In this document: piece by piece, positions 1 through 64,000 of the stretch | How positions within the stretch are numbered: position 1 is the first letter of the stretch | How the letters are laid out: the number at the start of each line of letters is the position of its first letter | Source of the DNA: Selenomonas timonae | GTDB taxonomy: Bacteria > Bacillota > Negativicutes > Selenomonadales > Selenomonadaceae | Assembly: GCF_014250475.1 (NCBI RefSeq) | Contig: NZ_CP060204.1 | Span: forward strand, 757,001-821,000 | Reading direction: 5' to 3' | Length of the DNA stretch: 64,000 nucleotides | Program-made: the position numbers and the translations under genes | Notes under the pieces: generated by a model | The model's input: the letters and a program-made list of their open reading frames with translations, nothing else | Database searches by the model: none | Told to the model about the DNA's origin: nothing

Positions 1-1
1 G

Positions 2-1312
<1,311 letters not shown>

Positions 1313-1372
1313 CTCGAAGTTCGAATTGCAGGCCGAACAATCGTATCGATTCATGCGCGGAGCTGACATTGG

Positions 1373-1412
1373 GGTGCTGCTGTACGGTTCTTTCGTGCAG
1401 CAGTGCCTTTTT
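1373..1412 (+). terminator. Rho-independent terminator
   Basis: A stem GGTGCTGCTG / CAGCAGTGCC is followed by TTTTTC. It ends the glucosidase transcript just upstream of the SD of the next gene. Confidence 0.7.
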
Positions 1413-1429
1413 CTTAGGAGATGGTTTGT

Positions 1430-2800
1430 TTGATTTTGAATCAGCTGAAAGCTTTTTTTGATTTGCGCGGCGACACTGCATCGATCCAGGAAATTACAGA
1501 GCGAATCAACGCCGGCGTGCGATTCAGGGGAACGAATCTCAGTGTCCTGATACTGGCGATTTTTATTGCCTCCATCGGTCTCAATATGAATAGTACGGCA
1601 GTCATTATCGGAGCGATGCTGATCTCGCCGTTGATGGGGTCGATCCTTGGGATTGGCTATGGGCTTGCCCGTTATGACAGCGCGTATATACGTTCCGGTG
1701 CAGGTAATCTATTCGCCCAAGTGCTTATTTCAGTTGCTGCATCGACGCTTTATTTTTGCCTCACGCCGATCGATGCCCCCTCTTCGGCGCTGCTTGCACG
1801 GACATCGCCGACCATCTGGGACGTTTTGATTGCTGTCTTTGGCGGCCTCGCAGGCATCATCGGTGTAACCCGCAAAGAGGGCGGGAATGTCATCCCCGGT
1901 GTTGCGATTGCGACGGCGCTGATGCCTCCTCTCTGTACTGCGGGGTATGGGATTGCGACGGGCGTGACGGCGTACACCGTGGGCGCTCTCTACCTGTTCT
2001 TTATCAACAGTTTCTTTATCTGTCTGACGGCATTCATCGTCCTGAAAATCATCGATATCCCCTCGAAGATTGCGCGGGATTCTGTCGAATTTTCAAGACA
2101 GAAACGTTATTTGCTGACCTTTGCCATACTGGTCACGCTGCCCAGCTGTTTCTTTGCGTATCAGAGCGTGCAGGAAAATCTGGAGAACGCGCAGGCGAAG
2201 AGCTATATCGAAGAGAATTTCAAAGCACCGCCCCGTCTGGCAATCTCCTATACGTTGGACAACGAGAAGAAAATGCTGACGGTATTTACGGTTGCAGGAA
2301 TAGCGGAGGACGACTTGGCGGCATTGACGGAGAAGCTGCATGAAAAGAAATACCTCAGGCCGTTCCGGTTGGAGGTGTTTTCTGCGGAAACGACGGAAGA
2401 GAGAGAAAAGATGGAGGCGATGATCAATCAAAGACTCAGCGAGGTTGAAAAAAGAGCGATCCCCTCTGTGCAGGAACAGCAGACTGTGACGGCACTCAAG
2501 TCAGCCCGCGAGGAAAGCGAGAAGCAGGGAGCTTACATCTTGGATTGGAATCGTGAGGCTCGTATCGTATTTCCGCAAATCTCCCGCATCGCCGTCGGGA
2601 GCGTGCAAGCCCCTGCCGGGACTGGGGATAAATCGGCTGCTCTGAGTGAAACGCAAATTGCGTTCATATATCTGCAATCGGATATGGACGAAGCATCGCG
2701 TGCTCGCTTGACCGAATGGATTTCGGACAAAGCAAAGAACCGTGTAGAGGTGCACTTCCTTCCTGAAGTTCCGCCAGCAGAGGCAAAAAAGGGATTGTAA
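1430..2800 (+). CDS. DUF389 (TIGR00341-like) multi-pass membrane protein
   Basis: Member of the DUF389 family of bacterial inner-membrane proteins; function not established. The N-terminal half shows about six hydrophobic segments containing the family hallmark around SIGLNMNSTAVIIGAMLISP. The C-terminal half is soluble, charged and partly coiled-coil, with no recognised domain. An ATG lies at 1421, but it directly abuts the AGGAG SD at 1416-1420; the TTG at 1430 has a spacing of 9 and is preferred. The gene follows a terminator closely, so it probably has its own weak promoter or receives read-through. Its TAA stop is also the first three bases of the inverted-repeat element at 2798. Family assignment is confident; physiological role is unknown. 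Confidence 0.85.
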   Translation: MILNQLKAFFDLRGDTASIQEITERINAGVRFRGTNLSVLILAIFIASIGLNMNSTAVIIGAMLISPLMGSILGIGYGLARYDSAYIRSGAGNLFAQVLISVAASTLYFCLTPIDAPSSALLARTSPTIWDVLIAVFGGLAGIIGVTRKEGGNVIPGVAIATALMPPLCTAGYGIATGVTAYTVGALYLFFINSFFICLTAFIVLKIIDIPSKIARDSVEFSRQKRYLLTFAILVTLPSCFFAYQSVQENLENAQAKSYIEENFKAPPRLAISYTLDNEKKMLTVFTVAGIAEDDLAALTEKLHEKKYLRPFRLEVFSAETTEEREKMEAMINQRLSEVEKRAIPSVQEQQTVTALKSAREESEKQGAYILDWNREARIVFPQISRIAVGSVQAPAGTGDKSAALSETQIAFIYLQSDMDEASRARLTEWISDKAKNRVEVHFLPEVPPAEAKKGL

Positions 2801-2964
2801 GGAATCGCTGATAAAATGAAGCCCGTCAGATTGGCGTAGATTTTTTCGTCCGGACTAGGAGGCAAACCGGATGCATAGCAAGGGCTATGTGGAGGATTTG
2901 CCGACGAAGTACGGGCAAAAAAGATGCGCTAAGATGGCGGGCTGAATTTATCAGTGCTTCCGCA
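2798..2964. mobile_element. MITE-like element with about 26-bp terminal inverted repeats
   Basis: The left end TAAGGAATCGCTGATAAAAT and the reverse complement of the right end, TGCGGAAGCACTGATAAATT, align as imperfect terminal inverted repeats bounding 167 bp with no coding potential. Further left-end or right-end copies occur at 1264, 22717 and 54118. No clear target duplication was seen. It is inferred to be a non-autonomous transposon-like repeat. Confidence 0.6.
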
Positions 2965-3066
2965 ATCCGTGGCTGAGCGCGCGCTATGCACATCGTGTGG
3001 CCGAATCGGAAATAAGAAGTAAGAGTAATTGCAAACGGGATAGAAAAATTGTATGTAGAAAAAAAC

Positions 3067-3096
3067 TTGTCACCCTTTCGAACCTTGTGATAAAAT
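3067..3096 (+). promoter_or_regulatory. Sigma-70-type promoter for ArsB/NhaD-like permease
   Basis: TTGTCA, 18-bp spacer, TAAAAT, about 70 bp upstream of the start codon. No operator is obvious; a GC-rich hairpin lies in the leader. Confidence 0.6.
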
Positions 3097-3166
3097 GAAC
3101 AAAGTCGTGCGCGGCGGTGGCTGTGGTTCCGCCCGCAAATTTTGATTCGGTAAAGGAGGCGCTTAT

Positions 3167-4444
3167 ATGGAAACGTTGGCCGCGATAATTTTTGTTGTAA
3201 TGTACATGGTGATCGTCTCGGAAAAGATTCACCGTACGGTTGCCGCGATGATCGGTGCAGTGCTCATGATGCTGCTCGGCATCCTCTCGCAGGAGGTTGC
3301 ACTGCATCATGTGGACTTTGAGACGCTCGGCCTCTTGGTCGGCATGATGGTACTTGTCGGTGTGACGAAGGAGACGGGGCTGTTCGACTACGTGGCGATC
3401 AAGGCGGCGAAATCTGCAAAGGCGGAGCCGCGCCGCATTCTCGTCTATCTCTGTCTGATTACGGCGCTGTTCTCGGCGTTCCTCGACAACGTGACGACCG
3501 TGCTGCTCATGGTGCCCGTGACGTTCAGCATCACGAAGATCCTGAAACTCGACCCCATGCCCTACCTCCTGACGCAGATCATTGCGTCGAACATCGGCGG
3601 TACGGCAACGCTGATCGGCGACCCGCCGAACATCATGATCGGCAGTGCGGTCAAGGAACTCACCTTCGTCATGTTCATCGAGCATCTCGCGCCCATCGCG
3701 ATCATCTGCATGCTCGTTGTCATGTTCATCATGTCTGCGATCTACCGCAAGAGCCTCGTCACAACCCCCGAGCTGCAGGCGGAACTGATGCAGATGGACG
3801 AAAAAGCTGCAATCACGGATCACAGCCTGCTGAAGCGCTCGCTCTTCGTGCTCGGGCTGACGATACTAGGATTTTTCACACACTCTTTCACCCATATTGA
3901 ATCTTCGTTGATCGCGCTGACGGGCGGCTTCCTGCTGCTCCTCCTCGCGGGCGGCAGTGAGCATCTCGTTGAAAAGGCGATGCACTCGGTCGAGTGGCCG
4001 ACGATCTTCTTCTTCATCGGACTCTTTATCGCCGTCGGCGGCCTCATCGAGGTCGGCATTATTGCGCAGCTCGCGGAGACGGCAGTGGAGACGACGGGCG
4101 GCGATCTGACGGCGACGGCGCTCCTCATCCTCTGGATGAGCGCGATCATCTCGTCCGTGCTCGACAATATCCCGTTTGTTGCGACGATGATTCCGCTCAT
4201 TCAGAACATGGGCGCAATGGGCATCGAGAACCTCGAGCCGCTCTGGTGGTCGCTCGCGCTCGGCGCGTGTCTCGGCGGCAACGGCACGCTTGTCGGCGCG
4301 TCGGCGAACCTCATTGTCGCGGGCATGGCGGCGGAGCGCGGCGTGCACATCAGCTTCATTCGCTACTTCAAGATCGGCTTCCCACTCATGCTGCTCACGA
4401 TCGTTCTCTCGACGGTCTACGTGTACCTGCGGTATTTGATATAA
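3167..4444 (+). CDS. ArsB/NhaD-type anion or Na+/H+ permease (SLC13/ion transporter superfamily)
   Basis: Integral membrane transporter of 425 residues with 11-12 predicted hydrophobic segments. Two inverted-topology halves carry the superfamily signatures: SNIGGTATLIGDPPN near residue 145 and a second, degenerate block (GGNGTLVGASANLI) near 370. The first motif is typical of the ArsB/NhaD/P-protein group. The transported substrate (arsenite, Na+/H+ or a dicarboxylate) cannot be told from sequence. No ars genes lie nearby, which argues against an arsenic operon. The start is an ATG behind AAAGGAGGCG. It is monocistronic, with its own promoter and a terminator before maf. Confidence 0.85.
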   Translation: METLAAIIFVVMYMVIVSEKIHRTVAAMIGAVLMMLLGILSQEVALHHVDFETLGLLVGMMVLVGVTKETGLFDYVAIKAAKSAKAEPRRILVYLCLITALFSAFLDNVTTVLLMVPVTFSITKILKLDPMPYLLTQIIASNIGGTATLIGDPPNIMIGSAVKELTFVMFIEHLAPIAIICMLVVMFIMSAIYRKSLVTTPELQAELMQMDEKAAITDHSLLKRSLFVLGLTILGFFTHSFTHIESSLIALTGGFLLLLLAGGSEHLVEKAMHSVEWPTIFFFIGLFIAVGGLIEVGIIAQLAETAVETTGGDLTATALLILWMSAIISSVLDNIPFVATMIPLIQNMGAMGIENLEPLWWSLALGACLGGNGTLVGASANLIVAGMAAERGVHISFIRYFKIGFPLMLLTIVLSTVYVYLRYLI

Positions 4445-4503
4445 ATTCTTTGCAGGAAAAAGCCTGCGCGAGGGCGAATCAAACTCTATAAGAAATGTGT
4501 GAA

Positions 4504-4533
4504 GGCACCGACACAGTTTCGGTGTCTTTTTTA
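4504..4533 (+). terminator. Rho-independent terminator
   Basis: GGCACCGA / TCGGTGTC stem followed by TTTTTTATT, between the permease gene and maf. Confidence 0.75.
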
Positions 4534-4547
4534 TTCGGAGAGAAGTT

Positions 4548-5126
4548 ATGTTCATACTTGCGTCTGCGTCGCCGCGCCGCCGTGCGCTCCTGCGGCAGAT
4601 CGGGGCGTCGTTCGTCTCGATTACGCCCGCCGTCGATGAGGTGAATGATGGGGAGCGCCCGCGCGATGCCGTGATCTGCAACGCGCTCATGAAGGCGCGC
4701 AAGGTCGCCGAGGAGTACCCCGACCACGCCGTGCTCGGAGCGGATACGGCTGTTGTGCTGAATGGCATCGCATTCGGCAAGCCAAAGGATGCAGCGGAGG
4801 CACGCCACATGCTCTCCTCGCTCGAGGGGCGGCAGCATACGGTGCTCACGGGGATTGCGTGGGTCGTGAATGGGCGGGAGTACACGGATGCAGCGGAGAC
4901 CACGGTGCGCTTTGCCCCGATGACGAAGGCGGAGATCGACGCCTATGTCGCGACGGGCGAGCCGATGGGCAAGGCGGGCGCGTACGCGATTCAGGGGCGT
5001 GCGGCAATCTACATCGAGGAGCTGCACGGCTCGTTCTCGAACGTGGTCGGCTTGCCGCTCCACGCCGTTGCGGCGCTTGCACGTACGGCGGGGGTCACGA
5101 TGGAGGATGGCGATGAATCTGCGTGA
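4548..5126 (+). CDS. maf: Maf family nucleotide pyrophosphatase
   Basis: House-cleaning nucleoside triphosphate pyrophosphatase (dTTP/UTP type), linked in Bacillus to septum formation. Length 192 residues, as usual for the family. The N-terminal signature LASASPRRRALL and the conserved ADTAVV block with the catalytic aspartate are present, followed by GKP. The 3' end overlaps radC by 14 bp, implying co-translation. The maf-radC order is common in Firmicutes, where mreBCD often follows; here mreBCD is absent. Confidence 0.93.
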   Translation: MFILASASPRRRALLRQIGASFVSITPAVDEVNDGERPRDAVICNALMKARKVAEEYPDHAVLGADTAVVLNGIAFGKPKDAAEARHMLSSLEGRQHTVLTGIAWVVNGREYTDAAETTVRFAPMTKAEIDAYVATGEPMGKAGAYAIQGRAAIYIEELHGSFSNVVGLPLHAVAALARTAGVTMEDGDESA

Positions 5127-5790
5127 TCTGCCAGCGGGCGAGCTGCCACGTGAGCGCCTGATTGCGCGCGGCGCAGAGGCGCTCAGCGATACAGAGCTGC
5201 TCGCAATCCTCCTGCGCACGGGGCGCGCGGGCGAGAATGTACTGGAACTTGCGCGCGGCATTGCTGCGCGTTTTCGCGAGACGGGGCTGCACGAGATCCT
5301 CGCGATGCCCTGTGCCGAGTTTGCGCGCATACCGGGCATCGGCACGGCAAAGGCGGCGACCGTGCTCGCCGCGCTCGAACTCGGACGGCGCGCACAGCAG
5401 ACGGCGAAGCGCCGCCCGCGCATCCGCGAGGGGGCAGACGTGGCGGAGTTGCTGCGCCCACGCTTTCGCGCGGAGAAGCGCGAGCATTTCCTCGTGCTGC
5501 CGCTCAGCGCAAAGAACGAGGTGCTGATGGTCGCGGATGTGTCCGTGGGCACGCTCACGAATGCGCTTGTGCACCCACGTGAGGTGTTCGAGCCACCGAT
5601 TCGCTGCGGCGCGGCGCATATCATCCTCGCGCACAACCATCCGAGCGGCGACCCTGCACCGAGCGCAGAGGATCACCGCCTCACGCGCGTGCTCAAGGAT
5701 GCGGGCGCACTCCTCGGCATCCCCGTGACGGATCACGTCATCATCGGGGGAGACGGCTTTTTCAGCTTTGCGGAGGAAGGTGTGCTGTAA
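5113..5790 (+). CDS. radC: RadC family DNA repair protein (JAMM/MPN+ domain)
   Basis: RadC-like protein of 225 residues; the precise biochemical role is unsettled. An N-terminal UPF0758 segment and helix-hairpin-helix (RIPGIGTAKAATV) are followed by a C-terminal JAMM metallo-hydrolase-like domain with the zinc-binding pattern HNHPSGDPAPSAED. ATG codons occur at 5107 and 5113; the SD GGAGG at 5102-5106 is only properly spaced for 5113. It overlaps the end of maf, so the two genes form an operon. Confidence 0.93.
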   Translation: MNLRDLPAGELPRERLIARGAEALSDTELLAILLRTGRAGENVLELARGIAARFRETGLHEILAMPCAEFARIPGIGTAKAATVLAALELGRRAQQTAKRRPRIREGADVAELLRPRFRAEKREHFLVLPLSAKNEVLMVADVSVGTLTNALVHPREVFEPPIRCGAAHIILAHNHPSGDPAPSAEDHRLTRVLKDAGALLGIPVTDHVIIGGDGFFSFAEEGVL

Positions 5791-5892
5791 TCAATACTTT
5801 TTTTGAAAAGAGAGAGGAATTCACCCCTCAATCATCGAAATATACTGATACCTTAGGAAATCTTTCTTGTTAAAACGTGATTAGGAGGGATT

Positions 5893-6276
5893 ATGATGAG
5901 TGCGATCAAAAAGATCCTCGTTCCGGTCGATGGGTCGGTCAACGGCTGCAAGGCGGTCGATGAGGCGATCTTCTTCGCGGAGAAATGCGACGCAGAGCTC
6001 GACTTCGTCTACGTTGCGAGCAACATCAACAAGGACATTCCGAGCCATATCGTCTTTGACCGCATCTGGGAAAAGCTCTCGGGCGACCGCAAGGCGCGCA
6101 AGCACGTCAAGAGTGGGCATATCGCTAAGAGCATTCTCGAAGTTGCGGACGAAGAGGGCAGCGACATGATTATCATGGGCAGCCGCGGGCTTGGTCTCCT
6201 CAAGGGCGTGCTCATCGGCAGCGTCAGCCAGAAGGTGATCGAGGAGGCCAAGATCCCCGTCATGGTCATCAAGTAG
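5893..6276 (+). CDS. Universal stress protein (UspA family)
   Basis: Single-domain cytoplasmic Usp of 127 residues. It starts IKKILVPVDGS and ends with the ATP-binding consensus MGSRGLGLLKGVLIGSVSQKVIEEAKIPVMVIK-like block (G-2x-G-9x-G(S/T)), so it is probably the nucleotide-binding type. Two adjacent ATG codons (5893 and 5896) follow AGGAGGG; 5896 has slightly better spacing. It sits 6-16 bp before the dGTPase-like gene, suggesting co-transcription. Confidence 0.9.
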   Translation: MMSAIKKILVPVDGSVNGCKAVDEAIFFAEKCDAELDFVYVASNINKDIPSHIVFDRIWEKLSGDRKARKHVKSGHIAKSILEVADEEGSDMIIMGSRGLGLLKGVLIGSVSQKVIEEAKIPVMVIK

Positions 6277-6291
6277 CGGGAGGTGTCGTCC

Positions 6292-7299
6292 TTGACCGTT
6301 CGAGAGCGGCTTGAGGCGCAGGAGGATGCACTCCTCTCTCCACTGGCGGCGCGGAGCAAAGACGCAAAGCGCAGCCATCCGATGGAGGAGTGCCCCTTCC
6401 GCACGAAGTTCCAGCGCGACCGCGACCGCATTCTGCACTCGAAATCATTTCGTCGGCTCAAGCACAAGACGCAGGTCTACATTGTCGCGGGCGACCACTA
6501 CCGCACGCGCATGACGCATACGCTCGAGGTGGCGCAGATCTCGCGCACGATTGCGCGCGGGCTCATGTTGAACGAGGATCTGACGGAAGCGATCGCGCTC
6601 GGTCACGATGTCGGACACACGCCGTTCGGACACGCGGGTGAGGCGGTTGTGGAGGAGATCACGGGGCATTTTGCCCACAACGAGCAGAGCCTGCGCATGG
6701 TCGAGATCCTCGAACGCGGCGGGCGCGGGCTAAACCTTACGAGTGCGGTACGCGACGGCATCCTGAACCATACGGGCAAGGGCGTGCCGACGACATTCGA
6801 GGGGCGGATTGTGCGCATTGCCGACCGCATTGCTTACCTCTGCCATGACTACGACGACAGCATCCGTGCGGGGCTTCTGACGCCCGAAGAGCTGCCCACC
6901 GAGGTGCGCGACGCATTTGGTACGGATACGTCCGCGATGATTACGAGCATGGTGTCGGATATGATTGTCACCTCGGAGGCGCGCGGCGACGCGGCACTCT
7001 CGGATGAGGTGCAGCACGTCATGGACACGTTCCGCGCCTTTATGTTCGAGCATATCTACCACTCCAAGACGCTCGCGCACGAGCGCGCACAGGCGGGCTT
7101 TGTTCTGCGTGCCCTCATGGATCATTTCACCGTGTATTTCCACACGCTTCCGCCCGAGTTTATCGCGCGCGAGGAGCGCTGGGGTCGCGAGCAGTGCGTC
7201 GTGGACTATGTGGCGGGGCTGACGGACAGCTATGCCGTCGCGCTCTTCCGCGAGATCTACATCCCGCCCGTGGATCAGATGACAATCAAACCAATATAA
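6292..7299 (+). CDS. dGTPase-like HD-domain triphosphohydrolase
   Basis: Deoxyguanosinetriphosphate triphosphohydrolase-like protein (short, dgt-type), predicted to cleave dNTPs to the nucleoside and triphosphate. The HD metal-binding motif is seen as HTLEVAQ followed by ALGHDVGHTPFGH, and the N-terminal FRTKFQRDRDRILHSKSFRRLKHKTQV block is diagnostic of the family. A GTG at 6283 overlaps the SD GGGAGGT (6278-6284); the TTG at 6292 has spacing of about 7 and gives the usual VRERLE N-terminus, so it is chosen. Position directly before dnaG is a conserved Firmicute arrangement. Confidence 0.9.
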   Translation: MTVRERLEAQEDALLSPLAARSKDAKRSHPMEECPFRTKFQRDRDRILHSKSFRRLKHKTQVYIVAGDHYRTRMTHTLEVAQISRTIARGLMLNEDLTEAIALGHDVGHTPFGHAGEAVVEEITGHFAHNEQSLRMVEILERGGRGLNLTSAVRDGILNHTGKGVPTTFEGRIVRIADRIAYLCHDYDDSIRAGLLTPEELPTEVRDAFGTDTSAMITSMVSDMIVTSEARGDAALSDEVQHVMDTFRAFMFEHIYHSKTLAHERAQAGFVLRALMDHFTVYFHTLPPEFIAREERWGREQCVVDYVAGLTDSYAVALFREIYIPPVDQMTIKPI

Positions 7300-7309
7300 A
7301 GGAGAAACT

Positions 7310-9091
7310 ATGCGTGACCCGAGGATGGAGGCCTTTGTGCAGCAGGTGCGCGCGCAGACCGACATCCTTGCCGTCGTGCAGGGCTATGTCCCGCTGAAGC
7401 GCAAGGGTAACCGCTACTGGGGCTGCTGCCCTTTCCACAACGAAAAGACTGCGTCGTTCTCCGTTGTGCCCGCCGACGGCTTCTTCTACTGCTTCGGCTG
7501 CCACGCGGGCGGCGACGCGTTCAAATTCATCTCGCTCATGGAGCACATCACGCCGTTCGAGGCGATCCTGCGGCAGGCGGAGCAGCTCGGCATCGAAAAG
7601 CCGGAGCAAAAGCGTGACCCGCGCGAGGAGGCACGCCTGCGTGAACTGGACGACCTGCGCAAGGTGAATGCGCTCGCGCGCGACTTCTTTCATAACTGTC
7701 TCACCGTGACGCGCTACGGCGCGGCGGGCAAGGCATATCTCGCGGGGCGCGGCATTACGGACGAGGCGATTGTACGCTACGGCATCGGCTTTGCGCCCGA
7801 TGCGTGGTCGAAGCTCTCCGATGCGTTCCGAAAGCGTGGCATATCGGAGCATATTCTCGTAACGGCGGGACTTGCCGTGAGGCGTGAGCGCGGTGAGGGC
7901 GTCTATGACCGCTTCCGCAACCGCGTCATCATCCCGATCGCGGATGAGCGCGGGCGCATTGTCGCCTTTGGCGGGCGCGCGCTCGGCGACGCGCAGCCGA
8001 AGTATCTCAATACGGCGGAGACACCCGTATTCAACAAACGCAAGCTTCTCTTCGGACTCGACCGCGCACACCGCGCGATTGCGAGCGAGGGCGCGGCGAT
8101 TGTCGTCGAGGGCTATATGGACGCAATTGCCGCTTGGGAGGCGGGGGTTCAGAACGTCGTCGCGACGCTCGGCACCTCGTTCACGAGCGACCATGCAACG
8201 CTGCTCCTGCGCCGTGCGCCGCGCATCGTCTTCTGCTACGACAGTGATGCGGCGGGACAGGAGGCGACACTGCGCGCTCTCGCAGCCGTGCGCGGACGTG
8301 CGGCAGAGGTGCGCGTGCTCCTCCTGCCGGACGGCAAAGATCCCGACGAGTATGTCCGCACGCACGGCGCGGAGGCGTTCCGCGCGCTCGTGGAGACGGC
8401 TGTTCCTGCCCCCGCGTTTCGTCTGCGCCACGTGCGCAGCCATATGACGGACAGCGTGGAGGGACGGCGTGCCGCTCTTCGGGAGATGCTGCCCGTGCTT
8501 GCGGAGCTGGACGAGATCACGCGTGCTGCCTACGTGCGGCAGACGGCGACGGAACTCTTCTTGGACGAGGGGATTGTGACGGATGCCCTGCGCCGCTTTC
8601 TGCGGCAGGGGGCTGCGGAGCCACTACAGAACACTGCGCCGCAGCGCATGGCCGTGCGACAGGGAGACGATGCTCTGCGGCGCGCGGGGCGCGAGATTAT
8701 TGCGGCAATTTGGCGAGATCCTGCGCTTCTCACCGAAATTTTATCTTCCATTCCGATGGAGGATTTTCCCGATGAATTCATCGCCGGACTGCTCCGTGCG
8801 ATGGCGGCGCATCTCGATGCGGGCGGTGTCCTGGATGCGGACTTTATCGCTGCACAGCCTACAGCGGCGGGGGATGAGCTCACACGCGCCATCGTCGAGG
8901 AGGGGCGTACGGAGGCCTCCTATCAGGAGGCTCTGGGGACGCTCCGACGTAGTTATTTGACGCATGCACTTGCACGGCATACGCGCCGCGCTGAGGAGAT
9001 GATGCAAGAAGGAAAAGAGGGATACATTGACGAATTAAACGAAGTGAAGAAAATACAGGATGAGATTGCCCGTGAAAATTTGCACGAATAA
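7310..9091 (+). CDS. dnaG: DNA primase
   Basis: Synthesises RNA primers at the replication fork with DnaB. Length 593 residues. The CHC2 zinc finger is complete (Cys40, His43, Cys61, Cys64). The TOPRIM core shows VVEGYMDAI and FCYDSDAAGQEA with the metal-binding acidic residues. The C-terminal about 170 residues form the less conserved helicase-interaction domain. The start ATG follows AAAGGAGAAACT. It lies 10 bp after the dGTPase-like gene and upstream of rpoD, the classical macromolecular-synthesis order. Confidence 0.97.
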   Translation: MRDPRMEAFVQQVRAQTDILAVVQGYVPLKRKGNRYWGCCPFHNEKTASFSVVPADGFFYCFGCHAGGDAFKFISLMEHITPFEAILRQAEQLGIEKPEQKRDPREEARLRELDDLRKVNALARDFFHNCLTVTRYGAAGKAYLAGRGITDEAIVRYGIGFAPDAWSKLSDAFRKRGISEHILVTAGLAVRRERGEGVYDRFRNRVIIPIADERGRIVAFGGRALGDAQPKYLNTAETPVFNKRKLLFGLDRAHRAIASEGAAIVVEGYMDAIAAWEAGVQNVVATLGTSFTSDHATLLLRRAPRIVFCYDSDAAGQEATLRALAAVRGRAAEVRVLLLPDGKDPDEYVRTHGAEAFRALVETAVPAPAFRLRHVRSHMTDSVEGRRAALREMLPVLAELDEITRAAYVRQTATELFLDEGIVTDALRRFLRQGAAEPLQNTAPQRMAVRQGDDALRRAGREIIAAIWRDPALLTEILSSIPMEDFPDEFIAGLLRAMAAHLDAGGVLDADFIAAQPTAAGDELTRAIVEEGRTEASYQEALGTLRRSYLTHALARHTRRAEEMMQEGKEGYIDELNEVKKIQDEIARENLHE

Positions 9092-9182
9092 ATACGCGCA
9101 CTTTAGTGCTCGAACCTTTATAGCGATATACTAAATGATAGATTTTATTAGATAATACTACAAACTGAAAGGAGGGGGCAAA

Positions 9183-10325
9183 ATGCAGACAGCAACAGCG
9201 CGGATCGAACGAGATGAAATGACTGGAATGGGAAATATCAGCGAGCTTGTGGCAAAGGGAAAGTCGAACGGCGGAACACTGACCTGCGGTGAATTTATCG
9301 AAACATTCAGCATATGGAATATGACCCCCGACGATATGGATGGGCTCTATCAGCGCCTCAGCGACGAGAGCATCGAGATCGTGGACGATACGGCGGTCGG
9401 CGAGAGCAGCGATGATGACGTGCTCGAGCCGGTGGATGACATTGACAAGGACGAGGAGGAAATCGAGATCGACCTCAGCGTCCCTGAGGGGGTCGCGCTG
9501 GACGATCCTGTCCGCATGTACCTCAAGGAGATCGGTCGCGTGCCACTTCTGACGGCAGAGGAGGAGGTTGAGCTTGCGCAGCGCATGGAGGCGGGCGACG
9601 AGACTGCGCGCCATCGGCTCGAGGAGGCAAATCTGCGCCTTGTCGTGAGCATCGCCAAGCGCTATGTCGGCCGCGGCATGCTCTTTCTCGACCTGATACA
9701 GGAGGGCAACCTCGGACTCCTCAAGGCGGTTGAAAAATTCGACTACAGCAAGGGCTACAAGTTCAGCACGTATGCAACGTGGTGGATTAGGCAGGCGATT
9801 ACGCGTGCGATTGCCGATCAGGCACGCACGATCCGCATCCCTGTCCACATGGTCGAGACGATCAACAAGTACATACGCATTTCGCGGCAGCTCCTGCAGG
9901 AACTCGGGCGCGATCCCACACCCGACGAGGTAGCAAAGCATATGGGGCTGAATACGGCGCGCGTGCGTGAGATCATGAAGATCGCGCAGGAGCCCGTTTC
10001 GCTCGAGACCCCGATCGGCGAGGAGGAGGACTCCCATCTCGGCGACTTTATCGAGGATGAGGCGGCGCTTGACCCCGCAGATGCAGCCTCGATGATGTTG
10101 CTCAAGGAGCAGATTGCCGACGTGCTGAAGACACTTGCGCCGCGTGAGGCGGAGGTTCTGCGTCTGCGCTTCGGGCTTGAGGACGGTCGTTCGCGCACGC
10201 TCGAGGAGGTCGGGCAGAGCTTCGGTGTGACGCGTGAGCGCATCCGACAGATCGAGGCGAAGGCGCTCAGGAAGCTGCGGCACCCCGTGCGGCTGCGCAA
10301 GTTGCAGGGAAACATTGATCTTTGA
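9183..10325 (+). CDS. rpoD: RNA polymerase primary sigma factor, copy 1
   Basis: Sigma-70 group 1 factor of 380 residues. Visible parts are a region 1.1 ([17 protein letters not shown]..), an acidic linker, region 1.2 ([12 protein letters not shown]), regions 2.1-2.4 including the -10 recognition segment [17 protein letters not shown], region 3, and region 4.2 ([20 protein letters not shown]). The start follows AAAGGAGGGGGC. A second, closely similar full-length sigma gene begins 43 bp downstream. Copy 1 has the less canonical region 1.1 ([17 protein letters not shown] versus [17 protein letters not shown] in copy 2). Confidence 0.95.
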
Positions 10326-10367
10326 GGTGTGGTTTGCCTCACAAATAAACGATAGGAGGACAGCGTT

Positions 10368-11486
10368 ATGACAGAGGGGACGGAGCAGCCAAAAGCGCCG
10401 GGCGCCGACATCATTGAACGCCTGCTTGCCAAGGGCAAGAAGAACGGCGGGACGCTGACATATGGCGAGCTCATTGACGCACTGCAAAAACAGGATATGT
10501 CCCCCGACGAAATGGACGATATGTACCAGCGCTTCAGCGACGAGGGTGTTGAGATCGTCGATGATGTGCCGGGTGCGACGGTGGAAGAACCCGTGGACGA
10601 TGATCCGCCCGAGAAGGAAGAGGAGGTCGAGATCGACCTCACCGTGCCCGAGGGCATCTCGCTCGACGATCCTGTCCGCATGTACCTCAAGGAGATCGGT
10701 CATGTGCCGCTCCTCACGGCAGAGGAGGAGGTTGAGCTCGCTCAGCGCATGGAGGCGGGTGACGAGAGCGCACGCCATCGACTCGAGGAGGCAAATCTGC
10801 GCCTCGTTGTGAGCATCGCCAAACGCTACGTCGGACGCGGTATGCTCTTTCTCGACCTCATACAGGAGGGCAACCTTGGGCTTCTCAAGGCGGTCGAGAA
10901 ATTCGACTACAGCAAGGGCTACAAGTTCAGCACGTACGCAACGTGGTGGATTCGGCAGGCGATTACGCGTGCGATTGCCGATCAGGCACGCACGATCCGC
11001 ATCCCCGTGCACATGGTCGAGACGATCAACAAGCTCATCCGCATCTCACGCCAGCTCCTGCAGGAACTTGGACGTGACCCGCGCCCCGAGGAGATTGCAA
11101 AGGAGATGGGCATCAGTGTCGCACGCGTCCATGAGATCATGAAGATCGCGCAGGAGCCTGTGTCGCTTGAGACGCCGATCGGCGAGGAGGAGGACTCCCA
11201 CCTCGGCGACTTCATCGAGGACGAGGCTGCGCCCGCACCCGCAGAGGCTGCGTCGTTCATGCTCCTGCGCGAGCAGCTCGAGGAGGTCTTGGAGACGCTG
11301 ACCGATCGCGAGAAGAACGTCCTGCGTCTGCGCTTCGGGCTTGAGGATGGGCGTTCGCGCACCCTCGAGGAGGTCGGGCAGAGCTTCGGTGTGACGCGCG
11401 AGCGTATTCGCCAGATTGAGGCAAAGGCACTGCGCAAACTGCGCCACCCGAGCCGCAGCAAGGTGCTGCGTGACTTCTTGGAGTAG
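10368..11486 (+). CDS. rpoD: RNA polymerase primary sigma factor, copy 2 (tandem paralogue)
   Basis: Second full-length sigma-70 factor, 372 residues, with all regions intact (1.1, 1.2, 2, 3, 4). Regions 2 and 4.2 are practically identical to copy 1, so both should read the same promoters. They differ mainly in region 1.1, the acidic linker, region 3 and the segment before 4.1 ([14 protein letters not shown] versus [14 protein letters not shown]). The ATG follows ATAGGAGGACAGC. Which copy is the housekeeping factor cannot be decided from sequence. Its stop codon lies next to the -35 box of the small RNA that follows. Confidence 0.95.
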
Positions 11487-11515
11487 TTGACGAAGTGGGC
11501 TGAATATCGTATAAT
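11487..11515 (+). promoter_or_regulatory. Promoter of antitoxin small RNA, locus A
   Basis: TTGACG, 17-bp spacer, TATAAT: near-consensus. It begins one base after the rpoD copy 2 stop, so it is not the promoter of any protein gene on this strand. Confidence 0.75.
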
Positions 11516-11521
11516 AAGCAT

Positions 11522-11610
11522 ACAAAAAGGGCACTGTCGGTAAAACGACCAGCCCCTACTTGACGAAAGAACCCCGCCGAAGTTTTCCGGACTGTGCGGC
11601 GGGGCTTCTT
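11522..11610 (+). ncRNA. Putative type I antitoxin small RNA, locus A
   Basis: A transcript of about 90 nt is predicted from the near-consensus promoter at 11487 to the bidirectional terminator at 11570-11608. It contains GGTAAAACGACC and GCCCCT, a near direct repeat of the plus-strand sequence across the start codon (CGTAAAACGTCAT) and SD of the convergent peptide gene. The RNA can therefore pair with the peptide mRNA's SD/start region. No open reading frame is seen. Inferred antitoxin RNA; expression is unproven. Confidence 0.6.
11570..11608. terminator. Bidirectional terminator shared by toxin and antitoxin RNA, locus A
   Basis: A stem CCCCGCCG / CGGCGGGG has CTTCTT on the plus side and TTCTTTC on the minus side. 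It lies between two convergent transcripts, as in Fst-type par loci. Confidence 0.75.
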
Positions 11611-11677
11611 ATTCCTTAATTGTGACGAGGATCAACAGGGTTACGAGAAGTAACGCAAGCAAATCGTAAAACGTCAT
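11609..11677 (-). CDS. Small hydrophobic peptide, putative type I toxin (locus A)
   Basis: A 22-residue peptide, MTFYDLLALLLVTLLILVTIKE: one membrane-spanning segment with a short charged C-terminus, reminiscent of holin-like/Fst-like type I toxins. The SD (GAGGGGG, 8 nt before ATG) is strong but lies in a hairpin CCCCT-GAG-AGGGG (11686-11698), so translation should be blocked until the RNA is refolded. The minus-strand promoter is TTGCGC, 17 bp, TAGAAT (11738-11766). It is faced by a convergent small RNA with complementarity to its start. Family membership is by pattern only. Confidence 0.6.
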   Translation of the reverse strand: MTFYDLLALLLVTLLILVTIKE

Positions 11678-11737
11678 AGGATCGCCCCCTCTCAGGGGCT
11701 AAGAATCGACCGCCTACCGTTGACAGTGCTTATTTTG

Positions 11738-11766
11738 ATTCTAACACATATGTTTTGTCCGCGCAA
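11738..11766 (-). promoter_or_regulatory. Promoter of the locus A toxin mRNA
   Basis: On the minus strand: TTGCGC, 17-bp spacer, TAGAAT. The predicted +1 is near 11731, giving a leader of about 53 nt before the peptide ATG. Confidence 0.6.
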
Positions 11767-11778
11767 CCAACATTTTTC

Positions 11779-11807
11779 TTGACAGGACGGCGCGTAGCCT
11801 TTATAAT
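11779..11807 (+). promoter_or_regulatory. tRNA-Asn promoter
   Basis: TTGACA, 17-bp spacer, TATAAT: full consensus, 17 bp upstream of the mature tRNA 5' end. Confidence 0.85.
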
Positions 11808-11824
11808 ACGCATGTCTGACACAT

Positions 11825-11900
11825 TCCTCGATAGCTCAGTCGGTAGAGCGTCTGACTGTTAATCAGAATGTCACTGGTTCGAGTCCAGTTCGAGGAGCCA
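11825..11900 (+). tRNA. tRNA-Asn (GTT)
   Basis: Complete 76-nt cloverleaf including encoded CCA. The acceptor TCCTCGA pairs with TCGAGGA, the D arm is GCTC..GAGC, the anticodon loop CTGTTAA carries GTT, and the T arm is ACTGG TTCGAGT CCAGT. Confidence 0.97.
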
Positions 11901-11911
11901 TTTGAAACAAT

Positions 11912-11944
11912 AGGAGTGTAACGCAGCAGTTACACTCCTTTCTT
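11912..11944 (+). terminator. Terminator after tRNA-Asn
   Basis: AGGAGTGTAAC / GTTACACTCCT perfect stem followed by TTCTT. Confidence 0.85.
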
Positions 11945-11967
11945 ATGTCTGTGGAAAGGAGGATCTC

Positions 11968-12657
11968 ATGCAGCTCGATGCGCGTCTCGCGGCGATTGCC
12001 GCATTCGTCCCGCACGGAACAGTGCTCGCGGACATCGGCGGCGACCACGCCTATCTCGCCGCGACCCTCGTCATGAAGGGCATTGCGCAACGCGCCGTTG
12101 TCGGCGACCTCAGTGCGGGGGCGTGTGCGGCGGCACGGCGTACCGTGGGAACGCAGCGACTCACACGCGAGATCGACGTGCGGCAGGGCGATGGGCTGTC
12201 CGTCCTCGCGCCTGGCGAGGCGGAGTCCATCGTCATCGCGGGCATGGGCGGTGCGCTCATCACAGAGATTCTCTCGGGCGCGCCCGATGTGCTCGCACGC
12301 GTGCAGACCCTGGTCCTCCAGCCCATGAACGGCGCGGCAAAGCTGCGCCGCTGGCTCTGCGAAAACGGCTGGAACATCGTGGACGAAACACTTGTGCGTG
12401 CAAACGGTCGCCTCTACGAGATCATCCGCGCCGAGCGCGGTGCATGCGAGATGCCCGACGATGTACTCCTTCATATCGGCGCAAAACTTTACGAAAAGCG
12501 CGACCCTCTCCTGCATGAGCATATTGAAGGAAAGATTGCAAAGCTCACTCGTGCCGTCGAGGGCATGAATGCCAGCGCAGCAGCGCGGCAGAGCACGGAG
12601 TATCGTGAAACGGTATCGAGATTAGCAGCACTGCGAACACTGCTGATGTTACTTTGA
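11968..12657 (+). CDS. trmK: tRNA (adenine(22)-N(1))-methyltransferase TrmK
   Basis: SAM-dependent class I methyltransferase that forms m1A22 in tRNAs in Firmicutes. 229 residues; the N-terminal Rossmann domain shows the SAM motif VLADIGGDHAYL and the family's MGGALI segment (IVIAGMGGALITEIL), plus LVLQPMNG. The C-terminal helical domain is present. TrmK followed by a Nif3-like gene is a conserved Firmicute pair; the two are 11 bp apart and probably co-transcribed. Confidence 0.93.
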   Translation: MQLDARLAAIAAFVPHGTVLADIGGDHAYLAATLVMKGIAQRAVVGDLSAGACAAARRTVGTQRLTREIDVRQGDGLSVLAPGEAESIVIAGMGGALITEILSGAPDVLARVQTLVLQPMNGAAKLRRWLCENGWNIVDETLVRANGRLYEIIRAERGACEMPDDVLLHIGAKLYEKRDPLLHEHIEGKIAKLTRAVEGMNASAAARQSTEYRETVSRLAALRTLLMLL

Positions 12658-12668
12658 GAGGAGCCCCC

Positions 12669-13478
12669 ATGCTCAGCTGTCAGCTCATCATGAACGCGCT
12701 CGAGCGCATCGCACCGCGCCGCCTCGCCGAGGACTGGGACAACCCCGGACTCCTCGTCGGCAGCTACGCGCAGAAGGTCGGACGCGTCCTTGTCGCGCTC
12801 GATGTCGATGACCGCGTCACCGAGGAAGCCATTGCGCGCGGGGCGGACATGATCGTCGCGCACCATCCCGCGATCTTTCGCGGCATGAAGCAGCTGCGCA
12901 CCGACCTCCCTCTCGGGAAGCGCCTCGCCGCCCTCCTCACACACGGCATCGCCGTCGCGGCGGCGCATACGAACCTCGACGTGACGCGCGGCGGCGTCAA
13001 CGACGTGCTTGCCGCGCATCTCGGACTCGAGAAACTCTCCTCCTTCGTCATTACGAGTCAGGAGGAGGGCGTGACTGAGAGCCTTGGTCGCATGGGCGTG
13101 CTCCCCGCACCCTTGGCGATTGAGGACTTCGCACGCACGGTGAAGGAGCGCCTCGGCGTCAGCCACGTCCGTCTCGCCGCCGTAGCGGCGCGCCCCGTGC
13201 GTCGCGTTGCGGTTTGCGGCGGCGCGGGTGCGGATTTCATCGACGATGCCGTGCGGCGCGGCGCGGATGTCTACGTCACGGGCGATGTGAAGTACCACGA
13301 CGCGCAGCGCGCCGTGGAGCAGGGCATGCACATCATCGACGCGGGGCACTTCGGCACGGAGGTACCCGTCCTGCCTGTCCTCGCCGAACAATTACGCACG
13401 GAGCTTTCGTCCGAACGCGGAGAGATTGAGATTTTTGTCACAAACACGCAGCGAGACGTGTTCGATGTAATAATATAG
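12669..13478 (+). CDS. Nif3-like dinuclear metal-centre hexameric protein (YqfO family)
   Basis: NIF3/DUF34 protein of 269 residues, often misnamed GTP cyclohydrolase I type 2; in vivo role uncertain. Metal ligands are in [10 protein letters not shown] and in the C-terminal GDVKYHDAQ and DAGHFGTE motifs. This is the short form without the inserted PII-like domain found in B. subtilis YqfO. An in-frame TTG lies at 12654, but ATG 12669 is spaced correctly behind GAGGAG. Confidence 0.9.
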
Positions 13479-13509
13479 AAGAAAATATGAAAGGGGAAGG
13501 GGAGACACA

Positions 13510-15309
13510 ATGGATCAGAAGCATATCCGCAATTTTTCCATCATCGCCCACATCGACCACGGCAAATCCACCATCGCCGACCGCCTCATCGAGTACACGG
13601 GCACACTCAGCGAGCGCGAGATGGAGGCGCAGGTGCTCGACAGCATGGATCTCGAGCGCGAGCGCGGCATCACGATCAAGGCACAGACCGTGCGCCTCGA
13701 CTATCGCGGCGAGGACGGCGAGATGTACGAGCTGAACCTCATTGATACACCGGGGCACGTCGACTTCAACTACGAGGTCTCGCGCAGCCTTGCCGCATGC
13801 GAGGGCGCGCTCCTCGTCGTGGATGCGGCGCAGGGGGTGGAGGCACAGACGCTCGCGAACGTCTACCTTGCGCTTGAACATGACCTCGAGATCGTCCCCG
13901 TCATCAACAAGATCGACCTGCCGAGCGCGGAGCCTGACCGCGTGAAGCATGAAATCGAGGATACCATCGGTCTCGACACGAGCGCCGCCGTCCTCGCCTC
14001 GGCAAAGACGGGACTCGGCATCAAGGAAGTACTCGACGCTGTTGTTGCCTATATCCCGCCGCCTGAGGGCGACCCCGAGGCGCCGCTGCGCGCGCTGATC
14101 TTCGACTCCTATTTCGACCCGTACAAAGGCGTCATTGCAAATGTGCGCGTCAAGGAGGGAACGATCAAAAAGGGCATGAAGCTGAAACTCATGGCGACGG
14201 GCAAGACCTTCGATGTGACGGATGTCGGCTGCTTCCGCCCGCAGCCCGTCGATACGGGTGAACTCGGCACGGGCGAGGTCGGCTTCATCGCGGGCGCACT
14301 GAAGGATGTGCGCGATGTGCGCGTTGGTGACACCGTGACGGGCGCGGAGAGACCCGCTGCCGAGGCATTGCCCGGATATCGCGGCGTCACGCCGATGGTC
14401 TTCTGTGGACTCTACCCCGAGGACAGCAAGGACTACGACAACCTGCGCGAGGCGCTCGAAAAGCTCCAGCTCAACGACGCCGCGCTCGTCTTCGAGCCGG
14501 AGACCTCCATTGCGCTCGGCTTTGGCTTCCGCTGCGGCTTCCTCGGACTCCTCCACATGGACGTGATCCAGGAGCGTCTTGAGCGCGAGTACAACCTCGG
14601 GCTCATTATGACGGCGCCCTCCGTCGTCTACCACGTCTACCGCACGGACGGCACAATGCGTGAGGTCAGCAACCCCGCCGACCTGCCGCCGACGACCGAG
14701 ATCGACCACATCGAGGAGCCGTGTGTCAAGGCGACCGTCATCGTCCCGAAGGACTACGTCGGCGCGGTCATGGAGATCTCGCAGGAAAAGCGCGGTGTCT
14801 TCCAGACGATGGACTACCTCGACGCAACGCGCGTCATGGTCATCTACCACATCCCGCTGAACGAAATCCTCTACGACTACTTCGACCGTCTGAAATCCGC
14901 GACGCGCGGCTACGCGTCCCTTGACTACGAGCTGATTGACTACCAGACCTCGAATCTCGTGAAGCTCGACATCCTCCTCAACGGCGATCCCGTGGACGCG
15001 CTCTCGACCATCGTCCACCGCGATCGCGCCGTTGCGCGCGGCCGTCAGCTTGCCGTCAAGCTCAAGGGCATCATCCCTCAGCAGATGTTTGAGATCCCAA
15101 TCCAGGCGGCGATCGGCAGCAAGATCATTGCGCGCGAGAACGTGCGCGCGCGCCGCAAGGACGTTCTGGCAAAATGCTACGGCGGCGACATCACGCGCAA
15201 GCGCAAGCTGCTCGAAAAGCAGAAGGAGGGCAAGAAGCGCATGAAGGCGGTCGGCAGCGTCGAATTGCCCCAGGAGGCGTTTATGGCGGTTCTCAAGATT
15301 GATGAGTAA
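13510..15309 (+). CDS. lepA: Elongation factor 4 (LepA)
   Basis: Ribosome-bound translational GTPase acting on stalled or back-translocated ribosomes. 599 residues, standard length. G1 motif AHIDHGKST, switch [11 protein letters not shown]4 NKID; the C-terminal LepA-specific domain ends with [33 protein letters not shown], here described rather than fully quoted. It starts ATG behind GGGGAGA and overlaps hemW by 8 bp, a widely conserved pairing. Confidence 0.97.
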
Positions 15310-16453
15310 GACTTGGGGGCTCTATGCCCACATCCCTTATTGCGTGAAAAAATGTGCATACTGCGACTTCGTCTCTGCCGCAAATGCAGCTGCGGCGGAG
15401 ATGGAGGATTATGCGGCGGCGCTGCGGGCGGAGATTCTGCGTGAGGCGCCGCCGCTTCGCGCGCTCTGGGGCGATGTCACGACCGTCTACCTCGGCGGCG
15501 GTACGCCGACCGCGCTGCCTGCCGTGCTTCTCACGCAGATCCTCGACACCATCCATGAGGCGGCAGGGGAGCCTCTTGAATGCACGGTGGAGGTGAACCC
15601 GGGCACGGTGGACGAGGAACATCTCGTGCAGCTCAGAGCGGCGGGCGCGAACCGCCTCAGCCTCGGCGTACAGAGTTTCGATGATCGACTGCTACGCGTC
15701 ATCGGGCGCATCCACACGGCGGAGGAGGCGCGCGCGGCAGTCCGCGCGGCACGTGCGGCGGGTTTCGATAATCTCAGCCTCGACCTCATGTATGCGCTGC
15801 CAACGCAGACTCTTGCTGATCTGAAGCAGAGTGTCAACGAAGCACTCGCTCTCGCGCCTGAACATATCTCTGTCTATGGTCTCATCGTGGAGGAGGGCAC
15901 ACCATTTGCCGCTGCAGAGGCGGCGGGACGGCTCACGCTCCCCGATGAGGATGCGGCGGAGGAGATGTACGACTATCTGATGGCGGAGCTGCCCGCGCGT
16001 GGTTACCGCCGCTACGAGATCTCGAACTTTGCGCGCGCGAGCTATGAGAGCCGGCACAATCTTGGCTATTGGAGGAACATCCCCTATCTCGGCGTCGGTG
16101 CGGCGGCGCACGGCTATGTGGACGGCGTACGCTGGGGCAATGAGACGGACGCGCGTCGTTACATCCGCGCCATCCGTACGGGCGCGTCTGTCCGCACGCC
16201 CGAGGACGCGGAGCGCACAGCGGTGAACGCGATGGAGGAGTATGCCTTCCTCGCCCTGCGCACAGCGGAGGGAATTGATGAGGCGGATTTTTATCGCACA
16301 TTTGGCGTGAGCATTGATGCCGTTTATAGCACTGTGATCACGCAGCAGATCAAGCGCAACCTGCTGTGCCGCGCGCAGGGGCATATCGCCCTTACGGCGG
16401 CAGGTATGAAGCTGGGCAACGAAGTCTTTGCCGCATTTTTACACGACGAATGA
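15302..16453 (+). CDS. hemW: Radical SAM haem chaperone HemW
   Basis: HemN-like radical SAM protein of 383 residues. The iron-sulphur motif is [10 protein letters not shown]: CxxxCxxC followed by DF, which marks HemW (haem-binding chaperone) rather than the true coproporphyrinogen dehydrogenase HemN, where a fourth Cys follows. The conserved LGGGTPT and C-terminal HemN-C domain are present. ATG 15302 is used; a TTG at 15299 is in frame. No clear SD, so translation is probably coupled to lepA. Confidence 0.9.
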
Positions 16454-16524
16454 TTCCATTAGATATAAATTTGTGCTATGATAGGTATTGTTTCACGTTG
16501 TTATCATCCGAAAGGAGAAAATCT

Positions 16525-16824
16525 ATGAAAACATTGACCATGATCGAGATGGCGGGCTGCCCTTACTGCGCGAATGCCCACCGCGCGATGGACGCGCTGC
16601 GCGCCGAGGGCGGCTCGTATGCGGATGTGACAGTCGATTTCATCGACGAGAACCGCGAACCCGAGAAGACGCAGCTGTTTGCAGGACAGTACTACTACGT
16701 GCCGAGCATCTTCATGGATGGTGAGAAGCTCTACGAGGCACAGCCGGGGCATAGCTACGACAAGATCTATGCCGAGGTAAAGCATGCGTTCGATGCAGTG
16801 CGTGAGAAAACGCACAATTCATGA
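16525..16824 (+). CDS. Glutaredoxin/thioredoxin-like protein
   Basis: Small cytoplasmic thioredoxin-fold protein of 99 residues with the redox-active CPYC motif at residues 12-15 (MAGCPYCANA) and a cis-Pro segment YVPSIFMDG. CPYC is the glutaredoxin signature, but the partner and reductant are unknown. The start ATG is 5 nt after AAAGGAGAAA. It stands alone after hemW. Confidence 0.8.
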   Translation: MKTLTMIEMAGCPYCANAHRAMDALRAEGGSYADVTVDFIDENREPEKTQLFAGQYYYVPSIFMDGEKLYEAQPGHSYDKIYAEVKHAFDAVREKTHNS

Positions 16825-16999
16825 AAAATATGACAAAGTTGCATGAGAAAAACGAAAATAAAACTTGTAAAATTATCTGAAATCCAGCATAATAACGAAT
16901 GTGCTATTTTCACAATATACATAAAGATCCTCGCGGATGCGATCGTGTACGGGTAGCGCGGCGGCGTTCACGAGGGGAAAAACAAGATGAGGTGAGTTT

Positions 17000-17350
17000 A
17001 TGCATCAACCCGTTACTGACAATCCATTTGTCATCATGTTCATCAACATGGTCATCGTCTTCGCTGTTCTGACAGTGATCTGGGGGCTCATCGAGCTGAC
17101 CCACAGACTTGACCCGACGAAGAAGAAGGAAGAGCCGCCTGCGGCGGTGTCTGCCGCTCCTGTGCCCCCCCCCGCAGCCCCCGCTGCGCCTGCTGTTCCG
17201 GCGGGGCTGTCCATGGAGACCGTTGCCGTCATCGCAGCAGCCGTCACCGCCTGTGGCTACAGCGTGGAGCAGATTCATGCGATTCGTCCGGCAGAGCAGC
17301 CCGTGTGGCGCAACTTCGGCCGTACGCAGGGAATGCGCACCGCGCGCTGA
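17000..17350 (+). CDS. Na+-pumping decarboxylase gamma/delta-type small subunit
   Basis: Membrane-anchored accessory subunit of oxaloacetate or methylmalonyl-CoA decarboxylase (OadG/MmdD-like). 116 residues: one N-terminal transmembrane helix (about 10-32), a charged KKKEE segment, a Pro/Ala-rich linker (about 47-72), and a short C-terminal tail ending RTAR. This architecture recruits the carboxyltransferase subunit to the membrane beta subunit. It lies 17 bp upstream of the beta-subunit gene. No alpha or biotin-carrier subunit is in this window, so the substrate is not determined. Confidence 0.78.
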   Translation: MHQPVTDNPFVIMFINMVIVFAVLTVIWGLIELTHRLDPTKKKEEPPAAVSAAPVPPPAAPAAPAVPAGLSMETVAVIAAAVTACGYSVEQIHAIRPAEQPVWRNFGRTQGMRTAR

Positions 17351-17367
17351 GGAGGGAGTGAGATACT

Positions 17368-18495
17368 ATGGATTTTATCAATGCATTTACCGTCTCCCTG
17401 CAGGCCGTCGTCGATGGCAGCGGATTCGTGGGAATGACCGGCGGCAACGTCATCATGATCGCGGTCGGACTCATCCTGCTCTATCTCGCCTTTGCACGCG
17501 ACTTTGAGCCGCTGCTCCTCAGCCCGATTGCATTCGGTTGTATCCTTGCGAATATCCCGTTCAACGGCTTTGAGGAGCCGGGCGTCATGTCCGCGATCGG
17601 CATGGGTATCAAATACGAGATCTTCCCGCCGCTCATCTTCCTCGGCGTCGGTGCGATGACGGACTTCGGACCGCTGATTGCACGTCCCTCGAGCCTTCTC
17701 ATGGGCGCTGCGGCACAGTTCGGCGTCTTTGTTGCTCTCCTCGGTGCGATGTGGTTTGGCTTCACGGCACAGGAGGCAGGCTCCATCGGCATCATCGGCG
17801 GTGCGGACGGTCCGACGTCGATCTACCTCGCGACCAAGATGGCACCGCATCTCCTCGGCGCGATCGCCGTTGCGGCATACACCTACATGGCTCTCGTTCC
17901 GCTCATTCAGCCGCCGGTTATGCAGCTGCTCACCTCCAAGAAGGAGCGTGAGGTCATCATGGAGCAGGCGCGTGAGGTCACGAAGTTCGAGCGTATCGCA
18001 TTCCCGATTGTCTCGACTATCTTCATCAGCCTTCTCCTCCCGTCCATCACAGCTCTTCTCGGTATGCTGATGCTCGGCAACCTCTTCCGTGAGAGCGGCG
18101 TGACGGATCGTCTCTCCGATACGGCGCAGAACGCGCTCATCAATACGGTCACGATCTTCCTCGCGCTTGGCACGGGTCTCACGATGAGTGCAGAGAACTT
18201 CCTCGTTGCTGAGACCATCCTCATCATCTTCCTTGGTTTTGTCGCCTTCATCTTTGGTACGGCGGCAGGCGTTGTCCTCGGCAAGATCATGTGCCGCGCG
18301 ACGGGCTGGAAGGTCAACCCGCTCATCGGCTCTGCGGGCGTTTCCGCTGTTCCGATGGCGGCACGCGTCAGCCAGATCGTCGGCATCAAGGCAAAGCCGG
18401 GCAACTACCTCCTCATGCACGCCATGGGACCGAACGTCGCCGGTGTTATCGGCACGGCGGTTGCGGCAGGTACGATGCTCGCGATGCTGATGTAA
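17368..18495 (+). CDS. Na+-translocating decarboxylase beta subunit (OadB/MmdB/GcdB family)
   Basis: Integral membrane Na+ channel/pump subunit, 375 residues and about 9-11 hydrophobic segments. The family signature [13 protein letters not shown] with the Na+-binding Asp is present, as are [16 protein letters not shown] near the N-terminus and [11 protein letters not shown] near the C-terminus. It converts decarboxylation energy (oxaloacetate, methylmalonyl-CoA or glutaconyl-CoA) into a Na+ gradient. The SD GGAGGGAG precedes the ATG. Co-transcribed with the gamma-like subunit. Confidence 0.93.
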
Positions 18496-18565
18496 CCCCG
18501 TTTCCTCCTATAAAGATTTCGGAGGCAGGATAGCTCCCTGTCTCATATACCCCTAGCATTTGACA

Positions 18566-18604
18566 AAATCCTCCTTCATATGTACTATGAGGGAGGATTT
18601 TTCG
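18566..18604 (+). terminator. Terminator after decarboxylase operon
   Basis: AAATCCTCC / GGGAGGATTT stem followed by TTTC. Confidence 0.75.
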
Positions 18605-18667
18605 TTCGCGCTGTTCTTCCACCTGCGCGAAAACATGTCAATATTTTTACAACGGAAGGAAGATACT

Positions 18668-19366
18668 ATGCGCGGAACATTCTACGGCATCGGCGTTGGC
18701 CCCGGCGACCCCGAGCTGCTCACCGTCAAGGCAATCAAGGCGATCGAGGCGGCGGACGTCCTCATCGCCCCCAAGACCGAGAAGAAGGAGGGCAGCGTCG
18801 CCCTCGAGATCGCACGACCCTACCTCAAGGATGACATCGAGATCGTCTACCAAGTCTTCCCGATGGTCAAGGACTTTGCAGAGGACACGGGCGCATGGGA
18901 GGCGAACAAGGCGGAGATCCTCGCGCTGCTGAACGCGGGCAAGAACGTCGCCTTTCTCACCCTTGGCGACCCCATGTTTTACAGCACCTACATCTATGTT
19001 TTCCGCCTCCTCGAGCATGAGGACGTGGACATCGTAACGATCCCCGGCATCCCCGCCTTTGCCGCGATCGGCAGCCGCGTCGGCAGACCGATTGTCGAGG
19101 GCAACGACATCCTCGCCATCATCCCCGGCACGGCAGACAAGAAGCACCTCGAGGAGGTCATGGCGGTCGCAAGCAGCGCTGTCGTCATGAAGGTCTACCA
19201 CAACTCCGCAGAGATCATCGACCTCCTGCGCCGCAACAATATGACGAAGGAGGCGGTGCTGGTCAGCCGCGTTGGACTCGACGACGAGCGCATCATTCAC
19301 GACCTCGAGGCGCACGCCGACGAGAAGTTGAACTACCTCTCGACCATTCTCACGCGGAGGAGCTGA
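18668..19366 (+). CDS. cbiL: Precorrin-2/cobalt-factor II C20-methyltransferase (CbiL/CobI-like)
   Basis: Tetrapyrrole methylase (cobalamin pathway) of 232 residues. N-terminal YGIGVGPGDPELLTVKAIKAI, LGDPMFYSTY and the following IPGIPAFAA segment are characteristic of the C20 enzymes. In an anaerobe the substrate would be cobalt-factor II (inferred). The ATG at 18668 follows GGAAGGAAG. It is the first gene of an operon with a substrate-binding lipoprotein, FecCD-type permease and ATPase, with only 1 bp before the next gene. No cobalamin riboswitch is visible in the short leader. Confidence 0.88.
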   Translation: MRGTFYGIGVGPGDPELLTVKAIKAIEAADVLIAPKTEKKEGSVALEIARPYLKDDIEIVYQVFPMVKDFAEDTGAWEANKAEILALLNAGKNVAFLTLGDPMFYSTYIYVFRLLEHEDVDIVTIPGIPAFAAIGSRVGRPIVEGNDILAIIPGTADKKHLEEVMAVASSAVVMKVYHNSAEIIDLLRRNNMTKEAVLVSRVGLDDERIIHDLEAHADEKLNYLSTILTRRS

Positions 19367-19367
19367 C

Positions 19368-20300
19368 ATGATGACGAAAACATGGACAGCCACCCTTCTC
19401 ACGGCACTCACACTCGCTCTTACGGCATGCGGCGCGCCCGCTACGCAGGAGAGCACGTCAGGCACCTATGCCACAATTACGGACGACAACGGGCGCACGG
19501 TCAATTTTGACAAGAAGCCCGAGCGCATCGTCGTCACCTCCGCCTCCTTCCTCGAGCCACTCTACGCCGTCGGCGGCGAGGTCGTCGGCAGACCTGACTC
19601 CAAGTCGAAGATCCCCGATGCGGCGAAGAACGTCACGAGTATCGGTCGCGTCTACCAGATCGACGCGGAGAAGGTGCTCTCCCTCACGCCCGACCTCGTC
19701 ATCCTCAACAAGGGCATGAACGAAAAGCTCGTCGAGACACTTGCGGCGAACAACGTCAACACCCTCGTCCTCGACATGAAGACCTACGACGACGTGAAGC
19801 GCGAGATCGGCATCTTTGCTGCGCTCACGGGCGAGAAGGCAAAGGGAGAGGAACTCACATCGAAGATGGATTCGGACATCGCCGCCGTGCGCGCCTCGAT
19901 TCCCTCGGACAAGAAGCGCATTGCGATCATCCACAGCACGGGGCAGGGACTCTCCGTCCAGCTCGACGGCAGCATTGCAGGCTCGATTGCAAACATGCTC
20001 GGCTGGGAGAACACGGCGAGCGGCATGACCGCGCTCGACAAGAACCCCGACGCTGCGCCCTACAGCATGGAGACGCTCGTTGCGCAGAACCCTGACATCA
20101 TCTTCGTCACGAGCATGGGCGAGGAGTCGGAGATTCGCGCCTCGATGGAGGCGATGTTCGCGGAGAGCCCCGCATGGCAGAGCGTCAGCGCCATCCGTGA
20201 CGGCAAGGTTTACTACCTGCCGCAGGAGATGTTCCTCTTCAGCCCCGGCATCGAGTACCCTGAGGCGGTCAAATATATGGCGAGGCTCGTCTATCCATGA
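19368..20300 (+). CDS. ABC transporter substrate-binding lipoprotein (BtuF/FepB-like, cluster C)
   Basis: Periplasmic binding protein, 310 residues, with a lipoprotein signal (lipobox LTAC) and the class III binding fold: DDNGRTVNFDKKPERIVV at the mature N-terminus and a C-terminal domain ending with DGKVYYLP..FSPG. Two adjacent ATG codons are possible (19368, 19371). Neighbouring cbiL suggests a corrinoid or cobalt-chelate substrate, but siderophore or haem cannot be excluded. Confidence 0.85.
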   Translation: MMTKTWTATLLTALTLALTACGAPATQESTSGTYATITDDNGRTVNFDKKPERIVVTSASFLEPLYAVGGEVVGRPDSKSKIPDAAKNVTSIGRVYQIDAEKVLSLTPDLVILNKGMNEKLVETLAANNVNTLVLDMKTYDDVKREIGIFAALTGEKAKGEELTSKMDSDIAAVRASIPSDKKRIAIIHSTGQGLSVQLDGSIAGSIANMLGWENTASGMTALDKNPDAAPYSMETLVAQNPDIIFVTSMGEESEIRASMEAMFAESPAWQSVSAIRDGKVYYLPQEMFLFSPGIEYPEAVKYMARLVYP

Positions 20301-21268
20301 AAAAGCGGATAGTCCTGCTCGTCTTCTTTGCCGTACTCGCGGCATTCTCAATGATGATCTCGGCGGCAAAGGGCTCGGTTGACATCCCGCTCGCGGAGAT
20401 CATCGGCATCCTCGGCGGTGCGCAGGACACGGCGCACGCGCAGATCCTCTGGAACATCCGTCTGCCGCGCACCATCGTTGCCGCCCTCGTTGGGATCAAT
20501 CTCTCCCTATCGGGCGCGATCCTGCAGGCGATCCTGCGCAACCCGCTCGCCGACCCGCATATCATCGGCATCTCGTCGGGCGCGGGGCTTGCGGGCATCT
20601 TCATCATGCTGATGCTGCCGGGCGCGGCGTGGCTCATCACCCCCGCAGCGTTCGGCGGGGCGATGCTCGCCGCGCTGCTCATCTACATCCTCGCGTGGCG
20701 CGATGGCATCCGCCCGACGCGCATCATCCTCGCGGGCGTTGCCGTCTCGGCATTCCTCGGCGCGGGCATCTCCGCAATGATGATCCTCTACAGTGACCGC
20801 GTGCACAGCGCGCTGATGTGGATGGTCGGCGGACTCTCCGCGCGCAGCTGGCCGCATGTCGATCTGCTGCTGCCCTATACGATTGTTGCGGGACTCCTCG
20901 CACTCATGGCGGCACAGCGGCTCAACATTCTCCAGCTCGGCGACGATATGGCACGTGGCATCGGACTTGCCGTCGAGCGCACGCGCATCATGCTCACGGC
21001 GGTTGCCGCGCTCCTCGCCGCGAGCGCTGTCTCCGTCGTGGGGCTGCTCGGCTTCGTTGGGCTCATCGTCCCACACGCAGCACGCCTCATGATCGGGGCA
21101 GACTACCGCTTCCTCCTGCCGGCGGCGGCGCTTCTCGGCATCGCCGTCGTCACGCTCAGTGACACGGCGGCACGGCTGCTCTTTGCACCGCTCGAACTGC
21201 CCGTTGGCATCATCATGGCGGTCGTCGGTGCGCCGTTCTTCCTCTATCTCCTCAGGAGGCAGCTATGA
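20297..21268 (+). CDS. FecCD/BtuC-type ABC transporter permease
   Basis: Inner-membrane permease of 323 residues with about ten hydrophobic segments. Family motifs: IRLPRTIVAALVG, LAGAILQ-like (LSGAILQAILRNPLADP), GFVGLIVPHAARLM near the coupling helix, and a C-terminal PVGIIMAVVGAPFFLYLL. Overlaps the binding-protein gene by 4 bp (ATGA) and the ATPase gene by 4 bp, so all are translationally coupled. Confidence 0.92.
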   Translation: MKKRIVLLVFFAVLAAFSMMISAAKGSVDIPLAEIIGILGGAQDTAHAQILWNIRLPRTIVAALVGINLSLSGAILQAILRNPLADPHIIGISSGAGLAGIFIMLMLPGAAWLITPAAFGGAMLAALLIYILAWRDGIRPTRIILAGVAVSAFLGAGISAMMILYSDRVHSALMWMVGGLSARSWPHVDLLLPYTIVAGLLALMAAQRLNILQLGDDMARGIGLAVERTRIMLTAVAALLAASAVSVVGLLGFVGLIVPHAARLMIGADYRFLLPAAALLGIAVVTLSDTAARLLFAPLELPVGIIMAVVGAPFFLYLLRRQL

Positions 21269-22056
21269 GTGCCGGGATGAGCACCCGCAATCTGTGCGTG
21301 AAGATTGCGGGCAAGGAAATCCTCCACGGGCTGAACGTAGAGATAGCCGCAGGGCGGCGCACAGCCATCATCGGCCCGAACGGCGCGGGCAAGACCACCC
21401 TCCTACGCGCGCTTGCGGGGCTGAACCGCCGCTACACGGGCGAGATCATGCTCGATGGGCGCGAGCTTGGCAGCTACGCGGAAAAGGAGCTCGCACGCGT
21501 GCGCGCCATCCTGCCGCAGGAGCGTGCAGCGGCGCAGGGGCTCACGGTAGAGCAGCTCGTTACGTATGGACGCTTTGCCCACGCAGGGCTCTTTCAGACG
21601 CATGCCGACGCGGAGGATCGCGAGGCAATCGCGTGGGCGATGGAGACCGCGCACGTCTCCGCCTTTGCAGAGCGCGAGGTGCACACCCTCTCGGGCGGCG
21701 AGCGGCAGCGCGTCTTTCTCGCAATGGCGCTCAGTCAGCGCCCGCGCCTCCTCCTGCTCGACGAGCCGACCACCTATCTCGACGTCGCGCATCAGCTGCG
21801 CGTCATGGAGATCATCTCCGCGCTCAACCGCGTGCACGGCATGACCATCCTCATGGTGCTGCACGACATGGCGCACGCCATGCAGTACGCCGACGACATC
21901 GTTCTCGTAGAGGCGGGGCGCGTCGTCGCAACGGGCACGCCCACCGAGGTGCTCACCGAGGAGCGCATTGCCGCCGTCTTCGGCGTCGAGGTCGAAATCT
22001 TCACGAACAGTCGCGGCATCCGTGTGCCGTCTCCCGTGGCACTTGTGGGGGAATAG
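21265..22056 (+). CDS. ABC transporter ATP-binding protein (BtuD/FecE-like)
   Basis: Cytoplasmic ATPase of 263 residues. Walker A GPNGAGKTTLL, Q-loop LPQERAA, signature LSGGERQRV, Walker B LLLLDEPT and the switch His (VLHDMAH) are all intact. Last gene of the cbiL-binding protein-permease-ATPase operon. Confidence 0.94.
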   Translation: MSAGMSTRNLCVKIAGKEILHGLNVEIAAGRRTAIIGPNGAGKTTLLRALAGLNRRYTGEIMLDGRELGSYAEKELARVRAILPQERAAAQGLTVEQLVTYGRFAHAGLFQTHADAEDREAIAWAMETAHVSAFAEREVHTLSGGERQRVFLAMALSQRPRLLLLDEPTTYLDVAHQLRVMEIISALNRVHGMTILMVLHDMAHAMQYADDIVLVEAGRVVATGTPTEVLTEERIAAVFGVEVEIFTNSRGIRVPSPVALVGE

Positions 22057-22115
22057 ATCATTGTTTGAACGGGTGTAGGATAACCTGCATCCGTTCTTTT
22101 TTGCACCAAAATAAA

Positions 22116-22144
22116 TTGACAACGCACAAAAAAATTCATACAAT
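22116..22144 (+). promoter_or_regulatory. Promoter of RelB/YoeB module 1
   Basis: TTGACA, 17-bp spacer, TACAAT, followed by TAGACAAACAGACAAAAGG, whose repeated AGACAAA could be an autoregulatory operator. Confidence 0.75.
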
Positions 22145-22174
22145 GTAGACAAACAGACAAAAGGAGGTGACATC

Positions 22175-22447
22175 ATGGCACAGGCAAGTGTGAGCATTCG
22201 GATGGATGCAGACCTCAAGCGGCAGTTCGACGAATTCTGCTCCGAGATCGGGATGACGATGACGACAGCGTTCTGCGTTTTTGCAAAGACGGCAGTGCGC
22301 GAGCGTAAGATCCCGTTCGAGATCTCGGCAGAGCGCAGCGATCCGTTTTATTCGGAGAGCAACATACGTTATCTGGAAGCCTTAAAGCGAGATATTGAGG
22401 CAGGAAATGCGCATTTCGCCAAACATGAACTGATTGAGGTGGTTTGA
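22175..22447 (+). CDS. RelB/DinJ family antitoxin (module 1)
   Basis: Ribbon-helix-helix antitoxin of 90 residues. The N-terminal beta strand and helices (ASVSIRMDADLKRQFDEFC..) match RelB/DinJ; the C-terminal tail wraps and neutralises the toxin. SD AAAGGAGGTG. Overlaps the toxin gene by one base (TGATG). Paralogous to the antitoxin at 43198. Confidence 0.9.
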   Translation: MAQASVSIRMDADLKRQFDEFCSEIGMTMTTAFCVFAKTAVRERKIPFEISAERSDPFYSESNIRYLEALKRDIEAGNAHFAKHELIEVV

Positions 22448-22707
22448 TGGAGCTGCTTTGGGAAGACCGTGCATGGGAAGAATATCTGTACTGGCAGACG
22501 CAGGACAGGAAGACCTTGAAGCGCATCAATGCCATCGTGCGTGATATTCAGAGAAATCCGTCGGATGGCATAGGCAAGGCAGAGCCGCTTCGAGGGAATC
22601 TCAGCGGATGGTGGAGCAGACGCATTGACGATGCGAACCGTGTTGTCTACTATGAACAAAACGGGATTATTCACATTGCCTCCTGCCGTGGGCATTACGA
22701 AAAGTAA
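22447..22707 (+). CDS. Txe/YoeB family mRNA-interferase toxin (module 1)
   Basis: RelE-superfamily endoribonuclease, 86 residues, cleaving mRNA in the ribosomal A site. YoeB-type features: WEDRAWEEYLYWQ at the N-terminus, LSGWWSRRIDDANRVVY and the C-terminal GHYEK with catalytic His-Tyr. The ATG overlaps the antitoxin stop. A paralogue is at 43464. Confidence 0.92.
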   Translation: MELLWEDRAWEEYLYWQTQDRKTLKRINAIVRDIQRNPSDGIGKAEPLRGNLSGWWSRRIDDANRVVYYEQNGIIHIASCRGHYEK

Positions 22708-22716
22708 TACCGCTAG

Positions 22717-22746
22717 GAAAACGCTGATAAAATAGAAACTCCCCAT
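22717..22746. repeat. Partial copy of GGAATCGCTGATAAAAT element
   Basis: GGAAAACGCTGATAAAATAG closely matches the left end of the 2798 element. The rest of the interval to the porin gene (to 22977) shows only an AT-rich promoter-like region and no gene. Confidence 0.45.
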
Positions 22747-22977
22747 GTATGGAGTGAATTGGGCTCTTTGCGCTCAGATGAGCAAACATAAACTCAAAAT
22801 TATAACCTGCTATAAATTTTTTCGACAATAGGTCTTGCAATTTATTCCCGCACGTGCTATGATGAAATCGTTCCAAGGGAAGAGAATGAATCGCGAAAAG
22901 GAAACATGGACACTTCAGCGACATCTCACTCCTTTGGAAATCAGATGTTTTCTGTTTTACAGAAGGAGGAGTTTCTC

Positions 22978-24285
22978 ATGAAGAAGACTCTCGTATCCGC
23001 ACTCGCAACGGCTCTCGTTGTCGGTGCAGCAAGCACGACGTTCGCTGCGGCGAACCCGTTCTCCGATGTGCCCCGTGACCACTGGGCATACGATGCTGTG
23101 ACCCAGCTCGCCGCTGATGGCGTTGTTGAGGGCTACGGCGACGGCACCTATCGTGGTGACCGCAACATCACGCGTTATGAGATGGCGCAGATGGTTGCAA
23201 AGGCAATGGCAAAGGGCGATATGTCCGCTTCGGATCGTGCGCTCGTTGACCGCCTCGCAGCTGAGTTCGCAGACGAGCTCAACAACCTCGGCGTCCGCGT
23301 CTCGAACCTCGAGCGCAACGCTGACATGGTGAAGTGGAATGGCAAGCTCGAGTATACGTATACGAGCCAGCGTCTCGAGGGAAAGGATCGTGAGAATGAT
23401 GATCATCTCATGTTCCGTCTCGAGCCGAGTGCAGAAGTCAACAACCACTGGCATGTGAATGCACGTCTCGACAGTGCGTACAACATGAAGAGAGATGAGG
23501 GCGACGACAGCACTGTTACGCTGAAGCGCGCATGGGCACAGGGCGACTATGACAACTTTATGGTGAAGCTCGGCAAGATGGAGCTTCTCTCTTCGGAAGC
23601 ATATGCTGCTCCAGGCGCGATTGTCTTTGATCAGGAGTTCTCGGGTGCAGAGGTCAGCTTCGGTAAGGATGTGCAGGTTACACTCCAGGCTGGTCGTGTG
23701 AACCTTGAGGACACCTTTAAGAGCAAGGCTTTGGATCTGAATGCGGCTCTGGTGGCTGATGGCGGCAGCTATGATCGCAGCAAGACGGCGAACTATCAGC
23801 ACGTTGGTCTCCAGTACAACAAGAACAATTTTGTTGCAGGTGCTGACTACTATCGTCTCGGCTCGGAAGCTTTCAGCGATGGATTCACGAAGAACGACAA
23901 GGAGCGCTTTGGCATTTGGGGTCTGAACCTCGGCTATCACTTCGATAAGAACAGCTTCCTCTCTGGTGCATATGCACACAACACCGGCATTGACGACAGC
24001 ACGTGGAAGAAGTCCTATCAGGTCAGCTATGACTATAAGGGCGCACAGTCTGAGGACAAGGGGTCGTGGGGCGCATATGTTGCCTATCGTTACCTTGGCG
24101 GTGCATCGCCCTCTGCGACGCAGGATGGTGCTCTGTTCGGTTCGAAGGGCGTTGAGCTCGGTACGAACTACACGCTGTTTAAGAATGTCATTCTTTCCGC
24201 GAAGTACTTCAAGGGCAAGACCATTGAAAAGCAGGCTGATGACAAGGTTCAGCAGCTCTTCGGCCGCGTTGAGTTCCTGTTCTAA
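22978..24285 (+). CDS. SLH-domain outer-membrane porin (OmpM/Mep45-like), intact copy
   Basis: Major outer-membrane protein of Negativicutes, 435 residues. A signal peptide (about 1-24, ending TFAAA) is followed by one SLH domain (NPFSDVPRDHWAYDAV..YRGDRNITRYEMAQM), which binds modified peptidoglycan. A short coiled-coil spacer (LVDRLAAEFADELNNLGVRVSNLE-like, residues 85-110) leads into a C-terminal beta barrel of about 320 residues ending in aromatic Phe (FGRVEFLF). It tethers the outer membrane and forms a diffusion pore. ATG 22978 follows GAAGGAGGAG. Paralogue at 48271 is disrupted. Confidence 0.93.
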   Translation: MKKTLVSALATALVVGAASTTFAAANPFSDVPRDHWAYDAVTQLAADGVVEGYGDGTYRGDRNITRYEMAQMVAKAMAKGDMSASDRALVDRLAAEFADELNNLGVRVSNLERNADMVKWNGKLEYTYTSQRLEGKDRENDDHLMFRLEPSAEVNNHWHVNARLDSAYNMKRDEGDDSTVTLKRAWAQGDYDNFMVKLGKMELLSSEAYAAPGAIVFDQEFSGAEVSFGKDVQVTLQAGRVNLEDTFKSKALDLNAALVADGGSYDRSKTANYQHVGLQYNKNNFVAGADYYRLGSEAFSDGFTKNDKERFGIWGLNLGYHFDKNSFLSGAYAHNTGIDDSTWKKSYQVSYDYKGAQSEDKGSWGAYVAYRYLGGASPSATQDGALFGSKGVELGTNYTLFKNVILSAKYFKGKTIEKQADDKVQQLFGRVEFLF

Positions 24286-24323
24286 GAATTCACGTCACGT
24301 ACTGCGGCACACGCCGCATAGTA

Positions 24324-24354
24324 AAATCCCCCTCCATTCGGAGGGGGATTTTTA
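24324..24354 (+). terminator. Terminator after SLH porin
   Basis: AATCCCCCTCC-ATTC-GGAGGGGGATT hairpin followed by TTTA. Confidence 0.85.
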
Positions 24355-24366
24355 GTGTGAAAAACT

Positions 24367-24396
24367 TATAGCACATATAACAATATGTGCTATAAT
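24367..24396 (+). promoter_or_regulatory. hicAB operator overlapping the -10 box
   Basis: A perfect palindrome TATAGCACATAT-AACA-ATATGTGCTATA runs into TATAAT (24391-24396), 22 bp before the hicA start. A dyad on the -10 element is what autorepression by the HicB DNA-binding domain would use; that role is inferred. Confidence 0.75.
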
Positions 24397-24417
24397 AAAC
24401 AAAAGGGAGATGAGTCC

Positions 24418-24615
24418 ATGCGCAGCTATTCGTCACGGGAAGTTATCAAGATACTCAAAGCGGATGGATGGTATGAGGTGCACTGTGTCGGTGATCATCA
24501 TCAATTCAAGCATCCGACGAAGAAGGGGCGCGTTACTGTACCGCATCCCGTGAAGGATGTTACGCAATTTGTTTTAAAACACATTTCGGAGCAGTCCGGC
24601 ATTGTGTTTACCTAG
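24418..24615 (+). CDS. hicA: HicA family mRNA-interferase toxin
   Basis: 65-residue double-stranded-RNA-binding-fold ribonuclease. It begins SSREVIKILKADGW, with the catalytic His in GDHHQFKHP and the VTVPHP segment. ATG 24418 lies behind GGGAG. First gene of the hicAB pair. Confidence 0.93.
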   Translation: MRSYSSREVIKILKADGWYEVHCVGDHHQFKHPTKKGRVTVPHPVKDVTQFVLKHISEQSGIVFT

Positions 24616-24628
24616 GAGGATGATTCTT

Positions 24629-25054
24629 GTGAAGGATAACTATATCTTTCCTGCTGTTTTTCACGTGGATGAGGAAGGTGTTTCGGTCTGCTTCCCGGAT
24701 TTGCCGGGCTGTTTGACCTGTGCTGATACGATGGAGGAGGCTTTTGTCCGTGCGAAGGAGGCTGTTCAGCTCCATCTCTATGGGATGGAGGAGGATGCAG
24801 AGGAGATTCCCTCTCCCACGTCTCTGATGCAGATTAAGACATCGCGGGGGGAGACCATTGGGCTGATCGAGGCGTGGATGCCGCCGTTCCGTGAGAAGAT
24901 GAGCAACAAGGCGACGAGCAAGACGGTTACAATTCCACGGTGGCTTGATATCCTAGCGCGTCGCGAAAAAGTAAACTACTCGCATTTGCTACAGTCTGCG
25001 CTGAAATCTTACCTCGGTGTTACTGAGAATCCCTCACAGAGTATGAGGGCGTGA
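24629..25054 (+). CDS. hicB: HicB family antitoxin
   Basis: Antitoxin of about 141 residues. The N-terminal partial RNase H fold (YIFPAVFHVDEEGVSVCFPDLPGC) neutralises HicA; the C-terminal ribbon-helix-helix (KTVTIPRWLDILARRE..) binds DNA. ATG 24620 directly abuts the SD AGGAGG (24614-24619), so GTG 24629 with spacing 9 is preferred. Confidence 0.9.
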   Translation: MKDNYIFPAVFHVDEEGVSVCFPDLPGCLTCADTMEEAFVRAKEAVQLHLYGMEEDAEEIPSPTSLMQIKTSRGETIGLIEAWMPPFREKMSNKATSKTVTIPRWLDILARREKVNYSHLLQSALKSYLGVTENPSQSMRA

Positions 25055-25089
25055 ATGTCATCTCTTAGATATTGCGATCTTCCTATGAG

Positions 25090-25126
25090 AAATCCCCCTT
25101 TCCGAACAAGCGGAAAGGGGGATTTT
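25090..25126. terminator. Bidirectional terminator between hicB and the minus-strand pair
   Basis: AAATCCCCCTTTCC / GGAAAGGGGGATTTT. Both sides have T-runs, fitting convergent transcription units. Confidence 0.85.
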
Positions 25127-25137
25127 GCGGTTCTTAT

Positions 25138-25323
25138 TTACGCAGATACGTCGATGCTGTTTCCGAGACTCGGATCGATGCTTGCCGTGGTTTCCTCGAT
25201 GAGGTCGAGGGCATCCTTGCCGGAGTCCATTGCCATCTTTGCGACGGCAATGCCGAGGCTCTGCTGTGCCTGTGCCTGGTGCATACCGACTGACATCTGT
25301 GCGATATCCATTGTAAGATCCAT
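25138..25323 (-). CDS. YjfB-like small motility-associated protein
   Basis: 61-residue protein matching the YjfB family (MDIAQMSVGMHQAQAQQSLG..VAKMAMDSGKDAL), small helical proteins often encoded near flagellar genes; molecular role unknown. The start at 25323 is 8 nt after GGGGGAG; an internal ATG at 25311 is possible. It is 12 bp downstream of the FliD-like gene and co-oriented, so an operon is likely. Confidence 0.7.
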   Translation of the reverse strand: MDLTMDIAQMSVGMHQAQAQQSLGIAVAKMAMDSGKDALDLIEETTASIDPSLGNSIDVSA

Positions 25324-25335
25324 TTTATTCTCCCC

Positions 25336-26166
25336 CTATACATAGATGCTGAAGAGGTTCAGCATATTTGAGTAGCGTGACATGGTGGGCAGGGATCTGC
25401 CGTTGAGCATGTTCGCAGCGTAGTTCAGCTGGCCGCCAATCGCCTGCTCCATCGAGGGGATGACGCGGCTGCGCGACATCTGCGCGTACTGTGCGTGGCG
25501 GTCGGCGCGTCCTGCGAGGCCTCCCTTGCCGAGGATTGCCTCGGACTGTGCGGGCGAGTCGGTGAGGGCACGGGCGAGACGGCTCTCGTTCACGCTCATC
25601 TTGCCTGTCTTGGCATCGACGGTGATGCCCATTTTGGCGTAGGAGTCCGCCTTGTATGTGGTGTCGGAGAACTCGGTGACGAGCTGACGGACCCCCTTGC
25701 CGAGGCTCTTGTTGTCCTGCAGGAAGTCGCTGGTCTCGTTGTACTCGCTGACGAGATCCTTGACGTTGTCGATGGCGGCCTTGAGCTTGTCGCTGTAGGT
25801 CTTGGAGCCGTCGGCGTTGGTCTTGATGTCGGAACTGTTCAGCTGGAAGTCCGTATTGCTGAGCTTGCCGGCGGACTTTCTGAGATCCTTCATGTTGCTG
25901 TCGTACTCGGCGTAGAACTTCGAGCTGGTCTCAGCGTAGGACTTGCGGAGGTTTCGCGCCTGGTTGGCGATCTCCATGATGGAGCTGAGTTCCTGTGCGC
26001 TCGACTCTCTGCTGCGATACTGCGCGGAGTAGAGGCTGGATCCTCTCTGCCGACGTGTCTTCTGATCGCCAAAGAGTGCTGCGGTTGCGTCCGTGCGCGA
26101 GTTGTTGGCGTAGAGCGAGCTGTAGATGCTGCGTGCTGCGCCGGTCATCTGCGATATGGTTGCCAT
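25336..26166 (-). CDS. FliD C-terminal-like protein, probable flagellar-associated
   Basis: 276 residues. The middle-to-C-terminal part resembles the D0/D1 region of flagellar hook-associated protein 2: VKDLVSEYNETSDFLQDN, then MGITVDAKTGKMSVNESRLARAL. The N-terminal region is Ser/Arg/Gln-rich and helical, without a signal peptide. An open frame continues far upstream, but ATG 26166 has the SD AAGGGGG at proper spacing and begins the protein-like sequence. It is shorter than a true FliD cap (about 450+) and lacks the central domain. No other flagellar genes are in the window. Confidence 0.55.
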   Translation of the reverse strand: MATISQMTGAARSIYSSLYANNSRTDATAALFGDQKTRRQRGSSLYSAQYRSRESSAQELSSIMEIANQARNLRKSYAETSSKFYAEYDSNMKDLRKSAGKLSNTDFQLNSSDIKTNADGSKTYSDKLKAAIDNVKDLVSEYNETSDFLQDNKSLGKGVRQLVTEFSDTTYKADSYAKMGITVDAKTGKMSVNESRLARALTDSPAQSEAILGKGGLAGRADRHAQYAQMSRSRVIPSMEQAIGGQLNYAANMLNGRSLPTMSRYSNMLNLFSIYV

Positions 26167-26264
26167 ATATGGTCCCCCTTCCATGGTAATGGCATGGGCA
26201 TAATTTCCTATGTATATTATATCGTTTTTTGTGGAAATGTCATTAGTTTTGGGAGAAAAATTTA

Positions 26265-26292
26265 TTGCGGAGCGTTTGATTTGTGGTAGAAT
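26265..26292 (+). promoter_or_regulatory. Promoter of mtaB
   Basis: TTGCGG, 16-bp spacer, TAGAAT, 28 bp before the TTG start. Confidence 0.6.
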
Positions 26293-26319
26293 AGGAAAAT
26301 ATTTGGAAGGAGGTGCGGC

Positions 26320-27618
26320 TTGAGGGCTGCATTTATGACGCTCGGCTGCAAGGTAAATCAGTTCGAGACGGAGACGATGGAGGGGCTGTTCCGCGCGCGT
26401 GGCTATGAGGTCGTGCCGTTCGAGGAGCGAGCGGAGGTCTATGTCATCAATACGTGTTCGGTGACGCATCTGAGCGACCGCAAGTCGCGCCAGCTGATCC
26501 GCCGTGCGGCGCGCACAAATCCATCTGCGTGCATTGCGGTGACGGGCTGCTATGCGCAGGTTGCACCCGAGGAGATCCGCGCGCTCGAGGGCGTGCGCGT
26601 TGTGATCGGGACGAAGGAGCGCGCGCGCATCGTGGACTATGTGGAGGAGGCACTGCGCGCGGATACGGGCGCGATCGGAACGATCACGGACATCATGCAG
26701 GCGCGCGTCTTCGAGGATATCCCGCTGCACGCGCTGCCTCATCGCACACGTGCATTTCTGAAGATCGAGGACGGCTGTCAGAATTTCTGCACGTTCTGCA
26801 TCATTCCCTATGCGCGCGGCCCCGTGAAGTCGCGCGAGCTCTCGGCGGTCGCGCGCGAGATGAAGCTGTTGACGGAGGCGGGCTTTCATGAGGTGGTGCT
26901 GACAGGGATTCACCTCGGCGCATACGGGATTGATCTCAGAGATCGTCCGACGCTCGCGGATGCGTGCCGCACGGCGCTCGCCGAGGAGGATCTGCGGCGT
27001 CTGCGTCTCGGCTCGCTCGAGTCGGTGGAACTGTCGGCGGAGCTCCTCGAACTGATGCGGACAGAGCCGCGTTTCGCGGCGCATCTGCATCTGCCGCTGC
27101 AGGCGGGGAGTGATAACGTGCTGCGCGCGATGAACCGTCACTACGATACGGCGGCGTTTGCCACGCTGCTCGAAGATGTGCGGCGGGCGGTGCCGGGGGT
27201 GGCGATCTCGACGGACATCATCGTGGGCTTTCCGGGCGAGACAGAGGAGGATTTTGCGGCGGGGCTGGACTTCGTGCGCGCAATGGGCTTTGCGCGGATG
27301 CACGTCTTCCCGTACTCGCCGCGCAAGGGGACGCCTGCGGCGCGGCGGAGCGATCAGGTGCTACCGATGTTGCGCAAGGAGCGCGCGGCGCGGATGCAGG
27401 CGCTCGCGGATGAGTTGGCAGAGGAATATCATCGCGCAGCGCTCGGCTCGGTCGCAGATGTGCTCTTTGAGACTTCGGCGGACGGCGTGACGGACGGGCT
27501 GACGGAGACGTATATCCGCGTCTATACGGATGCGCCCGTCACGCGCGGGGAGATTGCGCCCCTGCGGCTCACGCATCTCTATCGTGACGGCGTGTGGGGG
27601 GAGCCGACTGCAAAATAA
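26320..27618 (+). CDS. mtaB: tRNA (N6-L-threonylcarbamoyladenosine(37)-C2)-methylthiotransferase MtaB
   Basis: MiaB-like radical SAM methylthiotransferase converting t6A37 to ms2t6A37. 432 residues. An N-terminal UPF0004 domain with Cys ligands (LGCKVNQFE, NTCSVT, TGCYAQ), a radical SAM motif CQNFCTFCIIPYARG, and a C-terminal TRAM domain. The NTCSVTHLSD form separates MtaB from MiaB. The TTG start is 7 nt after GGAAGGAGG. Confidence 0.93.
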   Translation: MRAAFMTLGCKVNQFETETMEGLFRARGYEVVPFEERAEVYVINTCSVTHLSDRKSRQLIRRAARTNPSACIAVTGCYAQVAPEEIRALEGVRVVIGTKERARIVDYVEEALRADTGAIGTITDIMQARVFEDIPLHALPHRTRAFLKIEDGCQNFCTFCIIPYARGPVKSRELSAVAREMKLLTEAGFHEVVLTGIHLGAYGIDLRDRPTLADACRTALAEEDLRRLRLGSLESVELSAELLELMRTEPRFAAHLHLPLQAGSDNVLRAMNRHYDTAAFATLLEDVRRAVPGVAISTDIIVGFPGETEEDFAAGLDFVRAMGFARMHVFPYSPRKGTPAARRSDQVLPMLRKERAARMQALADELAEEYHRAALGSVADVLFETSADGVTDGLTETYIRVYTDAPVTRGEIAPLRLTHLYRDGVWGEPTAK

Positions 27619-27622
27619 ATCC

Positions 27623-27651
27623 TTGACAGCGCTGTCCGTATCTGCTATTAT
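27623..27651 (+). promoter_or_regulatory. tRNA-Arg promoter
   Basis: TTGACA, 17-bp spacer, TATTAT, starting 4 bp after the mtaB stop. Confidence 0.7.
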
Positions 27652-27672
27652 AATCAAGTCGTCAAGACATGT

Positions 27673-27750
27673 GACTCAGTAGCTCAGCTGGATTAGAGTA
27701 TTTGACTACGAATCAAAGGGTCGGGGGTTCGAATCCCTCCTGGGTCACCA
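27673..27750 (+). tRNA. tRNA-Arg (ACG)
   Basis: 78-nt cloverleaf with encoded CCA. The acceptor GACTCAG pairs with CTGGGTC (one G-T), the anticodon stem is TTTGA/TCAAA with loop CTACGAA (anticodon ACG, expected to be deaminated to ICG), and the T loop is TTCGAAT. Confidence 0.96.
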
Positions 27751-27760
27751 CTATGGACAT

Positions 27761-27787
27761 AACGTCGACTGAGGTCGGCGTTTTTTT
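27761..27787 (+). terminator. Terminator after tRNA-Arg
   Basis: AACGTCGAC / GTCGGCGTT stem followed by a T7 run. Confidence 0.8.
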
Positions 27788-27924
27788 GTGCTTTTTTATT
27801 CTCAATAAAGGTACTGAGAATGAAAATATGAACGGCGTTCATTTTTCTCTTTTCAAATCCATTATTTTTCGCTATAATAGTCGTGTACGACGAAAGAAAG
27901 GGTGAAGTTCTTTTGGAGGAGAAG

Positions 27925-28560
27925 ATGGGCCGCCGAGAACGCAAGAAGCTGCAGTCGCGCCGTATGATTTTGGAGGCGGCGATCAGCGAGTTCTCGAAGA
28001 AGGGCTACAAGGACACGTCCGTTGCGGATATCATGAGCACCGCCGATCTCGGGATTGGGACGTTCTACAATTATTTCAACTCGAAGGAGGATCTGCTGTT
28101 CTCCCTGCTCGGACGCCTGAGCGAGATGATCCGCATGGCGCTCGCGGAGGCGCGTGCGGCAGAGCGTACGTCGCTGGAGCTTCTGGAGCTCGGCGCACGC
28201 GTGACGGCGAAGTTCCTCGATGAGAACCGCTTTGTGATGCCGCTCTTTCTCTCAGGTTCACACCACGGCGGACATCTGGGCGGCGAGGGCGCGCCGCATC
28301 CGCACGCAGGCAAACCGCCGAGCAGCCGCATGACGCCGCAGATCAAACAAGTCTTCGCGGAGATTATCCGCGAGGGGCAGGAGGCGGGCGAGATCCGCGA
28401 CGATGTGCCTGTCGATCTGATTGCGGAGATGTTCCACTCGCTCTATCAGGCGGCGGCGTTTAGCCACCTTGATTTGACCTATCAGGAGAATATCGCGCTC
28501 AAGACGCGCCTCCTGCTCGATGGTATCCGCAAGCGGGATGAGCAGCCCGTGTGTGGGTGA
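27925..28560 (+). CDS. TetR/AcrR family regulator with His-rich insertion
   Basis: 211-residue repressor. The N-terminal helix-turn-helix is canonical (SVADIMSTADLGIGTFYNYFNSKEDL). Residues about 111-133 form a Gly/His/Pro-rich loop, GSHHGGHLGGEGAPHPHAG, with His at 113, 114, 117, 125 and 127, inserted in the ligand-binding domain. The ATG at 27925 follows GGAGGAG. It is 36 bp upstream of two haem-synthesis radical SAM genes on the same strand, the second of which also has a His-rich stretch, so a metal- or haem-responsive regulator of that operon is inferred. Confidence 0.85.
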   Translation: MGRRERKKLQSRRMILEAAISEFSKKGYKDTSVADIMSTADLGIGTFYNYFNSKEDLLFSLLGRLSEMIRMALAEARAAERTSLELLELGARVTAKFLDENRFVMPLFLSGSHHGGHLGGEGAPHPHAGKPPSSRMTPQIKQVFAEIIREGQEAGEIRDDVPVDLIAEMFHSLYQAAAFSHLDLTYQENIALKTRLLLDGIRKRDEQPVCG

Positions 28561-28596
28561 TTTTGGACTTTTGTGTATTTGACTTAGGAGATCTCG

Positions 28597-29787
28597 ATGA
28601 TCAGTGTAACGAAGCTTCTTTTTATGGATGAATACTATGGCGATACGCTGCGCTACGGGCATAACGCGCATCGCATGAAGAGCGGTGCAGCGGAGGGGAT
28701 GGGACCCGTTGTGGTCTGGAACTCGACGCGCACGTGCAATCTGCGCTGCCGTCATTGCTATATGGAGTCGGACGGGCAGAAATATGACGGCGAGCTGACG
28801 ACGGAGGAGGCAAAGCGGTTCATCGACGGCCTTGCCGAGTTCCGCGTGCCCGTACTGCTCTTCTCGGGCGGCGAGCCGCTGATCCGCCCCGATTTCTTTG
28901 AGCTGGCGGAGTATGCGCGTAATCTCGGCGTGCGCCCGACGCTCTCGACGAACGGGACGCTCATCACTCGCGAGATGGCGCAGCGGATCAAGGATCTCGG
29001 CGTCGGCTATGTCGGCATCTCGCTCGACGGGCTCGCGGACGTGAACGATATGTTCCGTGGGGTCGAGGGCGCGTATCAGCGTGCGATGGAGGGCATCGAG
29101 AACTGCGTCGCCGTGGGGCAGCGTGTGGGGCTGCGGTTTACGATCAACCATCACAATATCATGGAGCTCGATAAGATCTTTGACTTTATCGAGGAGAAGG
29201 GCATCAACCGCGTCTGCTTCTACCACCTCGTCTACTCGGGGCGCGGCGGCCAGATGATGGATGAGGATGTGACGGCGGAGGAGTCGCGGCGTGCGATGGA
29301 TACGATCATCGCGCGGACGAAGGACTTTGAGGCGCGCGGTCTGAAAAAGGAAATTCTGACGGTGGACAACCACTGCGACGGGGTCTATATGTATCTGAAG
29401 GCACTCGCGGAGGGGAACGATGCAGGGGCGGAGCAGATCAAGAAGCTGATCGGCGCGAACGGCGGCAACCGCTCGGGCATTGCGTTCGGTGAGGTCGATC
29501 ACCTCGGCTATGTGCATCCCGATCAGTTCACGCAGCACCATACGTTCGGCAATGTGCGTGAGCGCAAGTTTGGCGATATCTGGCAGGATATGACGCATCC
29601 GATTCTCGCGGGGCTGAAGGACAGGAAGCCGCTGCTCAAGGGACGCTGCGCGAAATGTCAGTACCTCAGCTGGTGCAACGGGAATTTCCGCACGCGTGCC
29701 GAGGCGCGGACGGGGGACTTCTGGGAGTCCGATCCGTCCTGCTATCTAACGGATGAGGAGATCGGCGTTCGGGAGGCTGCTGTATGA
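28597..29787 (+). CDS. Radical SAM protein AhbC/NirJ1-like (siroheme-route haem biosynthesis)
   Basis: 396 residues. The radical SAM motif CNLRCRHC is at residues 47-54, with SGGEP following. The C-terminal auxiliary-cluster region CAKCQYLSWCNGNFRTRAE with a final Cys (PSCYLTDEEIG) matches NirJ1/AhbC. AhbC removes acetate side chains of 12,18-didecarboxysiroheme to give Fe-coproporphyrin III in the alternative haem pathway; the name is family-based. Overlaps the next gene by 4 bp. AhbA/B are not in the window. Confidence 0.85.
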   Translation: MISVTKLLFMDEYYGDTLRYGHNAHRMKSGAAEGMGPVVVWNSTRTCNLRCRHCYMESDGQKYDGELTTEEAKRFIDGLAEFRVPVLLFSGGEPLIRPDFFELAEYARNLGVRPTLSTNGTLITREMAQRIKDLGVGYVGISLDGLADVNDMFRGVEGAYQRAMEGIENCVAVGQRVGLRFTINHHNIMELDKIFDFIEEKGINRVCFYHLVYSGRGGQMMDEDVTAEESRRAMDTIIARTKDFEARGLKKEILTVDNHCDGVYMYLKALAEGNDAGAEQIKKLIGANGGNRSGIAFGEVDHLGYVHPDQFTQHHTFGNVRERKFGDIWQDMTHPILAGLKDRKPLLKGRCAKCQYLSWCNGNFRTRAEARTGDFWESDPSCYLTDEEIGVREAAV

Positions 29788-30989
29788 GTGCCCCGATGGA
29801 GGCGGCGCACGCCGCACAGGGCACGATGGGGGCGCATCCGCACGCAGCGGGACACCCTGCGGGTGCAGGACATCCCCACGCGCATATGGGCGGTCATCCC
29901 GGCGGACATCCACACGGTATGGGTCATCCCGGAGGGCACCCTGCGGGGATGCCGAAGGGGCATCCGAAGGGCGTTGCGGGCGGCGGGGTAAAGATCATCT
30001 CGTGGAACACGACGAACGCTTGCAATATGTACTGTGCCCACTGCTACCGCGACGCGGGCTGCCGCGCAGACGAGGAACTCTCGACAGAGGAGGGCAAGAA
30101 GCTCCTGCGCGAGATTGCAAAGGCGGGCTTCCGCATCATGATTTTCTCGGGAGGGGAGCCGCTGACGCGCCCCGATATCCTCGAACTTGTTTCCTATGCG
30201 CGTGGGCTTGGGCTCATCCCCGTGTTTGGCACGAACGGGACGCTCATCGACCTGCCGATGGCAAAGGCTCTCAAGGAAGCGGGCGCGTGCGGGATGGGCA
30301 TCTCGCTCGACTCGCTCGACAAGAATAAGCACGATACGTTCCGCTCGTTCCCCGGCGGTTGGGACGGCGCGGTACGCGGGATGATGAACTGCCGCGAGGC
30401 AGGGCTGCCGTTCCAGATCCATACGACGGTAATGGATTGGAACGCGCACGAGCTTGAGGCGATGACGGACTTCGCCGTGGAGATCGGAGCGAAGGCACAT
30501 CATTTCTTCTTCCTCGTGCCGACTGGACGCGCGGAGACGATCGAGGAGGAATCGCTGCGTGCAGAGGCGTATGAGGATGTCCTCTCGCGCATCATGCGGA
30601 AGCAGGAGACGGTGGACATCGAGCTGAAGCCGACATGTGCGCCGCAGTTCCTGCGCATCGCCGATCAGCTCGGTGTGGACACGCGCTTCTCACGCGGATG
30701 TCTGGCGGGGCTGACGTACTGCATCATCAGTCCGCGTGGCAAGGTACAGCCGTGTGCGTACCTCAACCGCGAGCTGGGGGATGTGCGCGAGACGCCGTTT
30801 GATGAGATCTGGGCGAAAAACGAGGTGTTCAAGGAGCTACGTACGCTCGACTACGGCGGCGGCTGCGGCTCATGCAACTACAAGAAGGCGTGCGGCGGCT
30901 GTCGTGCGCGTGCGGCGTACTACCATGGCGGTGACTTCATGGCGGAGGAACCGTGGTGCCTCTACCACGGGCGGCGCGGAGAAGCGTAA
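29784..30989 (+). CDS. Radical SAM protein AhbD/NirJ2-like with N-terminal His-rich extension
   Basis: 401 residues. The catalytic part starts about residue 69 with VKIISWNTTNACNMYCAHC (Cys 80, 84, 87) and SGGEP, and ends in a SPASM-like cysteine-rich region (CGSCNYKKACGGCRAR). AhbD decarboxylates Fe-coproporphyrin III propionates to form haem. Unusually, residues 9-60 carry 13 histidines in HPHA/GHPGGHP repeats, a likely metal-binding tail. ATG 29784 is coupled to the upstream gene (ATGA). Enzyme assignment is from family pattern; the role of the tail is unknown. Confidence 0.85.
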   Translation: MSAPMEAAHAAQGTMGAHPHAAGHPAGAGHPHAHMGGHPGGHPHGMGHPGGHPAGMPKGHPKGVAGGGVKIISWNTTNACNMYCAHCYRDAGCRADEELSTEEGKKLLREIAKAGFRIMIFSGGEPLTRPDILELVSYARGLGLIPVFGTNGTLIDLPMAKALKEAGACGMGISLDSLDKNKHDTFRSFPGGWDGAVRGMMNCREAGLPFQIHTTVMDWNAHELEAMTDFAVEIGAKAHHFFFLVPTGRAETIEEESLRAEAYEDVLSRIMRKQETVDIELKPTCAPQFLRIADQLGVDTRFSRGCLAGLTYCIISPRGKVQPCAYLNRELGDVRETPFDEIWAKNEVFKELRTLDYGGGCGSCNYKKACGGCRARAAYYHGGDFMAEEPWCLYHGRRGEA

Positions 30990-31000
30990 TGGAATAGACG

Positions 31001-31033
31001 AAAGCCCCCTGACGACTGGTCAGGGGGCCTTTG
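31001..31033 (+). terminator. Terminator after the haem-synthesis operon
   Basis: AAAGCCCCCTGAC / GTCAGGGGGCCTTT stem and T-rich tail. Confidence 0.8.
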
Positions 31034-31035
31034 TG

Positions 31036-31063
31036 TTGCTATTGAGATAAATATGTGTATAAT
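31036..31063 (+). promoter_or_regulatory. Promoter of locus B toxin mRNA
   Basis: TTGCTA, 16-bp spacer, TATAAT; predicted +1 near 31070, within GAGAACC. Confidence 0.6.
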
Positions 31064-31105
31064 AGAGAAAGAGAACCAAAGACAAGCAATGGCGGCGACC
31101 TTCTT

Positions 31106-31134
31106 CACCTTCCCAATCATGTAAGTGGGAGGTG
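31106..31134 (+). promoter_or_regulatory. SD-sequestering hairpin, locus B
   Basis: CACCTTCCCA pairs with TGGGAGGTG, burying the GGGAGG SD of the small peptide in a stem with a 10-nt loop and one bulge. Confidence 0.65.
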
Positions 31135-31140
31135 GTGCAT

Positions 31141-31212
31141 ATGGACAGCTACGAGTGCATACTGATTCTGGTATTCGCTACGGGTTACATCCTCGCAGTA
31201 TCAAAGAAATAA
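31141..31212 (+). CDS. Small hydrophobic peptide, putative type I toxin (locus B)
   Basis: 23-residue peptide that starts MDSYECILILVFATG and ends YILAVSKK: one transmembrane stretch with a basic C-terminus, the plan of holin-like type I toxins. SD GGGAGG with 8-nt spacing, held in a hairpin. The 5' leader (GAGAACC..GGCGGC) can pair with the 3' untranslated end (GCCGC..GGTTCTC), a fold-back known from several type I toxin mRNAs. A convergent small RNA from 31291 overlaps the 3' end and carries an anti-SD segment. Similarity is by pattern; toxicity is untested. Confidence 0.6.
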   Translation: MDSYECILILVFATGYILAVSKK

Positions 31213-31291
31213 CCGCCCTGCCTTCGAAACCGGAGCGGTTAAATCGTTTCCCGTGAAGAGGTAGCCGCTTTGTCGCGGTTCTCTTTTTTGT
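31205..31291 (-). ncRNA. Putative type I antitoxin small RNA, locus B
   Basis: From a near-consensus minus-strand promoter (31298-31326), a transcript of about 85-90 nt would run towards the peptide gene and end at the AACCGC/GCGGTT hairpin near its stop. It contains CTACCTCTTCAC, which pairs with the peptide SD GTGGGAGGTGG (one bulge). Its 5' part and the toxin mRNA 5' part share GAGAACC and GGCGGC/GCGGC. Inferred. Confidence 0.55.
31257..31290 (+). terminator. Terminator of locus B toxin mRNA
   Basis: AGAG..GCCGC / GCGGT..CTCT stem followed by TTTTTTG. Confidence 0.7.
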
Positions 31292-31297
31292 ATGTTC

Positions 31298-31326
31298 ATT
31301 ATAGCAGACATTTGTCTGCTTTGCAA
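31298..31326 (-). promoter_or_regulatory. Promoter of locus B antitoxin RNA, spacer is a 16-bp palindrome
   Basis: On the minus strand: TTGCAA, 17-bp spacer, TATAAT. The spacer contains the perfect palindrome GCAGACATTTGTCTGC, also found at 44817. The -35 box ends 2 bp from the P-type ATPase stop codon. Confidence 0.75.
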
Positions 31327-31328
31327 AT

Positions 31329-33188
31329 TTAATCTTCTTTGACGCTCAGCGCACGCATGGCGTTGAAGATGGCGAGGACGGTGACGCCGACATCGGCGAA
31401 GATTGCCGCCCAGAGTCCTGCCCAGCCGATGGCGCCAAGGACGAGGACGACTGCCTTGATGCCGATGGCGAAGACGATGTTCTGCCACGCGATGCTCATG
31501 GTCTTGCGCGCGATATCGATTGCGGTTGCGATCTTTCGCGGCTCGTCGGTCATGAGCACGACATCTGCTGCCTCGATTGCCGCATCCGAGCCGAGTGCAC
31601 CCATCGCAATGCCGACATCGGCACGCGCAAGCACGGGCGCATCGTTGATGCCGTCGCCAACGTAGGCGAGGGTCTTGCCCTCGCCCTGTGCGGCAAGGAG
31701 TGTCTCGACCTGCGCGACCTTGTCCTGCGGGAGGAGCTCGGCGTGGACGGTGTCGATGCCGAGGCGCTTGCCGACACTCGCGCCGATTGGACGTGTGTCG
31801 CCCGTGAGCATAACGGTCTCACGGATGCCGCGCTCCTTCAGTGCGCGGATCGCCTCTGCCGCGTCCTCCTTGATCTCGTCTGCGACGTGGACGACGCCTG
31901 CGAAGCGCCCGTCAACAGAGAGGTAGACCGCGCCCGTGTGTGGGATGGGCGGGATGTTTACCGTGTTCTTTGCTGTGAGGAGGTCATGCGTGCCGAGCAG
32001 GATGAAATGTCCGTTGATGTGCGCGGAGATGCCGCGGCCCGCGTTTTCCTCGAGCGCGTGTACATCCGTCTCCTCGGTCGTGTTCCCGCCGCCCGTGAAG
32101 GCGCGGAGGATCGAGCGTCCGATCGGATGGGTGGAGTAGCGCTCGGCGTTCGCCGCGTAAAAGAGCACGTCTTCCTCTGCGAATCCCTCGGCGGGGATGA
32201 CGCTCGCGACGTGGAAGCTGCCCTTTGTGAGCGTGCCCGTCTTGTCGAATACGACGGTGTCCGCCTTTGCCAGAGCCTCAAGGTAGTTGCCGCCCTTGAT
32301 GAGGATGCCCGCGCGGCTCGCGCCGCCGATCCCCGCGAAGAAGGAGAGCGGAACGGAGATGACGAGGGCGCAGGGACAGGAGATGACGAGGAAGGTGAGT
32401 GCGCGGTAGATCCACATGGAGAAGGGATCACCCGTGACAAGTGGCGGGATGATGGCGAGCAGCACGGCGCCGATGACGACGGCGGGCGTGTACCAGCGGG
32501 CAAAGCGTGTGATGAGTGTTTCGGTGGTCGCCTTCTTATCCGTCGCCTCCTCCACGAGCGAGAGGATGCGCTCGACGGTCGATTCCTCGTATGGGGTTGT
32601 GACGCGCACTTCAAGCACGCCCGACTGGTTGATGCAGCCGCTGATGATCTCATCGTTTACACGCACCGCACGCGGCATGGATTCGCCTGTCAGAGCGGAG
32701 GTGTCGAGGTGACCCTCGCCCTTCGTGATGATGCCGTCGAGCGGGACGCGCTCGCCCGGACGGACGATGATCGTCTCGCCGACCTCGACCTCGTCGGGGA
32801 ATACCTCCTCCTCTGCGCCGTCTCTGAGAACGCATGCCGTGTCGGGGCGGATATCCATGAGGGAGGAGATGGAGCGGCGGGAACGCTGCACGGCGTAGCC
32901 TTGGAACCACTCGCCGATCTGGTAGAGCAGCATGACGGCGACGCCCTCGGAGTAGTCGTTGAGTGCAATCGCGCCGATGGTGGCGACCGCCATGAGGAAG
33001 TTCTCGTCAAAGACGCGCCCGTGGCGGATATTGACTGCCGCACGCCAGAGGATGTCCCAGCCGATGAGCGCGTATGCTGCGAGGAGGAGCACGACACCGA
33101 CGGTCGTGTCTTCGAGGATCATTCCCGGGATGAAGAGTGCTGCTGCTCCGCCGATGCGCATGAGCATCCGCTTCTGTTTCTTCGTCAT
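31329..33188 (-). CDS. Cd/Zn/Co-type P1B ATPase lacking an N-terminal metal-binding domain
   Basis: Heavy-metal efflux ATPase, 619 residues, with the usual eight membrane segments. CPC ion-binding motif at residues 271-273, phosphorylation motif DKTGT at 315-319, SALTGES (actuator) and VGDGINDAPVLA (hinge). CadA/ZntA-type enzymes normally begin with an HMA domain; here that domain is a separate protein encoded 24 bp upstream (33213-33431). Which of Cd, Zn, Pb or Co is exported cannot be decided. Transcribed from the operator-controlled promoter at 33456-33511. Confidence 0.92.
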   Translation of the reverse strand: MTKKQKRMLMRIGGAAALFIPGMILEDTTVGVVLLLAAYALIGWDILWRAAVNIRHGRVFDENFLMAVATIGAIALNDYSEGVAVMLLYQIGEWFQGYAVQRSRRSISSLMDIRPDTACVLRDGAEEEVFPDEVEVGETIIVRPGERVPLDGIITKGEGHLDTSALTGESMPRAVRVNDEIISGCINQSGVLEVRVTTPYEESTVERILSLVEEATDKKATTETLITRFARWYTPAVVIGAVLLAIIPPLVTGDPFSMWIYRALTFLVISCPCALVISVPLSFFAGIGGASRAGILIKGGNYLEALAKADTVVFDKTGTLTKGSFHVASVIPAEGFAEEDVLFYAANAERYSTHPIGRSILRAFTGGGNTTEETDVHALEENAGRGISAHINGHFILLGTHDLLTAKNTVNIPPIPHTGAVYLSVDGRFAGVVHVADEIKEDAAEAIRALKERGIRETVMLTGDTRPIGASVGKRLGIDTVHAELLPQDKVAQVETLLAAQGEGKTLAYVGDGINDAPVLARADVGIAMGALGSDAAIEAADVVLMTDEPRKIATAIDIARKTMSIAWQNIVFAIGIKAVVLVLGAIGWAGLWAAIFADVGVTVLAIFNAMRALSVKED

Positions 33189-33212
33189 GCCTGCTGCCCC
33201 CTTTTTTCTTTG

Positions 33213-33431
33213 TTACGCTTCGAGTACGGCGTCCGGCTCGATGGTCTTGACAATCTTCTTGATCTCCGCGAGCACTGCGTCAAAGCGCTCGTCCTCTGCG
33301 TCGAGCGTCATGCGCTCGCTGAGGAAGTTGACGCGCACCTTGTTCACGCCCGAAACCTTTGCAGCCGCATCCTCGATCTCCTGCGCGCAATGTGCACAGT
33401 CGAGTTCACGGATCTTGAATGCCTTCTTCAT
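33213..33431 (-). CDS. Stand-alone heavy-metal-associated (HMA) domain protein
   Basis: 72-residue HMA-fold metallochaperone-like protein. The motif LDCAHCAQEIEDA contains CxxC (CAHC, residues 12-15), followed by the beta-alpha-beta pattern VNKVRVNFLSERMTL. It appears to be the split-off N-terminal domain of the adjacent P1B ATPase, with which it forms an operon. SD AAGGAG. Confidence 0.9.
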   Translation of the reverse strand: MKKAFKIRELDCAHCAQEIEDAAAKVSGVNKVRVNFLSERMTLDAEDERFDAVLAEIKKIVKTIEPDAVLEA

Positions 33432-33455
33432 GAGTATCGTCTCCTTTATTCAAAT

Positions 33456-33511
33456 AACGTATGAACAACTATTCATACGTTAAGTATAAAGAAAGATGGG
33501 GAGGATGTCAA
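33456..33511 (-). promoter_or_regulatory. Promoter with ArsR/SmtB-type operator for the HMA-ATPase operon
   Basis: Minus strand: TTGACA (33506-33511), 17-bp spacer, TATACT (33483-33488). Immediately downstream, over the start point, is the perfect dyad AACGTATGAA-CAACTA-TTCATACGTT, containing the TGAACA-N2-TATTCA core bound by ArsR/SmtB/CadC metal sensors. No ArsR-family gene is in this window. Confidence 0.75.
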
Positions 33512-33533
33512 GCGGTAAGGCAAAAATAGTGTG

Positions 33534-33571
33534 GGAAGAAAAATCCCCTGCAGATTCGTCATCTGCAGGGG
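33534..33571 (-). terminator. Terminator of the chemotaxis receptor gene
   Basis: CCCCTGCAGAT / ATCTGCAGGGG perfect 11-bp stem followed on the minus strand by ATTTTTCTT. Confidence 0.85.
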
Positions 33572-33587
33572 AATACATCGTTATGGA

Positions 33588-35282
33588 TTACAGCCGGAAC
33601 TTCGATGTGATCTCGTTGAGCTTGCTCGCAGTCTGCGCGAGGGATTCGGCGCTGTCGCTCACGTCGTGCAGGCTTGCGCTCTGCTCCTCGGAGGCGGCGG
33701 CGACGGTCTCTGCGTTCGCGCCCGTCTTCTCGGCGACGGCGCTGATGTTCTGCGCGTTGCCGACGACATCCTGCATATCCTGCGCTGTGTGGTCGACCGC
33801 CTGACTGATGTGTGCGATGCTGTTGCGTACGTCGTCGAGACGTTTCTGGATGGAGTCGAAGCTCTTCTCCGTCTCGACCGTGACCTCCTTGCTCGCGGCG
33901 ACCTTCTCCTCGGCATTTGCAATCGCACCGGCGGCGAACTGGATGCTCTCGATCATCTGGCTGATCGTCTGCTCGATCTCATTCGTGGCGGCGGAGCTCT
34001 GCTCGGCGAGCTTGCGCACCTCCTCGGCAACAACGGCAAAGCCACGTCCCGCCTCGCCCGCACGCGCCGCCTCGATGGCTGCATTGAGGGCGAGGAGGTT
34101 TGTCTGACCCGCAATCTCGCGGATGGTGGTGACGACGTTCTTGATGGCGTCGGAGCCGGTGACGAGTTTCTCCGAGACGCGTGAGATCTCGGTCATGGAG
34201 TCGCTGACGGTTGCGTTTTGCTGCACGAGCTGCTGGATGTACTTCATGCCCTGATTTGCATCCTCGACAGCGTCGCTTGCGGTCTGGTTCGCGTGGACAC
34301 CGCTCGCGCTCATCTCCTCGGTGCGTGCACTGACCTGCTCAATGGCGGTTGAGATCTCTCCGATGCTGCTGTTGTTGTGCACGGCGTCGGATGCGACATC
34401 CGTGATCGTGTGCGCGATGCTCTCGGAGACCTGCATCTGCGACTGCACGGAGGTCGAGAGCGAGTCACTCTCCTTCGAGAGGTTGTCCGCCTCGGTCTGG
34501 ATCGAGCGGACGATGTGATGGAGGGCGTCCTTCATCTCAAGCAGTTCGTTTGCCATGTCGCCGATCTCATCGTTCCATGTCGCGCGTGTGCCCTGGAAGG
34601 AGAGGTCGAGCTTGCCGAGCTTACCAACATCGCCGCGCAGCTTGATGAGGCGGCTCGCAAGCTTTCGTGCATACCATGTGGCGGCGACACCGATGCCGAT
34701 GATGCCGACAATGCTGATGATGAGCACGATGATAAAGACGTGATCGACGTTGCTGTTCAGCTTCTCGAGCTGCTGCTCCTGTACAGCCGTCTGGGTCTCG
34801 GCTGCCTTGTCAAAGAGTGCGTCGATCTCGTCCGCCTTCTTGCGCAGTTCGTTGGATGCCGTTGTTGCTGCCTCAATATCGTTGCGCTGGTAGAGGGAAA
34901 TGATATCCTTCGTCTTCTCGGTGTAGTCGCTCACAGCCTTGCGCAGCGTCTCACCGCGCTCCTTTGCGTCGGCGTTGACCGCGTGGGCGGCAAAAATGTC
35001 GAGCTGCTCGGATGCCTTCTTGAGCTCGTTCTCCGTATCCGTCGCACGGTTCGCGTCGCGCGTGATGATGTAGCCGCGCAGCTCGCTCAGACCCTGATGG
35101 AAGTCATCCTCGGCCTCGAGCAGAGTGATGCTGTTCTTGACCGTCACGGAAAGCAGATGCTGATACTCTGCACTCGTCGACTTGAACTCATAGAGCACGA
35201 CGGCGAGCAACACGATCATCAGTGCGATGACGCTGCCGACCAACCCCGTGAGCTGCAGCCCGATGGGCATTCGCTGTCCCAT
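33588..35282 (-). CDS. Methyl-accepting chemotaxis protein
   Basis: Transmembrane chemoreceptor, 564 residues. TM1 about 7-30, then a periplasmic four-helix-bundle sensor (about 35-185), TM2 about 190-212, HAMP, and a signalling domain with the hairpin tip [41 protein letters not shown], here given by its position (about residues 395-435). The frame is open further upstream, but ATG 35282 has SD GAGGAGG and places TM1 at the N-terminus. The sensor resembles the 4HB_MCP class; its ligand is unknown. Confidence 0.93.
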
Positions 35283-35470
35283 AAAAATCCTCCTCGTTTC
35301 CTTCCCACGGTCACATTCCTGCGTGTTCTCAGGCACTGTGACGCCATATATATGCATAAATATTTTGCGCTTGATGGGACGACTTGTCAATCCCTTTTTT
35401 AGAATGAGAAAAATTTTTTTCTAAAACAGACACAGGCTATTGCAATGAGGCAGGGAATATGATAAATTTA
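35283..35470. other. Intergenic region without recognised feature
   Basis: AT-rich sequence between the divergent receptor gene and the probable 6S RNA. It must hold both promoters, but only a weak TATGAT-like -10 near 35459 was seen. Confidence 0.4.
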
Positions 35471-35663
35471 CATCCATAAATTTCCTGCCTGCACGATGCA
35501 CTGGGCGCTCGCTGTGGATGACGGGGGCGGTGCACGCACTTTTGGAACGATTAGCCGGCCTTGGTGAGGGAGTACCTCGGGACTTGGTGGGATGATTAGT
35601 GTCTGCACGACGGAATCTTTGATATATATTGTGCATAGACGACCAAATGACGGCAGGAAATCG
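35471..35663 (+). ncRNA. ssrS: Probable 6S RNA
   Basis: A stretch of about 190 nt folds as one long interrupted hairpin. ATTTCCTGCC (35480-35489) pairs perfectly with GGCAGGAAAT (35652-35661); the next helix joins TGCAC segments to TGTGCA. The apical part CTTGGTGAGGGAGTACCTCG resembles the conserved upper stem of 6S RNA (GGTTGGTGAGC..GCTCGG in E. coli). A terminator follows at once. There is no open reading frame. 6S RNA sequesters sigma-70 holoenzyme by mimicking an open promoter. Assignment rests on structure and this short similarity. Confidence 0.55.
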
Positions 35664-35693
35664 AAGCTGGTGCATTCACCAGCTTTTCTTTTT
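35664..35693 (+). terminator. Terminator of the 6S-like RNA
   Basis: AAGCTGGTG / CACCAGCTT stem followed by TTCTTTTT. Confidence 0.85.
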
Positions 35694-35774
35694 GTCCAAA
35701 ATGCGGTACAATGAAACGAGTGGCTTATGTAGGAGGTCTTTGTTGTCGATTCTATTGTTATGGTAGAAAAGTGC

Positions 35775-35950
35775 ATTACACATATGATAAGGTCGAGCGG
35801 ATCGAGATGCGCCGCTCTCTGAGGGCGCGGAAGCCGCGCCGACGACAGGCGCGATGCAGGGGGAAATCGGACGTGACGCGCTTGCCGCGCATACCTATTA
35901 TCATGTGGTGCACGGCAGCGAGTCGTTTGAGGCAAAAGGGAGATTCCTTT
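35775..35950 (+). promoter_or_regulatory. Highly structured leader of unknown class upstream of the gamma-carbonic-anhydrase-like gene
   Basis: Four successive GC-rich stems are visible: GAGCGG/CCGCTC, GGGCGCGG-AAG-CCGCGCC, GCGCG/CGCGC around 35850-35885, and TGCCG/CGGCA around 35885-35925. They are followed by AAAAGG-N6-CCTTTT and the SD. Open frames across it are not protein-like and lack good starts. It could be a riboswitch-type leader or a separate small RNA; it matches no class I recognise. Confidence 0.4.
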
Positions 35951-35965
35951 TAGAAAGGATACATT

Positions 35966-36535
35966 ATGTTTACATTCAAAGGGGACGGCTTCCCCAGTTT
36001 TCATGGTATTGTGCCGCAGATTCACGAGGAGGCGTTCGTCGCTCCGCAGGTATTCCTCTCGGGCGATGTACGCATCGGACAGTATGCGAGTCTCTGGCCG
36101 GGCGTCGTCGCGCGCGGTGATGTCAACTACATCTCGGTCGGCGACTGCTCGAACATTCAGGATCTCACGTGCCTGCACGTTGCGGACGACAATCCGTGCA
36201 TCATCGGCGACTATGTGACCGTCGGGCACAGTGCGTGCGTCCACGGCTGTGAGATCGAGGATCACGTGCTCATCGGTATGGGCGCGGTTATCCTGACGGG
36301 GGCAAAGATCGGGCGTGGATCCATCATCGCCGCAGGTGCTGTCGTGAAGGAGAATGCCGTCATCCCGCCGAACTCCCTCGTTGCAGGGGTTCCCGCGAAG
36401 ATCGTGCGTGAGAATATCGACCGCGTCGCGACCATCCATGCGCAGGCGCTCAAGTACAAATGTGAGTGGGCAGTGGAGTACGGTGTCTATCCCGAGATCG
36501 GCGGCGAGCGCTTCCACGGCGAGAAGGTCATTTGA
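35966..36535 (+). CDS. Gamma-carbonic-anhydrase-like hexapeptide-repeat protein
   Basis: Left-handed beta-helix protein, 189 residues, of the YrdA/PaaY/Cam group. The hexapeptide repeats run from about residue 28 to 145. Potential metal-ligand histidines are in DLTCLHVADD and VGHSACVHGC, the gamma-CA arrangement. Carbonic anhydrase activity is plausible but many homologues lack it. SD GAAAGGA. The stop overlaps the next start (TGATG). Confidence 0.85.
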   Translation: MFTFKGDGFPSFHGIVPQIHEEAFVAPQVFLSGDVRIGQYASLWPGVVARGDVNYISVGDCSNIQDLTCLHVADDNPCIIGDYVTVGHSACVHGCEIEDHVLIGMGAVILTGAKIGRGSIIAAGAVVKENAVIPPNSLVAGVPAKIVRENIDRVATIHAQALKYKCEWAVEYGVYPEIGGERFHGEKVI

Positions 36536-36948
36536 TGGCGGAGGAGGATCTCGTCCGCCAGCCGCACGGGCGTGAGCAGCAGGTCAAGATGGAGATCGTC
36601 TCCATGATTCATGGCGGCGAGTCGCCCTACGATGTGATTTTTCACGTTGCGCAGTGGCTTGAGAAAACCTCGGGTGAGCCGGGCTACGCACAGTATGTCG
36701 AAGACGCTATGCGCGCGGTGTATGGCTGTGCACTCATGCACGTGCGCCCGATGGAGGACGAGCTGCGCGATGTGGAGGAACGCCTTGCGCGCATCCGCAT
36801 CGCCTACGAGAAGCCGGAGTTCACGGAGGAGGAGAAGAAGCGCATTCGCTTCGCCATCGACCTGCACGTGAAGAACATCGCCCGCCTCAAGGAGTGCATT
36901 GCACGCGCGAAGGCGAACGGTGAGACGGCGGAGATTGTCAAGAACTAG
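36535..36948 (+). CDS. Conserved hypothetical helical protein
   Basis: 137 residues, not recognised. Predominantly helical and charged, with a long helix over residues 82-130 (EERLARIRIAYEKPEF..LHVKNIARLKECIARAK). No signal peptide or membrane segment. Start ATG overlaps the stop of the hexapeptide protein gene, so the two are translationally coupled and may work together. Confidence 0.7.
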   Translation: MAEEDLVRQPHGREQQVKMEIVSMIHGGESPYDVIFHVAQWLEKTSGEPGYAQYVEDAMRAVYGCALMHVRPMEDELRDVEERLARIRIAYEKPEFTEEEKKRIRFAIDLHVKNIARLKECIARAKANGETAEIVKN

Positions 36949-36985
36949 ACCGATTTGGCGCGCAATTTTATACATAAAAATCATA

Positions 36986-37016
36986 AAGCCCATACCTTGC
37001 GCGTATGGGCTTTTTT
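36986..37016 (+). terminator. Terminator
   Basis: AAGCCCATAC / GTATGGGCTT followed by TTTTG. Confidence 0.88.
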
Positions 37017-37092
37017 GTGATAAAATATAGACAAATCCCAGAATTGCGGGATGATTTTGAGAACTGAATCGTGTCGTTAGGAGGAAAGGATC

Positions 37093-38064
37093 ATGAAGAT
37101 TTCGACCGTAAAGAAAGTTTTTGCGGCGGGCGCAGTCCTCGCTGCAGCGGCGGTACTCTTCACAGGATGCAACGGCAACTCCGGCGTGGAGGGCAAGAAG
37201 TTCATCAACATTGGTACGGGCGGCACAGCGGGCACGTACTACCCCATCGGCGGCGCGATTGCCGAGATCCTGACCAAGGAGATTCCCGGTACGGAGGCGA
37301 GCGCGCAGAGCACGGGCGCGTCCGTTGCCAATGTCAATATGCTTGGTGACGGGACGATCGATCTTGCGACGGTGCAGAACGACATCGCGTATTATGCCGC
37401 GAACGGAACGGAGATGTTCAAGGACAAGAAGATCGACGGGCTGCAGGGCATCGCGTCGCTCTATCCCGAGACCTGCCAGTTTGTGACGCTGAAGTCCTCT
37501 GGGATCAAGAGCCTCTCAGAACTCAAGGGGAAGCGTGTTGCCGTCGGCGCAGTAGGCTCCGGTGTGGAGGCGAATGCGCGCCAGATTCTCGAGGCGTATG
37601 GTGTTACCTATGATGATATCGACGAACAGTTCCTCTCGTTCGCTGAGGGGGCAAGCGCGCTGAAGGACGGCAATGTGGATGTCGCCGTTCTCACAGCGGG
37701 CTATCCGACGGCGTCTGTGCAGGACATCGCCGCACAGAATCCGATTCGGCTCCTCCCTGTGGACGAAAATATTGCAGACCGCCTGATGGCGAAGTATCCG
37801 TTCTACACGAAGACCGTCATTCCCGCAGGGACCTATGCGGGCTTTGATGAGGCGGTGCCGGGCGTCTCCGTTATGGCGATGCTCGTCGCGGGACCCACGG
37901 TGAACGCTGACCTCGGCTACAGCGTGACGAAGGCGATCTTCACGAATCTCGACCGTCTGCAGACGGCGCATGCCGTCGGCAAGCAGATCTCGAAAGAGAT
38001 GGCAAAGAGCGGCATGTCGCTGCCGATGAACGAGGGTGCGGAGAAGTATTTCAGCGGAAAGTGA
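37093..38064 (+). CDS. TRAP transporter TAXI-family solute receptor, copy 1
   Basis: Periplasmic receptor, 323 residues, with a lipoprotein-type signal (lipobox FTGC about residue 24). Family features: INIGTGGTAGTYYPIGGAIAEIL, followed by SAQSTGASVANVNML and LYPETCQFV. TAXI receptors deliver substrates such as glutamate or dicarboxylates to fused TRAP permeases; the ligand here is unknown. Ended by its own terminator before copy 2. Confidence 0.93.
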   Translation: MKISTVKKVFAAGAVLAAAAVLFTGCNGNSGVEGKKFINIGTGGTAGTYYPIGGAIAEILTKEIPGTEASAQSTGASVANVNMLGDGTIDLATVQNDIAYYAANGTEMFKDKKIDGLQGIASLYPETCQFVTLKSSGIKSLSELKGKRVAVGAVGSGVEANARQILEAYGVTYDDIDEQFLSFAEGASALKDGNVDVAVLTAGYPTASVQDIAAQNPIRLLPVDENIADRLMAKYPFYTKTVIPAGTYAGFDEAVPGVSVMAMLVAGPTVNADLGYSVTKAIFTNLDRLQTAHAVGKQISKEMAKSGMSLPMNEGAEKYFSGK

Positions 38065-38138
38065 GTGCGGATTTGACGCGCGTGTTCCGATGACGATGCC
38101 GCAGTGCTCCTCTATACGCGTGTATACCATCATACAAG

Positions 38139-38169
38139 AAGCCCTCCGCTTGCGTATGGAGGGCTTTTT
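38139..38169 (+). terminator. Terminator between the two TAXI genes
   Basis: AAGCCCTCC / GGAGGGCTT followed by TTTA. Confidence 0.85.
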
Positions 38170-38246
38170 ATGATAAGATACGTTTATTATCGCGGCATGC
38201 GACGATAGTTCGAGAACTTTTCTATTGTATAATGGAGGGAAAGAAC

Positions 38247-39221
38247 ATGAATATCTCTACCGTAAAGAAAATTCTTGCGGCAGGCGCGGTCCTTGTATTC
38301 TCTGCTGCGCTTCTCACCGGCTGCGGCGGCGACTCCGCATCGTCGGGAGACAAGAAGTTCCTCAACATCGGCACAGGCGGCACGGCGGGTACGTACTACC
38401 CCATTGGCGGCGCAATCGCCGAGGTGCTGAACAAGGATATCCCCGGTATGAACGCGAGCGCACAGAGCACGGGTGCATCCGTTGCGAACATCAACATGTT
38501 GCGCGACGGCGCTGTTGACCTCGCGACGGTGCAGAACGACATCACCTACTACGCCGTAAACGGCACGGAGATGTTCAAGGATAAGAAGGTCGACGGCCTG
38601 CAGGGCATTGCATCGCTCTACCCCGAGACCTGCCAGTTCGTGACGCTCCAGTCCTCCGGCATCAAGAGTCTCTCAGAGCTCAAGGGCAAGCGTGTTGCCG
38701 TAGGAGCTGCAGGCTCGGGCGTAGAGGCGAATGTCCGCCAGATTCTCGCAGCATACGGCGTAAGCTATGACGATATCGACGCGCAGTTCCTCTCGTTTGC
38801 CGAGGGGGCAAGTGCGCTGAAGGACGGCAACGTGGATGTCGCCGTCCTGACGGCGGGCTACCCAACCGCATCGGTGCAGGACATCGCTTCGCAGAACCCC
38901 GTGCGTCTGCTCCCCGTGGAGGAAAAGATCGCAGACGACCTGATCGCAAAGTATCCGTTCTATACCAAGACCGTCATCCCTGCAGGAACGTATGCGGGCT
39001 TTGATGAGGCCGTTCCGAGTGTCTCCGTCATGGCGATGCTCGTCGCGGGACCCTCGGTGAACGCAGACCTCGGCTACAGCATCACGAAGGCGATCTTCTC
39101 GAACCTCGACCGTCTGCAGGCTGCGCATGCTGTCGGCAAGCAGATTACGAAGGACACGGCGAAGGCGGGGATGTCCCTGCCGATGAACGCGGGTGCGGAG
39201 AAGTACTTTAACGAGAAATGA
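38247..39221 (+). CDS. TRAP transporter TAXI-family solute receptor, copy 2
   Basis: 324 residues, very similar to copy 1 through nearly the whole length, with differences concentrated in the signal peptide and a few surface positions (ITKEIPGTEAS versus LNKDIPGMNAS). Lipobox LTGC. ATG 38247 follows GGAGGG; the in-frame ATG at 38232 lies within the SD region. Overlaps the DUF1850 gene by 4 bp, placing copy 2 in the permease operon. Confidence 0.93.
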   Translation: MNISTVKKILAAGAVLVFSAALLTGCGGDSASSGDKKFLNIGTGGTAGTYYPIGGAIAEVLNKDIPGMNASAQSTGASVANINMLRDGAVDLATVQNDITYYAVNGTEMFKDKKVDGLQGIASLYPETCQFVTLQSSGIKSLSELKGKRVAVGAAGSGVEANVRQILAAYGVSYDDIDAQFLSFAEGASALKDGNVDVAVLTAGYPTASVQDIASQNPVRLLPVEEKIADDLIAKYPFYTKTVIPAGTYAGFDEAVPSVSVMAMLVAGPSVNADLGYSITKAIFSNLDRLQAAHAVGKQITKDTAKAGMSLPMNAGAEKYFNEK

Positions 39222-39685
39222 GAGCGTATCTGATTGCGCTTCTCGCGGCGGGTTTCCTCGTCGCGTTTGACATTCTGAGCGCACCTGCACTCTTTATGCA
39301 GGCGGATGGAACAAAGACCGTCCTCGTGCGGCAGATTCGCGGCGAGACACCGCTGACGATCCACTTCATCCATTCTGTGCAGAAAACCCCCGTCGAGGAG
39401 TTCCTGACCGTGCATGCGGACGGACATTTCCATCTGACGGGCACGCGCTATCAATCGCACGGCGTGGGGCTGCCCTTTCTCCCCGAGGAGGGCACGTTCC
39501 GACAGGAGGGGGACTACTTCGTCCTCGATATGGATCGCGACTATAGCGAGCTGAGCCTCCGTACGGGCGTCGGCACGGAGCTCATGATCGAGGCGGGCGG
39601 GGAACGCATCCCCGTCTACGAGATGTACCCCGTCGGCACGCGCATCGACCTCGTCGTTGCGCCGCTCTACACCTACCTATTTTGA
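39218..39685 (+). CDS. DUF1850 protein associated with TRAP-TAXI systems
   Basis: 155 residues with an N-terminal hydrophobic segment (signal or anchor). The core TPLTIHFIHSVQKTPVEEFL is the DUF1850 hallmark. This family is nearly always encoded between a TAXI receptor and a fused TRAP permease; its function is unknown. Overlaps the receptor gene (ATGA). Confidence 0.85.
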   Translation: MRAYLIALLAAGFLVAFDILSAPALFMQADGTKTVLVRQIRGETPLTIHFIHSVQKTPVEEFLTVHADGHFHLTGTRYQSHGVGLPFLPEEGTFRQEGDYFVLDMDRDYSELSLRTGVGTELMIEAGGERIPVYEMYPVGTRIDLVVAPLYTYLF

Positions 39686-39778
39686 AATTCCGAGGCTGCT
39701 AATGTGCGGCCTCGTATTTCTTTTTCATTTCTTTTTTTGAACTATATAAAAATTTCCCCAAAGGATGTGAACTCCCCT

Positions 39779-41698
39779 ATGACCGATCAGAAGACTGCGG
39801 AGGCCGTGCTCAAGAAGTACGACCGCGAGTCGAATACCGTCCACTATGCGGGGCTGCCGAAGAAGATTATCGCCGCCATTGCAATTACATTTTCCATCTT
39901 TCAGCTCTACACGGCAACCTTTGGCGTTCTCGACGCCCAGCTACAGCGCGCTGTCCATCTTGGATTCGGCCTTGCGCTCGCGTATCTGCTCTATCCGTTT
40001 CGGCGCGCGTGGACGCGGGACAACTTCTTTCACCCCATCGATGTGATCTTCGCCGTCCTCGGTGCGGCGGCGCCTGCCTACATCGTTATTCAGTACCGCG
40101 AGCTCGTGACGCGCGCGGGTACGGTGACGACGCCCGATGTCATCGTCGGCGGCATCGGCATCCTCCTCGTCATCGAGGCGACACGGCGCGTCGTGGGACT
40201 GCCGATGGTGACAGTCGTGCTCTTATTCCTCGCATACGCCTTCCTCGGCCCCTATATGCCGGGCGTCCTGGCGCATCGCGGGCTATCGATTGAGCAGCTC
40301 ATCAGTCACCTCTATTTCACGACCGAGGGCATCTTCGGTATTCCGCTCGGCGTGTCCTCGACGTTCATTTTCCTCTTCATCCTCTTCGGTGCGTACCTTG
40401 AGAGTACGGGGCTCGGCAAGTTCTTCATCGATCTGGCCAATGCCGTTGCAGGCTGGGCGAGCGGCGGCCCCGCGAAGGTTGCCGTGCTCTCAAGCGGACT
40501 GATGGGCACGGTCTCAGGCAGCTCCGTCGCGAATGTCGTCGGCACCGGCTCGCTTACGATCCCGATGATGAAGAAACTCGGCTACAACGCGAACTTCGCG
40601 GGCGCGGTCGAGGCGGCGGCATCCACGGGCGGACAGCTCATGCCGCCGGTCATGGGGGCGGCGGCGTTCCTCATGGCGGAGTTCGTCGGCGTGTCCTACA
40701 TCGAGGTGGTCAAGGCGGCAGCGATCCCCGCACTCCTCTACTTCACGGGTGTCTGGCTCGGCGTGCACTTTGAGGCAAAGCGGAAGAAACTCAAGGGCAT
40801 TCCGCGTCATGAGCTGCCCAATCCGCTCACCCTCTTGAAGGAGCGCGGACACCTCGCAATCCCGCTCGTCGTCATCGTCTATCTCCTCGTCTCGGGCTAT
40901 ACGCCCATGCGTGCGGCACTCGTCGCAATCGTGCTCTCCATTGTCTGCGCCATGCTGCGCAAATCCACGCGCATGAAGCCGATTGAGATCGTCTACGGGC
41001 TTGAGCGCGGCGCGAAGGCGGTGCTCGGCGTGCTCATCGCCTGTGCGGCGGCGGGTATCATCATCGGTGTCGTCACGAAGACGGGCGTTGGACTGCGCCT
41101 CGCCTCGGGGCTCATCGATCTTGCGGGCGGCATGCTGCTCCCTGCGATGTTCTTCACCATGGTCACGGCGATCGTCCTCGGCATGGGCGTGCCGACCACG
41201 GCGAACTACGTCATCACCTCCACCATTGCCGCACCCGCGCTCGTGCAGATGGGCGTGCCCATCCTCGCGGCGCATATGTTTGTGTTCTACTTCGGCATCA
41301 TTGCGGACGTGACCCCACCCGTCGCGCTCGCCGCCTATGCGGGGGCGGGCATCAGCGGAGGAAATGCACTCAAGACGGGCGTGCACGCGTCCAAACTCGC
41401 GGTCGCGGCATTCATCATCCCGTACATCTTCGTGCTGTCCCCCGTCATACTGATGGTGGACGCGACCCCACTCACACTCATCCTCGCAACACTCTCCGCA
41501 CTCGCGGGCATGATTGCCGTCAGCTCCGCGCTCTGCGGCTTTCTCGCCGATCACTGCCGCCCCTATGAGCGGCTGCTCCTCATCATCGCGGGGCTGCTCA
41601 TGATCAAGCCCGGCGGCACAACCGACCTCATCGGCTGCGTCATCTTCGCTGTCATCCTTGTGATGCAGTATCAGCGTGTGAAGAAGGCGGCGGCATGA
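39779..41698 (+). CDS. TRAP transporter permease, fused 4TM/12TM (DctQM-type)
   Basis: 639-residue inner-membrane protein with about 16-18 hydrophobic segments: an N-terminal small-subunit-like part, then the DctM-like part. Motifs include SSTFIFLFILFGAYLESTGLG, SGLMGTVSGSSVANVVGTGSLTIPMMKK and LGMGVPTTANYV, here named for position at about 215, 260 and 480. Na+-driven symport of an organic acid is inferred. ATG 39779 lacks a close SD; AAGGAT is 12 nt upstream. Overlaps the next gene by 4 bp. Confidence 0.93.
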   Translation: MTDQKTAEAVLKKYDRESNTVHYAGLPKKIIAAIAITFSIFQLYTATFGVLDAQLQRAVHLGFGLALAYLLYPFRRAWTRDNFFHPIDVIFAVLGAAAPAYIVIQYRELVTRAGTVTTPDVIVGGIGILLVIEATRRVVGLPMVTVVLLFLAYAFLGPYMPGVLAHRGLSIEQLISHLYFTTEGIFGIPLGVSSTFIFLFILFGAYLESTGLGKFFIDLANAVAGWASGGPAKVAVLSSGLMGTVSGSSVANVVGTGSLTIPMMKKLGYNANFAGAVEAAASTGGQLMPPVMGAAAFLMAEFVGVSYIEVVKAAAIPALLYFTGVWLGVHFEAKRKKLKGIPRHELPNPLTLLKERGHLAIPLVVIVYLLVSGYTPMRAALVAIVLSIVCAMLRKSTRMKPIEIVYGLERGAKAVLGVLIACAAAGIIIGVVTKTGVGLRLASGLIDLAGGMLLPAMFFTMVTAIVLGMGVPTTANYVITSTIAAPALVQMGVPILAAHMFVFYFGIIADVTPPVALAAYAGAGISGGNALKTGVHASKLAVAAFIIPYIFVLSPVILMVDATPLTLILATLSALAGMIAVSSALCGFLADHCRPYERLLLIIAGLLMIKPGGTTDLIGCVIFAVILVMQYQRVKKAAA

Positions 41699-42912
41699 AG
41701 ACCGCGCAGGAATATATAGAGGCGCGCAGCTTTTTCGATGCCATCAAGACGCTGAACGAGTTTTCGGAATCCGCGCGTGATGCGCTCTGGAACTATCGTA
41801 TGGGCTATGCCCTCTACTTTTATGCGATCAATCGGTATCCGAAGCTGTGCATTCTGCGTTTGGCTCTCGGCTATTTGGAGCGTGCAGACGAGGATACGGC
41901 AAGCAAGGCGGAGATCGAGCGCGTCTTCTTTGGCAAACCCGGCGGCATGACCGCGCGGTGCCAAGAGGCGGTTGAAAACAAGCACGGCTGGTATGCGGAG
42001 GAGCCCGCTTCTATAAGTGTGGAGCAGCTCGTACGTGAGGCTGAGGCAGAGCGCGAGCGTGTGCGCCGTGAGGTGACGGCGTTCTTTGAACGTACACAGC
42101 GGCGCGAGATTGCGATCTCGCATCATCCTGCACAGGAAAAACTCCCCGCTGGCGCGAGCAAGTTCTACGGAACGCCCGACCTGCCCGCAGATTTTGACTG
42201 GCCGTACTATAAGGGAACGGACTTCGAGGGGGTGACGAAGAATCGCCCGCTTGCCTTTCTCGCGCAGATCAATCTTGGTGAAGCCGCGCAGTATGACCGT
42301 ACAGGGCTCCTGCCGAAGACAGGTGTGCTCAGCTTCTTCTATGAGACCGTGTCAATGGAGTGGGGCTTTGAACTAAAGTCTGAGGGATATGCGCGCGTCT
42401 ATTATTCCCCCGAGACGGAGGGGCTTGTCCCGACACAGATTCCGGAGGAAACGAAGGAGTGGAGTGTGGGCGAGCAGGCGCTGACCTTTGCGGATGCCGT
42501 CAGTCTCCTGTCGTCTTTTGCATACAGCCGCAGGAGCGGGAAAGAGGTGGATTGGGACACCTACAACGAACTGCGGGCGGAGTTCGGATACGATGCTGCC
42601 GCACACGAGGACAATCCCATGAAGATGCTCGGCTATGCCGACGAGATTCAGAATGAAATGGAGCCGGAGTGCGAACTCTACAGCAGAGGCATTGACGGGG
42701 ATGTGCAGGAAGAGCTCTCCGAAGAGGAGGAAGCGGAACTTGTGAGAAATGCTGCAGATCGCTGGGTGTTGCTGTTTCAGATGGGCACCGTCGAGGACGA
42801 TGAAACGGAGCTCATGTACGGCGACTGCGGTCTGATTTACTTCTGGATTCGGAAGGAGGACCTTGCCGCGCGGAACTTCAACAACGTTCGTCTGATCCTG
42901 CAGTGCGGCTGA
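41695..42912 (+). CDS. DUF1963 (YwqG-like) domain protein
   Basis: 405-residue cytoplasmic protein. The C-terminal about 270 residues match DUF1963: SKFYGTPDLPADFDWP, PLAFLAQINLGEA, GVLSFFYE, and the final VLLFQMGTVEDDETELMYGDCGLIYFWI. The N-terminal 120 residues are helical, TPR-like (SARDALWNYRMGYALYFYAINRYPK). The family has no established function. Coupled to the TRAP permease by ATGA, but functional linkage is doubtful. Confidence 0.82.
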   Translation: MKTAQEYIEARSFFDAIKTLNEFSESARDALWNYRMGYALYFYAINRYPKLCILRLALGYLERADEDTASKAEIERVFFGKPGGMTARCQEAVENKHGWYAEEPASISVEQLVREAEAERERVRREVTAFFERTQRREIAISHHPAQEKLPAGASKFYGTPDLPADFDWPYYKGTDFEGVTKNRPLAFLAQINLGEAAQYDRTGLLPKTGVLSFFYETVSMEWGFELKSEGYARVYYSPETEGLVPTQIPEETKEWSVGEQALTFADAVSLLSSFAYSRRSGKEVDWDTYNELRAEFGYDAAAHEDNPMKMLGYADEIQNEMEPECELYSRGIDGDVQEELSEEEEAELVRNAADRWVLLFQMGTVEDDETELMYGDCGLIYFWIRKEDLAARNFNNVRLILQCG

Positions 42913-42984
42913 CATGAGATGGAATGTGAGAAGCAACCCTTGATTTTTAGCTCGGAATTGAGCAAAATATACCTAGAACAGAGG

Positions 42985-43085
42985 GCGTATCTCAGCCCTG
43001 AGTGAGACTTATAAAGCGAGCTTCTCTTGGCTCTGAGCAAGAACTTTATGAGAGAGCGTTTCGCTGCTCTGAGTGCGACTGTAAC
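42985..43085. repeat. Three imperfect direct repeats of about 33-40 bp
   Basis: Each unit has the form GCG..., then (C/T)CTGAG(T/C)..GA(C/A)CTTATAAA or a variant: GCCCTGAGTGAGACTTATAA, GCTCTGAGCAAGAACTTTAT, GCTCTGAGTGCGACTGTAAC. No coding potential. Confidence 0.4.
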
Positions 43086-43088
43086 AGG

Positions 43089-43117
43089 CGGAGAGGGCTG
43101 ATGCCTTCTCCGTTTTT
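43089..43117 (+). terminator. Terminator after the DUF1963 gene
   Basis: CGGAGAGGGC / GCCTTCTCCG stem followed by TTTTTC. Confidence 0.75.
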
Positions 43118-43146
43118 CTGTTCTACGAGAAAATAAAGAAAAATAC

Positions 43147-43175
43147 TTGCAAAATTCATTACACCATCGTATTCT
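43147..43175 (+). promoter_or_regulatory. Promoter of RelB/YoeB module 2
   Basis: TTGCAA, 17-bp spacer, TATTCT, 22 bp upstream of the antitoxin start. Confidence 0.65.
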
Positions 43176-43197
43176 ATTTGATAGAGGAGGGATTCTG

Positions 43198-43461
43198 ATG
43201 GAACAGGCAGTTAATGTGAATTTTCGCTTAGATGCAGCGGTTAAGAAGAATATGGAGCAGGTTTGCGCCGAACTCGGACTCTCCATGAGTGCAGCATTTA
43301 CAATTTTTGCAAAGAAGGTCGGCAGAGAGCGGCGAATTCCGTTCGACGTATCCATTGATCCGTTTTACGATGAACGCAATCTGCGCTATCTGGAACAGAA
43401 GATGGCGGATTATAAGGCGGGCAAGCTCCGCTTCGTCGAACATGATCTGATTGAGGACTGA
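43198..43461 (+). CDS. RelB/DinJ family antitoxin (module 2)
   Basis: 87 residues. The RHH N-terminus (VNVNFRLDAAVKKNMEQVC) and tail FYDERNLRYLEQKMADYKAGK parallel the module 1 antitoxin. ATG 43198 behind AGAGGAGGG. Ends 2 bp before the toxin ATG. Confidence 0.9.
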   Translation: MEQAVNVNFRLDAAVKKNMEQVCAELGLSMSAAFTIFAKKVGRERRIPFDVSIDPFYDERNLRYLEQKMADYKAGKLRFVEHDLIED

Positions 43462-43463
43462 CG

Positions 43464-43730
43464 ATGCGCAGGCGAGGCATTCAATGGGATTTTGATGCGT
43501 GGGAGGACTATCTCTATTGGCAGCAAAATGATAAGAAGATTGTCAAACGTATCAACCAGATCATCAAGGACATTGTACGCAGCCCGTTTGACGGAATCGG
43601 CAAACCCGAGCCTTTGAAAGAAAATCTGGCGGGATTTTGGAGTCGCCGTATCGACGGTGAACACAGGCTTGTCTATCTCGTTCAAGAAAATACGATACTG
43701 ATCTTTGCCTGTCGCGGACATTACGAGTGA
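43464..43730 (+). CDS. Txe/YoeB family mRNA-interferase toxin (module 2)
   Basis: 88 residues with the YoeB pattern (WDFDAWEDYLYWQQND, FWSRRIDGEHRLVYLV, FACRGHYE). Clearly paralogous to module 1 but divergent enough (for example NDKKIVKRINQIIKDI versus QDRKTLKRINAIVRDI) that cross-neutralisation is uncertain. Confidence 0.92.
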   Translation: MRRRGIQWDFDAWEDYLYWQQNDKKIVKRINQIIKDIVRSPFDGIGKPEPLKENLAGFWSRRIDGEHRLVYLVQENTILIFACRGHYE

Positions 43731-43748
43731 GTATTGCGCTGTGCAGTA

Positions 43749-43786
43749 AAAAACGAGGAATCCCTGTGCAGGGATTCCTCGTTTTT
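43749..43786. terminator. Bidirectional terminator
   Basis: AAAACGAGGAATCCCTG / CAGGGATTCCTCGTTTT perfect inverted repeat between the toxin gene and the minus-strand lipoprotein gene. Confidence 0.9.
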
Positions 43787-43803
43787 ATGTGCAGACGTTT
43801 ACC

Positions 43804-44547
43804 TTACTGTTTCTCTTCCGCTTTGACCTCGATCGGGGCATCCTCGACGAGCTGCTGCGGCTCCTCCTCCTCCTTCTTGCGGCGGAGGAAGAAGAACGCG
43901 CCTGCGCCAATCAGAACGATGACAACAACGATCGTGCCGATGATTGCCGTCTTGTTCCAGAGGCGGAACGCGACCTCGATCTTCGACGACTCGCCCGTGA
44001 CGAGGGTCTTGCCGAGGTTCCATGTGAGCTGCTTGCCATCGTTCTCCGAGCGGTCAGCGTTTGAGCTCGTGGGTGCGACGGGCAGGTTCATCTGATAGGT
44101 GAACGTGATGTTGCTTGCAAATGCACCCGCGCCGCCGCCGTTCTGGCTGCCCTCAAAGAGCAGGTCGAAGTTGTAGTCGGTGTAGAACAGGCTCTTGTTC
44201 ATCGTAATGCCCGTGTTCTTGCCCTCGTTCGCCTTGAAGAAGTCATTTTCCGAGAGCTTGTCGATCGTGGCGTAGTGCTCCGTAATCTCGTAGCCTGACA
44301 TGTTCTCCTTCGTCACGGGTGTGACCTGCGCGTCAGGATTCTTCGCTGTCGTCGCCGCCTTGCTCTGCTCGACAATCTCGGCGAGCATGGGCACGCTGAC
44401 GAGTGTCGTCTTGAGGTCAGCGCTGCCGTCCTCGTTGATGACGACGTTCACATCGCCGCTGAAACAGCCGCTCGTGAGTGCGAGTACGCTGAACATCGTT
44501 GCCGCGAGGACGGTGCGCATCGTGCGTGTGCATCGTGTCAGAAACAT
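43804..44547 (-). CDS. Membrane-anchored lipoprotein (LppM/DUF3153-like)
   Basis: 247 residues. A lipoprotein signal (LTSGC about residue 28) is followed by DVNVVINEDGSADLKTTLVS, a pattern seen in LppM/DUF3153-like extracytoplasmic proteins. A C-terminal transmembrane helix (about 201-222) and a cytoplasmic KKEEEEP tail complete the protein. Function unknown. SD GGAGGT, 6 nt before ATG. Single-gene unit. Confidence 0.65.
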   Translation of the reverse strand: MFLTRCTRTMRTVLAATMFSVLALTSGCFSGDVNVVINEDGSADLKTTLVSVPMLAEIVEQSKAATTAKNPDAQVTPVTKENMSGYEITEHYATIDKLSENDFFKANEGKNTGITMNKSLFYTDYNFDLLFEGSQNGGGAGAFASNITFTYQMNLPVAPTSSNADRSENDGKQLTWNLGKTLVTGESSKIEVAFRLWNKTAIIGTIVVVIVLIGAGAFFFLRRKKEEEEPQQLVEDAPIEVKAEEKQ

Positions 44548-44656
44548 AAGATACCTCCTATAAATTCAAATGATACCGATTCCATTATATTTTACATGAG
44601 CACGCCGGCTTTTGCAAGACGGACGATTGGCAGGGGCAATGTCGTGATTTTTTTCA

Positions 44657-44685
44657 TTGTATTATTTTGTGTCTCATGCTATACT
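44657..44685 (+). promoter_or_regulatory. Promoter of the FecCD-type ABC operon
   Basis: TTGTAT, 17-bp spacer, TATACT; the 5' leader that follows is about 260 nt long. Confidence 0.6.
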
Positions 44686-44729
44686 CATAAAAAATATATA
44701 TTATTTTTATGTTTTTCGAGCTGCCGTAC

Positions 44730-44915
44730 CTGTGGCATATGCTATGGTGCGTCAGCCTGACTGCGGCTCTGGGATTGCGGTCACGGGGGAAGGTATGGAA
44801 ACGTCCTTCCCTGCCCGCAGACATTTGTCTGCATTGCAAAGGAAAACCGGCAGGGGGGACTGCGCTCTTTTTGTGCGCGGCGAGTGCTCACCGGATTTTC
44901 CGGCGGGCATTTTTT
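44730..44915 (+). promoter_or_regulatory. Attenuator-type structured leader (possible riboswitch) of the ABC operon
   Basis: Stems: GGAAGG/CCTTCC within a longer GCGG..CCGC helix (44779-44818), the palindrome GCAGACATTTGTCTGC (44817-44832), and GGAAAACCGG (44841-44850), which can pair with CCGGATTTTCC (44891-44901). The latter competes with an intrinsic terminator TGCTCACCGG/CCGGCGGGCA + TTTTTT (44885-44915). This terminator/antiterminator pair 35 bp before the permease gene implies ligand-controlled read-through. I could not match it firmly to a known class; cobalamin and molybdenum-cofactor motifs are the ones to test. Confidence 0.5.
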
Positions 44916-44950
44916 GTTGGAAAATTGTGGATTTGCGGGAAAGGAGTTTT

Positions 44951-45955
44951 ATGGGGCAGTATGCACGTATGATGACGGCGGGAAGTGTACTTGCCGTGCT
45001 GTTTTTCATTCTCTCACTTTCGGTCGGGCGGTTCTATGTCCCGTTCGATCAGGTGGCAGCAATTCTTGCATCGAAGTTTATTGAAATCCCTGTCACATGG
45101 GATGCGTCGATGTATAACGTCGTCATGGTGATCCGTCTGCCGCGCGTGCTCGGGGACATTCTCGTCGGCGTTGCGCTCGCGGTGTCGGGTGCGGCGTATC
45201 AGGGGGTCTTCCGCAACGATCTCGTCTCGCCGGATCTGCTCGGTGTCTCGCAGGGCTCGAGCGTGGGCGCGTGTCTTGGGATTCTCGCGCATCTGACGCT
45301 CGGCGGCACGGCGGTCGCGGCATTCCTCGGCGGCATCGCGGCGGTGACGATGACACTCATGCTGCCAAAGCTCGTGCAGAGCCGCTCGCGCATCGTGCTC
45401 GTCCTCTGTGGCATCATTGTGTCGGGCTTTATGGCGGCGGTGATCGGTCTGCTGAAATACCTCGCCGACCCCGATACGGAGCTAGCGGATATTGTCTACT
45501 GGCAGCTCGGCAGCCTTGCAAAGGTCTCGTGGGACAATCTGCTCTACGTCACGCCGATCATCGTCTTCACGCCCGCGGGGTTGCTTGCGATGCGCTGGCG
45601 CATGAATGTGCTTTCGCTCTCGGATCAGGAGGCGGCGAGCCTCGGCGTCAATGTGCAGCGCGAGCGTCTTGCCGTGATTGCACTCGCGACCCTGCTGACA
45701 GCATCGGCGGTGTGCCTGAGCGGAACGATTGGCTGGATCGGTCTCATCCTGCCGCATCTGGCGCGAATACTGGTCGGCGGCAATCACGCGCATCTCCTGC
45801 CCGCAACGGCGGTACTCGCTACGTCCTTCCTGATGCTCGCCGATCTCCTCGCGCGTACGCTGACCTCTGCGGAGGTGCCGCTCGGGATTCTCTGCGGTTT
45901 TGTCGGCACACCGTTCTTTGCGTGGATTCTCTATCGCCAGCGGAGGTATTTCTGA
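44951..45955 (+). CDS. FecCD-type ABC transporter permease
   Basis: 334 residues, about ten hydrophobic segments. Motifs: VIRLPRVLGDILVGVALAVSGAAYQGVFRNDLVSPDLLGVS, given by position at about 60-100, and IGWIGLILPHLARILVG near 265. ATG 44951 after AAGGAG. It overlaps the ATPase gene by 1 bp. The solute may be a metal oxyanion (MolB-like), iron chelate or corrinoid; context does not settle it. Confidence 0.9.
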   Translation: MGQYARMMTAGSVLAVLFFILSLSVGRFYVPFDQVAAILASKFIEIPVTWDASMYNVVMVIRLPRVLGDILVGVALAVSGAAYQGVFRNDLVSPDLLGVSQGSSVGACLGILAHLTLGGTAVAAFLGGIAAVTMTLMLPKLVQSRSRIVLVLCGIIVSGFMAAVIGLLKYLADPDTELADIVYWQLGSLAKVSWDNLLYVTPIIVFTPAGLLAMRWRMNVLSLSDQEAASLGVNVQRERLAVIALATLLTASAVCLSGTIGWIGLILPHLARILVGGNHAHLLPATAVLATSFLMLADLLARTLTSAEVPLGILCGFVGTPFFAWILYRQRRYF

Positions 45956-46740
45956 TGGAGCGCGCAATGCTTTGGCTCGACGACGGTTCGTTTCGCTATC
46001 GCACGGACGCGCCGTACATCTTCGAGCATATCTCGTTTTCGATCAAGGGCGGTGAGGTGCTCGCGCTCCTCGGGCGCAACGGTGTCGGCAAGTCAACGCT
46101 CCTCGCGTGCCTGATGGGATTTCAGGAGCTGACGCAGGGACGCATCTATACGAACGGGCAGAACATCTATGCGATGTCGCCGCGTGAGCGCGCGCGGGAG
46201 ATTGCGTTCGTGCCGCAGATCATCAGCGCGGAGAGTTCGTTTACGGTGCGTGACTATGTGTCCTTCGGCGCGACGGTGCGCACAGGGATGTTCTCCGCGC
46301 CGAGCAAGGCGGACTATGCGCAGACGGATGCGATTCTTGAGGAGCTCGGCATTGCACACATTCGCGACCGCCAGTGCAGGGAGCTCAGCGGCGGACAGCG
46401 GCAGCTGGTCGCCATCGGGCGCGCACTGCTTCAAAATACGAGGCTGATCCTTATGGACGAGCCGACGGCGGCACTCGATGTGCGCAATCAGGTGCTCGTC
46501 CTCCAGACCATCGACAGCTTGCGTGCAAAGGGCTACGGTGTCGTCTTTACCACGCATCTGCCCGAGCAGGCACTGTTGCTGAACAGCCGCGTCGCGCTCT
46601 GCTTCGGCACGCATATAGATTTTTACGAATCCGTGGATGAGGTGCGGGCATCGCATCTGGAGGAGCTGTACGGGACGAAGCTGAGCCTTTTCCACAGCGA
46701 CAATGTGCAGCGTACGGTCTGTGTGATCCCTCGGCTATAA
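45955..46740 (+). CDS. ABC transporter ATP-binding protein
   Basis: 261 residues with Walker A GRNGVGKSTLL, Q-loop VPQIISAE, signature LSGGQRQLV, Walker B LILMDEPT and switch His (TTHLPEQ). Partner of the upstream permease. Its C-terminus (LYGTKLSLFH..) resembles the C-terminal half of the fused remnant at 51117. Separated from the binding-protein gene by an inserted repeat element. Confidence 0.92.
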   Translation: MERAMLWLDDGSFRYRTDAPYIFEHISFSIKGGEVLALLGRNGVGKSTLLACLMGFQELTQGRIYTNGQNIYAMSPRERAREIAFVPQIISAESSFTVRDYVSFGATVRTGMFSAPSKADYAQTDAILEELGIAHIRDRQCRELSGGQRQLVAIGRALLQNTRLILMDEPTAALDVRNQVLVLQTIDSLRAKGYGVVFTTHLPEQALLLNSRVALCFGTHIDFYESVDEVRASHLEELYGTKLSLFHSDNVQRTVCVIPRL

Positions 46741-46745
46741 AGATC

Positions 46746-47039
46746 GTGCCTTACATCCTCCGCGCAAACGCTTAGTTGCGCAAGTGATCGCGTGCTCGTT
46801 CGCCTAAATACCGGCGCACTTCTTAAACGCGCTACGCTTGAACGAAAGAAGTACGCCGGGGGCGAGTCGCACGAGCGGTCAACGTCATCCAATCACACTT
46901 CGCTAACGCTCGTGCTCTTGGGACGTTTTCCCATACGACCTGTTTCCCAATCAGCTGCGTCTTATGGACTTGCTTCTTGGACAGGTCAGTATTTACTCAC
47001 TTGCTCCACTAGGGTTTGCTTAGGAGCGACGTAAGGCAC
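46746..47039. mobile_element. 294-bp non-coding element with about 30-bp terminal inverted repeats
   Basis: The left end GTGCCTTACATCCTCC..GCAAACGCTTAG and the reverse complement of the right end, GTGCCTTACGTCGCTCC..GCAAACCCTAG, are clear imperfect inverted repeats. The interior has no gene. It sits between the ATPase gene and its presumed binding-protein gene, and leaves only about 90 bp before the latter. MITE-like by structure; no target duplication seen. Confidence 0.6.
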
Positions 47040-47129
47040 TGGTTTCCCAATCCATAACATTTGACAGAACGCGGTTATAGCCGAGTACTGTTTCAATATA
47101 TTATTGTTTTTTAGGAAAGGATGTATGCA

Positions 47130-48185
47130 ATGAAGAAAAATCTCATCGCGCTGCTGGCTCTCGTCATGATGGTCGCAGCACTCGTGGGCTGCGGGACGGA
47201 GAACGCCGCGCAGGGCAAGCAGGACGCGACGCGCACAGTCACGGACATCGACGGCACGGAGGTCACGATTCCCACGAATGTGGAGCGTATCGCCGACCTC
47301 TGGCACGCGAACAATCAGGTCGTGCTGCTCCTCGGCGGCGCGGACAGGCTCGTCACGACGACGAAGAATGTGCAGGGGCTCCCGTGGTTCGCGCAGGTTT
47401 ATCCGCGCATCAAAGAGATCTCCGCGCCGGTCAAGGGCACGGATGTGAACTGGGAAGAGGTCGAAAAGGAGAAGCCGCAGGTTGTGCTTGCGAGCAGCAA
47501 GGAGCAGATCGAGACGGCACGCAAGAACGGCTATGCGGCGGTGCACGTCAACTTCGCGACCTATGACGGGCTGCGCAAGACCGTGAAGATCACGGGCGAC
47601 GTGCTCGGCGGCGATGCTGTGAAGAACGCGGAGACGTATCTCTCCTACCTCGACGAGAAGACGAAGTTTACGGATGAGCGCACGAAGAAGCTCAGCGATG
47701 CCGAACGCCCCGTCGTGCTCCACATTGTCGGCGGCGACGACCTCTTCAAGGTGGACGGCGTGGAGACGATCATCGACGAGTGGATTCGCTACGGCGGCGG
47801 CAGGAATGCCATCACGGCGAAAGGCCCGCAGATCAAGACCACCATCGAGGAAGTCCTCAAGGCGGATCCGGATATCATCATTATCGGCGGCACGCAGTCC
47901 GCGAAGGGGATCGAGGCAATCAAGAACGACCCGCAGTGGTCGAGTCTCAAGGCGGTCAAGAACGGGCGTATCTATGCGAACCCCGTCGGCACGTTCAACT
48001 GGGATCGGTACAGTGCCGAGTCCGCACTGCAGCTCCTCTGGGCGGCACAGACCATCCAGCCGCAGCTCTTTGCCGATGTCGATCTCGTGAAGGAGACGGT
48101 GGACTTCTACAAGCGTTTCCTCCACTATGATCTGAGCGAGGCGGATGCACAGCGCATCATCAAGGGCGAAGCACCTGCAAAGTAA
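47130..48185 (+). CDS. ABC transporter substrate-binding lipoprotein (FecB/MolA-like)
   Basis: 351 residues. Lipobox LVGC near residue 20; mature protein has TVTDIDGTEVTIPTNVERIADLWHANNQVV and a C-terminal GRIYANPVGTFNWDRYSAESAL segment, a class III binding fold. ATG 47130 is 9 nt after AGGAAAGG; 47121 is an in-frame alternative. Presumed partner of the permease/ATPase at 44951-46740. The ligand is not predictable with confidence; iron complexes, corrinoids or molybdate are candidates. Confidence 0.85.
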   Translation: MKKNLIALLALVMMVAALVGCGTENAAQGKQDATRTVTDIDGTEVTIPTNVERIADLWHANNQVVLLLGGADRLVTTTKNVQGLPWFAQVYPRIKEISAPVKGTDVNWEEVEKEKPQVVLASSKEQIETARKNGYAAVHVNFATYDGLRKTVKITGDVLGGDAVKNAETYLSYLDEKTKFTDERTKKLSDAERPVVLHIVGGDDLFKVDGVETIIDEWIRYGGGRNAITAKGPQIKTTIEEVLKADPDIIIIGGTQSAKGIEAIKNDPQWSSLKAVKNGRIYANPVGTFNWDRYSAESALQLLWAAQTIQPQLFADVDLVKETVDFYKRFLHYDLSEADAQRIIKGEAPAK

Positions 48186-48624
48186 GCTTGTTTGACAGCG
48201 TTGCCTTAGCAGCGTTGGGATATATTTTAGGACAGCGGGGAATCCCGCAGAGAAAGGACTGTTTTATCTTATGAAGAAGAATCTTGTCGCGGCTCTTGCC
48301 ACAGCACTCACGATTGGCGCAGCATCGACGACGTTTGCGGCGGCGAATCCGTTCAGCGACGTTCCGCGTGACCACTGGGCGTACGATGCTGTGACCCAGC
48401 TCGCGGCAGACGGTGTCATCGAGGGCTACGGCGACGGTACGTACCGTGGTGACCGTAACATCACGCGCTATGAGATGGCGCAGATGACGGCAAAGGCGAT
48501 GGCAAAGGGGGATATGTCTACATCGGACAAGGCTCTTGTTGATCGTCTTGCCGCTGAGTTCGCCGATGAGCTGAACAACCTCGGCGTGCGCGTTGCAAAT
48601 CTCGAAAAGAACGCCGATATGGTG

Positions 48625-48627
48625 AAG
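48625..48627. repeat. 3-bp target-site duplication AAG (second copy at 50145-50147)
   Basis: AAG flanks both IS ends; removing the IS plus one AAG restores the porin frame (GTG AAG TGG GGC). Confidence 0.85.
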
Positions 48628-48687
48628 TGTAGTGACCCCGAAAAGTTAGACCTGAAAGCGTGGGAAAGCGATTTCCTGCGCTTTTTT

Positions 48688-49533
48688 CTATGCGGCGAGA
48701 TGTTTGCGACGGAACTGAACAGGACTGAGCCAGCCGAGAGACTCCTTGATGCGACACTCATTGTAGTAGATGATATACTCTTCGATCGCCGTCTTGAGTT
48801 CCTCGTAGCTATGGTAGACGCGCCCATAGTAAATCTCTTGCTTTAAGAGTCCAAAGAAGTTCTCCATCACACTGTTGTCCAGACAGTTCCCCTTGCGTGA
48901 CATGCTCTGAAAGATTCTCTCCTCCTTGAGCCGCTTCGTGTACGACTTCATCTGATATGCCCACCCCTGATCGGAGTGGAAGGTGCGCCGATAAGGACAA
49001 TCTGCTGTCACACGAATTGCTTCCTCAAGTGCGGACTGAATCCCCATCGCAGACGGTGTCTTTCCAATGTGGAAGCTGACAATTTCGTTGTTAAACAGAT
49101 CCATATACGGATCAAAATACAGCTTATGTACGACGGACTTTCCATCCTCGCCCTGCAGCCAGTACTTGAACTCACTCGTGTCCGTTGTAATCTTTTGATG
49201 CGGTATGGAAGTTTTGAATCTGCGGTTCAGGAGATTGTCTGCTACCGTTCCGACAGACCCCCTGTAGGAGCTGTACTTGCGTGTTCTGTGCGTAAAGGAA
49301 TGCACTTGAAGTCTGAGCTTTTGTACAATCCGCTGCACTGCCTTACGATTGATCTTGTGCCCAAGATTGCGCATCTGTGCCCATAGGCGGCGATAGCCAT
49401 AATCTTTGTGCTCCTCACGAATGGCAAGGATGATCTGCTCCCGCTCGTCCGGCACTTCCGGTTGCGTAAATTTCTTCTGCCAGTACATATAGGTCGCTTT
49501 CGGAAAACCTGTGACGGCAAGGATGTCTTTCAA
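48688..49533 (-). CDS. IS3-family transposase OrfB (DDE integrase core)
   Basis: 281 residues with the rve/DDE catalytic core: first Asp in TTDTSEFKYW, second in FHSDQGWAYQ, Glu in NFFGLLKQEIYYG. An HTH_21 segment (GYRRLWAQMRNLG) precedes it. The frame opens with TTG overlapping the OrfA stop (TTGA), so expression is by coupling or by programmed frameshift to an OrfAB fusion; no classical A6G slippery run was seen at the overlap. Confidence 0.92.
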   Translation of the reverse strand: MKDILAVTGFPKATYMYWQKKFTQPEVPDEREQIILAIREEHKDYGYRRLWAQMRNLGHKINRKAVQRIVQKLRLQVHSFTHRTRKYSSYRGSVGTVADNLLNRRFKTSIPHQKITTDTSEFKYWLQGEDGKSVVHKLYFDPYMDLFNNEIVSFHIGKTPSAMGIQSALEEAIRVTADCPYRRTFHSDQGWAYQMKSYTKRLKEERIFQSMSRKGNCLDNSVMENFFGLLKQEIYYGRVYHSYEELKTAIEEYIIYYNECRIKESLGWLSPVQFRRKHLAA

Positions 49534-50090
49534 CTGAAACTCTCCTCGGAGGCTGCGGACGATCCTTGCCTTTTGCTCTGCATCTTTTCCTGCAGACGCA
49601 GCCTCCTGAGTTCTTTTAAATAGGCGACCTCGATGCGCAGTTTCAGATTCTCATCCTGCAGGGCTTTGAGTTGCTGCGCGGTCTCGTCTTGTGGGAGGTC
49701 TTTTGTTTGCTCTTTTTTCTTTCTTGGCATAGCGGGGGCTCTTCCTTTCGGTTTTGGTCTTAGGGCATCTACGCCGCCGTTGCGATATTCCTTTGTCCAA
49801 CGCGCAAGGAGGGACGGATTGTTCAGACCAAACGCGATAGCTACCTCTTGATAGGATGCCTCTGTTGACAGATAACATTCTACCGCAGAACACTTAAATT
49901 CGAAAGTGTATGTTTGCTGTGCACGGGAGCGTCGGAGTCCATCGTCACCGAATGCCTGATAAGCCTTTACCCATTCCTCAATGGATTTGCGCGAAACATG
50001 ATAGAGCTTCGATAGTGTTTCATAGCCTCCGTGTCCTGCAAGATATTCCTGCACAACCTTCAGCTTACACTCTGTACTGTATTTTGCCAT
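49530..50090 (-). CDS. IS3-family transposase OrfA (helix-turn-helix)
   Basis: 186 residues. It has two HTH_28-like units (GYETLSKLYHVSRKSIEEWVKAYQ and SYQEVAIAFGLNNPSLLARWTKEY) and a C-terminal leucine-zipper-like helix (AQQLKALQDENLKLRIEVAYLKEL), as in IS150 OrfA. The element's right end contains a 14-bp-arm palindrome just upstream of the start. Confidence 0.9.
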   Translation of the reverse strand: MAKYSTECKLKVVQEYLAGHGGYETLSKLYHVSRKSIEEWVKAYQAFGDDGLRRSRAQQTYTFEFKCSAVECYLSTEASYQEVAIAFGLNNPSLLARWTKEYRNGGVDALRPKPKGRAPAMPRKKKEQTKDLPQDETAQQLKALQDENLKLRIEVAYLKELRRLRLQEKMQSKRQGSSAASEESFS

Positions 50091-50096
50091 TACAAT

Positions 50097-50136
50097 ACCC
50101 CCAAAAGTTAGATTCTCTAAGTCTAACTTTTGGGGG
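50097..50136. repeat. Perfect internal palindrome at the IS right end
   Basis: CCCCCAAAAGTTAGA-TTCTCTAAG-TCTAACTTTTGGGGG. It doubles the terminal repeat sequence and would form a strong hairpin in RNA entering the element, possibly insulating the transposase genes. Confidence 0.7.
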
Positions 50137-51063
50137 TCAGGTCAAAGTGGGGCGGCTTCCTCCGCTATGAGTACACGAGCATTCGCCACGATGGCAAGGC
50201 GCGCGCGAATAAGGACAACCTCATGTTCCGTGTGATTCCGACCGCCGAGGTCAACAAGAACTGGAAGGTTACGGCGCGTCTGACGGGGCAGAACCTCATG
50301 AACAAGGATTCGGGCGAGGGCAAGGAGACGCTTTCGATTGACCGTGCACATGCCATCGGTACATACGGCAAGCTCGAAGTGCGCCTTGGACAGATGAATG
50401 AGTATTCGGATGCCGACAATGGCATGATTTTCGATACGACGTTCTCGGGTGCAACCGTGCGCTTCGGCAATGTCGTCAAGGCAAAGGTCGCTGCCGGGCG
50501 CATTGGGTCGGACCGCTTCAAGGCAAGTGGGCTGGTGGGCAGCGATCCCGCGAACTACCAGTCACTCGAGCTGAACTACACGGCAGGAAAACTCCGCGTG
50601 GGTGCGGGCTATCATCACCTGAACACGGCGAAGTTCAAGACGGTGAACTATGCAAAGTCCGGCAAGGAGGACAATGCGAACATCTGGGATGTTGGCGCAA
50701 GCTATGCGTTCGACAAGAACTTCACCCTCAAGGGAGGCTTCGCGCAGAACACGGCTGCGGATGCGCATGATCGTGCGGGCAGTGTCTCCCTTTGGTACAA
50801 GGGCGCAAAGAAGACGGATGTGGGCTCGTGGGGCATGTTCTTGGGCTATCACCACCTCGGTAAGTTCGTTGCGTTCGATCCGACGAACAACGCGATCGAC
50901 CTCGATCAGAAGGGCTGGGAGGTCGGTCTCCAGTACACCCCGCTCAAGAACATCCTCGGCAAGGTCGAGTACTTCAAGGGCAAGGACATCTCGACGGATA
51001 AGGATGCAAGCAAGCTCTTCGTCCGCCTTGACTACAACTTCTAAACGAATTATTTTCATACTG

Positions 51064-51100
51064 AGCCACCCGATGACACTTGTCGTCGGGCGGCTTTGTT
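51064..51100 (+). terminator. Terminator of the disrupted porin gene
   Basis: AGCCACCCGATGAC / GTCGTCGGGCGGCT stem followed by TTGTT. Confidence 0.75.
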
Positions 51101-51116
51101 AACGAAAGGAAATTTT

Positions 51117-51542
51117 ATGAGAGACACATACATTTTGCGACGTGTCTTGACTGCTCTTTTCGCCGCCGTCTTTATGGCGGCGCTGCTTGTGGGCTGCGGG
51201 CAGGAGGCAAAGCAGGCGGCAGAGCAGAAGCCCGCAGCGGCGGAGAACTACACATTCACCGATCAGGCGGGCAATGAGGTCACGGTGAAAGCCCCTGTGG
51301 AGCGCATGGTCGTTCTGCGTCTCCACGCGCAGGGCATCGGCATCCTGATGACAACGCACTTCCCTGATCACGCGCTCTATCTCGCGGCGGAGACACTCGT
51401 GCTGAAGGAAAAGACTCTCTGGAAGCACTGCGTGGCGGAGGAGGTTATCGATAAGGAGGGCATGACCGCACTCTACGGACTGCCTGTCCACATCGGGCAG
51501 ATCGGCATACGGACGGTCTGCGTCGGCGGAGAGATCGGTTGA
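51117..51542 (+). pseudogene. Deletion remnant: substrate-binding protein N-terminus fused to ABC-ATPase C-terminus
   Basis: The 141-codon frame begins as a lipoprotein (lipobox LVGC) with the binding-protein motif YTFTDQAGNEVTVKAPVERMVV (residues about 44-65). It then switches to the C-terminal part of an ABC ATPase: LHAQGIGILMTTHFPDHALYLA (the switch-His region) through LYGLPVHIGQIG. An internal deletion of a binding-protein/permease/ATPase operon explains this. The reading frame is continuous, but neither half is functional alone. It retains an SD and ATG. Confidence 0.8.
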
Positions 51543-51567
51543 AACGCTGGGAGAATCGTGGTATAAT
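51539..51567 (+). promoter_or_regulatory. Promoter of small RNA at 51574
   Basis: TTGAAA, 17-bp spacer, TATAAT: near-consensus, starting in the last codons of the transporter remnant. Confidence 0.75.
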
Positions 51568-51573
51568 TGCAAA

Positions 51574-51664
51574 TGTACTAGGCTACTACACTTGCCGTAA
51601 CAGCTTGTGTAAGCGTACAAAACGACGAAGCCCCCGTGAAGAACTGGAGATTCTTCACGGGGGG
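51574..51664 (+). ncRNA. Putative small RNA, antisense-like to the locus C toxin coding region
   Basis: About 90 nt from the 51539 promoter to the hairpin CCCCCGTGAAGAA/TTCTTCACGGGGG. Bases 51567-51603 match 63394-63430 (plus strand of the locus C peptide gene) at 31 of 37 positions, so the RNA could pair with that mRNA. The terminator-like stem is shared with the small RNA at 53053. On the minus strand the same segment reads as a frame-broken relic of the peptide (VTASVVA-stop-YIC). Confidence 0.5.
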
Positions 51665-51725
51665 TTCTCGCACACTTGGAGCATAACTATTGTCACTCTG
51701 CGTAGTCTCTTTTAGCAGGGGGCTT

Positions 51726-52487
51726 TTACTTATGATTATCCAACCATGTTAGATAATGTGTTAGGTCAGCTAGCAAGTCATGTGGAGCATCAGCAGAACC
51801 TCCTCCACCAAATGTGACATCTTTGCCACAAACAAAGAAAGTTATGCCGCCAGATCCGTTTCCTTTAATTGCATATGTTATGTTATTGTGCTGAGTTGAG
51901 CCTTTAATCGTTCGGTAGTTGGTGCCTCCTTCACGGAACATACCAATGGATTGGAGCAACTTGCGTTTTCCATCGGCTGATAGATCAGGGCTGGTTACGG
52001 AAACCAATCCTGTTATAACAGATATCATGTTGATGGCGTCGAGTTCGTTGCTTGGGGTTGCTCCAAGGATCATACCTTTTACTTTGTTAGAAGATGGATC
52101 ATAAGATACTAATAATGACAAAGAATCCGAAAAATAATGTTCATATACATTGGCATTTTTTCCATGATACTCAGGAGCTTTTAGAAGATATAGAGACGTT
52201 CCAGAGAATTCAGCATCCATAAAGTTGTTATAGTTGGTACGAAAGCTCTCTTCAGTCATACCGATATCATATGCTGTTCGTTTAGTTGATGTTGTTTTCG
52301 CTTGTGATGTTGGCTTTTGTGTTTCAGATTCTGTTTGTTCTGTTGCCTTTTTTGACTCTTCTGATGTTTGCGATACTTGTGGTGTCTGTGAATTGTTTGT
52401 GTTGAATGCTGCGAAAAGAATCAGGATCGTTAGCACGGAAAATGTTATACAAAATGTGAAACAACCTACGAGGATTATTTTTCTCAT
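51726..52487 (-). CDS. Exported hypothetical protein on an AT-rich island
   Basis: 253 residues, unrecognised. One N-terminal hydrophobic segment (about 5-28) acts as signal anchor. A Ser/Thr/Gln/Lys-rich linker (about 30-72) leads into a globular part with Gly-rich C-terminal segments (GNGSGGITFFVCGKDVTFGGGGS). Base composition is markedly AT-richer than the neighbours, with different codon choice (TTA, AAT, AGA), suggesting recent acquisition. SD GGAG, 9 nt before ATG. Confidence 0.7.
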   Translation of the reverse strand: MRKIILVGCFTFCITFSVLTILILFAAFNTNNSQTPQVSQTSEESKKATEQTESETQKPTSQAKTTSTKRTAYDIGMTEESFRTNYNNFMDAEFSGTSLYLLKAPEYHGKNANVYEHYFSDSLSLLVSYDPSSNKVKGMILGATPSNELDAINMISVITGLVSVTSPDLSADGKRKLLQSIGMFREGGTNYRTIKGSTQHNNITYAIKGNGSGGITFFVCGKDVTFGGGGSADAPHDLLADLTHYLTWLDNHK

Positions 52488-52625
52488 TTGAAATCACTCC
52501 TTAGTTGAAAAGATAGGTATTCTTTGTAAAACATTATAAAATAATTCTACTAATATCAATTAATATCCTGCTTAAATCAAATATTTTTTTATAGAATGGC
52601 AACCTATCTATAAAAATATACGCAA

Positions 52626-53021
52626 GTGCGGCGCTCCATGCGCGGCGGTGACACTGGTGCGATGCGCTATACGCAGAGCGAGATGAATCGTGCGCTTGCG
52701 GACAGTGCGGACGAAATTGAGTTCCTCAGCACCGTACATCGTCAGCGCAAGCCCGTGCACATCATTCAGCTCTCTGACGGACGCTGGGTGAGAGTCGAGG
52801 AGACGGAGGAGAGCGACAAGAGTGCACGCCGCCATGACAACCCGCTCGATCAGGAACTGGCGAATCTGCGTAAGCAGCTTGCCGAGGTGAAGAAGTCCGC
52901 GATGAGCGACGAGCAGAAGCAGCCGATCATCACATCCATCCAGAACCGCATCATGACCATACAGGCGCAACTCCTCTCAGAGCTCCAAGGCGAGAACAAG
53001 AAGAATAAATACGCAGATTGA
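52626..53021 (+). CDS. Hypothetical protein, possibly 5'-truncated
   Basis: Up to 131 residues from GTG 52626; a more protein-like start is ATG 52662 (MRYTQSEMNRALADSADEIEFL). Charged, helical, with a coiled-coil-like C-terminal half (QELANLRKQLAEVKKSA..QNRIMTIQAQLLSELQ). No SD is visible, and the sequence changes abruptly from AT-rich to GC-rich at about 52620, so the original 5' end may have been lost when the AT-rich island arrived. Not recognised. Confidence 0.5.
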   Translation: MRRSMRGGDTGAMRYTQSEMNRALADSADEIEFLSTVHRQRKPVHIIQLSDGRWVRVEETEESDKSARRHDNPLDQELANLRKQLAEVKKSAMSDEQKQPIITSIQNRIMTIQAQLLSELQGENKKNKYAD

Positions 53022-53046
53022 AACCTGATTGTCACTGTGCTATACT
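53018..53046 (+). promoter_or_regulatory. Promoter of small RNA at 53053
   Basis: TTGAAA, 17-bp spacer, TATACT. The stretch TGATTGT(N)A(N)(A/T)GTGCTATACTGTG is nearly the same as in the 63225 promoter. Confidence 0.75.
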
Positions 53047-53052
53047 GTGAAC

Positions 53053-53134
53053 AGGCAAACACGAGCTGACATTGCAGCACAAAACGACGAAGCCCCCGCG
53101 AAGAACAGGAGATTCTTCACGGGGGCTTCGTTTT
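53053..53134 (+). ncRNA. Putative small RNA with strong terminator
   Basis: About 80 nt from a near-consensus promoter to the stem CGAAGCCCCCGCGAAGAA / TTCTTCACGGGGGCTTCG + TTTT. No reading frame. It shares its promoter region with the locus C antitoxin RNA and its terminator with the small RNA at 51574. No adjacent toxin gene found. Confidence 0.5.
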
Positions 53135-53136
53135 CG

Positions 53137-53165
53137 TTGACCGAGGGGCAGGAAACCTTTATAAT
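53137..53165 (+). promoter_or_regulatory. Promoter of the Rpn-like gene
   Basis: TTGACC, 17-bp spacer, TATAAT. It is followed by ACACTGATAACATCAG, weakly similar to the GGAATCGCTGATAAAAT repeat. Confidence 0.7.
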
Positions 53166-53215
53166 ATAAGAAAACACTGATAACATCAGCGGCGCCTTAA
53201 CAACGGAGGTCGGGT

Positions 53216-54061
53216 ATGGAGAAAGAATGGGAAAAGCGTGCGTTGGAGGAGTGGGAGCGCCTGTCCATTCAGGACAACTTCATCTTTCAGCGCGTTATGC
53301 AGAATGTGAAACTCTGCAAATGGCTTTTAGAACGCATTTTGAGAATTCAGATTCGAGAGATTCGCTATCCAGACACAGAAAAGACGATTGACGTACGCCT
53401 TGACAGCAAGGCGGTGCGTCTCGATGTCTACGTTGCAGACGAGGCGGGCGCGGTTTATAACATAGAGATGCAGACCACAAAGGGACGTGATGGGGAACTC
53501 CCGAAGCGAGCACGCTACTATCAGGCGATGATCGATATGGATCTGCTCGGCAAAGGGGTATACTACGATGACCTACGGCAAACGTATATCATCTTCATTT
53601 GCACCTTTGACCTCTTTGGTCTGGATGAACGCATCTATACATTCCGCAGCCGATGTATGGAACAGGGGGATTTGGAGCTTGGAGACGGCACGACGAAGAT
53701 CTTCCTGAATGCAAAGGGACTGCGCGGCAGTGTCGATGAAGAGCTGGCGGATTTTTTGCACTATGTTGACGGCAAGGAGGCGCGGAGAACGTTCGCGCAG
53801 GAAATGGCACGCGAGGTTGCGCGTGTCAAGCGGCAGGATGAAACGAGGCGGGAATTCATGACGCTCTATATGGAATATCAGAAACAGCGCCGTGCAGGTG
53901 TGGAGGAGGGAATCGCACAGGGGCGGGAACTTGGAATTGCCCAGATGGCGAAGAAACTCCTGCGTGCAGGGATGACGATTCCTGCGGTTGCTCAGATGGC
54001 GGAGATGCCCGAGGAGGCAATTCGGAGAATCGCCGAGGAGGATGGGATTCCTGCTTCATAA
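53216..54061 (+). CDS. Rpn family PD-(D/E)XK nuclease/recombination-promoting protein
   Basis: 281 residues. The N-terminal SIQDNFIFQRVM and nuclease core RLDVYVADEAGAVYNIEMQTT (Asp ... ExQ) fit the PDDEXK_2/Rpn group. FDLFGLDERIYTFR and a C-terminal GIAQGRELGIAQMAKKLLRAGMTIPAVAQM tail are typical. Formerly annotated as transposase; Rpn proteins promote RecA-independent recombination and some act in phage defence. SD GGAGGTCGGGT. Confidence 0.88.
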   Translation: MEKEWEKRALEEWERLSIQDNFIFQRVMQNVKLCKWLLERILRIQIREIRYPDTEKTIDVRLDSKAVRLDVYVADEAGAVYNIEMQTTKGRDGELPKRARYYQAMIDMDLLGKGVYYDDLRQTYIIFICTFDLFGLDERIYTFRSRCMEQGDLELGDGTTKIFLNAKGLRGSVDEELADFLHYVDGKEARRTFAQEMAREVARVKRQDETRREFMTLYMEYQKQRRAGVEEGIAQGRELGIAQMAKKLLRAGMTIPAVAQMAEMPEEAIRRIAEEDGIPAS

Positions 54062-54117
54062 TGCAGAAAAAAAGGGGGCTGACGCACGAGCTGGTGAGGT
54101 GCTTTGTGGTGCTTCTG

Positions 54118-54147
54118 GGGAATCGCTGAATTTATCAGTACATCCCT
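54118..54147. repeat. Minimal copy of the GGAATCGCTGATAAAAT element (end-to-end)
   Basis: GGGAATCGCTGA-ATTT-ATCAGTACATCCCT: the left-end and right-end motifs of the 2798 element are directly joined, with the GCTGAATTTATCAGT core identical to the right end at 2941. It lies just upstream of the SEC-C protein gene. Confidence 0.5.
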
Positions 54148-54163
54148 AATGGTATATGTGAGA

Positions 54164-55180
54164 ATGATGACAGAGAATATTGGCGAAGGGCAGAAGCCGG
54201 TGCCGTTTCCTGAGATGTATGACCGGCGGGAACTCAATGCGCTGTACCGTGAAATCCCGCTCAAGGACAATACATCACGTCTTCTGCGCAAGTATTTCAA
54301 CGCGATGGCGAATCTCTACGGGGTGATCTCGCTGCGTGACGCGCTCGCGGTGATTCGCCGATTCAGCCCGCGCACTGTGACGGACGAGGAGTTCCTTGCG
54401 TTTGCCGAGATCGCGCGGCATGAGTGCGAAGGCTACTGGGTTCTGGGGCGCAGCGAACTTTATATCGATGTGGCAGCGCGTGATGTGCTGGATCGCGAGG
54501 TCATCTGCACGGCACTGTTAGAGGCGGAGGAGGATCTCTACGCCAAAACAGTGCATCAGCAGATGGAAAAACCACTCTATATTCCGACTGACAAGGCGTC
54601 TCTGCTTGCGTATGCGGAGCCTTTCTATGTGGAAAAGACGGCGGAATATGCGGCGCTTGTCGACTTCATCGAGGCGCATATGCCCGTCGACTGGATGAGA
54701 TACGAATGCGAAGTTGTGCTGGATGAGATTTTTGATCTGCTGCGCGTGGATGTGGATTTGAACGCACTCATCAGTCTGTTGGATGAGATGGGAATTGAGT
54801 TCACGGACGCGAGCGATATCGAGCAGTTTGCTGAGCGCTGGATACGTTATATGAACAATGCCCGCATCTTTGCCAATCGCGGTCACACGCCGAATGAACT
54901 CTCTGCAATGAATCCGCATCGCTACGAGAAGCCGCAGACGGCGTCGATCGGACCTCGTATGCGCGCGGCACTGGCGCGTGGTGACATGACGGTGGAGGAG
55001 CTGCGCGAGGAGTTCATGACGGTGGATCTTCCGCATGAAAATGTGCGCAAGGCGTTTCTGGAAGAGCTGGATGCGGTCGCGGCGGAGATTGCTGCACAGA
55101 AAAAGAGCGCGAAGGTCGGACGCAACGATCCCTGCCCCTGCGGCAGCGGGAAGAAGTATAAGAAATGTTGCGGGAAATAA
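54164..55180 (+). CDS. SEC-C motif protein
   Basis: 338 residues ending in a zinc-binding SEC-C motif ([19 protein letters not shown]), as found at the C-terminus of SecA. The rest is helical and unrecognised ([33 protein letters not shown]..). Possible starts are ATG 54149, 54164 and 54167, none with a good SD. The repeat element at 54118 ends 2 bp before the earliest, so it may have displaced the original ribosome-binding site. Confidence 0.75.
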
Positions 55181-55200
55181 GCAGTTTTTGAAAATATCCC

Positions 55201-55229
55201 TTGACACGAGAATTAAAGTGCAGTACAAT
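55201..55229 (+). promoter_or_regulatory. rpoBC promoter
   Basis: TTGACA, 17-bp spacer, TACAAT, with a leader of about 185 nt before rpoB. Confidence 0.85.
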
Positions 55230-55315
55230 ACAATGACCTATTGAATGAGAATGGGGATTTGTGCGCCTTTTTCGGGGAGGGTCAGCCTTCGCGGCTCGTG
55301 TTAGAAAGGACAAAT

Positions 55316-55350
55316 GAGCAAGGTATTCAGATGGTTGCCTTGTTCTTTTT
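55316..55350 (+). terminator. Leader attenuator of rpoBC
   Basis: AGCAAGG / CCTTGTT stem followed by CTTTTTG within the untranslated leader, about 70 nt before rpoB. Only partial termination is compatible with rpoBC expression. Confidence 0.6.
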
Positions 55351-55418
55351 GTGTCTTTGCAATTACGTCGGTGCACGAACTCCATCAACGATAATCCAGC
55401 GAAAGGGTGACAGCGTTC

Positions 55419-58400
55419 ATGTTCAATCCTGTGTCGGTCGGCCGTCGCACCCGGTATAGCTATGCGCGCATTAAGGAAGTCATGGAGATGCCGCATCTCC
55501 TCGATATCCAGCGTACGAGCTATCAGTGGTTTCTTGAGGTGGGACTCGCGGAGATCTTCCGCGATATCTCGCCTATTCAGGATTTCTCGGGGAATCTCAT
55601 CCTTTCCTTTGAATCGTTTGCGCTCGGTGAGCCGAAGTACGATCTCGACGAGTGCAAGGAACGCGACGTGACCTATGCCGCACCCCTGCGCGTGAACGTA
55701 CGTCTCGTGAACCGCGAGACGGGCGAGATCAAGGAGCAGGAGGTCTTCATGGGGGATTTCCCGCTCATGACGGACACGGGCACGTTCATCATCAACGGCG
55801 CGGAGCGCGTCATCGTCAGCCAGCTCGTCCGCTCGCCCGGCACCTATTACGGCGTCGAGATTGACACGACGGGCAAGGAGCTCTTCAACGCGACGATGAT
55901 TCCGAACCGCGGTGCATGGATCGAGCTCGAGACGGATGCAAACGACATTGTGTCCGTGCGCATTGACCGCACACGCAAGATGCCTGTGACCTATCTCATC
56001 CGCGCGCTTGGCTACGAGAGCGACGCTGAGATCCGTGAGCTCTTCGGCGACGATCCGCGCATGCTCGCGACGATTGAGCGTGACACGGACGAGGTGAAGA
56101 CGCGCAGCAAGGCGGTCATCGAGATCTACCGCCGCCTCCGTCCGGGCGAGCCCGCGAACGAGGACAATGCGCGTCAGCTGCTCGAGACGCTGTTCTTCGA
56201 CCCGCGCCGCTACGATCTGGCAACGGTCGGACGCTATAAACTGACAAAGAAGCTCGGCTGGCGCCGCCGCCTCCTCGGCAAGGTGCTTGCAAATCCTGTC
56301 GTTGACAAGGAGTCGGGTGAGATTGTCTTCCCGAAGGGCGAGCGCATCACGGCGGAGATGGTGGATGCCGTCAGCCCCGAGCGCGAAATCGAACTCTTTG
56401 GCGAGGGCGAGATCGTCGCCTTTGACGTGCAGAAGGCGGACGGCGAGATCTACCGCATGCTCTGCGCGCCGACGCGTGACTATCAGTTCCGCACAATCAC
56501 GCGAGAGGATGTCATGGCGGCGATCAGCTATCTGCTGGGTCTCATGGATGGATTTGGCTATACGGACGACATCGACCACCTCGGCAACCGCCGCGTGCGT
56601 GCGGTCGGAGAGCTGCTGCAGAACCAGTTCCGCATCGGCCTCTCGCGCATGGAGCGCGTTGTGCGCGAGCGCATGTCGATTCAGGAGACGGAGAGCATTA
56701 CGCCGCAGGGGCTGATCAATATTCGCCCCGTGGTGGCGGCGGTAAAGGAGTTCTTTGGCTCCTCGCAGCTCTCGCAGTTTATGGATCAGCACAATCCGCT
56801 CTCGGAGCTGACGCATAAGCGCCGCCTCTCGGCGCTCGGACCCGGCGGTCTCTCGCGCGAGCGCGCGGGATTTGAAGTGCGCGATGTTCATAACTCGCAT
56901 TACGGGCGTATGTGCCCCGTTGAGTCGCCCGAAGGTCCGAATATCGGACTCATCGGCTCGCTCGCGAACTATGCGCGCGTGAACCAGTTCGGCTTTATGG
57001 AGACACCGTACCGCCGCGTGGACAAGGAGAACCGCCGCGTGACGGAGGATGTCCGCTATCTGACGGCGGACGAGGAGGACGAGCTCATCATTGCGCAGGC
57101 AAACGAGCCGCTCGATGAGAATGAGTTCTTCGTCAACGAGCGCGTGACGGCGCGTTTCCACGAGGAGACGGGTCTGCATCGCCGCGACCATGTGGACTAC
57201 ATGGACGTGTCGCCGCGTCAGGTCTTCTCGATTGCAACGGCAATGATCCCGTTCCTTGAGAACGACGATGCGAACCGCGCGCTCATGGGCGCGAACATGC
57301 AGCGTCAGGCTGTGCCTCTGCTCAAGACACAGGCGCCGCTCGTCGGCACGGGCATGGAGTACAAGGCCGCGTGCGACTCGGGTGTCATGGTGCTCGCGAA
57401 GCACAGCGGCGAGGTTACGGAAGTTACGGCGAATGCGATCACCATCCGCACGGATGAGGGCGCATTTGACAACTATAAATTGCAGAAATTTGTCCGCTCG
57501 AACCAGGCGACCTGTATCAATCAGAGGCCGCTGGTCTATGTGGGCGACCGCGTGGCAGAGGGGCAGCCCATCGCCGACGGTCCCTCGACGGACAACGGCG
57601 AGCTTGCCCTTGGCTACAACATAATCGTTGCCTATATGCCGTGGGAGGGCTACAACTACGAGGACGCAATTCTGCTCAGCGAGAACCTCGTGAAGCGCGA
57701 CCTCTACACCTCGATTCACATTGAGGAGTACGAGTGCGACGCGCGCGATACAAAGCTCGGCCCCGAGGAGATCACGCGCGATATCCCGAACGTCGCGGAG
57801 GACGCGCTCAAGGATCTCGATGAGGACGGCATTGTCTCGATTGGTGCCGATGTGCGCCCCGGTGACATCCTTGTCGGCAAGGTCACGCCGAAGGGCGAGA
57901 CGGAGCTGACGGCAGAGGAGCGCCTCCTGCGCGCGATCTTCGGCGAGAAGGCGCGTGAGGTGCGCGACACCTCGCTGCGCGTGCCGCACGGTGAGGCGGG
58001 CAAGATCATCGACGTGAAGATCTTCACGCGCGAGAACAACGACGAACTGCCGCCCGGCGTGAACCGCCTCGTGCGCGTCTACATCGCGCAGAAGCGCAAA
58101 ATCTCGGTCGGCGACAAGATGTCCGGTCGCCACGGCAACAAGGGCGTCGTCTCGCGCATCATGCGTCAGGAGGATATGCCCTTCCTGCCGGATGGTACGC
58201 CCGTCGACATCGTGCTGAATCCGCTCGGCGTGCCGTCGCGTATGAATATCGGTCAGGTGCTCGAGACCCATCTCGGCATGGCGTGCCGCGTGCTCGGTCA
58301 GCGCATCAAGGCGGGCGATCCGACGGTGGAGGGAGATCTCCGCGCGGCGGGCTATAATTTCGATGCAAATGGGATGCCCATCCCCGACGTGGCGGGCATT

Positions 58401-59168
58401 CACATTGCAACCCCTGTCTTTGACGGCGCGAGCGATGACGATGTGTTCGGCACGATTCGCGCGGCGGGTCTGCCCGATGACGGCAAGACGGTGCTCTATG
58501 ACGGGCGCACGGGTGAGCCGTTCGAGAACCGCGTCACGGTCGGCTGCGTCTATATGCTGAAGCTGCACCATCTCGTTGACGACAAGATTCACGCGCGCTC
58601 CACGGGTCCGTACTCGCTCGTCACGCAGCAGCCGCTCGGCGGCAAGGCGCAGTTCGGCGGACAGCGCTTCGGCGAGATGGAGGTCTGGGCGCTCGAGGCA
58701 TACGGCGCGGCGTACACCCTGCAGGAGATCCTGACGGTGAAGTCCGACGACGTGGTCGGGCGTGTCAAGGCATATGAGTCGATTGTCAAGGGCGACAACA
58801 TCCCCGAGCCGGGGGTTCCGGAGTCCTTTAAGGTGCTCATCAAGGAACTGCAGGCGATCGGCCTCGACATCAAGGTGCTCAACGAGGACGCGAAGGAAAT
58901 TGCGATTCGCGACGAGGAGGACGAGGACATCGGGGAGAAGGCACGCTCGCTCGAGCTCGATGTCGAGGGCGTCGATGAGACCGGCGCAGCTCCACCCCCT
59001 GCGGAGGACTCCTACGATGAGGAGGACGGCGCTGATGAGGGGGGCTCGGACGAGGATCTCATCGCACACATTGATACAGACGAACAAATTTCGGACGATA
59101 TGGATACGATTCTGCACGGCGGACTCGATGAGCTCGATGCGTCGAACGAGGATGATCTGGACGTCTGA
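55419..59168 (+). CDS. rpoB: RNA polymerase beta subunit
   Basis: 1249 residues, full length. N-terminal [22 protein letters not shown], rifampicin-region [31 protein letters not shown] with standard sensitive-type residues (named by position, about residues 446-478), the lineage-conserved [15 protein letters not shown], and the C-terminal [24 protein letters not shown] block. The tail is acidic ([14 protein letters not shown]..). ATG 55419 is chosen to start the family N-terminus; GTG 55407 lies inside the SD. Co-transcribed with rpoC. Confidence 0.98.
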
Positions 59169-59191
59169 TTCTAGGAAGGGAGTGGCATCTG

Positions 59192-63220
<4,029 letters not shown>

Positions 63221-63224
63221 GTGG

Positions 63225-63253
63225 TTGCAATCTGATTGTGAAAGTGCTATACT
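63225..63253 (+). promoter_or_regulatory. Promoter of locus C antitoxin RNA
   Basis: TTGCAA, 17-bp spacer, TATACT, beginning 5 bp after the rpoC stop codon. Confidence 0.8.
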
Positions 63254-63259
63254 GTGCCT

Positions 63260-63326
63260 AGGAAAAATGACATGAATATTTTCCAGGGCGACACAAAAAA
63301 CCGGCAGGTGCGACTGCCGGTTTTTC
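63260..63326 (+). ncRNA. Putative type I antitoxin small RNA, locus C
   Basis: About 67 nt from the near-consensus promoter to a terminator shared with the convergent peptide gene. Bases 63258-63285 are a direct repeat of 63434-63457, the plus-strand sequence across the peptide's first eight codons (common cores CTAGGA and ATGACATGAATAT, then T(T/C)TCCA). The RNA is therefore antisense to the toxin start region. This is the organisation of the Fst/RNAII pair. Inferred from sequence. Confidence 0.65.
63297..63326. terminator. Bidirectional terminator, locus C
   Basis: AAAACCGGCAG / CTGCCGGTTTT, with T-runs on both strands, between convergent small RNA and peptide gene. Confidence 0.88.
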
Positions 63327-63368
63327 TATTCCGTTTTTAAGGTGGCTTAGACCTTAGGTTGGTTGCTC

Positions 63369-63458
63369 CTACTTAGGATCTCTGTCCAACCATTTGCAAA
63401 TGAAGTAGGATACAACACTTGCCGCGACAGAGACTAGGAATGACATGAATATCTCCAT
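63369..63458 (-). CDS. Small hydrophobic peptide, putative type I toxin (locus C)
   Basis: 29 residues: MEIFMSFLVSVAASVVSYF then ICKWLDRDPK, a single transmembrane helix with charged C-terminal tail, a form common among Firmicute type I toxin candidates. SD AAAGGGGGT, 8 nt before ATG, can be masked by TTCCCCC in the leader. The leader's GGTTGCTTCC can pair with GGAGCAACC just after the stop codon (fold-back). The minus-strand promoter is near 63506-63535. A relic of the same peptide exists at 51567-51603. Confidence 0.65.
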   Translation of the reverse strand: MEIFMSFLVSVAASVVSYFICKWLDRDPK

Positions 63459-63505
63459 GTGGACGACCCCCTTTCTGTTGCCAGTATGGGGGAAGCAACC
63501 TCTAG

Positions 63506-63535
63506 AGTATAGCGTAGAAACATCTGTTTTGTCAT
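63506..63535 (-). promoter_or_regulatory. Promoter of locus C toxin mRNA
   Basis: Minus strand: ATGACA, 18-bp spacer, TATACT (or TGACAA with 17). Predicted +1 is near 63499, just before GGTTGCTTCC. Confidence 0.5.
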
Positions 63536-63581
63536 TAAGAACTTCCTCGTCGAGTGATGTCTACCGATTCTATAAAACAAG

Positions 63582-63610
63582 TTGACGAATCTCTCCATTC
63601 GCTGTAAAAT
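63582..63610 (+). promoter_or_regulatory. bioY promoter
   Basis: TTGACG, 17-bp spacer, TAAAAT, 24 bp before the start codon. No BirA operator was recognised. Confidence 0.7.
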
Positions 63611-63633
63611 ACCAACGAAAAGGAGAGATTCTA

Positions 63634-64000
63634 ATGACAACACGCGATGATAAATTCTTTTCCGTACGCAATACCACGCGTATGGCTCTCTGTATCGCGC
63701 TGATCTGTGTGAGCGCGTACATTGCAATCCCCGTGCCGTTCATGGCGCCGCTGACGATGCAGACCTTTGTCATGTGTCTTGCCGCGCTTGTTCTCACACC
63801 GCGCCAGACGGCGGTCGTCCTCGTCGGCTACACCGTGCTCGGTGCGATCGGTCTGCCCGTCTTTGCGGGCGGCGTCGGCGGACTCGGCATCATCTTCGGC
63901 CCGCGCGGCGGCTTCTTTATCGGCTTTCTGCTTGCGTACACGCTCATGAGTATGCTGAAGGGACGCGAGCCGTCCTTCGCACGTTATGCCCTCGTCGGAA
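63634..64000 (+). CDS. bioY: Biotin ECF transporter S component BioY (3'-truncated by window edge)
   Basis: First 122 residues of a BioY family membrane protein: RMALCIALICVSAYIAIPVPFMAPLTMQTFVMCLAALVLTPRQTA, described here by its start at about residue 16, then VLGAIGLPVFAGGVGGLGIIFGPRGGFFIGFLLAY. These are the BioY signatures (PLTMQTF, GPTGG-like GPRGGF). BioY binds biotin and works alone or with the EcfA/A'/T module. SD AAGGAGAG. Own promoter. Confidence 0.92.
   Translation, partial: MTTRDDKFFSVRNTTRMALCIALICVSAYIAIPVPFMAPLTMQTFVMCLAALVLTPRQTAVVLVGYTVLGAIGLPVFAGGVGGLGIIFGPRGGFFIGFLLAYTLMSMLKGREPSFARYALVG

Follow-up and report, generated by a model that had tools for sequence, protein, structure and literature searches.

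Histidine-rich segments occur naturally in HypB and Hpn, which are nickel chaperones or stores, and on tetrapyrrole enzymes natural precedents exist in CbiX-L and PitA. CbiX-L, a cobaltochelatase with an Fe-S centre, takes cobalt as its substrate and carries a long histidine-rich region at its C-terminus (PMC7689651). PitA of Haloferax, a ChdC-ABM protein to which the step from coprohaem to haem b is assigned, has a flexible histidine-rich linker between its two domains; the linker bound Co2+, and haem was placed in the ABM domain (PMC5746218). The AhbD/NirJ2 enzymes, of which AhbD of Methanosarcina barkeri is an example, act on Fe-coproporphyrin III, a substrate that already holds iron, and a subset of AhbDs has the full SPASM motif CX20-33CX17CX36-37CX2CX5CX2CX17-35C (PMC10452713). 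An archaeal study equates Ahb-NirJ1 with AhbD and Ahb-NirJ2 with AhbC, which is the opposite of the pairing given by the profile names used here (PMC3942049). Among regulators, HrtR, HatR and FhtR have the TetR fold and a part in haem-related regulation, repressing haem efflux genes; in HrtR, haem is held by two fixed histidines rather than by a disordered loop (PMC11442138).

The locus considered here lies in a stretch of 64,000 nucleotides from Selenomonas timonae (the window). Its NirJ2 protein resembles the M. barkeri type of enzyme in the CX3CX2C motif, the SPASM spacing, the NirJ1/AhbC-like partner and the presence of AhbA/B-type genes in the genome, but differs in having an extra histidine-rich N-terminal tail of 69 residues (compared with PMC10452713). 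With CbiX-L it shares a place among tetrapyrrole enzymes, an Fe-S centre and a long histidine-rich region, although NirJ2 is no chelatase and has no free metal substrate; with PitA it shares the assigned step and a flexible histidine-rich segment, although the two enzymes are unrelated. In contrast to the segments of HypB and Hpn, the tail is rich in glycine and proline and almost without acidic residues. The operon also encodes a TetR-fold protein, as in the haem-related systems above, but one with a histidine-rich loop that is predicted to be disordered. The first-pass annotation knew of no such tail in AhbD, and in a search of listings and passages of the open-access literature we likewise found no His-tailed AhbD.

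The enzyme and its pathway

The nirJ2 gene (29784..30989, + strand) starts with the ATG at 29784 and encodes an AhbD-like radical SAM/SPASM haem-pathway enzyme of 401 residues. Against TIGR04055 (NirJ2) the product scored 596 bits (cut-off 500), the whole profile being covered by residues 71-396, and against TIGR04545 (AhbD) it scored 351 bits, below the cut-off of 500. Because the latter cut-off was missed, we class the protein as a member of the NirJ2 family that probably acts as AhbD, and its first description as AhbD/NirJ2-like stands in that form. The catalytic radical SAM and SPASM core, residues 70-401 (29991..30986, + strand), is delimited by profile matches, Pfam and an AlphaFold2 model (mean pLDDT 73.5, pTM 0.74), in which the first core strand comprises residues 70-75, in keeping with the earlier placement of the catalytic domain from about residue 69. 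The radical SAM CX3CX2C motif is formed by C80/84/87, and the SPASM cysteines (285, 306, 324, 361, 364, 370, 373 and 392) are spaced by X20, X17, X36, X2, X5, X2 and X18; measured against the motif given in PMC10452713, the AhbD cysteine motif (CX3CX2C plus full SPASM) is complete. Pfam recognized radical SAM, SPASM and Fer4_12 domains, with Amidohydro_2 below cut-off, and found no ChdC and ABM domains of the PitA type in this protein. The solved folds nearest to the model were PqqE, BlsE and SuiB.

The first gene of the operon encodes a TetR-family regulator (27925..28560, + strand; PF00440) and is followed by nirJ1 (28597..29787, + strand), which encodes an AhbC-like radical SAM enzyme (TIGR04054, 683.6, cut-off 650). 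A TetR match was found in 87 of the 121 sequences searched, i.e. the window and loci L051-L170, which come from overlapping collections, and in 83 of these 87 it was located 0-200 nt 5' of nirJ1. Downstream, a gene for a heavy-metal P-type ATPase (31329-33188, - strand) is convergent with nirJ2 and outside the operon. As for a possible RNA element in the region 27400-31400, Rfam at gathering scores yielded only a tRNA (27673-27747).

The genome contains two AhbA/AhbB-type genes (PF17805 over cut-off) and a gene of the cytochrome c nitrite reductase family (over cut-off), the product of which needs haem, and it has no match to PF00762 (ferrochelatase HemH) or PF02239 (cytochrome cd1). Since AhbA/AhbB are present, and both ferrochelatase and cytochrome cd1 are missing, the likely product of the sirohaem-dependent pathway in this organism is haem b, and the nirJ2 product is likely to be the haem b synthase of the last, AhbD-type step. 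Two other assignments were rejected, the classical haem pathway by the absence of HemH and a role in haem d1 formation (NirJ) by the absence of cytochrome cd1. NirJ2 is further tied to the pathway by a fusion in another Bacillota genome (L246, from G357), where a sirohaem decarboxylase (AhbA/NirD-L-like) domain is joined to the C-terminus of NirJ2; Pfam, applied to L246 alone, places PF22451 and PF17805 after the radical SAM/SPASM part. Long frames resembling this fusion were also seen in G394, G425, G496 and G515.

A histidine-rich tail that looks translated

Residues 1-69 (29784..29990, + strand) constitute an N-terminal extension that is missing from tail-less relatives. Within it, a His/Pro/Gly-rich stretch of residues 9-60 (29808..29963, + strand) contains 13 histidines, at residues 9, 18, 20, 24, 30, 32, 34, 38, 42, 44, 48, 52 and 60, and no cysteine, as the first-pass annotation had stated; the coordinates, frame and length that it gave were also correct. 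The extension as a whole has no further histidine, eight HP dipeptides, all of them within residues 18-61, no cysteine, one Glu and no Asp. With a histidine background of 3.2%, taken from 57 mechanically picked ORFs in the window that are not all genes, the binomial probability of at least 13 histidines in 52 residues is 8e-9; where sequence is repetitive such a probability exaggerates the case, and conservation is the better evidence. The next most histidine-rich 52-residue stretches among the window ORFs have 11 and 8 histidines, the former being found in an Arg-rich, mechanically listed ORF (21159-22148, + strand) that may be no gene. The exact DNA pattern for HPGGHP gave 21 matches in the 14 genomes of the genus, 20 of them inside nirJ2; the single match elsewhere is G005:C4:399794-399810.

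In the AlphaFold2 model, residues 1-67 have pLDDT <50 whereas the core is ordered, residues 246-255 and 393-401 being of poor confidence too, and the tail is thus predicted to be a flexible or disordered arm. The first strand of a radical SAM barrel is followed by the cluster loop, so that the tail should leave the barrel at the end opposite that loop.

The tail would be an artefact if translation began behind or within it. Tail-less relatives begin with M/V-(K/N)I[IV]SWN or M/L/V-I[IV]SWN, and thus at the position equivalent to V69-KIISWN of the window; 10 of the 14 genomes of the genus have a GTG codon immediately ahead of KIISWN, with G-rich sequence in front of it; and the window tail has in-frame ATG codons at residues 15, 35, 46 and 56. 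However, the window and three other genomes have GTA at that position, and beyond the start codon no ATG occurs within the tail of either G001 or G010, though GTG precedes KIISWN in both. The upstream start, on the other hand, is preceded at 7 nt by GGGAGG (29771..29776, + strand), a likely ribosome-binding site that has G-rich sequence at the equivalent place in other members of the genus, and it shares the 4 nt ATGA (29784..29787, + strand) with the end of nirJ1, an overlapping arrangement common to 8/8 named genus loci. When the 14 tails were aligned on DNA alone, each of the 14,746 aligned positions was in a common frame, even with 60 of 289 pairwise gap runs that were not multiples of three, and differences at codon positions 1, 2 and 3 numbered 761, 830 and 1957, an excess at third positions that extends along the whole tail. 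Given the GTA at codon 69, the upstream ribosome-binding site, the 4-nt overlap and the third-position pattern, a start near residue 64-69, which the first-pass annotation had set against a real tail, is judged unlikely, and we consider it highly improbable that translation begins anywhere behind or within the tail.

The tail has instead the look of translated and selected sequence. Its median dN/dS was 0.18 over 91 pairs in a protein-guided alignment, which the repeats make uncertain, and pairwise identity by residue within the genus was 0.75 for His, 0.78 for Gly and 0.80 for Pro, as compared with 0.52 for Ala. The 4-nt overlap between nirJ1 and nirJ2 was found in 11 of 12 tailed rows versus 16 of 53 tail-less ones (65 of the 80 named loci being scorable, with starts assigned by rule); the remaining tail-less rows have short nirJ1-nirJ2 gaps or a distant nirJ1. 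From this distribution we infer that the start of nirJ2 is the older feature and that the tail was probably inserted directly behind it.

Occurrence and evolution of the tail

The NirJ2 enzyme is present in 176 of the 189 genomes of the family. All 14 genomes of the genus, which comprises Selenomonas species and Centipeda periodontii and which we take to be one of mouth bacteria, have the tail, with 50-69 residues before KIISWN and 8-13 histidines. Elsewhere in the family, among the matches listed, histidine tails occur only in two genera, g22 (6/6 genomes, G164-G169) and g28 (1/1, G184), where they are of different sequence and similar composition; four further N-termini from the family (G050, G077, G103 and G112) had none, and the enzyme of S. 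ruminantium HD4 (L099) is likewise tail-less. Among 120 loci, drawn from two overlapping collections and therefore not all distinct organisms, 28 have a tail, every one of them belonging to g1, g22 or g28, and 92 have none, which argues that it is not needed for catalysis. In a wider sample of Bacillota, NirJ2 was over the cut-off in 139 of 398 genomes, and no His-rich tail was seen in the 40 N-termini inspected, which include all those with frames of at least 355 codons among the matches listed, except the genus members G000 and G010; shorter frames, in which a long tail could not be accommodated, are mostly outside the 40. As to the breadth of the tail among homologues, for which the first-pass annotation had proposed an alignment, the N-termini inspected place it in the genus and two further genera.

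In a NirJ1+NirJ2 tree built from 42 of 44 sequences (L086 and L089 were excluded as incomplete), the genus (support 100) stood apart from the other tailed lineages, the tailed g22 and g28 loci did not form a single clade, and several deep supports were between 22 and 86. Since deep supports are low and g22 and g28 are not one clade, the tail may have been gained two or more times, or gained and then lost.

One could suppose that the tail is a weakly constrained low-complexity spacer, the N-terminus having been extended by repeat slippage in G+C-rich DNA and the extension tolerated since it is disordered. The variable length (50-69 residues) and the repeated units would fit, and with the TetR loop lengthened as well in these genomes, such growth may be a general tendency of theirs. 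Nevertheless, dN/dS is low and the histidines are kept, the tail has been retained throughout the genus, and two further genera have tails of similar composition. Specific versions of this explanation were tried and rejected: a tandem-repeat origin, as only 1.9 copies of a 12-nt repeat are detectable in the DNA, and G+C content as the sole cause, as the tail-less locus L076 (g23) is equally G+C-rich (0.625, versus 0.527-0.617 in tailed loci). We regard a spacer as rather unlikely, somewhat more so than the metal buffer considered below.

The operon regulator and its upstream region

A histidine-rich loop in the TetR regulator (HHGGHLGGEGAPHPHAG; 28261..28311, + strand) is mostly predicted disordered, residues 114-128 having pLDDT <50, and such a loop in the tailed lineages is newly noticed here. 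The median number of loop histidines was 4 in the genus (n=13), 3 in other tailed lineages (n=4), 2 in g23 (n=7) and 1 in the others (n=32), and the difference between the 17 tailed loops and the 39 others, among 56 distinct loops, gave a Mann-Whitney P of 1e-7 with relatedness ignored. The g23 loops (L076, L088, L143, L149, L152, L154 and L159, four of the seven placed in this group by resemblance) are long and have 1-4 histidines, with HP in 5 of 7, and the accompanying NirJ2 is tail-less. A strict link between tail and TetR loop is thus disfavoured, because g23 has histidines in TetR without a NirJ2 tail. Apart from the loop, His170 (the first Met uncounted) is invariant in 38 aligned TetR sequences. 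The closest structural neighbours of the regulator are for the most part acyl-CoA regulators, FadR among them, and unassigned proteins, and none of the 50 titles among the TetR fold matches listed names a haem sensor.

Two palindromes are found upstream of the regulator gene. The first, ATGAA-N5-TTCAT (27828..27842, + strand), is a possible TetR operator and ends 7 nt before a TTTTCA-17-TATAAT promoter-like sequence (27850-27878). The pattern is present in the upstream regions of 14/14 genus and 7/7 tail-less loci, being placed elsewhere in L114; with one mismatch allowed it occurs twice in the window against 1.66 times expected, and is thus not commoner than chance. The second (ATTCTCAAT...TGAGAAT; 27793..27826, + strand), which precedes the tetR promoter, was found in 11 of 14 genus regions (absent from L059, L061 and L062) and in none of the 7 tail-less ones, and its half-sites resemble Fur boxes. 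A regulon for this palindrome was sought and rejected: the only genome copy at up to one mismatch is that of the tetR promoter, with one other place at two mismatches.

Discussion

What the tail might bind can be approached from its precedents and its neighbourhood. It could be a metal-ion buffer, binding Ni, Zn, Co, Cu or Fe and either storing metal or protecting the predicted iron-sulfur clusters against wrong ones. Low-complexity regions rich in histidine are over-represented among proteins that bind Ni/Co or take part in cobalamin synthesis (PMC6821194), the tail of CbiX-L, which chelation does not require, has been proposed to serve storage and delivery (PMC7689651), and PitA was purified on Co2+ by means of its linker (PMC5746218). 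The PitA precedent supports metal at least as much as haem, because its linker bound Co2+ and haem was assigned elsewhere in the protein. In addition, a heavy-metal P-type ATPase gene is located, in convergent orientation, within 4 kb downstream of nirJ2 at seven of the 8 named genus loci, the exception being L091, where the sequence stops after 169 nt; no such gene was seen at any of the remaining 72 named loci, including 8 with <2.5 kb of downstream sequence. However, the gene is convergent and no part of the operon, and at L095 and L096, two of the seven, it is a relative, 61% identical, situated 1.2-1.4 kb away. The NirJ2 step, moreover, inserts no metal, and the 82 His regions of cobalamin-pathway proteins average 53% His, 23% Asp and 9% Glu (PMC6821194), as against one Glu and no Asp in this tail. 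A metal buffer seems to us rather doubtful. Delivery of iron for catalysis is the least likely role, because the substrate already contains iron.

The explanation that we prefer, though we would put it somewhat short of an even chance, is that the tail is a ligand-binding tether, primarily for the haem made by the enzyme and secondarily for divalent metal ions, and that the TetR loop may serve the same ligand. In favour of haem, the regulator has changed alongside the enzyme, iron is not inserted at the NirJ2 step, haem is the product to be expected, and PitA, unrelated to NirJ2 but assigned to the same step, also has a histidine-rich segment. In its Gly/His/Pro make-up the tail resembles a region of histidine-rich glycoprotein that is rich in histidine and binds both metals and haem. 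A His/Gly/Pro arm of 50-69 residues, leading from the start codon up to the catalytic domain, would reversibly hold enzyme-made haem by its histidines, so that less of it is free, and would then pass it on; secondarily, the same histidines may bind divalent metal ions, and the His-rich TetR loop in the same lineages would suit sensing of the same ligand. The computations show a conserved tail that bears the marks of translation and selection, its predicted disorder, its distribution over lineages, the pathway around it and the TetR loop; ligand binding by the tail, haem as that ligand and sensing of it by TetR are steps that we infer. In a more far-reaching version, which we think unlikely, an AhbD-type tail would capture new haem and the loop of TetR would sense it, so that product sensing and hand-off are direct, and these flexible segments would have arisen more than once in the family and convergently in PitA.

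We know of no account of how haem is handled in anaerobes after the AhbD step. Tailed and tail-less enzymes, the cores of which are up to about 87% identical among the matches listed, offer a clean natural comparison, and the parallel change in the operon regulator points to a single shared ligand. If this ligand were merely a metal ion, the tail would be another histidine-rich metal tail in a new location; if the haem-handling reading is true, it would mean direct product sensing and hand-off of haem in anaerobes.
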